A stretch of 41,518 bases of DNA from a virus, in the IMG/VR virus record IMGVR_UViG_3300045996_001167, positions 1 to 41,518 of that record. The stretch is one strand, 5' to 3'. Within the stretch, counting starts at the first letter, position 1. Every line of letters starts with the position of its first letter. Shown here piece after piece: positions 1 through 41,518 of the stretch. A program made the position numbers and the translations under genes. Below the pieces are notes generated by a model. The model made no database searches. It was not told the origin of the DNA and worked only from the letters and a program-made list of their open reading frames with translations.

Positions 1-15
1 GTCGCTCGCGCGCGC
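1..15. repeat. Left copy of 15-bp terminal direct repeat
   Basis: The first 15 bases (GTCGCTCGCGCGCGC) are identical to the last 15 bases of the window. An alternating CG tract forms its right half. It lies just upstream of the small terminase gene, where cos sites usually sit. It could be a cohesive-end sequence represented twice, a very short terminal repeat or an assembly overlap; sequence alone cannot decide. Confidence 0.85.
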
Positions 16-35
16 CGAGAATCGGGCGTAAGACC

Positions 36-335
36 GTGCCGTACGCGGATCCGAAGAAGCAGAGGGTCGCGAATCGTGAGGCGCAGAGGCGTCATCGGGC
101 GAAGCGTGGTCTGACGGTGGAGAGCCTGGCGGAGGCGGTCCGGGACGCGGATTCGTTGCCTGAGCCTCCTTCCAGGGATGTTTTGCTGCGGGCGCTGGGG
201 GTTCAGGCGTTGGAGGGGAATGTGCCGGCGATCCGGCTTCTACTTGAGGAGTACCGGCGTGACGGCGACAGCGACGAGCAGCAGGCGGGGAACGCGATCG
301 ACGAGCTCGCGGCCCGGCGAGCCGGCGCCGCTTGA
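36..335 (+). CDS. Terminase small subunit (putative)
   Basis: The 99-residue product is basic at the N-terminus (MPYADPKKQRVANREAQRRHR), a pattern frequent in short phage proteins that bind DNA next to the packaging ATPase. The rest is predicted helical and acidic. The start is GTG. It directly precedes and overlaps the large terminase gene, and it follows the HNH gene at the other end of the window if the ends are joined. Small terminases recognise the packaging site and recruit the large subunit. The call rests mostly on position, size and the N-terminal signature; a different small DNA-binding protein is possible. Confidence 0.6.
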   Translation: MPYADPKKQRVANREAQRRHRAKRGLTVESLAEAVRDADSLPEPPSRDVLLRALGVQALEGNVPAIRLLLEEYRRDGDSDEQQAGNAIDELAARRAGAA

Positions 336-1740
336 CGATTTCGCCCGGTTTTGTGGGGCGTTGACGTTGGAGAACGGGGCGGCGTTGGAGCTGCTGCCGT
401 TCCAGCGGGTGATGCTCACGGATTTCTTCTGCGGGTGCACGGAGACGCTGATCCTGGTCCCGAAGAAGAACGGCAAGTCGACGCTTCTGGCGGCTATCGC
501 GCTGTTCCATTTGCTGATGACGGCGGATGCGGAGTGCGTGATCGCGGCGTCGTCGAGGGACCAGGCGGAGATCATGCTCCGTCAGGCGAAGGGGTTCATT
601 CGCCGGTCGGAGGCGTTGCAGCGGCGGATGGAGGTCAACCGGCGGGAGATCCAGTCGCTCGTCGATGATGGCCGAATCAGGATTTTGGCGTCGGACGCTG
701 ACACGGCCGATGGCGTGATCCCGACGTTGGCGCTGGTGGACGAGCTGCACCGGCACAAGTCGGCGGACATGTACGGGGTATTCCGTGACGGCCTCGGCCC
801 GCGGTCCGGCCGGATGATCACGATCTCGACGGCGGGGGATGATGTGGACTCCCCGCTTGGCCTGATGCGGTCGGCGGCGTACAAGCTGCCGGTGTTCGAG
901 CAGGACGGCCCGTACCGGTATGCGCGGGCGGGGAACGGCGAGTATGTGCTGCACGAGTGGGCGCTGGATGACTCGGCGGACCGTGCGGACATGACGGTGG
1001 TGAAGACCGCGAACCCGGCTCCGTGGCACACGCTTGAGGCGTTGTCTCGCCGGCATGACTCCCCGTCGATGACGCCGTGGCAGTGGGCGCGGTTCGCGTG
1101 CGGCGTCTGGTTGCAGGGGGAGGACACGGCTATCAGCCCCGCGGAGTGGGCGGCGTGCGGCACTGACGAGGGTCCGCCGGACGGGCTGTCGTGGTCGGTC
1201 GGTGTCGACCTCGCGACGAAGGAGGACACGACCGCGATCGTGCCGCACGCGTTCGACGGTGACGGCGTCGCTTGGCTGGGTGTCCCGGCCGTGCTGGTGC
1301 CGCCGGCGGCGAAGGGGCAGGGGTTGACGACCCGGGAGATTTTGGACGCGATCAAGGCCGTGGTGGGCCGGTACGACGCTGGCACGGTCGTGATCGATGA
1401 GGAGCGCGGCGGTGACCTTCTCGGGTCGTCGCTGGAGGAGGAGTGCCCTCACCTTGATGTGGCGTTGCATTCGCAGAAGCCCGCGCCGATGGCGCAGGCG
1501 TCTGAACGGTTTTACACGGCGATCCGGGACTTGAAGCTCCGGCATCCTCGTGACGAGACGCTTACGCGGCATGTGCTGAACGCGCACCGCCGCTCGACCT
1601 TCGATGGGCGGTGGTCGTTTGTGAAGGAGACCAAACAGTCCCGGAAGGTGATCGACGGCCTGATCGCTGCGGCGATGGTGCATAACGTCGCGGTTGACGC
1701 TGTGGGCGCGGCGGATCAGAGCGTGTGGGTGTTCGGCTAG
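259..1740 (+). CDS. terL: Terminase large subunit
   Basis: ATP-driven DNA packaging motor and nuclease. The start is uncertain: I chose the in-frame GTG at 259, giving 493 residues and a 77-base overlap with the small subunit. The upstream ATG at 178 would add a compositionally odd Arg-rich leader, and a TTG at 361 is also possible. Numbering from 259, a Walker-A-like P-loop VPKKNGKST lies at residues 67-75 and Walker B LALVDE at about 157-162. The nuclease half begins near residue 315 with VGVDLATKEDTTA. Further acidic residues follow in VVIDEERGG and near the C-terminus in RKVIDGLIAAAM. Length and domain order fit the Terminase_1/HK97-type family. Confidence 0.93.
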   Translation: MTATATSSRRGTRSTSSRPGEPAPLDDFARFCGALTLENGAALELLPFQRVMLTDFFCGCTETLILVPKKNGKSTLLAAIALFHLLMTADAECVIAASSRDQAEIMLRQAKGFIRRSEALQRRMEVNRREIQSLVDDGRIRILASDADTADGVIPTLALVDELHRHKSADMYGVFRDGLGPRSGRMITISTAGDDVDSPLGLMRSAAYKLPVFEQDGPYRYARAGNGEYVLHEWALDDSADRADMTVVKTANPAPWHTLEALSRRHDSPSMTPWQWARFACGVWLQGEDTAISPAEWAACGTDEGPPDGLSWSVGVDLATKEDTTAIVPHAFDGDGVAWLGVPAVLVPPAAKGQGLTTREILDAIKAVVGRYDAGTVVIDEERGGDLLGSSLEEECPHLDVALHSQKPAPMAQASERFYTAIRDLKLRHPRDETLTRHVLNAHRRSTFDGRWSFVKETKQSRKVIDGLIAAAMVHNVAVDAVGAADQSVWVFG

Positions 1741-1959
1741 ATGGCGTGGCTCGCGGAGCTGACGCTCGAGACGGTGATCGTCCACACGAAGACCGGCATG
1801 TCGTTCAAGGGGATCAAGCAGACCGTGTACGAGGACTGTCTCGTGCTGCGTGACGCCCGAGTTCTGGAGGATGAGGGCATGTCCAGGGTGTTGAACGGCG
1901 AGGTTACGATCCCCCGCGAGAACGTGGACTTCATCCAGCTTGTGGGAGCTGACGCATGA
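1741..1959 (+). CDS. Small hypothetical protein between terminase and portal
   Basis: 72 residues. The ATG follows the terminase stop codon without a gap, and its TGA overlaps the portal ATG (ATGA), so it is translationally coupled on both sides. The sequence alternates short beta-strand-like stretches (ETVIVHTKTGMSFKGI, DCLVLRDARVL, VDFIQLV). That pattern suggests a small SH3- or Sm-like barrel, an inference from pattern only. Small barrel proteins between terminase and portal are common in siphoviruses. Function unknown. Confidence 0.75.
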   Translation: MAWLAELTLETVIVHTKTGMSFKGIKQTVYEDCLVLRDARVLEDEGMSRVLNGEVTIPRENVDFIQLVGADA

Positions 1960-3287
1960 CCACGATCCAGACCGCCGACGGCCGGCTGCTCCGGGCGCAG
2001 CGCCCCGCCGGGGCGAGCCTCACCCAGTCGGGCGGGTTCCCGACCGTGTTCCCCGCGATGTGGTCGGACGGGGAAAGGATGCCGAACGGGCTGACGGACA
2101 GCCTGACCGGGGTGATGACGTCGTTTGACCGGCTCTACCGGTCCCAGCCCATTCTTGCGGGCGTCATCGACCTGATCGCGTTCCGTGCCTCCTCCCTGCC
2201 GTTCGCGGCGTTCACGGCCAGCCAGGACGGGTCCCGCACCCCGGTCCCCCGGTCCGACAGTCTCGCGACGTTGCTGCGCCGCCCCCGGCCGCGGGCGTCT
2301 ACGGTGCACCTGCTCAACCACGTGTTCACGTCGCTGTTCGTTCACGGGAACGCGCTGGTCGCGAAGCTCCGGTCGCACGGCGACCCGGACCTGCCGCCGG
2401 ACATGCTCTGGCCGCTGGACTGGTCGCAGATCACGGCGTACGGGGAGCAGGGCGGCGACATCGAGCAGTGGGGGACGTTCCAGTTCGGCAGCACGGAACT
2501 GTTCACGAGCGTGGAGAACACGATCCATGTGGCGTGGCCTGGCCCGGACGGCAGCCCGATCGGCGTGTCTCCGCTGGAGAAGCTCGGCACCACGATCCAG
2601 ACGGAGGATGCCGCGCAGAAGTACCAGACCGCGAACTTCCGGAACGGGATCCGTCCCTCCAATGTGGTGTCGTTCGAGGCGAAGCTGTCCAAGGAGGCAC
2701 TCGCCCGGAACCTCGCTGCGATCGAGGCGATGCACAAGGGCGTTCACCAGGCCGGCAAGACCCTGGCGGTCACCGGGGACACGAAGGTCGCCCCGCTATC
2801 GATGACCGCCGTCGAGGCGTCCCTGATCGACCAGCGCCGCCTCAACCGCGAGGAGGTCGCGATCGTGTTCGGGCTCGGCGGCCCGTCACTCGAGGCGGTG
2901 TCGAACGGGTCGCAGGGGAACGTGACCGAACGGTTCCGGGCGTTCTACCGGGACGTGCTCCCCCCGTGGGCGTCGCTGGTGGTCGAGACGTTCGAGACCC
3001 AGTTGATCGACCCGGAGCCGGCGTGGATGGACCGGCTGGTCCGGTTCGACTTCAGCGACAAGCTCCGCGGCGAGCCGAGGGAGAACGCGGAGACGCACAA
3101 GATCCTTGTGGAGGCCGGCATCGAAACCCGGGATGAGGCACGCCCGGAGTTCGGCCGGGCACCGGTCGGCGGGAACGCCGCCGAGCTGACCGTGAACGCG
3201 AACAACCAGGCGACGATCAACGCGCTCTCCAGTGAGCCGGTTGACCTAGCCGCTTCCAAACCGCCCCTCGGAGCGTCATCCGAGTAG
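1956..3287 (+). CDS. Portal protein
   Basis: 443 residues, the usual length of HK97/SPP1-type portals. The portal dodecamer forms the DNA channel at one capsid vertex and docks terminase and connector proteins. Recognisable portal features include VIDLIAFRASSLPF near residues 70-85, followed by LLRRPRP and HLLNHVFTSLFVHGNALVAKL. Next come a central WPGPDGSPIGVSPLEKL stretch, and EEVAIVFGLGGPSLEAV in the region that forms the crown/clip helices. It lies between terminase and scaffold as expected. The last codons overlap the left copy of a 22-bp hairpin repeat. Confidence 0.93.
   Translation: MTTIQTADGRLLRAQRPAGASLTQSGGFPTVFPAMWSDGERMPNGLTDSLTGVMTSFDRLYRSQPILAGVIDLIAFRASSLPFAAFTASQDGSRTPVPRSDSLATLLRRPRPRASTVHLLNHVFTSLFVHGNALVAKLRSHGDPDLPPDMLWPLDWSQITAYGEQGGDIEQWGTFQFGSTELFTSVENTIHVAWPGPDGSPIGVSPLEKLGTTIQTEDAAQKYQTANFRNGIRPSNVVSFEAKLSKEALARNLAAIEAMHKGVHQAGKTLAVTGDTKVAPLSMTAVEASLIDQRRLNREEVAIVFGLGGPSLEAVSNGSQGNVTERFRAFYRDVLPPWASLVVETFETQLIDPEPAWMDRLVRFDFSDKLRGEPRENAETHKILVEAGIETRDEARPEFGRAPVGGNAAELTVNANNQATINALSSEPVDLAASKPPLGASSE
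3261..3282 (+). repeat. Hairpin repeat copy 1, upstream of scaffold gene
   Basis: A 22-base segment that recurs at 4196-4217 with two differences, both C-to-T. Here CTCGGA and TCCGAG form a perfect 6-bp stem around the hexaloop GCGTCA. It lies in the end of the portal gene, about 16 bases before the scaffold start codon. Confidence 0.7.
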
Positions 3288-3298
3288 GAGGCAGAATC

Positions 3299-3931
3299 AT
3301 GGCTGAAGAGGCCACCCAGCAGACGCAGGACACGAACGGCAAGCCCCCCGAAGCGGACGGCGAGCAGGGCGGGGAGGATCAGCGGATCCCGTACGCCCGG
3401 TTCGAAGAGGTCAACAAGCGCGCCAAGCAGGCCGAGAAGGAGCTCGAAGACCTCCGGAACCGGCTGAACGAGTTCGAGGACCGCGACAAGAGCGAGGTCG
3501 AGCGCGCGCAGATCCGGGCGCAGCGCGCGGAGCAGCAGCTCAACGAGATGATGGGGAAGGTCACCGTCATGGAGAAGGGCGCGTGGATCCGGTCCGCCGC
3601 CGCCGAACTGAACTTCCATGACCCGGAGGACGCCGTCTCGCACCTGCGGGAGCAGCTCGCCGGCCTCGAAGACCACAGCGACGCGAAACGGCTGGTCCGG
3701 AACCTCGCGAAGAACAAGAAGCACCTGGTCCGTGACGACAAGCCGCAGCAGCAGAGCCGGCCGATCGGGCAGATGTTCGCCGGCGACCAGGTCCCCAGCC
3801 AGCAGCAGGCCGCCGCGGGGAAGTCGCCGCAGCAGCAGGCCGCCGAACGCGAGCTCGAGTTCGCGCAGGGGCTCAGCCAGCAGCTCTCCCGGTTCCGTGA
3901 GGGCTGGCACCAGGCGGGCGGGATCATCTAG
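3299..3931 (+). CDS. Capsid scaffolding protein
   Basis: 210 residues, highly charged and mostly helical. A long coiled-coil segment (RFEEVNKRAKQAEKELEDL through about residue 90) is followed by a Gln-rich low-complexity region (QQQSRPIGQMFAGDQ, SQQQAAAGK) and an amphipathic C-terminal helix. This is the standard shape of a phage scaffold, whose C-terminus binds the coat protein. The location between portal and capsid supports the call. No serine protease motif is seen in the gene, and the capsid lacks a long delta domain, so a separate scaffold without maturation protease is likely. RBS AGGAGG lies just upstream. Confidence 0.85.
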   Translation: MAEEATQQTQDTNGKPPEADGEQGGEDQRIPYARFEEVNKRAKQAEKELEDLRNRLNEFEDRDKSEVERAQIRAQRAEQQLNEMMGKVTVMEKGAWIRSAAAELNFHDPEDAVSHLREQLAGLEDHSDAKRLVRNLAKNKKHLVRDDKPQQQSRPIGQMFAGDQVPSQQQAAAGKSPQQQAAERELEFAQGLSQQLSRFREGWHQAGGII

Positions 3932-3933
3932 AA

Positions 3934-4179
3934 ATGGATGCTCTGGACCGTGCCGCCTCCCTCATGGGCGAGGCGGTCCGGGAACGCGACGAAGCGGTCC
4001 GCCGGCGTGACGCCGCTCTCGTGGAGGCGCAGCAGGCCCGCCGCGACTACCAGCACGCGCAGAACACGATCGACCAGTTGAAGTGGACGGTCACCAAGCT
4101 TGAGCAGCGAGCGAAGGTCGCCGAGGAGGCTGCGGACAGGTCACGCCGCGCCATGCTCGACCACGCTGCCAGAACGTAG
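3934..4179 (+). CDS. Coiled-coil hypothetical protein
   Basis: 81 residues, almost entirely heptad-like helix rich in Arg, Glu and Ala (ERDEAVRRRDAALVEAQQA, TVTKLEQRAKVAEEAAD). It starts three bases after the scaffold stop and precedes the capsid gene. Size and position suggest a second assembly factor or a decoration/adaptor helix, but no family is recognised. Confidence 0.65.
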   Translation: MDALDRAASLMGEAVRERDEAVRRRDAALVEAQQARRDYQHAQNTIDQLKWTVTKLEQRAKVAEEAADRSRRAMLDHAART

Positions 4180-4195
4180 TAACGGGCACCCGCCC

Positions 4196-4217
4196 CCGCC
4201 TCTCGGAGCGTTATCCG
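4196..4217 (+). repeat. Hairpin repeat copy 2, upstream of major capsid gene
   Basis: Matches 3261-3282 at 20 of 22 positions. CGGA and TCCG pair around the loop GCGTTA; the flanking pairs of copy 1 are lost. It lies in the 88-base gap before the capsid gene, about 50 bases upstream of the ATG. It could be an RNA processing or stability element controlling scaffold and capsid output, which is an inference. Confidence 0.65.
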
Positions 4218-4267
4218 CAGTACCTGGGTCCCGGTAGTCACACACCCAGAACAAGGAGCACCGAACC

Positions 4268-5209
4268 ATGGCAAACCAGATTCCCTTGCTCGAAGGGACT
4301 GCTGGCGCCGGTGGCTACCTCGTTCCCGACAACTTCAACGGTCTGCTCTTCGAGCGTGGCCTGAACCGCAAGAGCGCGGTTCTGTCCATGCCCGGCCTGC
4401 GTGTCCGTCGAGTCAACGGGAAGCGGGAGAAGTTCACCGAGTACGTCGGCCGTCCCACCGTCGCGACCGTCGCCGAGGGCGCTGACAAGCCCGCCACCGG
4501 CGCCGAGTACGCGGAGGTCACGTGCGACATCGTGAAGGCCGCGACCATCGTGATGTACACGGAGGAGCTGATCGAGGACGCGCAGGACGACCCGACGGTC
4601 CTGATCAACCAGGACGTCCGGGCCGCTTTCGCGGACTACATCGACAGCAACGCTCTCGGCCGGAACGCCGCGGGTACGATCGTCGGCGCGTTCAACTCCG
4701 AACTGTCGGAGACGACGCAGACCGTCGAACTCGGCGCCACGAACGACCGGGTCGCCCTGGCCGTCTCCGCGGCGATGGGGCTCGTCGAAGCGAACGGGTA
4801 CACGCCGACGGGAATCATCCTCGTCCACGACGCCCGCCAGCACTTCCGTGACGCACGCATGGCCACGGAAACGACGCAGCAGGTGTACTCGAGCGCGGAG
4901 GGCCAGTTCGTCCAGCCCATCCCGTCCCTGTACGACCTGCCGATCGGGTACACCACGAACCTGCAGACCCTCGCTGGCGCCGCCGCCGTGGGCCGTGTCG
5001 TCGGCATCGTCGGCGACTTCTCGCAGGCGCTCCTCGCGATCCGGAACGACATCCGGATCAAGTTCAGCGACCAGGCGACCGTCGACGTCGGAGGCACGCA
5101 GCACCGCCTCTGGCAGCAGAACAAGGTCGCTTCGCTGTGGGAGACCCGGCTCGGGTTCGTCGCGCACGACCTGAACCGTGCGTTCGCCGCCATCATCAAC
5201 GCCGCTTGA
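4268..5209 (+). CDS. Major capsid protein, HK97 fold
   Basis: 313 residues. The N-terminus (AGGYLVPDNFNGLLFERGLNR) is the typical start of the HK97-like capsid family, followed by the E-loop region with GRPTVATVAEGADKPATG. Later parts include the spine helix (TEELIEDAQDDPTVLINQDV) and the P and A domains, with LVHDARQHFRDAR and VGIVGDFSQALLAIRNDI. There is no N-terminal delta domain, consistent with the separate scaffold gene upstream. RBS AAGGAG lies 13 bases before the ATG. It is followed by an opposite-strand HNH gene that breaks the structural operon. Confidence 0.95.
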   Translation: MANQIPLLEGTAGAGGYLVPDNFNGLLFERGLNRKSAVLSMPGLRVRRVNGKREKFTEYVGRPTVATVAEGADKPATGAEYAEVTCDIVKAATIVMYTEELIEDAQDDPTVLINQDVRAAFADYIDSNALGRNAAGTIVGAFNSELSETTQTVELGATNDRVALAVSAAMGLVEANGYTPTGIILVHDARQHFRDARMATETTQQVYSSAEGQFVQPIPSLYDLPIGYTTNLQTLAGAAAVGRVVGIVGDFSQALLAIRNDIRIKFSDQATVDVGGTQHRLWQQNKVASLWETRLGFVAHDLNRAFAAIINAA

Positions 5210-5212
5210 CCC

Positions 5213-5659
5213 TCAGCGGGGCTTGAATCGCCCCGCGTACATGCAGGGTCGGGAGCAGAAGCGCCTGCGATGGGCCTCGGCTCGGGGCGCGAGGAACTTG
5301 TCTCCGCATTCAGCGCAGGTGAGTTCTTCCGCCCTGACCCGCCCGCGGCGGTTGGGCGCGGTGATGTAGTGCTCGTCGTCCCGTACCCCATCGGTGCGGT
5401 GACGACGGGTATTGCATCGCGTGCAGGCCGGTACGAGGTTGGTCACGTCGTTGTTCTGCGGGTCGTTGTCGAGATGGTCGACCGTTAGCGCAGTCCCACC
5501 CCCGCCTTGGCGTCGAGACCACGAAACCGTCTTGCCGCACCAGTGGCACGAGTGTGTCCCCGGGCCTATCACGTCGTAGAGCACGGCCCGGTGTTCTAAG
5601 ACAGTTCCCCAGGCCGTGGCGAGAGGATGGTCCGGGGCGAGCAGAAACCTATACGCCAT
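5213..5659 (-). CDS. HNH endonuclease, free-standing, opposite strand
   Basis: 148 residues from the ATG at 5659; a longer frame would run into the next rightward gene. A first zinc pair CHWCGK near residue 40 is followed by the HNH core LTVDHLDNDPQNNDVTNLVPACTRCN, with the catalytic His in DH and the Asn in TNLVPAC. A second Cys-rich module (CAECGDKFLAPR, RFCSRPCMYAG) resembles the C-terminal DNA-binding finger of phage homing endonucleases. It is convergent with the capsid gene, ending three bases from its stop. Probably a mobile homing endonuclease rather than a packaging factor. Confidence 0.88.
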   Translation of the reverse strand: MAYRFLLAPDHPLATAWGTVLEHRAVLYDVIGPGTHSCHWCGKTVSWSRRQGGGGTALTVDHLDNDPQNNDVTNLVPACTRCNTRRHRTDGVRDDEHYITAPNRRGRVRAEELTCAECGDKFLAPRAEAHRRRFCSRPCMYAGRFKPR

Positions 5660-5690
5660 GCGTTGATGATAGACGAAAGCGAGGCGAAAC

Positions 5691-5951
5691 ATGGCAAGCA
5701 AGGATCCGTCGGTCCGCACCCTCCGGGGTGCGGCACCGGAGTACCCGGAGGGCACGCACCCTCCGCACCCGCCGTCCGAGCAGGACTGGGGCCCGTACCG
5801 GTTCAGCTACAGCGACATGCCGGCGGAGGACAAGCCGGACGAGTCCACCGTGGCGCAGGTCATGGACTCCGACCCGCTCGAGGACGACGCCGAGAAGGCG
5901 CGCGAGCAGGACCAGAAGGACGCGGCGAAGGCCGCGAAGGCCAGCAAGTAG
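5691..5951 (+). CDS. Hypothetical acidic structural-region protein
   Basis: 86 residues. Pro-rich N-terminal half (PEGTHPPHPPSEQDWGPYRFSY) and acidic, Lys-rich C-terminal helix (DAEKAREQDQKDAAKAAK). RBS GAGGCGAAAC lies upstream of the ATG. The stop codon overlaps the GTG of the next gene (TAGTG). No family recognised; in this position a head-decoration or connector accessory is plausible but unsupported. Confidence 0.7.
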   Translation: MASKDPSVRTLRGAAPEYPEGTHPPHPPSEQDWGPYRFSYSDMPAEDKPDESTVAQVMDSDPLEDDAEKAREQDQKDAAKAAKASK

Positions 5952-6169
5952 TGCCGGCCACGGAAACGGCGGGCGGGAGCAGTCCCGCCCGCCGACCCGG
6001 CCGCCCGCCATCCGCAGCCCGGACGTTGGAACGGGTCCGGGCGATCCTTCAGGAAACGTGCGAGCAGGACGGGCAGGGCCCGAGCTCGCAGGAGGTCGCG
6101 CGCCGTAAGGCGTACCGGGCCGGGATCAACCGGGCGCTCGCCGAGATCGACCGGGCCGCCCGGGACTAA
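5951..6169 (+). CDS. Small basic hypothetical protein
   Basis: 72 residues from a GTG that overlaps the upstream stop codon. A disordered Gly/Ser/Pro-rich start is followed by two helices (TLERVRAILQETCEQDG and QEVARRKAYRAGINRALAEI). The second part resembles a short helical DNA-binding or oligomerisation unit, but no family is recognised. Support comes from coupling and codon pattern rather than homology. Confidence 0.55.
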   Translation: MPATETAGGSSPARRPGRPPSAARTLERVRAILQETCEQDGQGPSSQEVARRKAYRAGINRALAEIDRAARD

Positions 6170-6206
6170 GCCTTTCCATCCCCCCCGAACCGCGAAAGGG
6201 GGGGTT

Positions 6207-6653
6207 ATGGGCCGCGATTTCGTTGTCCCCGCCGACTGTCCGCTCACCGAACTCGAGCTGCGCACCATTGCGTGGACGGCGACGGGCCGTTCCCGCAAGC
6301 AGGTGGGTGTGAAGCTGGGTGTGGTGCCGAGCACGGTCCGGAACACGCTGGTCCGGGTCAACCGGAAGCTCGGGACCCCGACCGCGAGCGCGGCGGCGAT
6401 CATGTGTTTCCGGCGCGGCTGGTTCGGCCACCCGCCAGAGCCCGTAGTCGACCCGCCGCCCCCCGAGAACACGTTCGAGCGGGCGTACCTGGAAGCGTTC
6501 GACGAGCATCTGCGCACCCGGTCGGAGGGGTCGCGCAGGGCGATGCGGTGCGTGCTGATGGGGATGCAGGCCCGCCAAGACTTGCCGGTCACGGCGCGCC
6601 GGTCCGCGGAGGACCCGCTGGACCGGCTGCTGCGGCTACTGACAGGACCCTGA
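6207..6653 (+). CDS. LuxR/GerE-type helix-turn-helix protein
   Basis: 148 residues. Residues about 12-65 match a LuxR-type C-terminal HTH: LTELELRTIAWTATGRSRKQ, then VGVKLGVVPSTVRNTLVRVN and RKLGT with a following Ala-rich helix. The family signature order (LT..E, G.S.K.VA..L..S..TV..H...I..KLG) is followed apart from substitutions. The remaining C-terminal 80 residues, with a Pro-rich hinge and Arg-rich helices, are not recognised. There is no receiver or autoinducer domain, so it may work as a small transcription factor, for example on late genes. Its presence inside the structural operon is unusual. RBS is a G-rich tract just upstream. Confidence 0.75.
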   Translation: MGRDFVVPADCPLTELELRTIAWTATGRSRKQVGVKLGVVPSTVRNTLVRVNRKLGTPTASAAAIMCFRRGWFGHPPEPVVDPPPPENTFERAYLEAFDEHLRTRSEGSRRAMRCVLMGMQARQDLPVTARRSAEDPLDRLLRLLTGP

Positions 6654-6670
6654 AAGGGAGACACGTTCTT

Positions 6671-7942
6671 ATGCGACGTCACATCACGACGGCTGTCCTG
6701 GCGTTCCTGATCGCTCTCACCGCCGGCGCCGCCGCTGCGGACCGGCTCCCCGGCCCAGGCGACCCGCACGCCGCTGCTGCTGCCGGCGACCGGTTCCTGG
6801 CGGGGTGGGAGCGGTGGGACCAGCGCCACCGCGAAGGGCTCAAGCCGAGACGGTCGGTGCGCGGCCAGCGCCGGTTCCTCACCCGGGCCCGCAAAGCCCG
6901 CGTGAGGCTGCGCCGCAACCCCAGGGCCACCGCCGCCGCCGTCGTGACCGTCCCGCCGGGCGGGAACCTCACCGCCGCGTACAACAACGCCGCCTCCGGG
7001 GACACGATCCAGTTGCAGGCCGGCCAGTACGGGAACTGGTCGACGCCGACGGGTGTGAAGGTCGTCACGGTCCGCGGCGTCCCCGGGACGAAGTTCCGGA
7101 CCCTGGACATCCATGCGGCGAACATGACGTTCGACGGTGTCGAGGTCGACGCCCAGTTCGCCGTCACCGCCGGCCTGGAGACGCACGGGGTCAGCGGCTT
7201 CACGTTCCGTAACGGCCGGGTCGGGAACGTCATGGACGAGAAGGGCGCGCTGGTCGGCGGGAACGTCGACCCGACCCCGCTGAACATCCTGTTCGACAAC
7301 GTCGCGTTCCATGACGTGCTGCTACGGACCGACGGGGTCCACAACGAGTGCGTCTACAGCCAGGCCGCCGGGCTGACGGTCCGCAACAGCACCTTCACGA
7401 ACTGCGCGACCATGGACCTGTTCATGACCCGCGGCGACTGGTGGGGCCAGAAGCCGTACGGCAACACCCGGATCGAGAACACGACGTTCGACAGCCCCCG
7501 GTTCGAGAACGGCCAGTGCTGCCACTACTACTCCGTGATCTACGGCGGGATGGGGACGGCGTCCACCCCGAGCCCGAACAACGTGTCCGTCGGGAACCGG
7601 CTGATCCAGCCGGTGCCGGACCGCGGCGTCGTCGCGACGTCCTACCCGCTCGGTGCGGGGTCGTTCGAGCAGTGCAACTCGCCGGTCTGGAACGTGCCGG
7701 GGATGGAGCGCCGGACGTGCGGCACCCCCGAACCCACCCCCACCCCGACCCCGACCCCTACGCCGACGCCGACCCCTACGCCTACCCCGACGCCGGAGCC
7801 GACGCCGACACCGACACCGACGCCGGACCCACCGTACGACCCGGCTTGCCGGCCGGACTGCGACCAGACCATCACGGACCTCGAGGCGCAGGTCGCCGCG
7901 CTGCAGGCGAAGATCGCTGCGGCCCGGGCCGCGCTCGAGTAA
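6671..7942 (+). CDS. Secreted right-handed beta-helix protein with Pro-Thr linker
   Basis: 423 residues from ATG 6671. Residues 1-22 form a signal peptide (MRRH, hydrophobic core AVLAFLIALTAGAAAA). Residues about 35-90 are basic. From about 95 the protein shows parallel beta-helix (pectate-lyase-like) rungs such as GNLTAAYNNAASGDTIQLQAGQY, FDGVEVDAQF, GFTFRNGRVGNV and LTVRNSTFTNCATMDLF. A Pro-Thr tract covers roughly residues 353-386, then a Cys-containing hinge and a C-terminal coiled coil (DQTITDLEAQVAALQAKI). Similar HNEC/NCATMDLF-type helices occur in host secreted proteins of Thermoleophilia, as I recall them. A signal peptide on a gene in a virion operon is odd: it may be a cell-surface or polysaccharide-binding moron, or a tail spike with a misleading N-terminus. 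Confidence 0.8.
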   Translation: MRRHITTAVLAFLIALTAGAAAADRLPGPGDPHAAAAAGDRFLAGWERWDQRHREGLKPRRSVRGQRRFLTRARKARVRLRRNPRATAAAVVTVPPGGNLTAAYNNAASGDTIQLQAGQYGNWSTPTGVKVVTVRGVPGTKFRTLDIHAANMTFDGVEVDAQFAVTAGLETHGVSGFTFRNGRVGNVMDEKGALVGGNVDPTPLNILFDNVAFHDVLLRTDGVHNECVYSQAAGLTVRNSTFTNCATMDLFMTRGDWWGQKPYGNTRIENTTFDSPRFENGQCCHYYSVIYGGMGTASTPSPNNVSVGNRLIQPVPDRGVVATSYPLGAGSFEQCNSPVWNVPGMERRTCGTPEPTPTPTPTPTPTPTPTPTPTPEPTPTPTPTPDPPYDPACRPDCDQTITDLEAQVAALQAKIAAARAALE

Positions 7943-7946
7943 CGGG

Positions 7947-8276
7947 ATGGTGTACTGCGCGCAGGCGTGGCTCGCGTTCAGCACCGCCGTGCGCCGCGAC
8001 GCGGTCCTCGCCGACATCCAGGACCGGGTCGCGGCCAAACCCCGCTGGGGGGTGAGCGAAGCCGAGCCGGCGTGGTTCCGGTTCGGGGAGCACGGCATCC
8101 GCGTGTCGATGCGGTTCACCGCCCGCCCGGACGCCGACGACCTGCTCGCGAGGGTGGAAGCGTTCGCGGTCGGGCAGCGCGCCCCCCTCCCAGGGTCCAC
8201 GATCCAGATCCACGCGTGCCCGCACGACGAAGACGTCGGCGCCTGCCCCACCCCAGACGCCTCGAGGACGTGGTGA
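7947..8276 (+). CDS. Hypothetical protein after beta-helix gene
   Basis: 109 residues from ATG 7947, four bases after the previous stop. It has a predicted alpha/beta pattern (LADIQDRVAAKPRWGVSEAE, HGIRVSMRFTARPDADDLLARV) and ends in a His/Cys-containing tail (IQIHACPHDEDVGACP). The middle resembles a small ferredoxin-like fold, seen only as pattern. No family recognised. It is followed by a second opposite-strand HNH gene. Confidence 0.65.
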   Translation: MVYCAQAWLAFSTAVRRDAVLADIQDRVAAKPRWGVSEAEPAWFRFGEHGIRVSMRFTARPDADDLLARVEAFAVGQRAPLPGSTIQIHACPHDEDVGACPTPDASRTW

Positions 8277-8293
8277 CGTGAGGGGGGATGGGT

Positions 8294-8878
8294 TTATGGG
8301 TGTCGAGAGCCAAAGGGGCGTGGCGGTTTCGTGCGCGGCTCGTCGCCGTGATGCTTGCGCCAGCGAACGCAGGCCTGGCATAAACCTCGAGCCCCAGGGC
8401 GTACGTCATCGCGGGCGCAATCGCGACAGGCGTAATACACCGTTCCATCCCTGGAAACGCTCCACGCCTTCTCCCGTACCTCTTTGGGGACCGCGCCGTC
8501 CGCTGCGCGCCTGGCCTTCTGGTATTCGCGGTCGTAACAACGGAAGCATCGACCACCTGCGGCGTGTTGCCGGTCGCTTTCCCCACATTGAGTGCATTGG
8601 TCCCACTGCTCAGCCCAGCGACCAGCCGACCGGTTCGGCCATTGCAGGTTGTTGTGATGGCGCGTGTGGGCACCTGGGCGAACTACGACGAGGTTCTCGG
8701 GCCGGTTGTCGTCCTTGACGCCATTGCGGTGATGCACATGCTCGCTCGTCAGGAGTTCGCGACCCAGGATTTGTTGCATGACCCAGCGGTGTTCGAGTGC
8801 CCAGCCGCGCTTATGGAAGGCCTTGCCGTAGAGGCGGATGTAACCCTGCGGATCTTTCCAGCGGCGTCCGGTTGTCAT
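8294..8878 (-). CDS. HNH endonuclease, opposite strand
   Basis: 194 residues. The N-terminal half holds an HNH-3-type core: LEHRWVMQQILGR, then HVHHRNGVKDDNRPENL with the catalytic His pair and Asn, and a nearby HTRHHNN. The C-terminal half carries two zinc-ribbon pairs (CTQCGESD, GRCFRCYDRE; CRDCARDDV, GLCQACVRW), probably for DNA recognition. It sits on the minus strand between two rightward structural genes, a typical placement of a selfish endonuclease gene. The catalytic motif looks intact. Confidence 0.9.
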   Translation of the reverse strand: MTTGRRWKDPQGYIRLYGKAFHKRGWALEHRWVMQQILGRELLTSEHVHHRNGVKDDNRPENLVVVRPGAHTRHHNNLQWPNRSAGRWAEQWDQCTQCGESDRQHAAGGRCFRCYDREYQKARRAADGAVPKEVREKAWSVSRDGTVYYACRDCARDDVRPGARGLCQACVRWRKHHGDEPRTKPPRPFGSRHP

Positions 8879-8900
8879 CTACCGCATCATACCAAGGGCG

Positions 8901-9689
8901 GTGGGTGTCATTTCTAGACTTTTCGACGGGGTCGACGATCAGGTCCAATGGTCGATCGGCGGATGCAACCTCACCGGCGCGCTCACCCTCGCCTGCGTCA
9001 TCAAACTCGACGCGGGCGTGTCGTGGCAGTCCTACCTCGGCAACGACCACGCCACCACCGGCTCGGACCTGGCGATGAGCCGGTGGAACACCGGCGAAAT
9101 CGGGATGGTCCGCGGCGGCGGCGCGGGCGGCGCATCCAAGGCGATCTCGCACTCCAGCGCGGACGGGTGGATGCTGATCGCGGTCACGAAAGCGTCCGGC
9201 ACCACGACGCCGACGTTCCACAAGTACCCGATCGGAGGGTCCCCTACCCACACCGCCGGCGACAGCACGCTCGCCACGTTCTCCACGCAGGCGACGGTCG
9301 TGTTCGGCCAGATCGACGGCGCCGACTTCTTCAAAGGCCGCCTGTTCGCGTGCGCGGAGTTCGCGGCCGCGCTCAGCAACGCCGACATCGAATCGCTGGT
9401 GACGACGTTCACCCGCACCAACTGGCTCGCCAAAGGCGCCGTCGGGCTCTGGGACGAAAACGACGCGTTCGCGACGGACCACACCGGCAACGGGGCGTCC
9501 CGCACGCTGCTGACCGGGACCACGGATGACGCGGACGACCCTGCGGACGCGGCCGGGTGGGCGGCCGGCCCGACCCAGGTGTTCCTGCCTGACGCTGACA
9601 CCACGACGACCGGGTGGACGACCACCCCCTTGTTTTCGAAGATCAATGACGCTTCGGACGCGACCGTCATCACCGGGGCGCTCAGCTAA
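8901..9689 (+). CDS. LamG/concanavalin-like lectin-domain structural protein
   Basis: 262 residues from GTG 8901. The sequence follows the LamG jelly-roll pattern: LFDGVDDQVQWS at the start, ALTLACVIKLD, GWMLIAVTKASGTTTPTFH, VVFGQIDGADFFKGRLF and a late LSNADIESL helix. Such domains bind carbohydrate and are frequent in phage tail-fibre and head-fibre proteins. The stop overlaps the next ATG (TAATG), coupling it to the repeat protein. Likely a virion surface protein, an inference from domain and context. Confidence 0.8.
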   Translation: MGVISRLFDGVDDQVQWSIGGCNLTGALTLACVIKLDAGVSWQSYLGNDHATTGSDLAMSRWNTGEIGMVRGGGAGGASKAISHSSADGWMLIAVTKASGTTTPTFHKYPIGGSPTHTAGDSTLATFSTQATVVFGQIDGADFFKGRLFACAEFAAALSNADIESLVTTFTRTNWLAKGAVGLWDENDAFATDHTGNGASRTLLTGTTDDADDPADAAGWAAGPTQVFLPDADTTTTGWTTTPLFSKINDASDATVITGALS

Positions 9690-11788
9690 TGCCCGCCGTA
9701 GCGGCGGTCACCGAAGGCGGACTCACCGGCGCCGGGACCAGCCTCCCCGTCACCCTGCCCGCCAGCGGCAGCGCCACCGACGTCTACATCGTCATCATCG
9801 CCAAGGGTTCCGTCGTCGCGACGATCAACACCCTCACCGACTGGGGGGAGGTGCTCGACGAGAGCACGGCGGCGGGGCTCGCGGTCCTGCACTACACCGG
9901 GACGGGGGTCCCGGGCGACCCGACGTTCACGCAGTCCGCGTCGTCCCGGTCAGTGTGGGGCGCATACCGGATCACCGGCGCCGACCGCACCATCGCCCCG
10001 CAGGTAGGGACGACGGCGTCCGGGACCAGCACCACCCCTGACCCGCCGTCGGTGACGGTCACCGGCGGCCCGAAAGACGTGCTCGCTATCGCGTGCTTCG
10101 CAGCGGCCGGGGAGCTCGCGGACACCGACACGCTCGTTACGACGTTCCCGACCAACTACACGGACGGGCAGATCGAGAAGACCGGCGGCATCAGCGGCTC
10201 GAACCTCGCCGGCCTGCTCGGCTCGGCCGCCCGGCAGGCCGCCGGCGCGAGCGCGGAGAACCCGGGGACGTTCACCCAGAACGCGTCCCGGGCGTGGCGG
10301 GCACAGACCGTCATCGTCCACCCCGCCCCGACCGCCACCACGGTCGCGGCCGTGTCGCTGGAGTCCCAGCCGACCCCGGACACCCAGACGTTCCACGCGA
10401 TCAAAGCCCGGGCCCGCAAAACCGCCGGGGCCGGGACCGTCACGTTCAGCGCCGCCCTGTACGAAGGCGCGACGAACAGGTCCGGAGACCTCACCACCGC
10501 AGCGTTGACCGCCAGCCTCGCGGACTACTCGCTGGCGATCCCGGACGCCAACGCCGCGAACATCACCGACTACAGCAACCTCGAGCTCCGGTTCTGGGGC
10601 AACTCGAGCACGGGGGACATGGTCAGTGTCGAGGTCGCGAACCTCTACCTCCAAACCCCGGAGGGCACCGGGGCGGTAACGAACAACCTCGCAGGCACCA
10701 TCGCGTCCGCTTCGACGGTCACCGGGACGCTGACCGTGACCGGGGCTCTCGCCGGCACGGTCGCGTCCGCTAGCACCGTCACCGGGACGCTCACCAACAC
10801 CGCGCCCGGGATCGCGCTCGCAGGCACCATCGCGAGCGCCTCCACGGTCACCGGGCACGTCACCGTCACCAAGCCGCTCGCAGGCACCGTCGCGAGCACG
10901 AGCACGGCCACCGGCGCCGTCGTGGTGCAGCGCCCCCTCGCGGGCACCATCGCCAGCGCGTCGATCGTTACCGGCGCCGCAGCGAGCCTCCGGGCGCTCG
11001 CCGCGACCGTAGCGAGCACGTCGACGGTCACCGGCCAGGTCACGGTCACGAAACTCCTCGCCGGGACCATCGCCTCAGCGTCAACGGTCACCGGGGCCCC
11101 AACCTACACCCGGCCGCTCGCCGGGACGGTCGCTTCGGATTCGACGGTCACCGGGACGCTGACGAACACCGCCCCGGGCGGCGTCGCGCTCGCCGGCACC
11201 GTGACCGCAACATCTACTGTTGAGGGCGCAATCACCGTCGAGCGTCCGCTCGCAGGAACCATCACCTCAACGTCAACGGCGACAGGGGCGGTGACGGTCA
11301 CCCGGCCGCTCGCCGGCACCGTCGCGTCCGCTTCGACGGTCACCGGGACGCTGACCGTGGAAGCCGCCGGCGCCAACGTGCTACGCGGCACCATCGCATC
11401 CACGTCGACGGTGACCGGGCACGCAACGGTCACTAAGCCCCTGGCAGGGACGGTCGCATCCACCAGCACTGTCACGGGGGCGGCGGGGAGCCTCAGGCCG
11501 CTAGCCGGCACCGTCACCAGCTCGAGCACCATCACGGGGGCGGCAGGAGTCCGCGCGATCCTCGCCGGCCAGGTAGCGAGCACCAGCACCCTCACCGGCC
11601 ACGTCCTCGTCTACCGGGACCTCGCCGGGACAGTCACCGCCACAAGCCTCCTGACCGCGACCCTCACCAACCAGGGTCCGGTCACCGCCGTAGGGCAACT
11701 AGAGGCCGGGCTGACGGCAGTGTTCACGGAAGGCCACGGGACAGCGGTAACGGCGGAAAGCGGCAGCACGATCACTATCAGCGAGTAA
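9689..11788 (+). CDS. Repeat-rich virion surface protein
   Basis: 699 residues. Residues 1-330 contain beta-rich domains (LPVTLPASGSATDVYIVIIA, WGAYRITGADRTIAP, FTQNASRAWRAQTVIVHPAP) resembling those of minor structural proteins. Residues about 334-663 are some sixteen tandem units of 20-23 residues with consensus LAGT(I/V)AS(A/T)STVTG followed by a variable half. The C-terminal 35 residues are unique. The repeats would give regularly alternating short beta strands, as in a fibre shaft. Translationally coupled to the LamG protein upstream. Probably a fibre or decoration protein for host or environment binding. Confidence 0.8.
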   Translation: MPAVAAVTEGGLTGAGTSLPVTLPASGSATDVYIVIIAKGSVVATINTLTDWGEVLDESTAAGLAVLHYTGTGVPGDPTFTQSASSRSVWGAYRITGADRTIAPQVGTTASGTSTTPDPPSVTVTGGPKDVLAIACFAAAGELADTDTLVTTFPTNYTDGQIEKTGGISGSNLAGLLGSAARQAAGASAENPGTFTQNASRAWRAQTVIVHPAPTATTVAAVSLESQPTPDTQTFHAIKARARKTAGAGTVTFSAALYEGATNRSGDLTTAALTASLADYSLAIPDANAANITDYSNLELRFWGNSSTGDMVSVEVANLYLQTPEGTGAVTNNLAGTIASASTVTGTLTVTGALAGTVASASTVTGTLTNTAPGIALAGTIASASTVTGHVTVTKPLAGTVASTSTATGAVVVQRPLAGTIASASIVTGAAASLRALAATVASTSTVTGQVTVTKLLAGTIASASTVTGAPTYTRPLAGTVASDSTVTGTLTNTAPGGVALAGTVTATSTVEGAITVERPLAGTITSTSTATGAVTVTRPLAGTVASASTVTGTLTVEAAGANVLRGTIASTSTVTGHATVTKPLAGTVASTSTVTGAAGSLRPLAGTVTSSSTITGAAGVRAILAGQVASTSTLTGHVLVYRDLAGTVTATSLLTATLTNQGPVTAVGQLEAGLTAVFTEGHGTAVTAESGSTITISE
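10688..11677 (+). repeat. About sixteen tandem 60-69-bp coding repeats
   Basis: Each unit encodes LAGT[IV]AS[AT]STVTG plus 7-10 variable residues. The DNA copies are diverged at third positions, so this is an old, selected protein repeat rather than a recent tandem duplication. Unit length varies by whole codons, with longer units ending in NTAPG. The last units (LAGQVASTSTLTG, LAGTVTATSLLTA) are the most degenerate. Confidence 0.9.
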
Positions 11789-11804
11789 CAAGGCGAGGAA
11801 TCAC

Positions 11805-12197
11805 ATGAGCAGCTTCAGCGACTACACCGAAAACAAGGTGCTGGACCACATCGTCGGGAAGACGTCGTTCACCATGCCGTCAGTGTGGGTCGGCCTCTAC
11901 ACGGCCGCCCCATCCGACACGGGCGGCGGCACCGAAGTGACGGGCGGCTCCTACGCCCGCAAGAGCACCGCCGGCGCCGACTGGGCCGCCGCCTCGGGTG
12001 GCGCCACGAGCAACGCGAACGCGATCACGTTCGTGACCCCGTCCGCCTCGTGGGGGACCGTGACGCACTTCGCGCTGTTCGACGCCTCCACGGCGGGGAA
12101 CATGCTCGCGTGGGCGCCGCTCACGAGCTCGCAGGCGGTCGGGACCGGCAACACCGTGTCGTTCGCCGTCGGCGACCTCGACATCACCCTCAGCTAG
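11805..12197 (+). CDS. Phage tail-fibre-like minor structural protein
   Basis: 130 residues. The start SSFSDYTENKVLDHIVGKTS, followed by VWVGLYTAAPSDTGGGTEV and GGSYARKS, matches a widespread small phage structural family often annotated as phage tail fibre protein. The end (VTHFALFDAST, AVGDLDITLS) also fits. RBS AGGCGAGGAA precedes the ATG. Likely a virion component near the head-tail region or a fibre tip; its exact role is not known in the family. Confidence 0.82.
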   Translation: MSSFSDYTENKVLDHIVGKTSFTMPSVWVGLYTAAPSDTGGGTEVTGGSYARKSTAGADWAAASGGATSNANAITFVTPSASWGTVTHFALFDASTAGNMLAWAPLTSSQAVGTGNTVSFAVGDLDITLS

Positions 12198-12207
12198 GCG
12201 GTGGGGT

Positions 12208-13074
12208 ATGGAGCGCGTCGTCGTCAACCGCAGCTTTACGCTGTACAAGACGTTCTACGAGGGCGGCGTCGCTACCGACCCCGACTCGGCGCCCACCGTC
12301 ACCGTCACGCGCGCCGACGGGACCGCCGTCACCGCGGGCGCCGTGACGGATGAGACGGCGGCGGGGACGTGGAGCGTCACCGTCCCCGCGTCCGCGAACG
12401 GCCTCCTGGACACGCTGACGGTGGATTGGGCCGCCCTGGTGAACGGGGAGTCGCAGGAGTACATCGACACCGTCGAGGTCGCCGGCGGGACCTTGTTCAC
12501 CCTCGCGGAGTTCCGGGCGCTCGGGTCGGCGTACGCGAACACCACGAACTACCCCGACAGCAAGGTCGTAGACGCCCGCACGGAAGCCGAGCAGGAGCTT
12601 GAGGGCGCGTGCGGCATCCCGTTCGTGCCACGGTACGCCCGGGAAACGATCAGCGGCGAAGGCGCGACGGTCCTGCGGATCGGCGCGTGGTTCGGCGGAC
12701 GCTTGCACGACGGGACACCCGTTCATTCGGTGCTGCGGTCGGCGACGGTCGACGGGACGGCGCTCACGGTCGGAGATGTCACCCTGGACGGTGGCGGCCT
12801 GTACTACCCGGGCGGGTGGACGCGCGGATACCGGAACATCACCGTCGTGTACGAGTACGGGGCGGCGTACGTTCCCAACCCGGTCAAGCGTGCCGGCCTG
12901 TTGCTCGCTAAGCAGAAGCTCACCCCGGGCGCCGCGGACGACCGGGCAATCAACATGAGCAACGACACCGGGACGTACGCGCTCATGCAGGCGGGTGTCC
13001 GCGGCCACCAGTTCAGCATTCCGTTCGTGCAGGCTGTCGCGGACGCGTACGACATGAGGGTCGGGGTCGCGTGA
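12208..13074 (+). CDS. Head-tail connector protein with N-terminal beta domain
   Basis: 288 residues. The first ~95 residues look like a beta-sandwich (RSFTLYKTFYEGG, PTVTVTRADGTAV, GTWSVTVPASANGLLDTLTV). From about residue 98 the sequence (LFTLAEFRALGSAYANTTNY, DARTEAEQELEGACGIPFV) follows the pattern of phage head-tail connector (gp6/gp15-like) proteins. It continues with PVKRAGLLLAKQKLTPG and a final helix. Connectors bind beneath the portal. The fused N-terminal domain is less usual. The stop overlaps a GTG-started small frame. Confidence 0.72.
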   Translation: MERVVVNRSFTLYKTFYEGGVATDPDSAPTVTVTRADGTAVTAGAVTDETAAGTWSVTVPASANGLLDTLTVDWAALVNGESQEYIDTVEVAGGTLFTLAEFRALGSAYANTTNYPDSKVVDARTEAEQELEGACGIPFVPRYARETISGEGATVLRIGAWFGGRLHDGTPVHSVLRSATVDGTALTVGDVTLDGGGLYYPGGWTRGYRNITVVYEYGAAYVPNPVKRAGLLLAKQKLTPGAADDRAINMSNDTGTYALMQAGVRGHQFSIPFVQAVADAYDMRVGVA

Positions 13075-13184
13075 CGCTCGAGGAGAAACTGTTCCGGCTT
13101 CACCGTGACGGCGGCACGCTCACCTGGCGTCGGTCTGACGGGACCGTCAAGGTCTACGACCTGCTGCCCGGGAAGGCGGCTTGA
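13071..13184 (+). CDS. Small head-tail region ORF
   Basis: 37 residues from a GTG overlapping the connector stop (GTGA), ending in a TGA that overlaps the next ATG. The product begins VTLEEKLFRLHRDGGTLTW and continues with RRSDGTVKVYDLLPGK. Tight coupling at both ends and full use of the gap support it as real. Function unknown; short proteins here may act as head-closure factors. Confidence 0.55.
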   Translation: MTLEEKLFRLHRDGGTLTWRRSDGTVKVYDLLPGKAA

Positions 13185-13624
13185 TGGCTACCCGGGTCGT
13201 TGACGCCAAGGTCGCCCTCGTCGCGCTCCTCCAAGCCGTCACCTACCCCGGCACCCAGCCGGAAATCAAGTACGGGCAGCCGACCGAAGGGGAGGACGCC
13301 CCGTTCAACGGGGAGATGATCTTTCTCGGCGAGTCCCGCGCGAACGCCGCGCCGGTCGGGAACAACCGGCGGCGCGACGAGACGTTCAACCTCCGGTTCG
13401 TCGTCGACGTCGACCACGCCGGCGACGACGAGCAGACCACCGAAGCCAGGGCGTGGGAACTCCATGAGGCCGCGGAGAACGCCGTCTGGGATGACCCGAC
13501 GATCGGCGGGACCGTGCAGCGCGTGGAACGTGTCGAGACGACGCAGGTGAACGTCCCGAAGCCGCAGGCGTGGCGTACCCAGCTTGTCGCTGATGTGACG
13601 GTCGTCGCAGCGCCCGTCTACTGA
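13184..13624 (+). CDS. Tail terminator-like protein (putative)
   Basis: 146 residues from ATG 13184 (TGATG overlap). Alpha/beta sequence with DAKVALVALLQAVTYPGTQ, VDVDHAGDDEQTTEARAWEL and TTQVNVPKPQAWRTQLVADV. Position after the connector and before the tail tube, and the helix followed by paired strands, fit the tail-terminator family (HK97 gp10 or lambda gpU-like). That family caps the tail tube and joins it to the head. Motif evidence is weak; the context carries the call. Confidence 0.62.
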   Translation: MATRVVDAKVALVALLQAVTYPGTQPEIKYGQPTEGEDAPFNGEMIFLGESRANAAPVGNNRRRDETFNLRFVVDVDHAGDDEQTTEARAWELHEAAENAVWDDPTIGGTVQRVERVETTQVNVPKPQAWRTQLVADVTVVAAPVY

Positions 13625-13661
13625 GTGTTGTCCCCGAGTCCCGTCTAGGAGGCGGTTCTAT

Positions 13662-13889
13662 ATGAGCAAGCGTGCCCGCTTCGACGGGCCAGCAGAAGCA
13701 GCCCCCGTCCACTGGCCTCCCGGCGAGGTGTACCCGGAGAAGGTGTGGACCGTCGAGAAGGGCCACTACCTGCCTGACGACGCCCCCGCGGCGCTCCGTG
13801 ACGAGCTGACCGCCGGCCCGTACTGGACCGAGGTCGACTACACGCCCCCCGGCAAGGCCAAGGGCGACAGCAAGGACGGTGACAAGTAG
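13662..13889 (+). CDS. Hypothetical protein before tail tube
   Basis: 75 residues. It contains Trp/Pro-rich segments (PVHWPPGEVYPEKVWTVEKG) and a charged Lys/Asp tail (KAKGDSKDGDK). RBS AGGAGG lies upstream of the ATG. It ends two bases before the tail tube gene. No family recognised; proteins of this size in this place are often tail-associated. Confidence 0.65.
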   Translation: MSKRARFDGPAEAAPVHWPPGEVYPEKVWTVEKGHYLPDDAPAALRDELTAGPYWTEVDYTPPGKAKGDSKDGDK

Positions 13890-13891
13890 CC

Positions 13892-14854
13892 ATGGCTACC
13901 GGCAACGACTCAAGAATCGCGATCAGCAAAGAGGTCACGTACGGCACCCGGGTCGCCCCGGCGAGGTTCTTCCCGTTCACGTCCGAAACCCTGGCGTACA
14001 CGTACCAGAAGTACGAGAGCCAGGCGCTCGGCGTCGGCAGGTGGACCCGGCCGAAGATCCGGACCACGAGCGGCGGTGAGGGCGCGATCGCGGGAGAGGT
14101 CCCCACCACGGGGTTCGGGTTCTTCCTCGACGCGCTCCACGGCAACGCGGTCACCCCGGTGCAGCAGGCCGCGACGACGGCGTACCTGCAGACGCACACC
14201 CTGGACACGCCACCGTCGAAGTCGTACAGCATCCAGGTGCAGACGCCGCCGATCAACTCGAGCACCCTCGTCCCGCACGACCTGCTCGGCGTCATGTTCG
14301 GCAGCATCGAACTGTCGTGGGATCAGGTGCTCACGTTCAGCATGAGCGGCAGCATCCAGAACCTCGACATCGCGCAGTCGAACGTGTCCTACGTGGCACC
14401 GACCGGCTGGAGCATGCTGTCGTTCCGTGGCGGCTCGCTCAGCATCGGCGGCGTGTCGCAGACCGAGCTGATCGGCGGCGGCAACCTCACGATCGGGACG
14501 GAGCTCCGCACCGGGGTGCACTACCTCGGCTCGGGCGGGCTGATGGCGAAGCCGGTGGAGAACGCGAAGCCGGCGGCGTCCGGGAGCGTGACGGCGGACT
14601 TCACGGGGAACACGCACCTGTCGCGGACGATCAACGACACGATCGCTGACGTGGTCCTCAGGTTCGAGGGTGCGACGATCGCGAGCACGTACGAGTACGC
14701 GTTGGAGGTCACGATCCCGGACTGCGAGTTCACGTCGCCCAGACCTACGGTGGAGGGCCCCGGGCCGGTCGCTCAGCCGATCAGCTTCAGCAACGCGTCC
14801 ACGACCGGGGACCCGGTGGTCATCACATACACCAGCACCGACACCGTCATCTGA
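13892..14854 (+). CDS. Major tail tube protein
   Basis: 320 residues. The start (DSRIAISKEVTYGTRVAP, then RFFPFTSETLAY) and the later GRWTRPKIRTTSGGEGAI and GFGFFLDALHGNA are typical of the phage tail tube family. A C-terminal Ig-like region (TNHL-type loop, YEYALEVTIPDCEF) follows. It polymerises into the tail lumen around the tape measure. Placed between terminator-like protein and tail chaperones as expected. Confidence 0.87.
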   Translation: MATGNDSRIAISKEVTYGTRVAPARFFPFTSETLAYTYQKYESQALGVGRWTRPKIRTTSGGEGAIAGEVPTTGFGFFLDALHGNAVTPVQQAATTAYLQTHTLDTPPSKSYSIQVQTPPINSSTLVPHDLLGVMFGSIELSWDQVLTFSMSGSIQNLDIAQSNVSYVAPTGWSMLSFRGGSLSIGGVSQTELIGGGNLTIGTELRTGVHYLGSGGLMAKPVENAKPAASGSVTADFTGNTHLSRTINDTIADVVLRFEGATIASTYEYALEVTIPDCEFTSPRPTVEGPGPVAQPISFSNASTTGDPVVITYTSTDTVI

Positions 14855-14857
14855 TCG

Positions 14858-15250
14858 GTGATGGAGGCGCAGATCCGGACGGACGGGCTGCGCGACCTCC
14901 GCCGTGACTTCAAGCGCGTCGACCGTGACATCGACCGGGGACTGGTCGGTGACTTGCGGGACGAGGTCGCGAAGGTTGCGGCGGAAGCGTCCATGCTGGC
15001 ACCCCGCCGCACGGGGGCGCTGGCCGGGTCGTACCGGCCGTTCGTGACGATGCGGGCGGCAGGTATCCGGTCACGGCTCCCTTACGCCGGCGTCCACGAG
15101 TACGGCGGGACGATCAGCCCGCGCGGGGCGGACATCGTCATCCGCCGGTCTGAGCCGGTCACCCGCGCGGTCGCGAGGCAGGAGGACGCGATCGTTGACG
15201 GGTTCGGCGACGCGGTCGAGAAGGCCGCCCGCCGCGCCGGCTGGCACTAG
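14858..15250 (+). CDS. HK97 gp10-like tail completion/neck protein
   Basis: 130 residues from GTG 14858; an ATG follows as the next codon. The family pattern is clear: GLRDLRRDFKRVDRDI, APRRTGALAGSYRP and LPYAGVHEYGG, then ISPRGADIVIRRSEPVTRA. HK97 gp10/SPP1 gp16-17-like proteins act at the head-tail interface or in tail completion. It sits unusually after the tail tube instead of before it. Confidence in the family is good, the exact role less so. Confidence 0.8.
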   Translation: MMEAQIRTDGLRDLRRDFKRVDRDIDRGLVGDLRDEVAKVAAEASMLAPRRTGALAGSYRPFVTMRAAGIRSRLPYAGVHEYGGTISPRGADIVIRRSEPVTRAVARQEDAIVDGFGDAVEKAARRAGWH

Positions 15251-15287
15251 AGCAGCACCTACCACCCCCACCCGAAGGAGCAGCACT

Positions 15288-15644
15288 ATGAGCGAGGCCG
15301 AAAAGCCTCTGTCCCTGGGCGCCGTTGACCCGGCGTCCCGGCCTGTCGTTGACGTGTTCGGAAAGGCGTACCGCCTCAAGGCGGTCACCCGGTCCGTGCA
15401 GAAGGCGCTCGACAAGGTCGAGAAGGACATCAGGGCGTTCTACGCCGACGATGACGCAGACGGCGAGAAGTTCGCGGTCCTGGTCGCGTCAGCGTTGGAT
15501 GAGCTGCTCGACCCGGACGGTGACAACCGGACACGGGCGAAGACGCTGATCGTGGAGAAGTGGAAGGCGGACGAGCTGCCGATCGACGAGCTCCGCCGGT
15601 TCTTTGACGGTGTGCAGGAGCGCGCCGTCGCCCGCCCTACCTGA
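15288..15644 (+). CDS. Tail assembly chaperone, short form
   Basis: 118 residues from ATG 15288, RBS AAGGAGC. Acidic helical protein (TRSVQKALDKVEKDIRAFYA, FAVLVASALDELLDPDGDN, LPIDELRRFFDGVQERA). Position between tail tube and tape measure is that of lambda gpG-like chaperones, which keep the tape measure soluble during tail assembly. The C-terminus is followed in the -1 frame by an open extension to the tape measure start, so the classic G/GT frameshift arrangement is likely. Confidence 0.8.
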   Translation: MSEAEKPLSLGAVDPASRPVVDVFGKAYRLKAVTRSVQKALDKVEKDIRAFYADDDADGEKFAVLVASALDELLDPDGDNRTRAKTLIVEKWKADELPIDELRRFFDGVQERAVARPT

Positions 15645-15781
15645 CCGACCCGGAACTCGAGGAGCTTTACGTGCTCGCACGGTTCTTCCACATCAGCGCA
15701 CATGACGCCTTGTACGTGCGCCCCGCGTGGGAGCTCGACAACCTGCTGGCACGTCACGCCCGCGAAGAAGGGGCGGAGTAG
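15638..15781 (+). CDS. Tail assembly chaperone frameshift extension (-1 frame)
   Basis: The -1 frame is open from 15608 and ends at TAG 15779-15781, directly against the tape measure ATG. From 15638 it encodes YLTDPELEELYVLARFFHIS, then AHDALYVRPAWELDNLL and a charged end. This looks like a real, helical T-like domain. A -1 slip between 15608 and 15644 would fuse it to the short form. I see no canonical X-XXY-YYZ heptamer, only the CCC/CCT overlap at 15633-15638. A separate GTG start at 15671 is the alternative. Confidence 0.65.
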   Translation, partial: YLTDPELEELYVLARFFHISAHDALYVRPAWELDNLLARHAREEGAE

Positions 15782-18700
15782 ATGGCGACCCGTGCGCTCG
15801 AGGTCGTCATCACCGGCGACTCCCGCAAGTTCAGCGCGTCCGTCAAAGGCGCGGACCGTGACCTGAACCGGCTGGAGCAGTCCGGTAAGAAGACGCTCGG
15901 GAGCCTGAAGACCGGGATGCTCGCCGTCGGCGCCGCCGCGACGGCGGGGCTGGCGGTCGGGTTGAAGAAGAGCGCTGAGGCGGCGATCGAGGCGGAGAAA
16001 GCGAACGCCCGGCTGCAGTCCCAGCTCGCCGCGCTGGGGATCCGGTACTCGGAGCATGAGAAGCAGATCCAGAAGGTCATCGACAAGCACTCCCAGCTTT
16101 CAGGGTTCGATGATGAGGATCTCGGCGACTCGTTCACAAACATCGTCAGGATCGTCGGGGACGTCAACAAGGCGCTGGACCTGAACACGCTCGCGATGGA
16201 CTTCGCGCGGGCGAAGCACATGGACGTCGCCAAAGCGGGGGAGCTGGTCGGCAAGGTCGCTGGCGGTAACACCGGCATCCTGTCCCGGTACGGGATCCAG
16301 ATCGAGAAGGGCGCAACCGCGACGGAGGCGCTCGGTGTCCTGCAGCAGAAGTTCGCGGGGCAGGCGAAAGCGTACGGGGAGACGACGGCCGGGGCGGTGG
16401 ACCGGTCGCAGGTCGCGTTCGAGAACCTCGGAGAAACGATCGGCGCGCACGTCACCCCGATCCTGGGCCGGGTCGCTGAAGGGTTCAGCGAACTGGTCCG
16501 GCAGATCACGACGGGGGAGGGTCCGGGCGGACGTATCCGTGACTTGTTCACCGGGATCGGGAACACGGCCCGGACCGCGTACGAGGGGATCCGCGGGCTG
16601 GTTCAGGGGTTCCGTGACGGGGAGGGCGGCGCGAGACTCCTGGCCGGGGCGCTCGGCGGGGTCGCTGCCGGGTTCGTGGCGTTCAAGACGATCGGTGCGG
16701 TCACCGCCGGCGTGATAGCACTGCGGGGCGCATGGGCAGGGTTGACCGCGGCTATCGCGGCGAACCCGATCGGCGCGATAGCGGTCGGTGTCGCCGCAGT
16801 GGTCGGCGCGCTCGGGATCATGAGCATCAGGACGAGCGAGGCGGAAATCTCCTCCCGGGAGTTCACCGACGCGCTCCGCGCCCAAGCGGACGCGCTCCGC
16901 GCCGTCCGCGACATCGACATCGACGTCGCGCAACGCAAAGCGAACGTCAAGAGCGCCACCGTCGCCGTCGAGGCTGCCGAGAAACGGCTCCGGGATCTCC
17001 GCAGGGACGGGAACGCGACCGCGCTGGAGCTCACGCAGGCGGAGGCGGACCTCGGGCAGGCGAAGGTGTCGCAGCGCCGCGCGAACCGTGAACTCGCCCG
17101 GTCCGAAGAGGACTCGATCCGGAAGAAGGAGGACGCGCAGGAGGCAACCCGGAAGCTGACCGAGGAGGAACGCAAGCTCAACTCGCGGATCAACGACCAG
17201 ATCCGGGACCGTGAGAAGGAGATCCGCGGGATCGGCGAATCCATCCAGGCGGTCAAGGATCAGGGCGTCAACAACGACGCGACCCGCCGGACCGTCGAGA
17301 AGCTCCACGACCGGCAGCGCGACCTCCGCAACGAGATCAACCGGCTGAAAAGCAAAGAGGTCGACGTCAGCGTCAAGTTCAAACTGTCTCCGGCGGCCGG
17401 GTCGTCATGGGGCGCGTCGGGTGACGGGTGGGGCAAGCCGGTCAGGGCGTCACTCGGCAAGCTCGCTCAGGGTGCTGTGAACTCCGGCGCCCTGTTCGGC
17501 GCCGGGTCCCTCGGCGGGTTCGGCACCGCTGCGGGTGGTGCGGCGCTGAAGGGCGCACGCGCGGCGATGGCCCCGTTCGCGGCGATCGGGTCCCGGTTCG
17601 GGTTGAGCGTGACGTCCGGCGCCCGGCCCGGTTCGATCACGAACGCCGGGAACACGTCCTGGCACTCCACGGGCGAGGCGGTCGACATCAGCGGCGGCAC
17701 CCCGAACATGCTCGCGTTCGCCCGCGCGGTCGCGAGCATGTTCGGCGGCAGGCTCGCGGAGCTGATCCACACCCCGATGGGGTTCAGCATCAAGAACGGG
17801 CAGCGTGTCCCGCCGTACGCTGCGGCGGACCATTACGACCATGTCCATATCGCGATGGACACCGGTGCGCCGGGTCAGGGTGACGGGTGGGGTCGCCGCG
17901 GCCCGCGGAAGCCACGGACGGGTGACGGTCTAGGGAAGTTCAATTCGACCGCGTACGGGCCGCCGTGGAACGCGATGAACGGCTCCGGCGTCACCGCGAC
18001 CGGCGTTGACCTGCGGCCCGCCAAGCAGGCGTACGGGATCGCCGTCGACCCCGGCCGGTTGAAGCTGGGCCGCAACTATTACGTGTGGCCGAACCCGTTC
18101 GGCCGCAAGGGCCCGTTCAAGGCGTTCGACACGGGCGGCGCGATCAAGGGCAACCGCCTCGATTTCTACGACTGGCGCGGCCGCCGGTCACAGCTCGCGT
18201 GGGGTAAGCGCGCGGTCACGGTTTCTTCTGACCCCGGGCTGAACTACAGCGGGGGTCAGAACACGAGTGGCGGCGCCCCTGGTGCCAGTGGGGGTGGCGG
18301 GGGCGCCGCCAATCCGAACCTCTCGTTCGGAACCGCGCGGTCCGGATATGGTGGCCCGAACCGGGCCGGGGGTGAAGGCAAGCTCAACGACGGCGACCAG
18401 ACCGACACCCGCAATATCACCGGCCCCGGCGGGGCAGGCGGCTACGAACTCGGCGTTCTCCGTGCCCAGCGCGGGCAGAGTCGCGCGACCGCGCGAGATG
18501 ACCTCTCAGGGCTCATCAAGACCATGACGAGCGAGCGCGCCCTGAAACGTCGCCGGTTGAAGCTGATCACCAGAGTGCTCAAGGGAAGGATCAGCTACAA
18601 GCGCCGGGTCCGGCTGGTGCAGGAGCAGACACGGCTCATCGACGAGATCGGCACGCTGACGGAGTCGCTCAAAGAGTACAAGGCGGACCAGAAGGGCGGG

Positions 18701-18997
18701 GCGACGACGATCACCGCCGCGGAGAACCTCGAGGCCGGCGTCGACACGAGCGCAGCCGACACGGGGGGCGGCGGGGACACGGGGGCGGGCACGGTGGAGG
18801 CTGACCCGAACATCGCGATCCTCGCCGGGTACACCCGTGAACTGGTCGAGAACCAGCGGAGGATCATCGCCTTGACGACAACGCAACCCGACCAGATATT
18901 TGCGGCGTTCGCAGCCGCCCTCGACGGCAGGTTGGGCGGCCCGGTCGGGCTCGGGTTCCAGTCGGTCGGGTCCGCCGGGAACGTAGGAGGCTGGTAA
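15782..18997 (+). CDS. Tape measure protein with M15-like peptidase and 3D domains
   Basis: 1071 residues. Residues 1-280 are tape-measure-like (TRALEVVITGDSRKFSASVK, then GILSRYGIQIEKGATATEAL). A hydrophobic stretch follows at about 285-345 (GFVAFKTIGAVTAGVIAL, IAVGVAAVVGALGI), then coiled coil to about 540. Residues about 605-695 look like a D-Ala-D-Ala peptidase (M15-like) domain, with WHSTGEAVDI at 627-636 and YDHVHIA at 685-691 giving possible zinc ligands. Residues about 720-800 match a 3D domain, with conserved Asp at 756 (AVDP), 783 (DTGGAIKGNR) and 794. It sets tail length and likely opens the cell wall during DNA injection. Confidence 0.9.
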   Translation: MATRALEVVITGDSRKFSASVKGADRDLNRLEQSGKKTLGSLKTGMLAVGAAATAGLAVGLKKSAEAAIEAEKANARLQSQLAALGIRYSEHEKQIQKVIDKHSQLSGFDDEDLGDSFTNIVRIVGDVNKALDLNTLAMDFARAKHMDVAKAGELVGKVAGGNTGILSRYGIQIEKGATATEALGVLQQKFAGQAKAYGETTAGAVDRSQVAFENLGETIGAHVTPILGRVAEGFSELVRQITTGEGPGGRIRDLFTGIGNTARTAYEGIRGLVQGFRDGEGGARLLAGALGGVAAGFVAFKTIGAVTAGVIALRGAWAGLTAAIAANPIGAIAVGVAAVVGALGIMSIRTSEAEISSREFTDALRAQADALRAVRDIDIDVAQRKANVKSATVAVEAAEKRLRDLRRDGNATALELTQAEADLGQAKVSQRRANRELARSEEDSIRKKEDAQEATRKLTEEERKLNSRINDQIRDREKEIRGIGESIQAVKDQGVNNDATRRTVEKLHDRQRDLRNEINRLKSKEVDVSVKFKLSPAAGSSWGASGDGWGKPVRASLGKLAQGAVNSGALFGAGSLGGFGTAAGGAALKGARAAMAPFAAIGSRFGLSVTSGARPGSITNAGNTSWHSTGEAVDISGGTPNMLAFARAVASMFGGRLAELIHTPMGFSIKNGQRVPPYAAADHYDHVHIAMDTGAPGQGDGWGRRGPRKPRTGDGLGKFNSTAYGPPWNAMNGSGVTATGVDLRPAKQAYGIAVDPGRLKLGRNYYVWPNPFGRKGPFKAFDTGGAIKGNRLDFYDWRGRRSQLAWGKRAVTVSSDPGLNYSGGQNTSGGAPGASGGGGGAANPNLSFGTARSGYGGPNRAGGEGKLNDGDQTDTRNITGPGGAGGYELGVLRAQRGQSRATARDDLSGLIKTMTSERALKRRRLKLITRVLKGRISYKRRVRLVQEQTRLIDEIGTLTESLKEYKADQKGGATTITAAENLEAGVDTSAADTGGGGDTGAGTVEADPNIAILAGYTRELVENQRRIIALTTTQPDQIFAAFAAALDGRLGGPVGLGFQSVGSAGNVGGW

Positions 18998-19692
18998 TGG
19001 CGCGCGTGTACATGGCCACGCAGGGCTGGGGTGTCCTGCAGGACACGAGCGGGAACGTGGTCGGGTCGCAGGCCGTCACCATCAAGAACCGCAGTGACGG
19101 CACGAACGCCACCCACTACTCGGCACGGACCGGGGGGACGTCGTCGACCGCGGCGTTCGCCTCGACGGGATCCGGGCTGCTGAACCGGTGGATCGACCCG
19201 GGCGAGTACACGATCACGGTCGGCGCGAACACCTATGACGTTGACGCGGTCCCCGGCGCGGCAAGCATCTTCCCGGTACGCCTTGAACTGTTCGCCCCCC
19301 GCGGCGGTGACGGGTTGACACTGGACATGGGGATAACGTCGTACGACTACCTGACGGCGTTCAGCGCCAACACCGCCCGGCTCCACGAGTCGCTGGCCGG
19401 AACGCTCATCGAAGCCGAGACGAAAGTGATCTGGGTCCCGAACGCGACCGGGAACGGGATCCGGCTCATGCACTTCGAGGACGGCCTGGTCAACGAAACG
19501 GTGATCTGCGAGTTCACGGGGTCAGCGTCAACGACTCCGATCGTGAGCTCGCAGAGCTTCACGGCGACGATCCAGGCGCTCATAGACGGGACGGTTCGTA
19601 AGCATCTCGGGTTCCAGTTCAAGTGCAACGGGGTGGTCGGGTCGGTGCTGTACGGGGTGTGGGTTGAGCTGCTGTTCCGGGTGCGGTCCTAA
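18997..19692 (+). CDS. Minor tail protein
   Basis: 231 residues, coupled to the tape measure by TAATG. Beta-rich (VYMATQGWGVLQDTSGNVV, AVTIKNRSDGTNATHYSART, GWIDPGEYTI-like turn) with VTIKNRSDGTNATHYS resembling the N-terminal domain of actinophage tip proteins. C-terminal part GFQFKCNGVVGSVLYGVWVE. Probably a tail-tip or receptor-binding component. No catalytic motif seen. Confidence 0.68.
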   Translation: MARVYMATQGWGVLQDTSGNVVGSQAVTIKNRSDGTNATHYSARTGGTSSTAAFASTGSGLLNRWIDPGEYTITVGANTYDVDAVPGAASIFPVRLELFAPRGGDGLTLDMGITSYDYLTAFSANTARLHESLAGTLIEAETKVIWVPNATGNGIRLMHFEDGLVNETVICEFTGSASTTPIVSSQSFTATIQALIDGTVRKHLGFQFKCNGVVGSVLYGVWVELLFRVRS

Positions 19693-21767
19693 TGCCGATC
19701 ATCCTCTCAGGCCCCGCCGCCGCTGCGGGCGTCCAGTTCCTCGAGTTCGACGCCGCCGGCAGCAACGTGGACGGCACCGACCCCGGCAGCCCGCTCCTCA
19801 TCATGGACCCCGCCGCCGGGTACGGGGTCACCCAGTTCAACTCACCGGCGCCGGCACCCAAGCTCCTGTGGGGCTCGAGCATCGACACGGACGGCGCGAG
19901 GCGTGCGGACCCGTCGACGTATGAGAACCGGACCGTGTCGTTGACGGTGGAGACGTTCGACACGTCAGGGTCCACCGTCAACCTTGACGCGTTGGCGGGG
20001 AAGGTCGCGAAACTCCACCGGCACGGCGGCACTTTGAAGTGGACGCGGCTGGACGGGAGCATCCGGATCTTCGACATTCTCGCGTCGGACGGGTACAGCC
20101 CCACGATCGACATCCGGCATGAGAACGGCCGGACCGAAGTGCAGTTGTCGTTCCTGGCGTTGCCGGGGATGCGCGGCACCGAGGTCGACCTCGGCGACAA
20201 CACGGAGACGACGCTGCCGTGCCTGATCTTTGCGGAGGCGAGCATCCCGGGGGACCTGACCGCGCTGGGTCGGCTCGTCATCGACAACGACGTCGCCGCG
20301 GACCAGTCATGGGTGACGTGGGGGCTCGAGTCCCGCGACTACAGCTCGAGCGCGAACGCCGCCCTGTTCTACGAGGCTGAGAGCCGCACCGCGCTCAGTG
20401 GGTCAACGACCGTGGCAGGGCCGGCCGGCGCGTCCGGCGCCGGGTCGAACGTGATGCGCAACACGGAGTTGATGACGGATTGGCAGGCGGTCCTCTCGAC
20501 GCAGGCGACCGGCGGCGGGGCTCACCTGTCGCACGTCGGCACTTTCCGTGTCTACGCGCGAGTCCAGCCAGCATCAAACGGGGACATCTCCGTCGCGTTG
20601 GAATGGGGAGAAGGCGACTTCCGCCGGTACACCCGCAACCCCGCGAAGGTCATCGACTCAACGATGAACGGGACATGGCGGCTAATCGACCTCGGCCTGG
20701 TGACCTTGTCCAGGGTGCCGCAGGGAACGCAACGATGGGAGGGCCGCATCGTCGCGAAGTCAACCCAGATCGGGGACGACATTGACGTTGACTGGCTCGC
20801 CCTCGTCCCGGTAGCTGAAGGGTCCGGGACGGCGAGTTCCGTTATCCGCCAGTTCACGTCTACGGCGTTCGCTGCTCGGGATGAGTTCAATCAGACCGCG
20901 GGAGCGCTGTCAGGTAAGACGTTGCCGGTTGGCGGAACATGGGGCGGTGCGGGTGACGCTGACGACTTCAACGTCACCGGGACCGGGACGGTGACCCGCA
21001 CCGCAGTGACGGACGCCAGTTCAGAGACGGGCAGGTATGCGCTGGCGGGCGCGACGACGTACGGGGCGATCAGCGTCGCCGGGAGCCTGACCGTGGCCAG
21101 CAATAGCCTCGCTGCGGGTGCGGGGTTTAGCTTCGGCGTGTTCGCACGGTACGTCGACACCAACAACTGGCTGATGGCGCGGCTAATGGTCACCGCATTC
21201 GGTACCGCGGATGTGCGTGTTGAGAAGCGGGTCGCCGGCGTAACCTCGATCCTGGCGAGTCAGTCGGTGAGTATCAATCAGAACAACTTGCCGCGACGGA
21301 TCACGCTGAACGCCGACACGGCCGGTAACTACAGCGTGTGGCACACGGCCGCCGGCGCGGCGGCTGGCGAGCCGCTGCTGACCGGAACGGACTCCGTCCT
21401 AGCCACCGCGGGCGCTCTCGCGACGGGTCGCATCGGCATGTACGACGCGTTCACCAACTCCGGCGCGTGGACCCGCACCTACGATGACTTCGTCGCGTCA
21501 GTGCCGCCCGCGCAGGACGCCGCCGTCTACGCATCGCAGTCGATCGAAGTGCGTCACAATGCCGTCCTCCGGGAGGACTCCACCGGATCGTTCTGGCAGA
21601 CGTCCTCCAGCTACGAGGGCGACTACCTGGCCGTGCCGCCATCGGGAGCTGAGGCAAGAACCGTGCGGATGATCGTCAAGGCGAGCCGCAGCAAGCCGCT
21701 CGACGGGGCCGACAGCGCAACGGACGACGTGAGCGCCCGCCTGTTCGTTACCCCGCGGTACCTCTGA
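19692..21767 (+). CDS. Large minor tail protein
   Basis: 691 residues, TAATG-coupled. The N-terminal ~210 residues (VQFLEFDAAGSNVDGTDPGS, YENRTVSLTVETFDTSGSTV, LHRHGGTLKWTRLDGSIRIF) resemble distal-tail-type proteins. A middle domain (FRVYARVQPASNGDISVALE, WRLIDLGLVTLSRVPQG) resembles a carbohydrate-binding sandwich. The region from about 395 (ARDEFNQTAGALSGKTLP to GRIGMYDAFTNSGAWT) is a concanavalin-like domain. Likely part of the tail tip with host-surface binding. The 3' end overlaps the opposite-strand protease gene by 20 bases. Confidence 0.75.
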   Translation: MPIILSGPAAAAGVQFLEFDAAGSNVDGTDPGSPLLIMDPAAGYGVTQFNSPAPAPKLLWGSSIDTDGARRADPSTYENRTVSLTVETFDTSGSTVNLDALAGKVAKLHRHGGTLKWTRLDGSIRIFDILASDGYSPTIDIRHENGRTEVQLSFLALPGMRGTEVDLGDNTETTLPCLIFAEASIPGDLTALGRLVIDNDVAADQSWVTWGLESRDYSSSANAALFYEAESRTALSGSTTVAGPAGASGAGSNVMRNTELMTDWQAVLSTQATGGGAHLSHVGTFRVYARVQPASNGDISVALEWGEGDFRRYTRNPAKVIDSTMNGTWRLIDLGLVTLSRVPQGTQRWEGRIVAKSTQIGDDIDVDWLALVPVAEGSGTASSVIRQFTSTAFAARDEFNQTAGALSGKTLPVGGTWGGAGDADDFNVTGTGTVTRTAVTDASSETGRYALAGATTYGAISVAGSLTVASNSLAAGAGFSFGVFARYVDTNNWLMARLMVTAFGTADVRVEKRVAGVTSILASQSVSINQNNLPRRITLNADTAGNYSVWHTAAGAAAGEPLLTGTDSVLATAGALATGRIGMYDAFTNSGAWTRTYDDFVASVPPAQDAAVYASQSIEVRHNAVLREDSTGSFWQTSSSYEGDYLAVPPSGAEARTVRMIVKASRSKPLDGADSATDDVSARLFVTPRYL

Positions 21768-22221
21768 CCAGGCCGATCACGGCGATCGCGTTACACGCCC
21801 GCCGGTACTCCCGCACCGTCGGCATGTACTCGAACTCGAGCGTGGACTCGTACACGCGCATTCCGCCACGCCGGACGATCCGGAACGGCTGCACGGCGCA
21901 CGCCGCGTAAGCGTTCGCGAACGTCTCCTCCACCTCACCCCACGTCGTCCCGTCATCGAACAGCCGGATGAACCACGCCCGGTCCGCGTCCGTCAAGACC
22001 TGCCGGTCGAACTGGTGCCCGATCTCATGGAACCGGACGGATGCGCCGGTCCCGGGCGCGAGGTAGATGTCGGGGCTAGCGGTGTAGGAGCAGGACCCGC
22101 CACCGTCCGGGCACTCGGCCGCGTGAACGGTGAGCTGCGGTGGCAGCGGTACCCGTGCCGCGGACGCCGGCGCTGCGAGAGCGGCTAGCAGGACGAGAGC
22201 GGTTAGCAGGGTCCGGGTCAT
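21748..22221 (-). CDS. Secreted HEXXH metalloprotease-like protein, opposite strand
   Basis: 157 residues. A clear signal peptide is seen at residues 1-22 (TRTLLTALVLLAALAAPASA). The mature protein contains VRFHEIGHQFD near residues 62-72, the HEXXH zinc motif, and about 35 residues later WGEVEETFANAYAACAV, whose Glu could be the third zinc ligand. It also contains CPDGGGSCSY, a likely disulfide. The length fits a minimal zincin. It is alone on the minus strand within the tail operon and has its own promoter-like sequence. This suggests expression independent of late genes, as in lysogenic-conversion genes. Substrate unknown; proteolysis is inferred from the motif. Confidence 0.78.
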   Translation of the reverse strand: MTRTLLTALVLLAALAAPASAARVPLPPQLTVHAAECPDGGGSCSYTASPDIYLAPGTGASVRFHEIGHQFDRQVLTDADRAWFIRLFDDGTTWGEVEETFANAYAACAVQPFRIVRRGGMRVYESTLEFEYMPTVREYRRACNAIAVIGLVRGTAG

Positions 22222-22230
22222 CTAGGTACG

Positions 22231-22259
22231 ACCGTATCGGCTGGCTGACCGTCGAGCAA
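22231..22259 (-). promoter_or_regulatory. Candidate promoter for the metalloprotease gene
   Basis: On the minus strand TTGCTC (22254-22259) and TACGGT (22231-22236) are separated by 17 bases, fitting the TTGnnn/TAnnnT pattern of actinobacterial promoters. Only nine bases separate the -10 box from the ATG, so the transcript would be nearly leaderless. The -35 box is weak. Confidence 0.35.
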
Positions 22260-22287
22260 CACCCCATAGGGATGAACCGGAGGCACG

Positions 22288-23943
22288 TTGCCCGACGACA
22301 GACTCAGCATCAACCTGACCCACTCGTCGGGGGCCATCACCCGGCTCGGCCCGGACGAGACGGACGCGGCGAACATCCCTCAGGACTTGAGCTTTTCGAC
22401 GTCAATTCCGGGCGGCTTCCGGGACTGTAGCCTCGGGCTGCTCCGCCGGATCGACATTGACTGGCCGGACCTCGGCCTGTTCGACAACGTCCGCGTGGTC
22501 GGCCCCGGCGGCAGGGTCGCATGGGAGGGCCGCCAGGCCCAGTTCCCGAGGTCGCACGGGGACAGCTACAGCATCACGCCCGGCGCCGTCGGGTGGAGCA
22601 CTTCACTGCGCGACGACCCCAGTTTTGCGGAGGTGTTCATCGGCCGGGACCTGTCGCAGTGGCAGCCGCCGAGCCTCGACCGCAGGATCGCGGTGTCGAC
22701 CGCGGGCGTCGCGCACGGCCAGGCCGGCACCGTCGACGGCGGCTACATGCTGTCGTTCGACGGGGAGTGGACGACCGCGAGCGGGTTCAGCGCCGAGATG
22801 TACTACCGGGCCCCCCCGGGCAGGGCGATCAAACGGGTCGGCGCGGACTGGACCGCCGTCAACACCGACGCCACCTTCACCCTCTCCGGCTACTCCACCC
22901 AAGACCAGGTCACGTTCCCGGAGGCGTCCGCTGACGTCCTGACCGGCCCGGCGGCCGGCACCCTGAACTTCACGGCGTCGACCGGCAGGCAGTACATGGG
23001 GCTGCAGTTCGCGTACCCGACCGCCGCCGGGCTTGCGGGGGTCACGTACGCCGTGTTCCTCGAGCACCCGTACGTCGTCGGCGACCACGGCATCACCATC
23101 CAGGGCGTCACCGCCGCGACGGCCGGGGTGCTCGGGTCCGACGTGATCGCGTACACCGTCAGCCAGGCGGCCCCGCTGCTCACCTACACGACCGGGGCCG
23201 GCGGGTCGATTGAGCCGACGTCGTTCGTGATCCCGCATCTCGTCTACCGGGACCCGACGACGGCGGACCAGGTCGTCACGGACGTCAACAAGTACCACCT
23301 GTACGACTGGGGGGTGTGGGAGAACCGGGAGTTCTTCTACCGCCGCCCCGACCCCGACCGGCTCTGCTGGGAGGCGAGGCTGGGGGACGGGGCGCACATG
23401 GACGCTGACGGCCTGACCGGGGAGCAGGTCATCAACGGGGTCATGGTCACGTACACGGACGCGAACGGGGTACAGCGGACGGTGGGGCCGCCGTCCGGGA
23501 CAGCGGGCGGGTTCGACGACACCAGCCCGGACCTGCAGGACACGAGCGAGGCGAACCCGGCGAACGCCGCCGGCATCCCCGCCAAACCCGACAATCTCAC
23601 GGTCCCGTTCCCTACGAACCTGGCCGGCGCGATCCAGATGGGGACCGTGTACCTCGCCGAACGGTCCCTCGCCACCAGGCGCGGCAGCCTCCGACTCACC
23701 GGCACGGTGCAGCACCCGACGGAAGGCAAGGTGCCGGTGTGGCGGGTCCGCGCCGGCGACTGGGTCCGCGTCACGGATTTGAACGGGGAGAACGCCACGG
23801 TGCAACGCAAGATCATCAGCACCACGTACACGCACTCCAGCCGGCAAATAGTTTGCGAGCTGGACAATACCCCCAGCAAAATGTCAGCGATCGTCGAGCG
23901 AGTGGCGATCATGGCCGGGATCCAGCAGGGCGGGGGCTTCTAA
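22288..23943 (+). CDS. Minor tail protein, tail-tip hub-like
   Basis: 551 residues starting at TTG 22288, supported by GGAGG five bases upstream. The N-terminal part (FSTSIPGGFRDCSLGLLRRI, NVRVVGPGGRVAWEGRQAQ) resembles baseplate-hub proteins. Central ConA-like or beta-sandwich segments follow. The C-terminal part (AIQMGTVYLAERSLATRRGS, VWRVRAGDWVRVTDLNGE) is typical of actinophage minor tail proteins that close the tip structure. No enzyme motif recognised. It is the last gene of the tail block and is followed by two hairpins. Confidence 0.75.
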   Translation: MPDDRLSINLTHSSGAITRLGPDETDAANIPQDLSFSTSIPGGFRDCSLGLLRRIDIDWPDLGLFDNVRVVGPGGRVAWEGRQAQFPRSHGDSYSITPGAVGWSTSLRDDPSFAEVFIGRDLSQWQPPSLDRRIAVSTAGVAHGQAGTVDGGYMLSFDGEWTTASGFSAEMYYRAPPGRAIKRVGADWTAVNTDATFTLSGYSTQDQVTFPEASADVLTGPAAGTLNFTASTGRQYMGLQFAYPTAAGLAGVTYAVFLEHPYVVGDHGITIQGVTAATAGVLGSDVIAYTVSQAAPLLTYTTGAGGSIEPTSFVIPHLVYRDPTTADQVVTDVNKYHLYDWGVWENREFFYRRPDPDRLCWEARLGDGAHMDADGLTGEQVINGVMVTYTDANGVQRTVGPPSGTAGGFDDTSPDLQDTSEANPANAAGIPAKPDNLTVPFPTNLAGAIQMGTVYLAERSLATRRGSLRLTGTVQHPTEGKVPVWRVRAGDWVRVTDLNGENATVQRKIISTTYTHSSRQIVCELDNTPSKMSAIVERVAIMAGIQQGGGF

Positions 23944-23975
23944 ACCACCCCGCGCGCAGTAGCCACACCGCACCC

Positions 23976-24006
23976 CCCCGCCCAGCTTCGGAGGCCTCAG
24001 GCGGGG
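23976..24006 (+). terminator. Stem-loop after tail operon
   Basis: CCCCGCC (23976-23982) pairs with GGCGGGG (24000-24006), a 7-bp GC stem with a 17-base loop that has internal pairing potential. No T-run follows. It lies in the 196-base gap between tail and lysis genes and may attenuate or process the late transcript. Confidence 0.4.
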
Positions 24007-24042
24007 AGGCACGGCCGCGTGACCCTACCCCAGTTAGCGCCA

Positions 24043-24068
24043 GCGTCCATCCCCCATAGGGGGGACGC
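24043..24068 (+). terminator. Second stem-loop before lysis genes
   Basis: GCGTCC (24043-24048) pairs with GGACGC (24063-24068); further C-G pairs form above a two-base AT bulge around a CATA loop. A C-run rather than a T-run follows. Together with the preceding hairpin it fills most of the 23944-24139 gap, which holds no other recognisable feature. Confidence 0.4.
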
Positions 24069-24139
24069 AAACCCCCCAATCGTGGTGAGCAGCGCCTCCA
24101 TGCCCGCCCCCGCCGGACACTGACGTCCCAGGAGGACCC

Positions 24140-24529
24140 GTGAGCCCCGACACTCCGGATACACGCATTGGCCGACTGGAGCAGAACGTGGCCCGTCTCG
24201 AACAGCGCGTAGACGATCTATCCCACGACGTGCGCGCCCTGACCCCCCTGATCGTGAGCTTGGCCGAACTCCGCGGCGAGGTGCAGCAGTCCCGCGGCGA
24301 GATCCATGACTGCGCGGTGAAGATCGCCGAGGTCCGCCGCAAGATCGACGAGCGCGAACAGCAGCGCCAGGAGGAAGCCAAACGCGCCCAGGAGGCCCGT
24401 GAGACGCAGCGGGCGGATGAGCGCCGCGACGCGCGCAACAGCCGCCGCGCGCTCTACACCGGGATGGGGCTCGTCGTGTTGACGACGTTGGGAGCACTGG
24501 TCGTGCAGATCGTGATGAGCACCCCATGA
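24140..24529 (+). CDS. Coiled-coil protein with C-terminal membrane anchor
   Basis: 129 residues from GTG 24140, RBS AGGAGG. Long heptad region (IGRLEQNVARLEQRVDDLSH, continuing to about residue 100) followed by one transmembrane helix (LYTGMGLVVLTTLGALVVQIV). The layout resembles haemolysin XhlA-type and holin-associated proteins found near endolysins. It overlaps the next gene by ATGA. Probably part of the lysis cassette. Confidence 0.7.
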   Translation: MSPDTPDTRIGRLEQNVARLEQRVDDLSHDVRALTPLIVSLAELRGEVQQSRGEIHDCAVKIAEVRRKIDEREQQRQEEAKRAQEARETQRADERRDARNSRRALYTGMGLVVLTTLGALVVQIVMSTP

Positions 24530-24870
24530 ACCAGCACGCGGCGGAGTACACGGAGATGGCGCAGGAGCGCGCCGGCGGGCTCCGCCTGATCCGGCGGGTT
24601 CTCGTCGTCCTCGCGGTCGCGGTCGCTTTGAATATCGGGTTCGGGGCGTGGCAGTTCGTCCGGGTCGGCGCGGCCGTCCGGGATAACTGCCAGAACGTGC
24701 ACCTGCTCGTGGTGACGTTGGACAAGATCCTGGCGAGCGGGGATGCGCAGACGGAACGGTACGTCCGTGAGGGCCTGTTGACCCGGGAGCAGGCGGACCG
24801 TGCCGGCCGGTACCGGGCTGAGCAGCGTGACGTTCTCGCCGGGGCTGACTGCCCCGCCCGCAACCGCTAA
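24526..24870 (+). CDS. Small membrane protein of lysis cassette
   Basis: 114 residues, ATGA-coupled. A membrane segment at about residues 24-43 (RRVLVVLAVAVALNIGFGAW) is followed by an extracytoplasmic helical domain with two Cys (DNCQNVHLLVVTLDKI, GADCPARNR). No known holin motif. Context between the coiled-coil protein and endolysin suggests a lysis accessory. A small anchored protein of other function is possible. Confidence 0.65.
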   Translation: MNQHAAEYTEMAQERAGGLRLIRRVLVVLAVAVALNIGFGAWQFVRVGAAVRDNCQNVHLLVVTLDKILASGDAQTERYVREGLLTREQADRAGRYRAEQRDVLAGADCPARNR

Positions 24871-24902
24871 CCAAGCCACCCCCACGCCCCCTTGGAGGGC
24901 CC

Positions 24903-25808
24903 ATGTCAGTGACGTACGTGACCTTCGACGGCCGGAAGGTGTCGCGCCAGTGGAACCACCTGCTCACCGCCGCCCGCGAAGCGGGCGTCGGGTTCCGGCT
25001 CAACAGCGGCCACCGCACCATCGCCGAACAGCAAGCCCTCTTCAACCAGAACATGGTCCGGCCCGGCGTCCCCAAACCGGGCCGGCCGTTGACGGCGGTC
25101 CCGGACCGGGACGCGCCGCACATCCGTACCGGCCGCGCCAACCACGCTGTCGACATCAACGACGAGAACGGGTTCGCTGACGGCGGCGGGTTCGAACGCG
25201 TCCAGGACTGGGCGGCTAGGCACGGCGTCACGATCCGCCGGACCGTCTCCTCGGAGCCGTGGCACGGCGAAGCCGACCCCGCCGAGCTCAAAGCGTTCGC
25301 TGACCGCCGCCGCAAACGGCAGGCGCGGGCGTCGCTGCGTGACCGTGCGAAGCGGCACGGCGCGAACTACGCCACCGCGATCATCGAAGAAGCCCGCCGC
25401 GCCGGCCTCCCCGTGTCGCTGGGGTTCGGCCTGATCGAGCAGGAGTCCGGGTTCCGGAACGTGTTCGGCCACGACCCGACCATCTTCGCCGGCGCAGGCA
25501 CCGTCACCAAGAGCAAGTACCTCGCCTACCGGCGGCAGCGCGGCCCGAACGGCCGCGGCGGGATGCAGGGCGTCGGCCCCGCCCAGCTCACCTACTGGTC
25601 GTTCCAGGACCGCGCGGACGACCTCGGCGGGTGCTGGGTGGCGCGCAACAACATCCGGGTCGGGTTCGAGCTGCTCGCCGCCCTGGTGAAACGGCACGGC
25701 ACCCGCCGGGCGTTGGCGATCTACAACGGCGGGAGCCGCAACCCGAACTTCAGGTACGCGGATCAGGTGCTCGCCCGGCAACGCAAATGGCACGACCGGT
25801 TGACCTGA
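24903..25808 (+). CDS. Bifunctional endolysin: M15-type peptidase and lysozyme-like domain
   Basis: 301 residues. The N-terminal domain (about 1-130) fits M15-type peptidases: GFRLNSGHRTIAEQQALFNQ, then NHAVDIN with H81 and D84, and PWHGE with H121 as zinc ligands. The C-terminal domain (about 150-300) has LPVSLGFGLIEQESGFRNVF with acidic residues E179/E181, GMQGVGPAQLTYW and RALAIYNGGS. This is the pattern of SLT/goose-type lysozymes. It would cut both stem peptides and glycan strands. No signal peptide is present, so it depends on a holin. RBS GGAGG. Confidence 0.9.
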   Translation: MSVTYVTFDGRKVSRQWNHLLTAAREAGVGFRLNSGHRTIAEQQALFNQNMVRPGVPKPGRPLTAVPDRDAPHIRTGRANHAVDINDENGFADGGGFERVQDWAARHGVTIRRTVSSEPWHGEADPAELKAFADRRRKRQARASLRDRAKRHGANYATAIIEEARRAGLPVSLGFGLIEQESGFRNVFGHDPTIFAGAGTVTKSKYLAYRRQRGPNGRGGMQGVGPAQLTYWSFQDRADDLGGCWVARNNIRVGFELLAALVKRHGTRRALAIYNGGSRNPNFRYADQVLARQRKWHDRLT

Positions 25809-25842
25809 TAGCCGCCGGTTTGTGCCGTAAAATCCCTGGTAC

Positions 25843-25975
25843 GAGGCTCGACTAAGGAACAGTCACGCGAGAGGGTGCCATAGGCTGCTAGCCGCTCCGC
25901 GATGCGATCGGCGCGTGAAGCTAGCTGAGCCCTCTCAATGCGTTGCCCGGGTTCGATCCCCGGCTGGGCCGCCTC
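25843..25975 (+). ncRNA. Cloverleaf-like structured RNA with a perfect T-arm
   Basis: In the 295-base gap after the endolysin, paired elements appear in tRNA order. GAGGC (25843-25847) pairs with GCCTC (25971-25975). GACT/AGTC closes a 7-base loop (25850-25864). A long arm GAGAGGG (25869-25875)/CCCTCTC (25930-25936) encloses GCTAGC/GCTAGC (25887-25892, 25920-25925). A T-arm CCGGG-TTCGATC-CCCGG lies at 25947-25963. A 7-base spacer before the closing strand and the 54-base middle arm exclude a normal tRNA. It could be a tRNA-like RNA, a relic, or an attP core copied from a host tRNA end; no integrase is seen. Confidence 0.45.
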
Positions 25976-25983
25976 CACAGATC

Positions 25984-26012
25984 GCCCCCGCGCTGCGTCA
26001 ACAGCCGGGGGC
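25984..26012 (+). ncRNA. Bulged hairpin copy 1, upstream of holin-like gene
   Basis: 7-bp lower stem GCCCCCG/CGGGGGC (25984-25990, 26006-26012), one bulged C, 4-bp upper stem GCTG/CAGC and hexaloop CGTCAA, followed by ACGGC. The same architecture recurs at 26415-26443 with different but complementary lower-stem bases. The rest of the gap to 26103 shows nothing except an RBS. Confidence 0.7.
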
Positions 26013-26103
26013 ACGGCGGCGAGCACTCGTACGCGAACACTCAAGTGGCGCACCCCTCGTGCAACCGCGCCAAGCATGACCGACTCACGTAAGGAGAACC
26101 CGT

Positions 26104-26397
26104 ATGACCCCCGTTGACCCTGCCCCTGCCCCGGGGCCGCCGTACGCGAACAAGGCGGTCATGGCCGCCATCGCGTTCGTGGTGCTGGTGATCCAACGGT
26201 ACTTCCAGGACCGCACGTTCGACCTGTCCGAGGAGGGCATCACGGCACTGATCGGCGCGGTCGGCACGCTCAGCGTGTGGGCGGTGTCGAACTACAAGCG
26301 GGTGTTCGGCAGCGACCGCGGCTACAGCGTCGTCGAGCTGGTAGTCGGGGTGCTGCTGGTCCTGATCCTCGCGGTCGTTCTGCTGCGCCTGCTGTAG
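26104..26397 (+). CDS. Holin-like membrane protein
   Basis: 97 residues. Two or three hydrophobic segments are visible: NKAVMAAIAFVVLVIQRYF (about 17-35), GITALIGAVGTLSVWAVSNY (about 45-65) and VVELVVGVLLVLILAVVLL (about 76-95). The N-terminus is short and Pro-rich. This fits small actinophage holins located just after the endolysin. Holins make the membrane lesion that releases the endolysin. RBS AAGGAG. No sequence motif is diagnostic for holins, so the call is by topology and context. Confidence 0.68.
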   Translation: MTPVDPAPAPGPPYANKAVMAAIAFVVLVIQRYFQDRTFDLSEEGITALIGAVGTLSVWAVSNYKRVFGSDRGYSVVELVVGVLLVLILAVVLLRLL

Positions 26398-26414
26398 GAT
26401 TGCAGGAACTAATC

Positions 26415-26443
26415 GGGGCCGCGCTGCGCAAACAGCCGGCCCC
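26415..26443 (+). ncRNA. Bulged hairpin copy 2, downstream of holin-like gene
   Basis: Lower stem GGGGCCG/CGGCCCC (26415-26421, 26437-26443), bulged C, upper stem GCTG/CAGC, hexaloop CGCAAA, then ACGGC. Relative to copy 1, three adjacent lower-stem pairs are flipped from C-G to G-C, while loop, bulge and upper stem are kept. It lies directly before the RBS of the HNH gene. Confidence 0.7.
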
Positions 26444-26465
26444 ACGGCAACGGAGGTATGGTCCG

Positions 26466-26996
26466 ATGCAAGGCGCAGGATACTGCGAGTGCGGATGCGG
26501 TGGCGAGACCGCGATAGCCACCCAGACAAGACGTCGGTACGGGCATGTGAAGGGGCAGCCCGTCCGGTTCATCCAAGGTCATGCGGCCAAGAGAACACCG
26601 CACGCCTACGAGGTCCGGGACTGTGGCTACACGACGCCGTGCTGGGTGTGGCTGCGGTCGACCAACGCGAACGGCTACGCCCAGGTCAGTCGTTGGCCGG
26701 AGCGGGGGATGCGTCTCGCATATCCCTTGTTCTGGACTGAGAGGTATGGGCCGGTGCCGGATGGCTTTGAGCTGGACCACCTCTGCCGTAACCGTGCGTG
26801 CGTGAGGCCCGACCATCTTGAGCCGGTCACGCACGCGGAGAACATGCGGCGATCGAAGCGCTCCAAGCTGACCCACGCGCAGGTGCGGGAGATTCGTGCG
26901 TCGTCCGATGACGCGCTCATACTGGCTGAGCGTTACAGAGTGTCTCGCGACACCATCTACAACGTGCGCAGCGGCTATTCGTGGAAGGACGCCTAA
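26466..26996 (+). CDS. HNH endonuclease with N-terminal zinc finger and C-terminal HTH
   Basis: 176 residues from ATG 26466 with CGGAGG nine bases upstream. N-terminal CECGCGGE knuckle, then the HNH core WTERYGPVPDGFELDHLCRN with RACVRPDHLEPVTHAEN. The core His is in DH, and the following RACVRPDHLE is the standard HNH_3/His-Me arrangement. The C-terminal part (LTHAQVREIRASSDDALILA, YRVSRDTIYNVRSGYSW) is a NUMOD-like HTH used by homing endonucleases for DNA binding. Sense-oriented, in the lysis operon. Confidence 0.9.
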   Translation: MQGAGYCECGCGGETAIATQTRRRYGHVKGQPVRFIQGHAAKRTPHAYEVRDCGYTTPCWVWLRSTNANGYAQVSRWPERGMRLAYPLFWTERYGPVPDGFELDHLCRNRACVRPDHLEPVTHAENMRRSKRSKLTHAQVREIRASSDDALILAERYRVSRDTIYNVRSGYSWKDA

Positions 26997-27000
26997 GCCG

Positions 27001-27249
27001 ATGTCATTACGGGACAGAGACTGGCGGGTCGTGTTGGGTGAGGCTCGTTTCGAGGCCGGGCGGACGATGCACCGCCAGTATCTCGGGCACGACGCCGACT
27101 ACGCGCTAGCTCGCCTGCGGGACGCGTACGCCGTGGACGCCATCTCCTTGGAGACGCTGGAGCGGGTGACCGACGACATCGTGCGAGGCCGGCCAACCCG
27201 GATGCCGGTGCTGCCGCCTCGTGATCCAACCGTCCTGGAGCGCCGATGA
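27001..27249 (+). CDS. Hypothetical short helical protein
   Basis: 83 residues from ATG 27001, four bases after the HNH stop. The middle (YALARLRDAYAVDAISLETL followed by ERVTDDIV) resembles the short helical SHOCT/DUF1707-like module, which is often found in actinobacterial proteins. The rest is not recognised. It is the last rightward gene before the convergent regulator gene and the terminator hairpin. Confidence 0.6.
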   Translation: MSLRDRDWRVVLGEARFEAGRTMHRQYLGHDADYALARLRDAYAVDAISLETLERVTDDIVRGRPTRMPVLPPRDPTVLERR

Positions 27250-27251
27250 CT

Positions 27252-27746
27252 TCAACGCATTCCTCCGTGTTCGTGCTGCTGCGCGTCATGTAGTCCGCCG
27301 GTCAGTACGGCAAACTGCATAAAGGCATCGCCAGGAGAGCGTTCCTGATCGGCCCGTCCCACCATGTGGGGCGGGCCGTTCCCGTTAAGGGGCCGTGCAT
27401 GTTCGCGTCGTGACGCGTCCCGGACCTGGGAGAGCGACAGGTCCGGGGTCTCCGGCCGCTCCCCCCGCATGATGTAGTCGACGTCCTCCCCCCACAGGGC
27501 GGCGAGACGCTTCGCGTTCTCGTACGCGATCCCGCCGGTCTCCTGCCATGACTGCGCCGCCCTGAGGCTGACCCCGACCCGTTCGGCGATCGCCTGCCAT
27601 GTGAGCTCAGGGTGCCCCTGCTTGAGCGCGCGGATCCGGTCGGCGCGTTCCTGGTCGGCTGCCATGCGAAGCAAGACCGTACGGGCGTTTCGCTGCCCGC
27701 GCGACGGTCCGGGTACGAACTTGTTCTTCGTGAGGGCTTGACTCAT
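27252..27746 (-). CDS. XRE-family helix-turn-helix regulator
   Basis: 164 residues from ATG 27746. Residues about 20-85 contain an XRE/Cro-type HTH: RADRIRALKQGHPELTWQAI, AERVGVSLRAAQSWQETGG and AKRLAALWGEDVDYIMRGE. The C-terminal 60 residues are Arg/Gly-rich and unrecognised; part of them is coded by the bidirectional hairpin at 27350-27378. No protease or dimer domain of the lambda CI kind is visible. It is transcribed leftward and faces the main early promoter, so it is the best candidate repressor or Cro-like switch. Confidence 0.82.
   Translation of the reverse strand: MSQALTKNKFVPGPSRGQRNARTVLLRMAADQERADRIRALKQGHPELTWQAIAERVGVSLRAAQSWQETGGIAYENAKRLAALWGEDVDYIMRGERPETPDLSLSQVRDASRREHARPLNGNGPPHMVGRADQERSPGDAFMQFAVLTGGLHDAQQHEHGGMR
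27350..27378 (+). terminator. Strong 13-bp hairpin terminator
   Basis: CGGCCCG and CGGGCCG close the base, followed by one T-G wobble, then CCCAC/GTGGG around a CAT triloop. A short T-rich stretch (TTCCCGTT) follows rightward. It would end the lysis operon about 100 bases after the last gene. It lies inside the 3' coding part of the leftward regulator. Confidence 0.7.
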
Positions 27747-27765
27747 AGTAGCCTCGTAGTATAGT
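27738..27765 (+). promoter_or_regulatory. Main rightward early promoter
   Basis: TTGACT (27738-27743), 16 bases, TATAGT (27760-27765): close to the sigma-70/SigA consensus and the best rightward match I noticed in the window. It overlaps the start of the leftward regulator gene and is positioned to drive the early operon from 27815 on. Expected transcription start near 27772. Confidence 0.7.
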
Positions 27766-27787
27766 TCACGAAGCATGAGCGAAGCAA
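27758..27787 (-). promoter_or_regulatory. Leftward promoter for XRE regulator
   Basis: On the minus strand TTGCTT (27782-27787) and TATACT (27758-27763) are 18 bases apart. The -10 boxes of this and the rightward promoter overlap, so binding of polymerase or repressor at one would block the other. Transcript leader would be about five bases. Confidence 0.55.
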
Positions 27788-27822
27788 GCACCCATACGGG
27801 CACCCATTCGGGCAATGGCTGA
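27775..27822 (+). CDS. 15-codon leader peptide frame
   Basis: ATG 27775 lies about three bases after the expected early transcription start and opens a 15-codon frame (MSEASTHTGTHSGNG) ending in a TGA at 27820-27822. That stop overlaps the first codons of the early gene at 27815. A tandem 12-bp repeat (27789-27812) encodes THTG-THSG. There is no strong RBS for the 27815 gene, so reinitiation after this leader is plausible. It may also be chance. Confidence 0.35.
   Translation: MSEASTHTGTHSGNG
27789..27812 (+). repeat. Tandem 12-bp repeat in early leader
   Basis: CACCCATACGGG followed at once by CACCCATTCGGG, one mismatch. It lies between the early promoter and the first early gene, two bases before its ATG, where an RBS would be expected. 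Confidence 0.75.
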
Positions 27823-28063
27823 GCGGATCAGCGACATCGAACCTCTCCGCGGCCGGCCCGCGATCTACCCGTGGGAGGAGTGGCTCGACGGGTCCTCGTG
27901 GCGGATCACCCGCGGCGCGGACTTCGACATCTCCCCCGTGTCGATGGCCGCGATCATCCGGCAGCGCGCCGAACGCGCCGGCCTGACCGCGACATGCCGC
28001 CGGGAAGGGGACGACGCGATCGTGTTCAAGGCGTCCGCCACCCCGGACCGGGACGCCGCATGA
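27815..28063 (+). CDS. First early-operon gene, hypothetical
   Basis: 82 residues. Trp/Asp-rich N-terminal half (RPAIYPWEEWLDGSSWRITR) and a helix-strand C-terminal part (VSMAAIIRQRAERAGLTATC, DAIVFKAS). No RBS of note; see the leader frame. Its stop overlaps the next ATG. No family recognised. First genes after an early phage switch are often Cro-like or anti-host factors, but nothing here shows that. Confidence 0.7.
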   Translation: MAERISDIEPLRGRPAIYPWEEWLDGSSWRITRGADFDISPVSMAAIIRQRAERAGLTATCRREGDDAIVFKASATPDRDAA

Positions 28064-28287
28064 CCCCTGAGGCTTGGCAGGCGGTCGCCCGCGCGTTCGA
28101 GGAGATCCTCGGACGCCGGCACCCCGGCGTCTCGTTCTCAGTCCCAGACCTGAGCACGCAACCCGAGACGCCTGCCCGGCCCCGGCAGGTCCGCCGGGCC
28201 CTCGCCCCGCCACAGGACCAGCACCCGTTCCCGGACCGGGACGCGGCCGCGGCGGACGAACACAGCGTCAAGGCCAGCGTGCAGTAG
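28060..28287 (+). CDS. Hypothetical early protein
   Basis: 75 residues from ATG 28060 (ATGA overlap). Helical start TPEAWQAVARAFEEILGRRH followed by a Pro-rich, probably disordered region. Ends directly before the next ATG. Not recognised. Confidence 0.55.
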   Translation: MTPEAWQAVARAFEEILGRRHPGVSFSVPDLSTQPETPARPRQVRRALAPPQDQHPFPDRDAAAADEHSVKASVQ

Positions 28288-28533
28288 ATGCCTGCGTTCC
28301 GCGACATCCAGGGTCGGCCAGGCCGCCTCAAGCTCCGTGGAGTCGGGGAGGTCAGCGACCCCGGCGCGGCCGCGCGCCGCCTCGAGCAGGTCGAGCGCCT
28401 CGTCACGTCGCACAACGCGCGACCGCATGCCTTTGACGTGGAGATCCTCAGGGTCGCGCCGCTCCCGACCGAGCCCGGTGAGCCGTTCGACATCCGTGAG
28501 TGGGCCGAGATGTGGGAGGCGTTGCCCGCATGA
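28288..28533 (+). CDS. Hypothetical early protein
   Basis: 81 residues, ATG directly after the previous stop. Segments LKLRGVGEVSDPGAAARRLE and ERLVTSHNARPHAFDVEILR, then acidic PGEPFDIREWAEMWEALP. Not recognised. Coupled by overlap to the next gene. Confidence 0.6.
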   Translation: MPAFRDIQGRPGRLKLRGVGEVSDPGAAARRLEQVERLVTSHNARPHAFDVEILRVAPLPTEPGEPFDIREWAEMWEALPA

Positions 28534-28883
28534 CCCACGCCCAGATTGTCGCTGCGCTCCGCAACGACGTAGAAACGCACCGCGACGTGTACGCGGACCG
28601 TCTTGTCCGGGACACCGACGCGCAGCCGGCCCGGGGGACGGGTCGAGCGGGTTCCCGAGTCCAAGCGTCGGGCGGCGAGGAGCGGGGCTGCGACCCGTGC
28701 CGCCCGGCGCCCACTCGCCAGTGCCCTCGCTGCGTGCGCGGCACCTGGACGGACAGCAACCGGCAGCCGCGCCGGTGCGGGACGTGCGGCGGCACCGGCC
28801 TGGTGCCCGCCGACGCCACTGATGATGACCTGGCCGGCCGGGCCGTGCCCCGCCGGATCCCCGGAACACGGAGGGCGTCATGA
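28530..28883 (+). CDS. DnaJ-type zinc-ribbon protein
   Basis: 117 residues from ATG 28530. Helical N-terminus (HAQIVAALRNDVETHRDVYA). C-terminal half has CDPC, then CPRC and CGTCGGTG, the CxxCxGxG type of zinc ribbon found in DnaJ. No J domain. Small proteins with this ribbon are common in actinophage early regions; role unknown. Confidence 0.65.
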   Translation: MTHAQIVAALRNDVETHRDVYADRLVRDTDAQPARGTGRAGSRVQASGGEERGCDPCRPAPTRQCPRCVRGTWTDSNRQPRRCGTCGGTGLVPADATDDDLAGRAVPRRIPGTRRAS

Positions 28884-29137
28884 CTCCGGAGCCGATCCCG
28901 ACGATCGCTGAAGTGGTCGTCACGATCCTGATCCTGTACGGGGCGCTGTGCGTCCTCACCGCCCTGGTGGTCGCGTCCGTGGCCGTGTGGTTCTGGCTGG
29001 CGGAGCGGCGCGAGGAACGCGCCGACCAGCAGCAGGGCCGGTATGTGCGGGAGCAGACGGCGGTCATTGACTGGCTGTACGAGATCCCGTGTGAGGGGGA
29101 GTGGCCGTCGTGGCCCACGGACCGGGAGACAGCATGA
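28880..29137 (+). CDS. Small membrane protein
   Basis: 85 residues, ATGA-coupled. One transmembrane segment at about residues 10-41 (EVVVTILILYGALCVLTALV continuing into VASVAVWFWL), then a charged cytoplasmic helix (AERREERADQQQGRYVREQT). Unknown function; early membrane proteins can act in superinfection exclusion, which is only a possibility. Confidence 0.65.
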   Translation: MTPEPIPTIAEVVVTILILYGALCVLTALVVASVAVWFWLAERREERADQQQGRYVREQTAVIDWLYEIPCEGEWPSWPTDRETA

Positions 29138-29322
29138 CCTGTTGCTCCGACTGCGGAAGGCAGATCGACAAGACGTGGCGGGGTTACTGCAACCCCTGTT
29201 ACAAGCGCAACGTCTGGCGGCCAATGGGAACGGAAGCGCTGGAACGGGACCGTGAAGCGTCGCGTCGCTGGAAGCGTGAGCACCTAGGTCAGCCCGGCAA
29301 ACCTCGGAGAGAGGCGGCGTGA
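29134..29322 (+). CDS. Small zinc-finger protein
   Basis: 62 residues from ATG 29134. Two Cys pairs (CSDCGRQ and YCNPCYKRN) separated by about 13 residues form a likely zinc finger. The C-terminal half is basic (ERDREASRRWKREHLG). The fold resembles short actinophage nucleic-acid-binding fingers. Function unknown. Confidence 0.65.
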   Translation: MTCCSDCGRQIDKTWRGYCNPCYKRNVWRPMGTEALERDREASRRWKREHLGQPGKPRREAA

Positions 29323-29588
29323 TGGCCGAACTCGACGCAGCGGCCACGCTCCAAGCCATGCAGCGAGTGGTCGGCGGGTGCCGCGAGTGGATGGACGAGA
29401 CGTGCCGTATCTGCGGGGAGCCGACCGAGTACGTCTTATGGGGCAAGCTCATTCCCCCGCAGGGGCTCGGGCCGCGCTGCTACGACCACGCTGCCAAGTG
29501 GGTCGGTGCTGCCGCGTTGGCTCCGCGGTCGGGCTGGGCGCTGGTTGACCTGTGCGAGCTGGTCGAAGCGGTCCGCAAGGAGGCGTGA
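29322..29588 (+). CDS. Hypothetical Cys-containing protein
   Basis: 88 residues from ATG 29322 (TGATG); a GTG one codon earlier is possible. A pair TCRICGEP plus a single RCYDH could bind zinc. Flanks are helical (AATLQAMQRVVGG, LVDLCELVEAVRKE). Coupled to its neighbours on both sides. Not recognised. Confidence 0.6.
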   Translation: MAELDAAATLQAMQRVVGGCREWMDETCRICGEPTEYVLWGKLIPPQGLGPRCYDHAAKWVGAAALAPRSGWALVDLCELVEAVRKEA

Positions 29589-29764
29589 TGTTGTGGACGA
29601 AGGCTGAGATGCAGGCCGCCGCTACCCGCCGTGACCGCGAACTCGAGTTCGAGGACCAGCGCAGGCGCAGAATGCAGGAACGCGAGTCCCGCGCCCGGTT
29701 GTTCAGGTCGTCGGGCAGGGTGGACGTGTCAACCCGGCGCCCCCCGGCCAGGAGGGACGCGTAA
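29588..29764 (+). CDS. Short Arg-rich hypothetical protein
   Basis: 58 residues from ATG 29588, overlapping the stop before it and the start after it. A single long charged helix (KAEMQAAATRRDRELEFEDQ, RRRRMQERESRARLF). Not recognised. Confidence 0.5.
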   Translation: MLWTKAEMQAAATRRDRELEFEDQRRRRMQERESRARLFRSSGRVDVSTRRPPARRDA

Positions 29765-30069
29765 TGGATCTTCTCGAACGCTGGGAATGCCGGACGTGCG
29801 GACGCAGCGACGCCAGGCCGTTCAGCTCGCACACCAAGACCGGCGACCTGATCGCGTACTGCCACGGCCCTGTCCTCCGCGTGGAGTACGTCCGCGCCGT
29901 CACCGACCGGGGGGCCGTAGACCCGCCCGCGCGCTGGACGCTCTGGCGTAGCCGTCTCGACGGCTCGATGTTCATCGACGGCGACAAGTCCGTGGACAAG
30001 AGCCTGATGCGCCCTGCCGAGTGGGAGCGAATCGAGGTCGTTCCGGCACCCACCCAGGGGGCCGTATGA
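29764..30069 (+). CDS. Zinc-finger hypothetical protein with motif copy 1
   Basis: 101 residues. N-terminal CRTCGRSD knuckle and HTKTGDLIAYCHG could form one zinc site. Residues about 46-54 (VTDRGAVDPP) are coded by the first GGGGGCCGTA repeat, and the C-terminus (PTQGAV) by the second copy. The rest (ARWTLWRSRLDGSMFIDGDK) looks beta-rich. Not recognised otherwise. Confidence 0.6.
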   Translation: MDLLERWECRTCGRSDARPFSSHTKTGDLIAYCHGPVLRVEYVRAVTDRGAVDPPARWTLWRSRLDGSMFIDGDKSVDKSLMRPAEWERIEVVPAPTQGAV

Positions 30070-30395
30070 GCTTCGACATGCGGAACCGGTCCGAGTACGG
30101 GGAGACGCTCCCGCAGAAGACCGCGCGGCACCATGCGAACGCGGAGGAGCCCCTGCCGGGCACGGACCGTGACCTTCCCGGTGACCGTACGGACGAGTAC
30201 GCGGGGGTCCCGTGGTGGTGGGTCGACCCTTCTTTCAAATCCTGCACCCCTCCCGGCTCGTTCTTGGCCGGGTCGTGCAGCACCAGCGCCGCACCCATCA
30301 TCCCTCATCGCACGGGTGCGGCCGTTCCCTGCGCGGCTGGCGGGCCGGGGAGGAGTTGCCCGCCGGCCGCGCACCCCAACCGTGAGGAGGCGTGA
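30066..30395 (+). CDS. Hypothetical protein
   Basis: 109 residues from ATG 30066, which begins within the second GGGGGCCGTA copy (GTATGA overlap). N-terminal half is charged (MRNRSEYGETLPQKTARHH, EYAGVPWWWVDPSFKS); the C-terminal half is Pro/Ala/Gly/Cys-rich and compositionally like non-coding frames. The N-terminal part is better supported than the C-terminal one. Not recognised. Confidence 0.5.
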   Translation: MSFDMRNRSEYGETLPQKTARHHANAEEPLPGTDRDLPGDRTDEYAGVPWWWVDPSFKSCTPPGSFLAGSCSTSAAPIIPHRTGAAVPCAAGGPGRSCPPAAHPNREEA

Positions 30396-30586
30396 TGGAC
30401 GGGCTCGCGTTCATCACCGCGCTCGCCGCCGCGTCCGCCGAGAAGGGCGACGAACGCAGCCTCGGGCTCATCGACGGCATCGACCTTGTCATGGACCGGC
30501 TCGCCGCGGACGGCGTCCCGTCCTCCGAATGGATGACCGAGGTCCGCGACTACATCGCCCGCGCAAAGGAGCACAACCTAGGATGA
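30395..30586 (+). CDS. Short helical hypothetical protein
   Basis: 63 residues from ATG 30395 (TGATG); a GTG one codon upstream is possible. Sequence DGLAFITALAAASAEKGDER, IDLVMDRLAADGVPSSEW and YIARAKEHN is helical. It overlaps the following ATPase gene by four bases. Not recognised; coupling suggests a partner of the ATPase. Confidence 0.6.
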   Translation: MDGLAFITALAAASAEKGDERSLGLIDGIDLVMDRLAADGVPSSEWMTEVRDYIARAKEHNLG

Positions 30587-31371
30587 CTGACCTCGGCCTG
30601 ACGTTCCTCGAAGCGCCCCCCGCCCCCGCGACCCTGAACTTCCTCCTGTACGGGCCGCCCGGGTCCGGTAAGAGCACCGCCGCCGCGACGGCGCCCGGCC
30701 CGATCCTGTGGATCAACGCCGAAGGCCCGAACGCGCTCGCGTACGCACGCAAGACCGCGACCGCCCGCGGCACCGGCATCCTCGAGGTCGCCGTCCCGCG
30801 CGGCGAGGACCCCCGCCCGATCCTTGACCAGGTGTACGTGCACGTCCGCGACCGGAAGGACCCGGCGCCGGCGACTGTCGTCGTCGACACGCTCGGGAAG
30901 CTCCGGGACGCGCTGATAGCGAGCATGGTCGTCCCGGGCGCGAAGAACAGCCTGCAGCAGTTCGGGCAGGTCGCGGACAAGCTCGGCGGGTTCATCAACC
31001 ACATGCGGGACCTGCCGGTGAACCTTGTTCTGCTCGCGCATGAGGATGTGCAGGACGCGGACGGGGGGGACCGGATCATCCGGCCGTTGATCGGTGGGAA
31101 GCTCACTGAGGGCATCCCGGCGGAGGTGGATGTGATGGCGCACTGCAACGTCATCCGGGAGGGTGATGTGAAGCAGTACGTCGGCCTGCTGGTCGAGTCC
31201 CGTGGCCGCCGCGCGAAGGACCGTTCCGGCGGCCTGGGGGACTTCCGGCCGTTGGACCTGTCGGAGTGGGGTGACGCGTTCCGTGCGGCGTTGTTGCCTG
31301 ATGAGTCGGGGCTGCCGTGGGCGGACCCTGCAGTCGAGGGTGAGCCTCAGCAGCAGGAGTTGACGACGTGA
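30583..31371 (+). CDS. RecA-like AAA ATPase, Sak4-type recombinase
   Basis: 262 residues from ATG 30583. Walker A GPPGSGKST at about residues 24-32. A Walker-B-like strand ATVVVDTLGKL occurs near residue 100, and PVNLVLLAHEDVQD near 150 fits the sensor strand. The overall pattern matches the phage nucleotide-binding family that includes Sak4 single-strand annealing/recombination proteins. In the context of RusA and replication genes it likely acts in phage recombination-dependent replication. Its exact subfamily is an inference. Confidence 0.82.
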   Translation: MTDLGLTFLEAPPAPATLNFLLYGPPGSGKSTAAATAPGPILWINAEGPNALAYARKTATARGTGILEVAVPRGEDPRPILDQVYVHVRDRKDPAPATVVVDTLGKLRDALIASMVVPGAKNSLQQFGQVADKLGGFINHMRDLPVNLVLLAHEDVQDADGGDRIIRPLIGGKLTEGIPAEVDVMAHCNVIREGDVKQYVGLLVESRGRRAKDRSGGLGDFRPLDLSEWGDAFRAALLPDESGLPWADPAVEGEPQQQELTT

Positions 31372-31688
31372 CCTGGACGAAGCTGCCGGCGATCGACCCG
31401 ATACAGCACTGCAACATCTGCCCTCCGCGACCACGGACTATTCCGCTCGATGCCTTTGTGCACCCTGGATTCGGGGTTGCCACCGTCCATGCCGAGGACA
31501 CCCCCGGCATCGGGCAAGACATGGGCGAGAACGCGACGGTGCAGGACGTGGAGGACTACGCGGACGCGCACGGCGGTAGCGAGCACGACTGGCGGCTGGT
31601 GATCGACGCGCCGCTATATGAGGCGGAGTATCAGCGCCAAGGCGAGGGCGTGTGGGTGCTCGTGCGACGAGGGGACGGTTTCGCGTGA
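31368..31688 (+). CDS. Hypothetical protein
   Basis: 106 residues from GTG 31368 (GTGA overlap). Contains HCNICPPRPRTIPLDAFVHP near the start, acidic stretches (AEDTPGIGQDMGENATVQDV) and a beta-rich C-terminus (WRLVIDAPLYEAEYQRQGEG). It resembles small hypothetical proteins of phage replication regions. Not recognised. Confidence 0.62.
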   Translation: MTWTKLPAIDPIQHCNICPPRPRTIPLDAFVHPGFGVATVHAEDTPGIGQDMGENATVQDVEDYADAHGGSEHDWRLVIDAPLYEAEYQRQGEGVWVLVRRGDGFA

Positions 31689-32002
31689 GCCTCTCCACCC
31701 CGCAGCAGGTGCAGGAGCGGCTCGAGCAGATCGACCGTGATCTCGCCGCCCGGATGCCCGCCCTCGAGGCCGCCGCCCTGTCGTGGTTCCGGAAGAAACG
31801 GGACCGGGAGCACGAGTGGGCGAAAGCCTACATGGCTGCGGACGGGCCGGCGCATGAGCGTAAGGCGGCGGCGGAGCTGGCGACAGCGACGATCGGTGTG
31901 GCCGATGAGGCCGAGTACGAGGCGTTGAGGGCGGTGGTGCGTGTGTTGGAGACGAGGTCGACTATCGGGATGGCGCTGTTGAAGTCGCAGGGACGAGCAT
32001 GA
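31685..32002 (+). CDS. Helical hypothetical protein
   Basis: 105 residues from GTG 31685. Helices TPQQVQERLEQIDRDLAARM, WFRKKRDREHEWAKAYMAAD and EYEALRAVVRVLETRSTIG. The pattern is common for small phage proteins near Sak/Erf-type recombination genes, and could be an accessory ssDNA-binding factor. That is only contextual. Confidence 0.65.
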   Translation: MSLSTPQQVQERLEQIDRDLAARMPALEAAALSWFRKKRDREHEWAKAYMAADGPAHERKAAAELATATIGVADEAEYEALRAVVRVLETRSTIGMALLKSQGRA

Positions 32003-32211
32003 GCCGCGGAGGAAGCAACACTATTCGCAGCAGCCGGGACTTCTTGCGGCGCTATTTCCCCCGACGCTACCGCGAGAAGTACATCGCTGGGCGTCCGCCC
32101 GCCAAGTGCCCTAGATGCGGCCGAGCCTCATTCAACTGGAGCCGTGCGCGCTGGGGCGCGTGGCTGTGCAAGGACTGCGGGACATGCGTCCTCGACGAGG
32201 AGCGGGCATGA
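31999..32211 (+). CDS. Zinc-ribbon protein
   Basis: 70 residues, ATGA-coupled. Basic N-terminus (FLRRYFPRRYREKYIAG) and a C-terminal two-pair zinc ribbon (KCPRCGRASFNWSRARWGAW, LCKDCGTCVLD). Typical nucleic-acid-binding ribbon. Function unknown. Confidence 0.68.
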   Translation: MSRGGSNTIRSSRDFLRRYFPRRYREKYIAGRPPAKCPRCGRASFNWSRARWGAWLCKDCGTCVLDEERA

Positions 32212-32543
32212 CTCCGGAGGCGAGAACCGTGCAACGCAAAACCGCGATGGTCCGCGCCAACCAGACCCGGGCCGCGGTCGCCGAGCTCAAAGCCGACATC
32301 GCCGGGCGGGGCATGGCGGGCGGGTGCCTCCGGGCCGCCGAGTTCCTCGACGACCCCGGGTCGCCGGCGGACGCGGTCCGGGTGTTCGCGTTGTTGAAAG
32401 CGGTCACCTGGCTGGGGGAAGCGAAGGTGTGGCTGCTGCTGGACATGGTGGGTGTGCGTAGCGGGGACCGGCGGGTCCGTGAGTTGACTGCCCGGCAGCG
32501 TCACGCGTTGGCTGCGTCCCTCCGAATGAAAGCGATGTCCTAA
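32208..32543 (+). CDS. Actinobacterial IHF-like (mIHF) DNA-binding protein
   Basis: 111 residues from ATG 32208. From about residue 10 it follows the S13-like H2TH pattern of mycobacterial/streptomycete integration host factor. A charged helix (ARTVQRKTAMVRANQTRAAV, AELKADIAGRG) is followed by DAVRVFALLKAVTWLGEAKV, LLDMVGVRSGDRRVRELTAR and QRHALAASL. The GxxKV hairpin and the RRxRELxxRQRxAL end are the recognisable parts. mIHF bends and organises DNA and aids phage L5 integration. A phage-coded copy could organise replicating DNA or regulate genes. Confidence 0.82.
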   Translation: MTPEARTVQRKTAMVRANQTRAAVAELKADIAGRGMAGGCLRAAEFLDDPGSPADAVRVFALLKAVTWLGEAKVWLLLDMVGVRSGDRRVRELTARQRHALAASLRMKAMS

Positions 32544-32836
32544 TGGACGTTCTGAGGCGCGCGCTGCAGGAGATCGCTTGGCGACCGGCCGTTGAGCGCA
32601 ACCCAGATGGCGTCGACCAGGCCGCGCACACGATGCAGATGATCGCGCGTGAGGCACTGGAAGAAGCGGACCGTCAACACCAGGGGGCCGTATCACGCAC
32701 ATGGACGCTCTACGTGTGCCCGCGCTGCGAGAAGGCGGGTACGAAGAAGGCGCTCGTCTGCCACTGCGTCGGCGCACTCGAACAGGTCGAGGTTGTGGAG
32801 GCCCGTCCCTCCACCGACACGGGGGCCGTATCGTAA
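32543..32836 (+). CDS. Zinc-knuckle hypothetical protein with repeat motifs
   Basis: 97 residues. Helical N-terminus (RRALQEIAWRPAVERNPDGV, AHTMQMIAREALEEADRQ), then QGAVS coded by motif copy 3. A Cys pair (VCPRCEKAG, LVCHCVG) and a C-terminal STDTGAVS from copy 4 follow. The helical start resembles that of the next gene's C-terminal part (CRDALRRIVWAEN), suggesting shared module ancestry. Not otherwise recognised. Confidence 0.6.
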   Translation: MDVLRRALQEIAWRPAVERNPDGVDQAAHTMQMIAREALEEADRQHQGAVSRTWTLYVCPRCEKAGTKKALVCHCVGALEQVEVVEARPSTDTGAVS

Positions 32837-33258
32837 TGGCTGTACGCGAGCAGCAAATCCGTGCCATCCGTGAAGCACTCGACCGGCACGAGCCGAGTGA
32901 CAACGACGGGCGCGCGGTTCACGCGGTGCTGGCGCTCAAGCCGTGGCTCGACACGCCACCCACCCGGGGGGCCGTAGGGGGCGCCGAACCGTGGACGGCG
33001 ATGAAGCCACGACCCGGTGGGAAGCCGCCCGTACCCGTTGCTGTCGTGTCATGGGCGGCTTACGTGGCGCTGCGGGGCGAGGTTGAGCGGCTTCGCGCCA
33101 CCACCGAGCGGGGGGCCGTAGACCCGTGTCGCGACGCGCTGCGCCGCATCGTGTGGGCCGAGAATCGTGGCCCGGATGGAGCGGCCGAGAGCGCGTACAT
33201 GGTGCAGGTCGCACGCGACGCGCTGGCCGAACCCTCCACCGACCGGGGGTCCGTGTGA
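32836..33258 (+). CDS. Modular hypothetical protein with three motif copies
   Basis: 140 residues from ATG 32836. Three GAV/GSV motifs (PPTRGAVGG, TTERGAVDP, STDRGSV at the C-terminus) divide it into modules: an N-terminal helical part (EQQIRAIREALDRHEPSDND), a central VAVVSWAAYVALRGEVERLR, and a C-terminal CRDALRRIVWAENRGPDGAA helix pair similar to the upstream gene. The pattern looks like shuffled ORF modules joined at the repeat. Function unknown. Confidence 0.6.
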   Translation: MAVREQQIRAIREALDRHEPSDNDGRAVHAVLALKPWLDTPPTRGAVGGAEPWTAMKPRPGGKPPVPVAVVSWAAYVALRGEVERLRATTERGAVDPCRDALRRIVWAENRGPDGAAESAYMVQVARDALAEPSTDRGSV

Positions 33259-33536
33259 CTGCCCGGCAGGCCGCAGGGCGTGTCGAACACGCCCTCGGCG
33301 AACTCAACCGCCGCGAACACCGCACCGGCCTCCCCCCACTCGACGCGGGTGACCACTCCTGGCCCGGCGTCATCCGGGAACTCCAGTTGCGGGTCGGGCA
33401 GGCGGGGTTGGAGACGGTCCGTGACGGCCGCCCATCGATGCGGTCGTTGGAGGCTGTTGGGGCGTGGGTGCTGGTCGCGATGATGGTGTTGGACCGGGCC
33501 GAATTGTTGGACGTGGCGGCGGGGGAGGCAGCATGA
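33255..33536 (+). CDS. Hypothetical early protein
   Basis: 93 residues from GTG 33255, inside the seventh motif copy (GTGTGA). Helical: GRVEHALGELNRREHRTGLP, WPGVIRELQLRVGQAGLETV and AVGAWVLVAMMVLDRAELLD. Not recognised. Confidence 0.6.
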   Translation: MTARQAAGRVEHALGELNRREHRTGLPPLDAGDHSWPGVIRELQLRVGQAGLETVRDGRPSMRSLEAVGAWVLVAMMVLDRAELLDVAAGEAA

Positions 33537-33700
33537 GCCGCGCAGTTAGCGACATGTCCGCTGACGTTCATCAGATCCAGATCGCCCCCGCTGAAAGCAC
33601 GCGAATCCAAATTGCCCTTGAGGTCCGCGAGGCCCTCTCGACGTGGCGGCAAGGGAAGCCGCTCGCGTTCACCTACCCAACCACCCACCCAAGGAGGTGA
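33533..33700 (+). CDS. Short hypothetical protein
   Basis: 55 residues from ATG 33533, ATGA-coupled. SADVHQIQIAPAESTRIQIA and EVREALSTWRQGKPLAF. Its last codons overlap the strong RBS AAGGAGGTGA (33691-33700) of the next gene. Not recognised. Confidence 0.55.
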   Translation: MSRAVSDMSADVHQIQIAPAESTRIQIALEVREALSTWRQGKPLAFTYPTTHPRR

Positions 33701-33704
33701 AGTC

Positions 33705-34097
33705 GTGACCCTCGAATACGAGGTCCACAACTTCGACACCAACGAGCGTCCTCGGAACTACGAGGCCGTCTACACGGACGGAGAGGCGCTCATCATCAAG
33801 GCGGTCGTCCGGCAGCAGGAGATCCGCACGACGAACCGCAAGCCGGCCTACAGGTGGCGTGCCTACGCGTTCGCCTGGACTCCGGGTCAGAGTGACGATG
33901 ACTGGACGCAGCTCGCCCACCTCGGAGCGAGCGACATCACGATCCGGGACATCGTCAGCCACGAGGCCACGGAGGACGACTGGCTCAGCGCGGCGCAGTA
34001 CGACGCGCAGAAGCTGATCGACCGTGCGCGCCCGTTCGCCACGGTCCTGTCCAACGCGATGAAGTCCGGCGGCAAGCGTCGCCTGAAGGCGGCGTGA
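33705..34097 (+). CDS. Hypothetical protein with optimal RBS
   Basis: 130 residues from GTG 33705, preceded five bases upstream by AAGGAGGTGA, a full match to the 16S anti-SD and rare in this operon. Beta-rich N-terminus (LEYEVHNFDTNERPRNYEAV, EALIIKAVVRQQEI), WRAYAFAWTPGQSDDDWTQL, then a helical end. Strong translation suggests a stoichiometric rather than catalytic role, for example an ssDNA-binding protein. No family motif seen. Confidence 0.7.
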   Translation: MTLEYEVHNFDTNERPRNYEAVYTDGEALIIKAVVRQQEIRTTNRKPAYRWRAYAFAWTPGQSDDDWTQLAHLGASDITIRDIVSHEATEDDWLSAAQYDAQKLIDRARPFATVLSNAMKSGGKRRLKAA

Positions 34098-34165
34098 GCC
34101 TGATCTTCCCCGATTTCGCGGCGTGGGTTGCGCTCCGGCGCGCCCACGGCGTGGAGGGGAGTTGA
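34094..34165 (+). CDS. Tiny ORF before RusA
   Basis: 23 residues from GTG 34094, overlapping the previous stop (GTGA). It fills the gap to the RusA gene, ending four bases before its ATG. Product VSLIFPDFAAWVALRRAHGV then EGS. Could be real or a spacer; weak support. Confidence 0.35.
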   Translation: MSLIFPDFAAWVALRRAHGVEGS

Positions 34166-34169
34166 AGCC

Positions 34170-34673
34170 ATGTCGCTTCGTAAGGAACACGAGCCGTCCC
34201 TCACCTTTTGCGTTTATGGGGTGCCGCAGCCCGCCGGCAGCAGACGCGCCTTCCAAAACAAGACCACGGGCCGGATCAACATCGTCGACGACGCCAAGGG
34301 CTCCCGCCCGTGGAAGCAGGAGGTCGCCGAAACCGCCAGGCAGTGCGTCCAGACGTACGGGTGGCCCGCCGCGTACCGCGGCCCCGTCAGCCTTGACGTG
34401 ACGTTCGTCCTGCCCCGGCCGAAGGGGCACCACGGAACCGGCCGTAACGGCGGCATGGTGAAACGCGGGGCGCCGGCGTGGCCCGCGGTGAAACCTGACA
34501 CCACGAAACTGCTGCGCGCCGTCGAGGACGCGCTGACCGGGATCGTCTACTACGACGACGCCCAGGTGGTGCAGCAGCGGGCGTGGAAACGGTACGGGAC
34601 ACCCGCGAGGGTCGAGGTCAGGGTGCGGGTGTTGCCGGTGTCGGTCGCTGACGCTGAGGAGGCCGCACTATGA
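34170..34673 (+). CDS. RusA-family Holliday junction resolvase
   Basis: 167 residues from ATG 34170. RusA pattern: FCVYGVPQPAGSRRAFQNKT at the start, then RPWKQEVAETARQ, GPVSLDVTFVLPRPKGHH and PAVKPDTTKLLRAVEDALTG, with the conserved PDxxKLxxxxxDAL Asp residues, and YYDDAQVVQQRAWKRYG with the catalytic Asp pair. The motifs are complete. It resolves branched DNA made during replication and recombination. Near the Sak4-like ATPase and helicase as usual. Confidence 0.92.
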   Translation: MSLRKEHEPSLTFCVYGVPQPAGSRRAFQNKTTGRINIVDDAKGSRPWKQEVAETARQCVQTYGWPAAYRGPVSLDVTFVLPRPKGHHGTGRNGGMVKRGAPAWPAVKPDTTKLLRAVEDALTGIVYYDDAQVVQQRAWKRYGTPARVEVRVRVLPVSVADAEEAAL

Positions 34674-35122
34674 GCCGCGAAACGTGCGACAAGTGCGGCG
34701 GCACGGGCAAGATCAACTACCGCACACCGGGCGATCTCGAGCCTACGCAACTCACCGAGGACACCACCATCCAGAACATCGGCGGCTGGTCGACTAGGGC
34801 GTGCTCGTGCGTCCGCGACCTGCCGGCGACGGATGGCCACGCGACATGGTGGGAGAGCGAGACGATCTATAGCGCCGTCGTTGACGTGCCCATCGGTGCC
34901 GAGTGCATCGAGGTCAAGGCCGAGTGTGAGGTTCCCCGGGGTGATGATGGTCGGCGCTACCACCGCACAGCCGACAACTCGTACTTCCCACCGCTGGTCG
35001 AACTGGAGTTTCCCAGGCCGGGCGTGATGCTCCACGCGGAGGACGCTAGGAAGTTCGCCGCTGCGCTGATCGCCGCGGCTGACGCCTGCGACAAGGCAGA
35101 CGAACTCTCGGAGACAGTATGA
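34670..35122 (+). CDS. Zinc-ribbon hypothetical protein
   Basis: 150 residues, ATGA-coupled. N-terminal CDKCGGTGK and ACSCVRD form a DnaJ-like ribbon. The rest has beta strands (WESETIYSAVVDVPIGAECI, FPPLVELEFPRPGVMLH) and a C-terminal helix (AEDARKFAAALIAAADACDK). Not recognised as a family. Lies between RusA and the replication initiator. Confidence 0.68.
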   Translation: MSRETCDKCGGTGKINYRTPGDLEPTQLTEDTTIQNIGGWSTRACSCVRDLPATDGHATWWESETIYSAVVDVPIGAECIEVKAECEVPRGDDGRRYHRTADNSYFPPLVELEFPRPGVMLHAEDARKFAAALIAAADACDKADELSETV

Positions 35123-35988
35123 GCCGCCGCAAGTTCGACAGGTTCATGGTCGAAGTCGAACTCGGATCCAACCCGAAGATCGGCCGGCTCACCGACCCCG
35201 AGTTCCGGTGCCTTATCTCCGGGGTCTGGGCGCTCGCGGCGAAAGCCGACCCGCGCGGCTACCTGCTCGTCGGAGACATCCCCGCCGAACCCGCCGACGT
35301 CGCGCACCAGGCCCGGTGCAGCGTCACCGTCGCGGCGAAGACGATGGAGAAGCTCAGGGCGCTCGGGATGCTCGAGACGTGCGAGGAGACGGGCTGGGAG
35401 ATGGTCCATGACTGGGAGGAGATCAACCCGGGCCCGAAGCCGTCTGACAGGCCGGAAGCAACGCGCGCCCGGCAACGCAAGTCACGCGCCCGTCACGCGA
35501 ATGTCACGCGTGACAACGGTGGTGGTCACGCGGATGTCACGCCCATGTCACGACAGGAAGTAGAAGTAGAAGTTAAAAGACCCCCTAAGCCCCCCACGGG
35601 GGGGAGTGTGGTGACGTTCGACCGCAAACCCGTCCCCGACGAGCGCTTGGAGTTGGCGCAGGCGATCCTCAGGGACTTCAACGACCAGGCAGGGACGAGC
35701 TACAGCGCGTTCACCGGGAGGGGCAGGCCGAGCGAGGATCTGAAACGTGTGTTGGGCGCGTTGGCTGATGCGGACCCGCCGTTGACGTTGGACGAGGCGC
35801 GGCGAATCACTCGGGCGAGGTTGGCGCGGCCGTTCTGGGAGGGGAGGCCGCATACGGGGGTGGTGTTCGGGCCGAAGGTGTTCGCTGGGAACCGTGAGGC
35901 CGCGATGGGGAACGGCAGCAACGGGCCGGCGGTGTTTAGTGCGGAGTCGTTTGTGCGTTCGGTGACCGGGCCAGGGACCGCGGCGTGA
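35119..35988 (+). CDS. DnaD-like replication initiator / helicase loader
   Basis: 289 residues. The N-terminal ~100 residues form a winged-helix-like region (KIGRLTDPEFRCLISGVWAL, VAAKTMEKLRALGMLETCEE, GWEMVHDWEE). A basic linker and a Lys/Pro-rich tract follow. From about residue 180 comes the conserved phage C-terminal domain (AQAILRDFNDQAGTSYSAFT, RRITRARLARPFWEGRPHTG) seen in phage replication proteins of the DnaD/replisome-organizer type. It is directly upstream of and overlaps the DnaB-type helicase. It probably binds origin DNA and loads the helicase. The phage origin may lie in or near this gene. Confidence 0.78.
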   Translation: MSRRKFDRFMVEVELGSNPKIGRLTDPEFRCLISGVWALAAKADPRGYLLVGDIPAEPADVAHQARCSVTVAAKTMEKLRALGMLETCEETGWEMVHDWEEINPGPKPSDRPEATRARQRKSRARHANVTRDNGGGHADVTPMSRQEVEVEVKRPPKPPTGGSVVTFDRKPVPDERLELAQAILRDFNDQAGTSYSAFTGRGRPSEDLKRVLGALADADPPLTLDEARRITRARLARPFWEGRPHTGVVFGPKVFAGNREAAMGNGSNGPAVFSAESFVRSVTGPGTAA

Positions 35989-37244
35989 CCCCGGCCGTTC
36001 AGAACCTTGACGCCGAGCTTGCCGTCCTCGGCGCCCCGCTCCTCGCCCCCGCGCTCCTCGACGTCCTCAGCGTCGAAGTCGGATTGCGGCCGGAGCATTT
36101 CACCCGGCCGGAGCACGCCGGCCTGTACCGCACCATGCTCGACCTCCACGACCACGGCACCGTCCCGGACGAGCTGACGTTGCGGGACAGGCACCCGGAG
36201 TGGATCACCGTCATCGGGCACGCCATCGCATCAGCGTCCCCCGCAATGGCCCGCCAGCACGCGATGCTCGTCAAGGACGCGAGCACCTGGGCGCTCCGGC
36301 TCCGGGCGACGTACGAGCAGCAGGCCGCGATCGAAGCACGCGACGAGTCGGCGTACCAGGCGGCGGTGACGGTGAACGAGCCGGACCGCGCCCCCGACGC
36401 CGTCCACACCCCGGAACGGCTCGCCAGCGACTTGGAGGCGTTCCTTGACGACCCGAACCGCAACGTCATCCCGCTCCCGTGGGACGGCCTGAACCGGAAG
36501 ATCAGCGGTGGCCTGTTCGCCGGCAACACCACCGTCCTCTCCGGATTCAGCAGCCACGGGAAGTCGATCGTCGGGCTGCAGGCGGTCGAGCACATCGCGA
36601 ACCTCAACGGGCACGCCGGGTTCTACACCAACGAAATGCCCCCACTGGAGCTCCACGCCCGCCTGATCGCCGGGGTCGCGGAGGTCGAGTTCGCGCGGAT
36701 CATGGCCCGGACCCTCACCGCGGACGAACGCGACGCCGTACGCCAAGCGGGGAGGCTGGTGTTCTTCCCGATCGTCGACGTCCGAGGCTGGCCCACCCCT
36801 GATATCTGCAGGCACCTGCGCCGGTCGAAGTGGGACCTGGCCGTCCTGGACCTGTTCAACGCGCTCCCCGGCCGTGACGACCTGCAAGCCACGGACGCCG
36901 CCGTCTACCGGCTCCGTGACGCCGCCGGCATCAGCGGCTGCCACCTCGTCGTCGTCGCCCAGTTGAACAGGGGCCGGGACGACAAGGCGATCAAACCCGC
37001 CCCCACCCTGCGTGACCTGCGGGAGACGGCGAGCATGGAGCACGCCCCCGCGAACGTCATGTTCGTCCACCGGGAGCAGGAGGACATCGACGACCCGCTC
37101 ACGGGGCAACGCACGGGCAGGGTCCGCCGGCTGAACACGGGGGTGGTGTACATGGCGAAAGCACGGAACGGTGACCCGGACGCCGCCGTCGCGGTCAGGT
37201 TGGACCCGTCGAGGATGCGCTACGAGGAAATGAGGAACGCATGA
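35985..37244 (+). CDS. Replicative DNA helicase, DnaB family
   Basis: 419 residues from GTG 35985. N-terminal domain with AELAVLGAPLLAPALLDVL and RPEHAGLYRTMLDLHDHG, like DnaB-N. RecA-like core from about residue 160: P-loop LSGFSSHGKSIVG, FYTNEMPPLELHARLIAGV (motif H1a), DLAVLDLFNAL (Walker B), HLVVVAQLNRG and TLRDLRETASMEH (motif H3), then VMFVHREQED and KARNGDPDA. All main motifs are present, so it is likely active, unwinding DNA at the fork with host polymerase. Confidence 0.92.
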   Translation: MTPAVQNLDAELAVLGAPLLAPALLDVLSVEVGLRPEHFTRPEHAGLYRTMLDLHDHGTVPDELTLRDRHPEWITVIGHAIASASPAMARQHAMLVKDASTWALRLRATYEQQAAIEARDESAYQAAVTVNEPDRAPDAVHTPERLASDLEAFLDDPNRNVIPLPWDGLNRKISGGLFAGNTTVLSGFSSHGKSIVGLQAVEHIANLNGHAGFYTNEMPPLELHARLIAGVAEVEFARIMARTLTADERDAVRQAGRLVFFPIVDVRGWPTPDICRHLRRSKWDLAVLDLFNALPGRDDLQATDAAVYRLRDAAGISGCHLVVVAQLNRGRDDKAIKPAPTLRDLRETASMEHAPANVMFVHREQEDIDDPLTGQRTGRVRRLNTGVVYMAKARNGDPDAAVAVRLDPSRMRYEEMRNA

Positions 37245-37471
37245 CCGAACCGACCGCCCGTTACGACTGGGCAGAGGACCCGACAGCGCAGGACGTCATC
37301 GACGCGATGCGGATCGCGGTCATGGCGCAGGACGACCCAGGGAAGCTCGCCGGGGTTGTCAAATGCCTGATCGAGTTCGCACCCGAAACCGACAGTTCAC
37401 GCGGCATCGACCTGCTTATTCGGCTCGTCTCCGAGGCGACGCTGAAACTAGAGATGGTCGACCACGACTAA
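37241..37471 (+). CDS. Hypothetical protein after helicase
   Basis: 76 residues, ATGA-coupled to the helicase. Acidic and helical (AQDVIDAMRIAVMAQDDPGK, GIDLLIRLVSEATLKLEMVD). Not recognised. The 47 bases that follow hold only an RBS for the next gene. Confidence 0.62.
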   Translation: MTEPTARYDWAEDPTAQDVIDAMRIAVMAQDDPGKLAGVVKCLIEFAPETDSSRGIDLLIRLVSEATLKLEMVDHD

Positions 37472-37518
37472 CGGCACCGCCCTTCTCCCTAAGCACTCAA
37501 CAGCGAGCAGGAGACCAC

Positions 37519-38019
37519 ATGCCGACACGCAAGTTCATCGCCCCCCAAGCCAAAGCCGGCGACGGCCACGGCTACCTCAACCGGCCACCCCGCCCCATCC
37601 CCGAAGGCATCGACCCAGTCCACGACTACCGGGACGCCGAGACCGTCGCCCGGATCGCCGCCGCCACCCACTACTGCGACGAGCCCGAAGCCATCAGCGA
37701 CGACATCGTCGACGCCTTCCGCGACCTGGGCCGCACCTACGACCGGCTACGCCACAACGCCGAAGTCGAACAGCGCGAACACAACCGGCAAGCACTCACC
37801 CAGGCGGTCGGGCCATTGATCGCCGCGGAGCACCGGATGAACGAAGCAAGACGCCGCGCGAAGCTGCAGCACGTCGACGTCAGCCACGAGCTGCACATCA
37901 TGCGCCGCGACCTAGACCGCGCCCGTAACGGGGGCCGCGACAACCCGACAAACGTGATCGCCCGGCTCGAACGGCTCGAGGCGAGGTTGGATCACCGGCC
38001 CGACCTTGACGCCGCATGA
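37519..38019 (+). CDS. Charged helical hypothetical protein
   Basis: 166 residues from ATG 37519, RBS AGGAG. N-terminal basic, Pro-rich (KFIAPQAKAGDGHGYLNRPP), then long helices (DAFRDLGRTYDRLRHNAEVE, AEHRMNEARRRAKLQHVDVS, NVIARLERLEARLDHRP). It looks like a coiled-coil adaptor. The 3' end overlaps the leftward HTH gene by 28 bases. Not recognised. Confidence 0.65.
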   Translation: MPTRKFIAPQAKAGDGHGYLNRPPRPIPEGIDPVHDYRDAETVARIAAATHYCDEPEAISDDIVDAFRDLGRTYDRLRHNAEVEQREHNRQALTQAVGPLIAAEHRMNEARRRAKLQHVDVSHELHIMRRDLDRARNGGRDNPTNVIARLERLEARLDHRPDLDAA

Positions 38020-38240
38020 GCCCCAGCAAAAGCACCGGAGTCGCGGAGCATCTCGTCGAGCGCCGGCCGCGTGATCTGGGCCACCCGGGCGATTTCCGAC
38101 TTGGACATCCCGAGCGCGAGCGCGGTCGGAGCAAGCAGGCGGATTGCCTGGGACTGTCTAACCGCCTCGGCGCGGGCCCGCTGGCGCTTGCGCCCCGCAG
38201 TCTGGAGTTGGCGACGAACTTCTTCGGTATCCATTTTCAT
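37992..38240 (-). CDS. Small HTH transcriptional regulator
   Basis: 82 residues from ATG 38240 (a second ATG two codons later). N-terminal charged helix (DTEEVRRQLQTAGRKRQRAR, EAVRQSQAIR), then a HTH of resolvase/XRE-like shape (LALGMSKSEIARVAQITRPA LDEML). It is divergent from the gene at 38285 across a 44-base region with two exact 10-bp repeats, the arrangement of an autoregulated switch. It lacks any effector domain. The HTH call is by helix pattern (G.S.SEIAR.A.ITRP). Confidence 0.72.
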   Translation of the reverse strand: MKMDTEEVRRQLQTAGRKRQRARAEAVRQSQAIRLLAPTALALGMSKSEIARVAQITRPALDEMLRDSGAFAGAHAASRSGR

Positions 38241-38241
38241 A

Positions 38242-38277
38242 CATAGTACTTGACAACCGACGCTATGCATAGTACTT
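38242..38277. promoter_or_regulatory. Direct-repeat operator pair between divergent genes
   Basis: CATAGTACTT occurs exactly at 38242-38251 and again at 38268-38277, 26 bp apart; the next three bases match in two of three positions. The first copy touches the -35 box and the second covers the -10 box of the rightward promoter. A palindrome CTATGCATAG lies at 38263-38272. The divergent HTH protein is the natural candidate binder. Confidence 0.65.
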
Positions 38278-38278
38278 T
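38250..38278 (+). promoter_or_regulatory. Rightward promoter, probably leaderless
   Basis: TTGACA (38250-38255), 17 bases, TACTTT (38273-38278). The -35 box is a perfect consensus. The expected start falls at or within a base of the ATG at 38285, so the first gene would be translated from a leaderless transcript; no RBS is present. It would drive the 38.3-41.4 kb gene group. Confidence 0.65.
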
Positions 38279-38284
38279 ACAGCT

Positions 38285-38482
38285 ATGACCTCCACCGCAC
38301 AGCCCCGCACGATCACCCAAGCAGAAGCCGAGCGCATGGCCGACAAGATGCTCTGGAAGCGGCTCGCGACCGACTCCGCCTACCAGAACGCCATGGACGC
38401 CAACGCGCAGTACTCGCGCGAAGAGCGGATCGGCATAGAGATCTGGGCCGACATCGAGGACCGCTACGAGGTGCAGGCATGA
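38285..38482 (+). CDS. Hypothetical protein, leaderless start
   Basis: 65 residues. Helical and charged (TITQAEAERMADKMLWKRLA, EERIGIEIWADIEDRYEVQA). First gene after the second switch promoter. Its stop overlaps the next ATG. Not recognised; as the first gene opposite a repressor it may be Cro-like or an antagonist, but no HTH is visible. Confidence 0.65.
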   Translation: MTSTAQPRTITQAEAERMADKMLWKRLATDSAYQNAMDANAQYSREERIGIEIWADIEDRYEVQA

Positions 38483-38811
38483 GCGAGCACGCCGTGCGCA
38501 AGCGGTCCGGTCGAGAAATGAGCGTGCTCCCGGATTACGACGATCACGGCCCGTTCGACCCGGACGAACTCGTGCAGTGGGCGACCAGCTACGGCCATCC
38601 TGAGGGTTGGGCGAAGAAGGCGCAGCAGCTCCACGCTGAGAACGAGCGGCTGCGTGAGGAGAACGGAAGATGGCGCCGAGAGTTGGGGTTGCCCGATCCC
38701 TGCGAGACTCTCAAAACTTCGGCTGGGGGCGCCTTTACGGCGGCAGGACTGCGCTGCGGTTGCCTGTCTGGGTTGCGTCCCGCCCCGGCCGAGGAGCGCG
38801 GCGGATGCTGA
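38479..38811 (+). CDS. Hypothetical protein
   Basis: 110 residues, ATGA-coupled. N-terminal acidic (PDYDDHGPFDPDELVQWATS), then a coiled-coil (AKKAQQLHAENERLREENGR). The C-terminal 40 residues (with RCGCLSGLRP) look less conserved. The second half may be a short zinc loop. Not recognised. Overlaps the methyltransferase gene by seven bases. Confidence 0.6.
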   Translation: MSEHAVRKRSGREMSVLPDYDDHGPFDPDELVQWATSYGHPEGWAKKAQQLHAENERLREENGRWRRELGLPDPCETLKTSAGGAFTAAGLRCGCLSGLRPAPAEERGGC

Positions 38812-39272
38812 CGCGCTACCGCACCATCGTCGCGGACCCACCGTGGCCGTCGATGCATCAGCGCTCCACGTACCACCGCGGCAAGCCCGAGCGACACTAC
38901 CCCACGATGACCGTTCAAGCGATCTGCGGGCTGGACGTCGACGCGCGTGCTGAGTCGGACGCACACCTTTGGCTGTGGGGCGTCAACCGGCTGATGGAGG
39001 ACGCTTACCGCGTCGTCCGCGCCTGGGGGTTCACGTCCATGAGCCTCCTGACATGGAAGAAGCCCGGACCGGGCATGGGCTACTACCTCCGCAACAACAC
39101 CGAGCACTGCATCCTCGCCACGCGCGGTGAGCCCATGGTGCCGGCCCAGGCGGCCATCAGTTCCTGTTTCGAGTGGCCGCGTGGGGAGCACAGCGCTAAG
39201 CCTGACGCCTTCTACGACCTAGTGGAGCAGGTTGAGATCGACCGGCTCAGGGCCTCTCCACCGTTTCCGTGA
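38805..39272 (+). CDS. MT-A70 family adenine-N6 DNA methyltransferase
   Basis: 155 residues from ATG 38805. The catalytic DPPW motif is at residues 11-14 (TIVADPPWPS), followed by YPTMTVQAICGL, AHLWLWGVNRLMEDAYRVVR and GFTSMSLLTWKKPGPGMGYY. Then come LRNNTEHCILATRGE and EHSAKPDAFYDLVEQV, which matches the K-P-E-x-F/Y step. The usual C-terminal ELFAR-type SAM-pocket strand after this point is missing; the protein stops about 15 residues on. It may be a minimal active form or truncated. It probably methylates phage DNA, for example against restriction. Confidence 0.85.
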   Translation: MLTRYRTIVADPPWPSMHQRSTYHRGKPERHYPTMTVQAICGLDVDARAESDAHLWLWGVNRLMEDAYRVVRAWGFTSMSLLTWKKPGPGMGYYLRNNTEHCILATRGEPMVPAQAAISSCFEWPRGEHSAKPDAFYDLVEQVEIDRLRASPPFP

Positions 39273-39300
39273 ACCGCCGGATTATCGGTTACCATTCCGC

Positions 39301-39435
39301 GTGAGCCCACCTGCGCCCATAACGGCCCCGTGCCGCGGCGTCTGGTACTGGCGGATGTCGCAGTGTCTCATCACCCCCAGGTCACGGAGCATCGGAGGCC
39401 GCTGTGATCGCCCCACCCATCATCCACGTCCGTGA
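39301..39435 (+). CDS. Small hypothetical ORF
   Basis: 44 residues from GTG 39301, with TACCAT five bases upstream as a possible -10 of a leaderless start. Overlaps the next gene by 32 bases in another frame. Arg/Pro/Cys-rich composition (APITAPCRGVWYWRMSQC). Weak support; could be non-coding. Confidence 0.3.
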   Translation: MSPPAPITAPCRGVWYWRMSQCLITPRSRSIGGRCDRPTHHPRP

Positions 39436-39616
39436 CGCGACGAGGCCCGCGGAGTCGCACACGCTCGGCCCCGGCCGCCACAGCCACGCCTACCCGGAAG
39501 GCTCCCAGGTCGCGTTGTGCGGCCATACCAGGGGTCCTGACCCGCTGCCGGGGGTGAGCCCCAAGTGCCCGACGTGTGTCCATGAGTCGCAGCGTAGGTC
39601 GTGGGTGGCGAGATGA
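39404..39616 (+). CDS. Short Cys/His zinc-binding protein
   Basis: 70 residues from GTG 39404. The spacing ALCGHTRGPD then KCPTCVHESQ resembles short actinobacterial proteins with one C-GH/CPxC zinc site (HAYPEG and GH ahead). Coupled by ATGA to the next gene. Function unknown, common type in actinophages. Confidence 0.62.
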   Translation: MIAPPIIHVRDATRPAESHTLGPGRHSHAYPEGSQVALCGHTRGPDPLPGVSPKCPTCVHESQRRSWVAR

Positions 39617-39798
39617 GCTACCTGCACCCTGAGACGGTGAGCGTGACGGTCCGGATCCGGCTGCAACCCTGCGGTGAGGCCGCGATCGTCACGCTCCCGC
39701 AGCCCCCGGTCCGTGAGGTAATGGACGCGGTCCTGGACAACTTCCCGCTGCTCGCGAACGTCGGGGCGGTACTCATCCGTTCGGGGCACACGACATGA
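39613..39798 (+). CDS. Hypothetical protein
   Basis: 61 residues from ATG 39613. Two beta strands (ETVSVTVRIRLQPCGEAAIV) and a helix (PVREVMDAVLDNFPLLANVG) give a compact alpha/beta fold. Not recognised. Coupled to neighbours. Confidence 0.6.
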   Translation: MSYLHPETVSVTVRIRLQPCGEAAIVTLPQPPVREVMDAVLDNFPLLANVGAVLIRSGHTT

Positions 39799-39974
39799 CC
39801 CGGCCCCGGATGACCGCCGAGGAGGCGGAACGCAGGGTCGACAGCGTCCACTATTGTGGCGGTACCCGTGATGAGCGGGCGTTCGCGCTCAAGCAGTGGA
39901 TGGCGGCGCACGAGCGCGAGTGGTACGAGCGCCGCAAGGTGGAGCTGCGTGAGCGTGCGGAGGCGGTCCGATGA
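39795..39974 (+). CDS. Short hypothetical protein
   Basis: 59 residues from ATG 39795 (ATGA overlap), ending TGA inside the next ATGA. Helical and charged: TAEEAERRVDSVHYCGGTRD, AFALKQWMAAHEREWYERRK. Composition and coupling indicate a real gene. Not recognised. Confidence 0.58.
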   Translation: MTRPRMTAEEAERRVDSVHYCGGTRDERAFALKQWMAAHEREWYERRKVELRERAEAVR

Positions 39975-40048
39975 CCTGGGTCCAGATTCTCGACCGGGTC
40001 TACGACGCGTACGCCGAGGCCTGGGCGTGGCTGCGGAGGGCGAAGTGA
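39971..40048 (+). CDS. Tiny amphipathic ORF
   Basis: 25 residues from ATG 39971, ATGA- and GTGA-coupled. Product TWVQILDRVYDAYAEAWAWL then RRAK is one amphipathic Trp-rich helix. The coupling on both sides supports translation. Confidence 0.45.
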   Translation: MTWVQILDRVYDAYAEAWAWLRRAK

Positions 40049-40209
40049 CTCGCCCGCACCCGCTCCGCACCATCCGCCAGTACGTATGCCACCGCTGGCT
40101 CACCCACGAGGTCGACTGGCGCACCGAGGCGATGATGGGTGTCCGCGTCTGCAAACACTGCGCCACATCCATGCCGCTCGAGCGAGCCCACACCCGGACC
40201 GGCGACTGA
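40045..40209 (+). CDS. Short zinc-knuckle protein
   Basis: 54 residues from GTG 40045. TIRQYVCHRWLTHEVDWRTE followed by VRVCKHCATSMPLERAH: C/H residues could form one zinc site. Not recognised. Confidence 0.52.
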   Translation: MTRPHPLRTIRQYVCHRWLTHEVDWRTEAMMGVRVCKHCATSMPLERAHTRTGD

Positions 40210-40215
40210 CCGCTG

Positions 40216-40407
40216 ATGCGCAAAACCACGCAGCTAGCCGGCGCAGTCATGCGGAACGTCGCCGCCATCCTCATCCTCGCCGCCGAGCGGCTCGACCCGC
40301 AGCCCCCCGTGGAGGCGGTCTGGCCGTTCACCGTCGAGACAGGGAACGGCACGTTGGGCGCGGAGGCACGCGTCACCTGGCACACCAAGTTCCACGAGAC
40401 GGCATGA
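40216..40407 (+). CDS. Hypothetical protein
   Basis: 63 residues. An amphipathic or weakly hydrophobic helix (LAGAVMRNVAAILILAAERL) is followed by a strand-rich part (EAVWPFTVETGNGTLGAEAR). Not recognised. Confidence 0.52.
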   Translation: MRKTTQLAGAVMRNVAAILILAAERLDPQPPVEAVWPFTVETGNGTLGAEARVTWHTKFHETA

Positions 40408-40411
40408 CGCC

Positions 40412-40621
40412 ATGCAAGAACGAATGACACCCGATCTCCAGCCCACCATCACACGGAACTGTGATCACGTGTTCAGCACCGGCCGGTACAAGATCACGAT
40501 TGACCGCTGGGGGGCCTGGGCCTTCACACTGCGAGGCGCCCGCCGCGCCGCGCGCCGCCTCAAACGCAAGTACGACCTTCACGGCACCGTAGTGGACGCC
40601 GGCACCGAGCCGCGAGCATGA
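40412..40621 (+). CDS. Hypothetical basic protein
   Basis: 69 residues. HVFSTGRYKITIDRWGAWAF forms two strands, then an Arg-rich helix (RGARRAARRLKRKYDLHGTV). Looks like a small RNA- or DNA-binding fold by composition only. Coupled by ATGA to the next ORF. Confidence 0.52.
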   Translation: MQERMTPDLQPTITRNCDHVFSTGRYKITIDRWGAWAFTLRGARRAARRLKRKYDLHGTVVDAGTEPRA

Positions 40622-40764
40622 ACCCCGCCCCCTACATCCAACGACGTGACGGTTGGCTACTCCGCTGGCAAGTCATCACCCCCACCGGCGGCATCGACCT
40701 CAGCACCGAACACATCACGCGACTCGGCGCCCTCTGGCACCTCAAGTTCTGGCACGGGATGTAG
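40618..40764 (+). CDS. Hypothetical ORF, first part, ends at in-frame TAG
   Basis: 48 residues from ATG 40618. PAPYIQRRDGWLLRWQVITP, then DLSTEHITRLGALWHLKFWH. A TAG at 40762-40764 ends it. The same frame continues open for another 47 codons to 40911, so the TAG may interrupt a single gene of about 96 codons. Confidence 0.45.
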   Translation: MNPAPYIQRRDGWLLRWQVITPTGGIDLSTEHITRLGALWHLKFWHGM

Positions 40765-40767
40765 GGG

Positions 40768-40911
40768 GTGGACGCCATCTGGGACTTCATCCCGACGGAC
40801 CTCATCATCCAGCACGCCAACGCCGGCAACCACGGACTAGCCGCCAAACGCTGGCAGGCGCAGCTCGAAGAGATCCGGCAGCTACCCGAAACCCAGGACC
40901 CCATCCCCTAG
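40768..40911 (+). CDS. Hypothetical ORF, second part after in-frame TAG
   Basis: 47 residues if started at GTG 40768, one codon after the TAG and in the same frame as the preceding ORF. DAIWDFIPTDLIIQHANAGN then HGLAAKRWQAQLEEIRQLPE looks protein-like. There is a G-run but no properly spaced RBS. It may be a separate gene by reinitiation, a readthrough extension, or the tail of a broken gene. Confidence 0.45.
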   Translation: MDAIWDFIPTDLIIQHANAGNHGLAAKRWQAQLEEIRQLPETQDPIP

Positions 40912-40913
40912 CC

Positions 40914-41186
40914 ATGCGCCGCTACCCGCCACCCCGCACCGGACCACACACCGGCTGGACACCCACCCGCGACCGTGCCAAGCAGCAGGCATTCCGTAAC
41001 GCCCTCATCCAACGGGCAGGCGGACGCTGCGAGTACCGGTGGTTCACCCCAGACAAGGGCATGTGGGTACGGTGCTCAAGTGCCGACCGGCTCCAAGCAC
41101 ACCACGACCAGCCCGGGTACGACCCATCATGCGGCAGGCTGCTGTGCTGGACGCACCACAAGCACGAGGACCCCCATGCGCGCTAG
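40914..41186 (+). CDS. HNH endonuclease next to terminase
   Basis: 90 residues from ATG 40914. GGRCEYRWFTPDKGMWVRCS supplies a zinc Cys pair. LQAHHDQPGYDPSCGRLLCW then THHKH is the HNH core, with HH as catalytic residues and a Cys pair closing the fold. The usual Asn position is occupied differently (DPSCGRLLC), so activity is uncertain. With ends joined it lies about 0.35 kb before terminase, where HNH proteins assist packaging in many siphoviruses. It is short and Arg-rich at the N-terminus. Confidence 0.8.
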   Translation: MRRYPPPRTGPHTGWTPTRDRAKQQAFRNALIQRAGGRCEYRWFTPDKGMWVRCSSADRLQAHHDQPGYDPSCGRLLCWTHHKHEDPHAR

Positions 41187-41445
41187 CCAATACCGCACCC
41201 TCCTCGACGGCCGCACCGACACCATGTGGAACCGGTACCGGCACAGCGACACCCTCGACCTACTCCACGCCCTACGCCGCAACCAGCAAGCAGGCCGGTA
41301 CCTCATCGCCGGCGACATCGCAGCCATCCGCGCCCAACTCGAACGAGGCCAAACCCTCAACGACCTCGGCAAGCCCACGCTGCGACGCATCCTCGACGAA
41401 CGCTTCGAATACGTCGCAGCCGAAAACCGAGAAGGAAGAGCATGA
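41176..41445 (+). CDS. Hypothetical protein
   Basis: 89 residues from ATG 41176, overlapping the HNH stop by 11 bases. Helical, Arg-rich (DTLDLLHALRRNQQAGRYLI, GDIAAIRAQLERGQTLNDLG, RRILDERFEYVAAENREG). No family recognised; might be a small DNA-binding packaging accessory by position. Coupled by ATGA to the frame that crosses the window ends. Confidence 0.62.
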   Translation: MRASQYRTLLDGRTDTMWNRYRHSDTLDLLHALRRNQQAGRYLIAGDIAAIRAQLERGQTLNDLGKPTLRRILDERFEYVAAENREGRA

Positions 41446-41518
41446 ACACCGCCCAAGGGGGGAGGGTCGAAAAGTTCCGTGACCCGAGCTCATCACCCTG
41501 CCAGTCGCTCGCGCGCGC
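41442..41518 (+). CDS. Short ORF running off the window end
   Basis: ATG 41442 opens 25 codons to the end (NTAQGGRVEKFRDPSSSPCQ and on). If the ends are joined at the 15-bp repeat it continues to TAA at 29-31, giving about 29 residues just before the small terminase GTG at 36. It may encode a leader or be chance. Confidence 0.35.
   Translation, partial: MNTAQGGRVEKFRDPSSSPCQSLAR
41504..41518. repeat. Right copy of 15-bp terminal direct repeat
   Basis: Identical to positions 1-15. See the left copy. Confidence 0.85.

Follow-up and report, generated by a model that had tools for sequence, protein, structure and literature searches.

Two bulged hairpins and their HNH genes

The window, meaning the whole 41,518-nt stretch of viral DNA that was analyzed, contains two 29-base hairpin elements, copy 1 at positions 25984-26012 and copy 2 at 26415-26443, where the original prediction had placed them. 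The two copies have in common a 7-bp lower stem, a single bulged C, a GCTG/CAGC upper stem, and a downstream ACGGC, and their hexaloops are CGTCAA and CGCAAA. The lower stems are GCCCCCG/CGGGGGC versus GGGGCCG/CGGCCCC, such that pairs 2-4 exchange C-G for G-C; the twin geometry thus stands as it was described, including these three swaps. The fold as drawn forms on the plus strand in both copies, and the minus strand adds one pair. Predicted folding energies were -29.9 kcal/mol (minus strand) versus -23.4 (plus strand) for copy 1 and -24.8 versus -24.2 kcal/mol for copy 2. A covariance model trained on 88 relatives (copy 2 included, copy 1 excluded) gave scores of 51.2 bits (E 8e-10) for copy 1 and 46.4 bits for copy 2, the next-best site in the 41.5 kb record scoring 14.5 bits. 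The twin hairpins are far beyond chance.

To the right of copy 2 lies a plus-strand gene (26466-26996) encoding a 176-residue homing-type HNH endonuclease (HNH_3, E 5e-14; zf-His_Me_endon; PHROG HNH), preceded by a GGAGG Shine-Dalgarno (SD) sequence at 26452-26456. Copy 1 abuts a plus-strand remnant of the C-terminal half of an HNH endonuclease, GGEHSYANTQVAHPSCNRAKHDRL, at 26003-26083 (PF01844, E 6e-6, profile positions 21-47 of 47). The original prediction had the hairpins bracket a holin-like gene and offered timing of lysis as one possible role. The pair does flank that open reading frame (ORF, 26104-26397), but only because two endonuclease cassettes flank the holin; each hairpin belongs to the HNH gene or remnant on its right, and in relatives the gene behind the hairpin mostly encodes an HNH or GIY-YIG nuclease. 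A connection with the holin or with lysis was therefore dropped. A third HNH endonuclease ORF lies on the minus strand at 5213-5755 with no strong covariance model match nearby, and thus the element is not found on every HNH gene of this phage. Just to the left of copy 1 is a tRNA-like T-arm at 25946-25963 (CCCGGGTTCGATCCCCGG, then CTGGGCCGCC), which resembles a tRNA 3' end or an attP core. ARAGORN called no tRNA at this T-arm, and neither a tyrosine nor a serine integrase was found in the record.

Relatives of the hairpin and the genes behind them

Relatives were collected by pattern scans of IMG/VR. A scan with the exact core returned at least 119 stretches, and in two further scans either the loop, or the bulge position plus part of the upper stem, was left free; the matches listed are lower bounds. 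After removal of duplicates, poorly paired matches, and hairpins followed by plus strand T runs, at least 179 unique relatives remained. Both the lower and the upper stems covary strongly: 96% of cells are paired, both sides have changed in 7 of the 11 pairs, and none of 500 shuffles reached the observed covariation score. The remaining four pairs are invariant, but these were fixed by the search patterns. Indeed, the patterns fix much of the core and hence core conservation is overestimated in the collected leaders. The bulged base is C in nearly all non-terminator matches, including those where the pattern left the bulge free. The pattern scans thus gave relatives with covariation well beyond the original pair, which upholds the original view that the compensatory changes mark a selected RNA.

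The element lies between genes in Pseudanabaena phage Pan2, Propionibacterium phage Anatole, Arthrobacter phages Pitbull, BillyTP, and Hestia, Microbacterium phage Footloose, and Mycobacterium phage Charm, with one to three copies per wholly searched record. It is also present in contigs of Actinobacteria, Myxococcota, Planctomycetota, Chloroflexi, Aeromonas, and a picocyanobacterium. Most exact-core matches in the genome contig scan lacked the stem and look like chance, as is likely for a Citrobacter IS4-transposase match that lies within coding sequence and lacks the outer stem. No Rfam 15 family, HEARO/omega RNA included, reached its gathering cut-off at the elements in the record or in the relatives, and no identity with a tRNA or an Rfam RNA was found. 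In Acetobacter phage phiAP1 (L123, 3000-3030) and in loci L037 and L101 the core sits in a hairpin that has T tracts on both sides and precedes a small membrane-protein gene; these hairpins are likely two-way terminators. The 19 hairpins followed by plus strand T runs had no clear asymmetry of wobble pairs (5:3).

A start codon with an SD sequence mostly follows at a distance of 44-58 nt, counted from the final base of the 5' lower stem. Among 89 non-redundant downstream ORFs there were 32 HNH_3, 14 HNH, and 12 HNH_5 matches (overlapping counts), plus NUMOD, AP2, GIY-YIG, T5orf172, and endonuclease VII domains. When ORFs were scanned singly, 21 of 30 (~70%) encoded HNH or GIY-YIG nucleases, and about 30% of the sampled downstream genes had no recognized nuclease domain. 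Annotated HNH genes follow the element in phages Pitbull, BillyTP, and Footloose, and likewise in Pan2. The non-nuclease genes encode primases, excisionase-like proteins, plasmid replication (rep) proteins, and proteins of unknown function. Note that HNH loci gathered by protein similarity, which give a fairer view than do scans that fix the core, mostly lack the element, and only some contain any such gene.

The strand of the RNA and its predicted promoter

The strand was assigned by the wobble pairs, since an apparent A-C pair on the plus strand is a wobble pair on the minus strand, whereas G-T on the plus strand is a wobble pair on the plus strand itself. In the 179 bulged hairpins collected, plus strand A-C outnumbered G-T by 75 to 16 (p 1e-10), and the ratio was 29:6 in the non-redundant set. 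A second hairpin, which lies over the ribosome-binding site, gave 49:4 towards the minus strand (p 4e-11) when pairs were counted outward from strictly Watson-Crick cores. The minus strand was the more stable in 74 of 90 leaders and the plus strand in 14 of 90 (p 4e-13), whereas random 75-mers showed no strand difference; the z-score of the second-hairpin region was -2.6 on the minus strand versus -0.7 on the plus strand. Most leaders fold on the minus strand into two stem-loops, a 5' stem-loop (SL1) with the complement of the SD sequence in its loop followed by the bulged hairpin (SL2). Given these wobble pairs and stabilities, together with the leftward -10 element and T tract described below, comparative sequence evidence assigns the conserved structured RNA to the minus strand. 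The plus strand hairpin as first drawn does not hold up as the conserved RNA, and the suggested protein-binding or processing site of a sense mRNA gives way to an apparent Rho-independent terminator at the end of a short antisense RNA. Other sense-strand readings discarded after the strand tests were a cis-regulatory leader with an SD hairpin, a put-like antitermination RNA, a ribosome-bypass element, an insertion boundary, and a riboswitch.

A motif in the nucleotide sequence, ANNNTA(Y)C, recurs around +8 to +17 in ORFs of unrelated families, in no single reading frame. Read on the minus strand the motif is (G)RTANNNT, a -10 element. A leftward TANNNT was present at +4 to +26 of the ORF in 83 of 90 leaders versus 81 of 1421 control ORFs (5.7%) with starts drawn from the same contigs, and TANNNT plus G at -14 was present in 61 of 90 versus 26 of 1421. 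When 86 leaders were aligned on the best site, T was found at -7 in 97% and G at -14 in 72%, values that are partly by construction because those bases helped pick the site; the TANNNT count is the fair test. The -35 element is at background level in most leaders, with a few good matches. On the sense strand no upstream -10/-35 promoter is conserved, nothing upstream of the hairpin is conserved beyond an A/G tract, and no fixed spacing to the upstream stop codon was found (median 24 nt, wide spread).

That A/G-rich stretch before the hairpin on the plus strand is a T/C-rich tract after the hairpin on the minus strand. The 10 nt following the hairpin contain a mean of 4.9 T on the minus strand versus 1.3 on the plus strand, and thus on the minus strand the family has a GC-rich hairpin followed by a T-rich tract, as in intrinsic terminators. 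The median predicted length of the antisense RNA is 66 nt, and the order of its parts (-10 element, SL1 over the SD sequence and start codon, terminator upstream of the gene) would place it opposite the translation initiation region of its target. A bulge makes an antisense helix easier to open and more resistant to RNase III, and YUNR is a U-turn motif that speeds antisense pairing. In the scan with the loop left free, the antisense loop starts with UU in 42 of 54 leaders and fits YUNR in 32 of 54.

Within the window, copy 2 has all the parts of such a gene in what looks like a weak form. On the minus strand it reads GGGGCCGGCUGUUUGCGCAGCGCGGCCCC, with a bulged G, and would be the terminator stem-loop; the assignment draws on its fold, its 46.4-bit score, and the minus strand wobble asymmetry of the family. 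The predicted SL1 is at 26448-26468 (minus), spanning the bases complementary to the GGAGG and to the start codon, and is seen in the fold of minus strand 26403-26468 and in the family evidence for SL1. The putative -10 element, TATCCT at 26477-26482 (minus), is weak, having no G at -14 and no clear -35 element, and the tract after the terminator, GATTAGTTCC (26405-26414, minus), is only modestly T-containing. The whole predicted antisense RNA would be about 62-66 nt (26405-26470, minus) with its ends placed by prediction, and would cover the SD sequence of its presumed target, the HNH gene. A strict promoter/terminator scan of the 41,518-nt record gave no promoter and no terminator at the hairpins, because the scan demands both hexamers plus an unbulged stem with 5 T. 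Given the TATCCT lacking G at -14, the modest T tract, and the empty strict scan, the copy 2 antisense gene may be weak or decaying. Copy 1 (minus strand) lacks SL1, a start codon, and a -10 element and its T tract is likewise weak; its 51.2-bit score and the abutting HNH fragment mark it as a relic, the terminator stem-loop of an antisense gene that has decayed, beside an HNH gene that has lost its 5' half.

Several other loci deserve mention. In Mycobacterium phage Charm the element precedes gp34 (L400, 2058-2480), which is annotated as hypothetical, matches the PHROG 733 excisionase (E 2e-67), and adjoins a serine integrase; the predicted antisense RNA there may bear on prophage excision. 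Prim-Pol primase genes are preceded by the element in viral contigs L015, L018, L028, L075, and others, a group with good leftward -10 sites. At 1476-1519 of the 1532-bp E. coli plasmid p4_050613 (L440), the same terminator core, a strong T run, and a TATAAT pointing leftward together lie over the start of an apparent HUH-type rep gene (HLHG motif), likely a copy-control antisense RNA of this tiny plasmid. Two Rhodococcus/Prescottella plasmids (L441, 1460-1536 and L442, 1470-1538) carry two hairpins with the same CTGCGCTAACAG tip and no clear bulge upstream of a helix-turn-helix regulator gene. Four of the HNH loci gathered by protein similarity (L383, L384, L395, and L411) have the antisense layout with other hairpins that lack the conserved core, and therefore the layout may be wider than the bulged-hairpin family.

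Proposed antisense control of endonuclease genes and its precedents

The explanation we favor, and think very probable, is that the hairpin is the Rho-independent terminator of a predicted antisense RNA gene of 60-75 nt, encoded across from the translation start of a mobile endonuclease gene, with repression of translation the probable outcome. Comparison across the family argues for the minus strand, for two hairpins, for the -10 element and T tract, and for the association with endonuclease genes. A promoter with its -10 element just inside the ORF would drive the RNA leftwards from near the complement of the start codon. Once transcribed, the RNA would offer anti-SD bases in the ~7 nt loop of its 5' stem-loop, the GC-rich bulged terminator hairpin coming next. 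It would pair with the endonuclease mRNA by loop-loop contact and then as a full duplex, and this would block ribosome binding or trigger decay of the duplex. The presumed benefit is that levels of a toxic nuclease stay low other than on arrival of the cassette in a fresh genome. Judging from RNA-OUT, which represses the IS10 transposase, pairing with the mRNA and blocked initiation seem the most likely action.

It is quite unlikely that the element is instead a sense-strand leader of the endonuclease mRNA acting as a protein-binding site, a riboswitch-like RNA, or a ribosome docking element. The hairpin does form on the plus strand as well and always ahead of the gene, with the SD sequence in the loop of a second hairpin, but the wobble pairs and stability fit the minus strand, the -10 element is leftward, the T tract is found only on the minus strand, and upstream of the hairpin only the A/G tract is conserved. 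Could the leftward RNA instead be a partner of the encoded nuclease, serving it as a guide or scaffold like omega RNA, and not an antisense repressor? We judge this very improbable. The tight link to HNH genes and the conserved terminator core would suit such an RNA, but the element also lies over GIY-YIG, primase, excisionase-like, and plasmid rep genes, there is no Rfam match and hence no HEARO, and the 5' half is exactly the complement of the ribosome-binding site, the place expected for an antisense regulator.

The promoter and terminator are the best-conserved parts, as they would be if the element were purely a transcriptional device that collides with or insulates from read-through, with an inert RNA as by-product. 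Since the 5' stem-loop is conserved as a minus strand structure, which interference does not need, we give this view very little credence. That the element acts as DNA, either as a cruciform or as a recombination or homing site of the mobile cassette, is almost certainly wrong. In its favor are the mobility of the cassettes and the imperfectly palindromic core, but a cruciform would not prefer A-C over G-T on one strand, and the -10 element and T tract fit transcription.

Little is known outside T4 of how phages protect themselves against their own free-standing homing endonucleases. A common antisense RNA gene over endonuclease starts would, if real, be a general answer to how carriers avoid harm, and would add an RNA family to the phages and prophages of Actinobacteria, Proteobacteria, Cyanobacteria, Myxococcota, Planctomycetota, and Chloroflexota. 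We tentatively raise a broader view, which we hold to be possible rather than probable: across many bacterial phyla, the homing endonucleases of phages, along with other selfish genes, might share a common, horizontally spread antisense module resembling a type I antitoxin. The cassette would be nearly silent once established and fire in an unprotected genome, and the conserved terminator loop would allow cross-talk between cassettes. The question can be tested with common laboratory phages that infect M. smegmatis or Arthrobacter. More generally, hairpins conserved ahead of phage genes can be features of the opposite strand. In the open-licence literature we found no account of an antisense RNA lying over a phage HNH gene; earlier work may have been missed.

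The closest functional precedent is RNA-OUT of IS10/Tn10, a 69 nt antisense RNA opposite the start of a mobile-DNA enzyme gene and complementary to its translation initiation region (PMC5006887). The predicted RNA is likewise short and opposite the start of such a gene. The two differ in that RNA-OUT belongs to one IS family whereas the present element is associated with phage HNH and GIY-YIG genes of many hosts, and in that the 3' end of the predicted RNA is a conserved, bulged terminator hairpin of its own; no sequence relation to RNA-OUT was seen (no Rfam match). The CfrI antisense RNA of cyanophage S-PM2, cited in PMC12197685, also lies beside a phage homing endonuclease gene but concerns psbA, being located between psbA and the endonuclease gene; that paper does not present it as an RNA of 60-75 nt covering the ribosome-binding site of the endonuclease. 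Translation of the T4/Aeh1 homing endonucleases (I-TevI, segB, mobE) is held low by RNA structure, with hairpins that sequester the ribosome-binding site, and the seg43(25) hairpin belongs with these (PMC2988022). Unlike the predicted antisense RNA, these are sense-strand structures of single genes with no shared family. In cluster K mycobacteriophages the SAS/ESAS elements, an inverted repeat plus an SD-bearing GGGNNNNNNNCCC, are found just before start codons; the repeats did not support RNA pairing and the authors proposed DNA-binding sites (PMC3203893). The layout is similar and the sequence unrelated: the SD hairpins of our leaders have varied stems, and the SAS consensus GGGATAGGAGCCC was not found at their ribosome-binding sites. 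In the published SAS GGGATAGGAGCCC itself, a short stem located behind the inverted repeat holds a 7-nt SD loop (PMC3203893), and SAS/ESAS may hide an antisense gene of similar layout.
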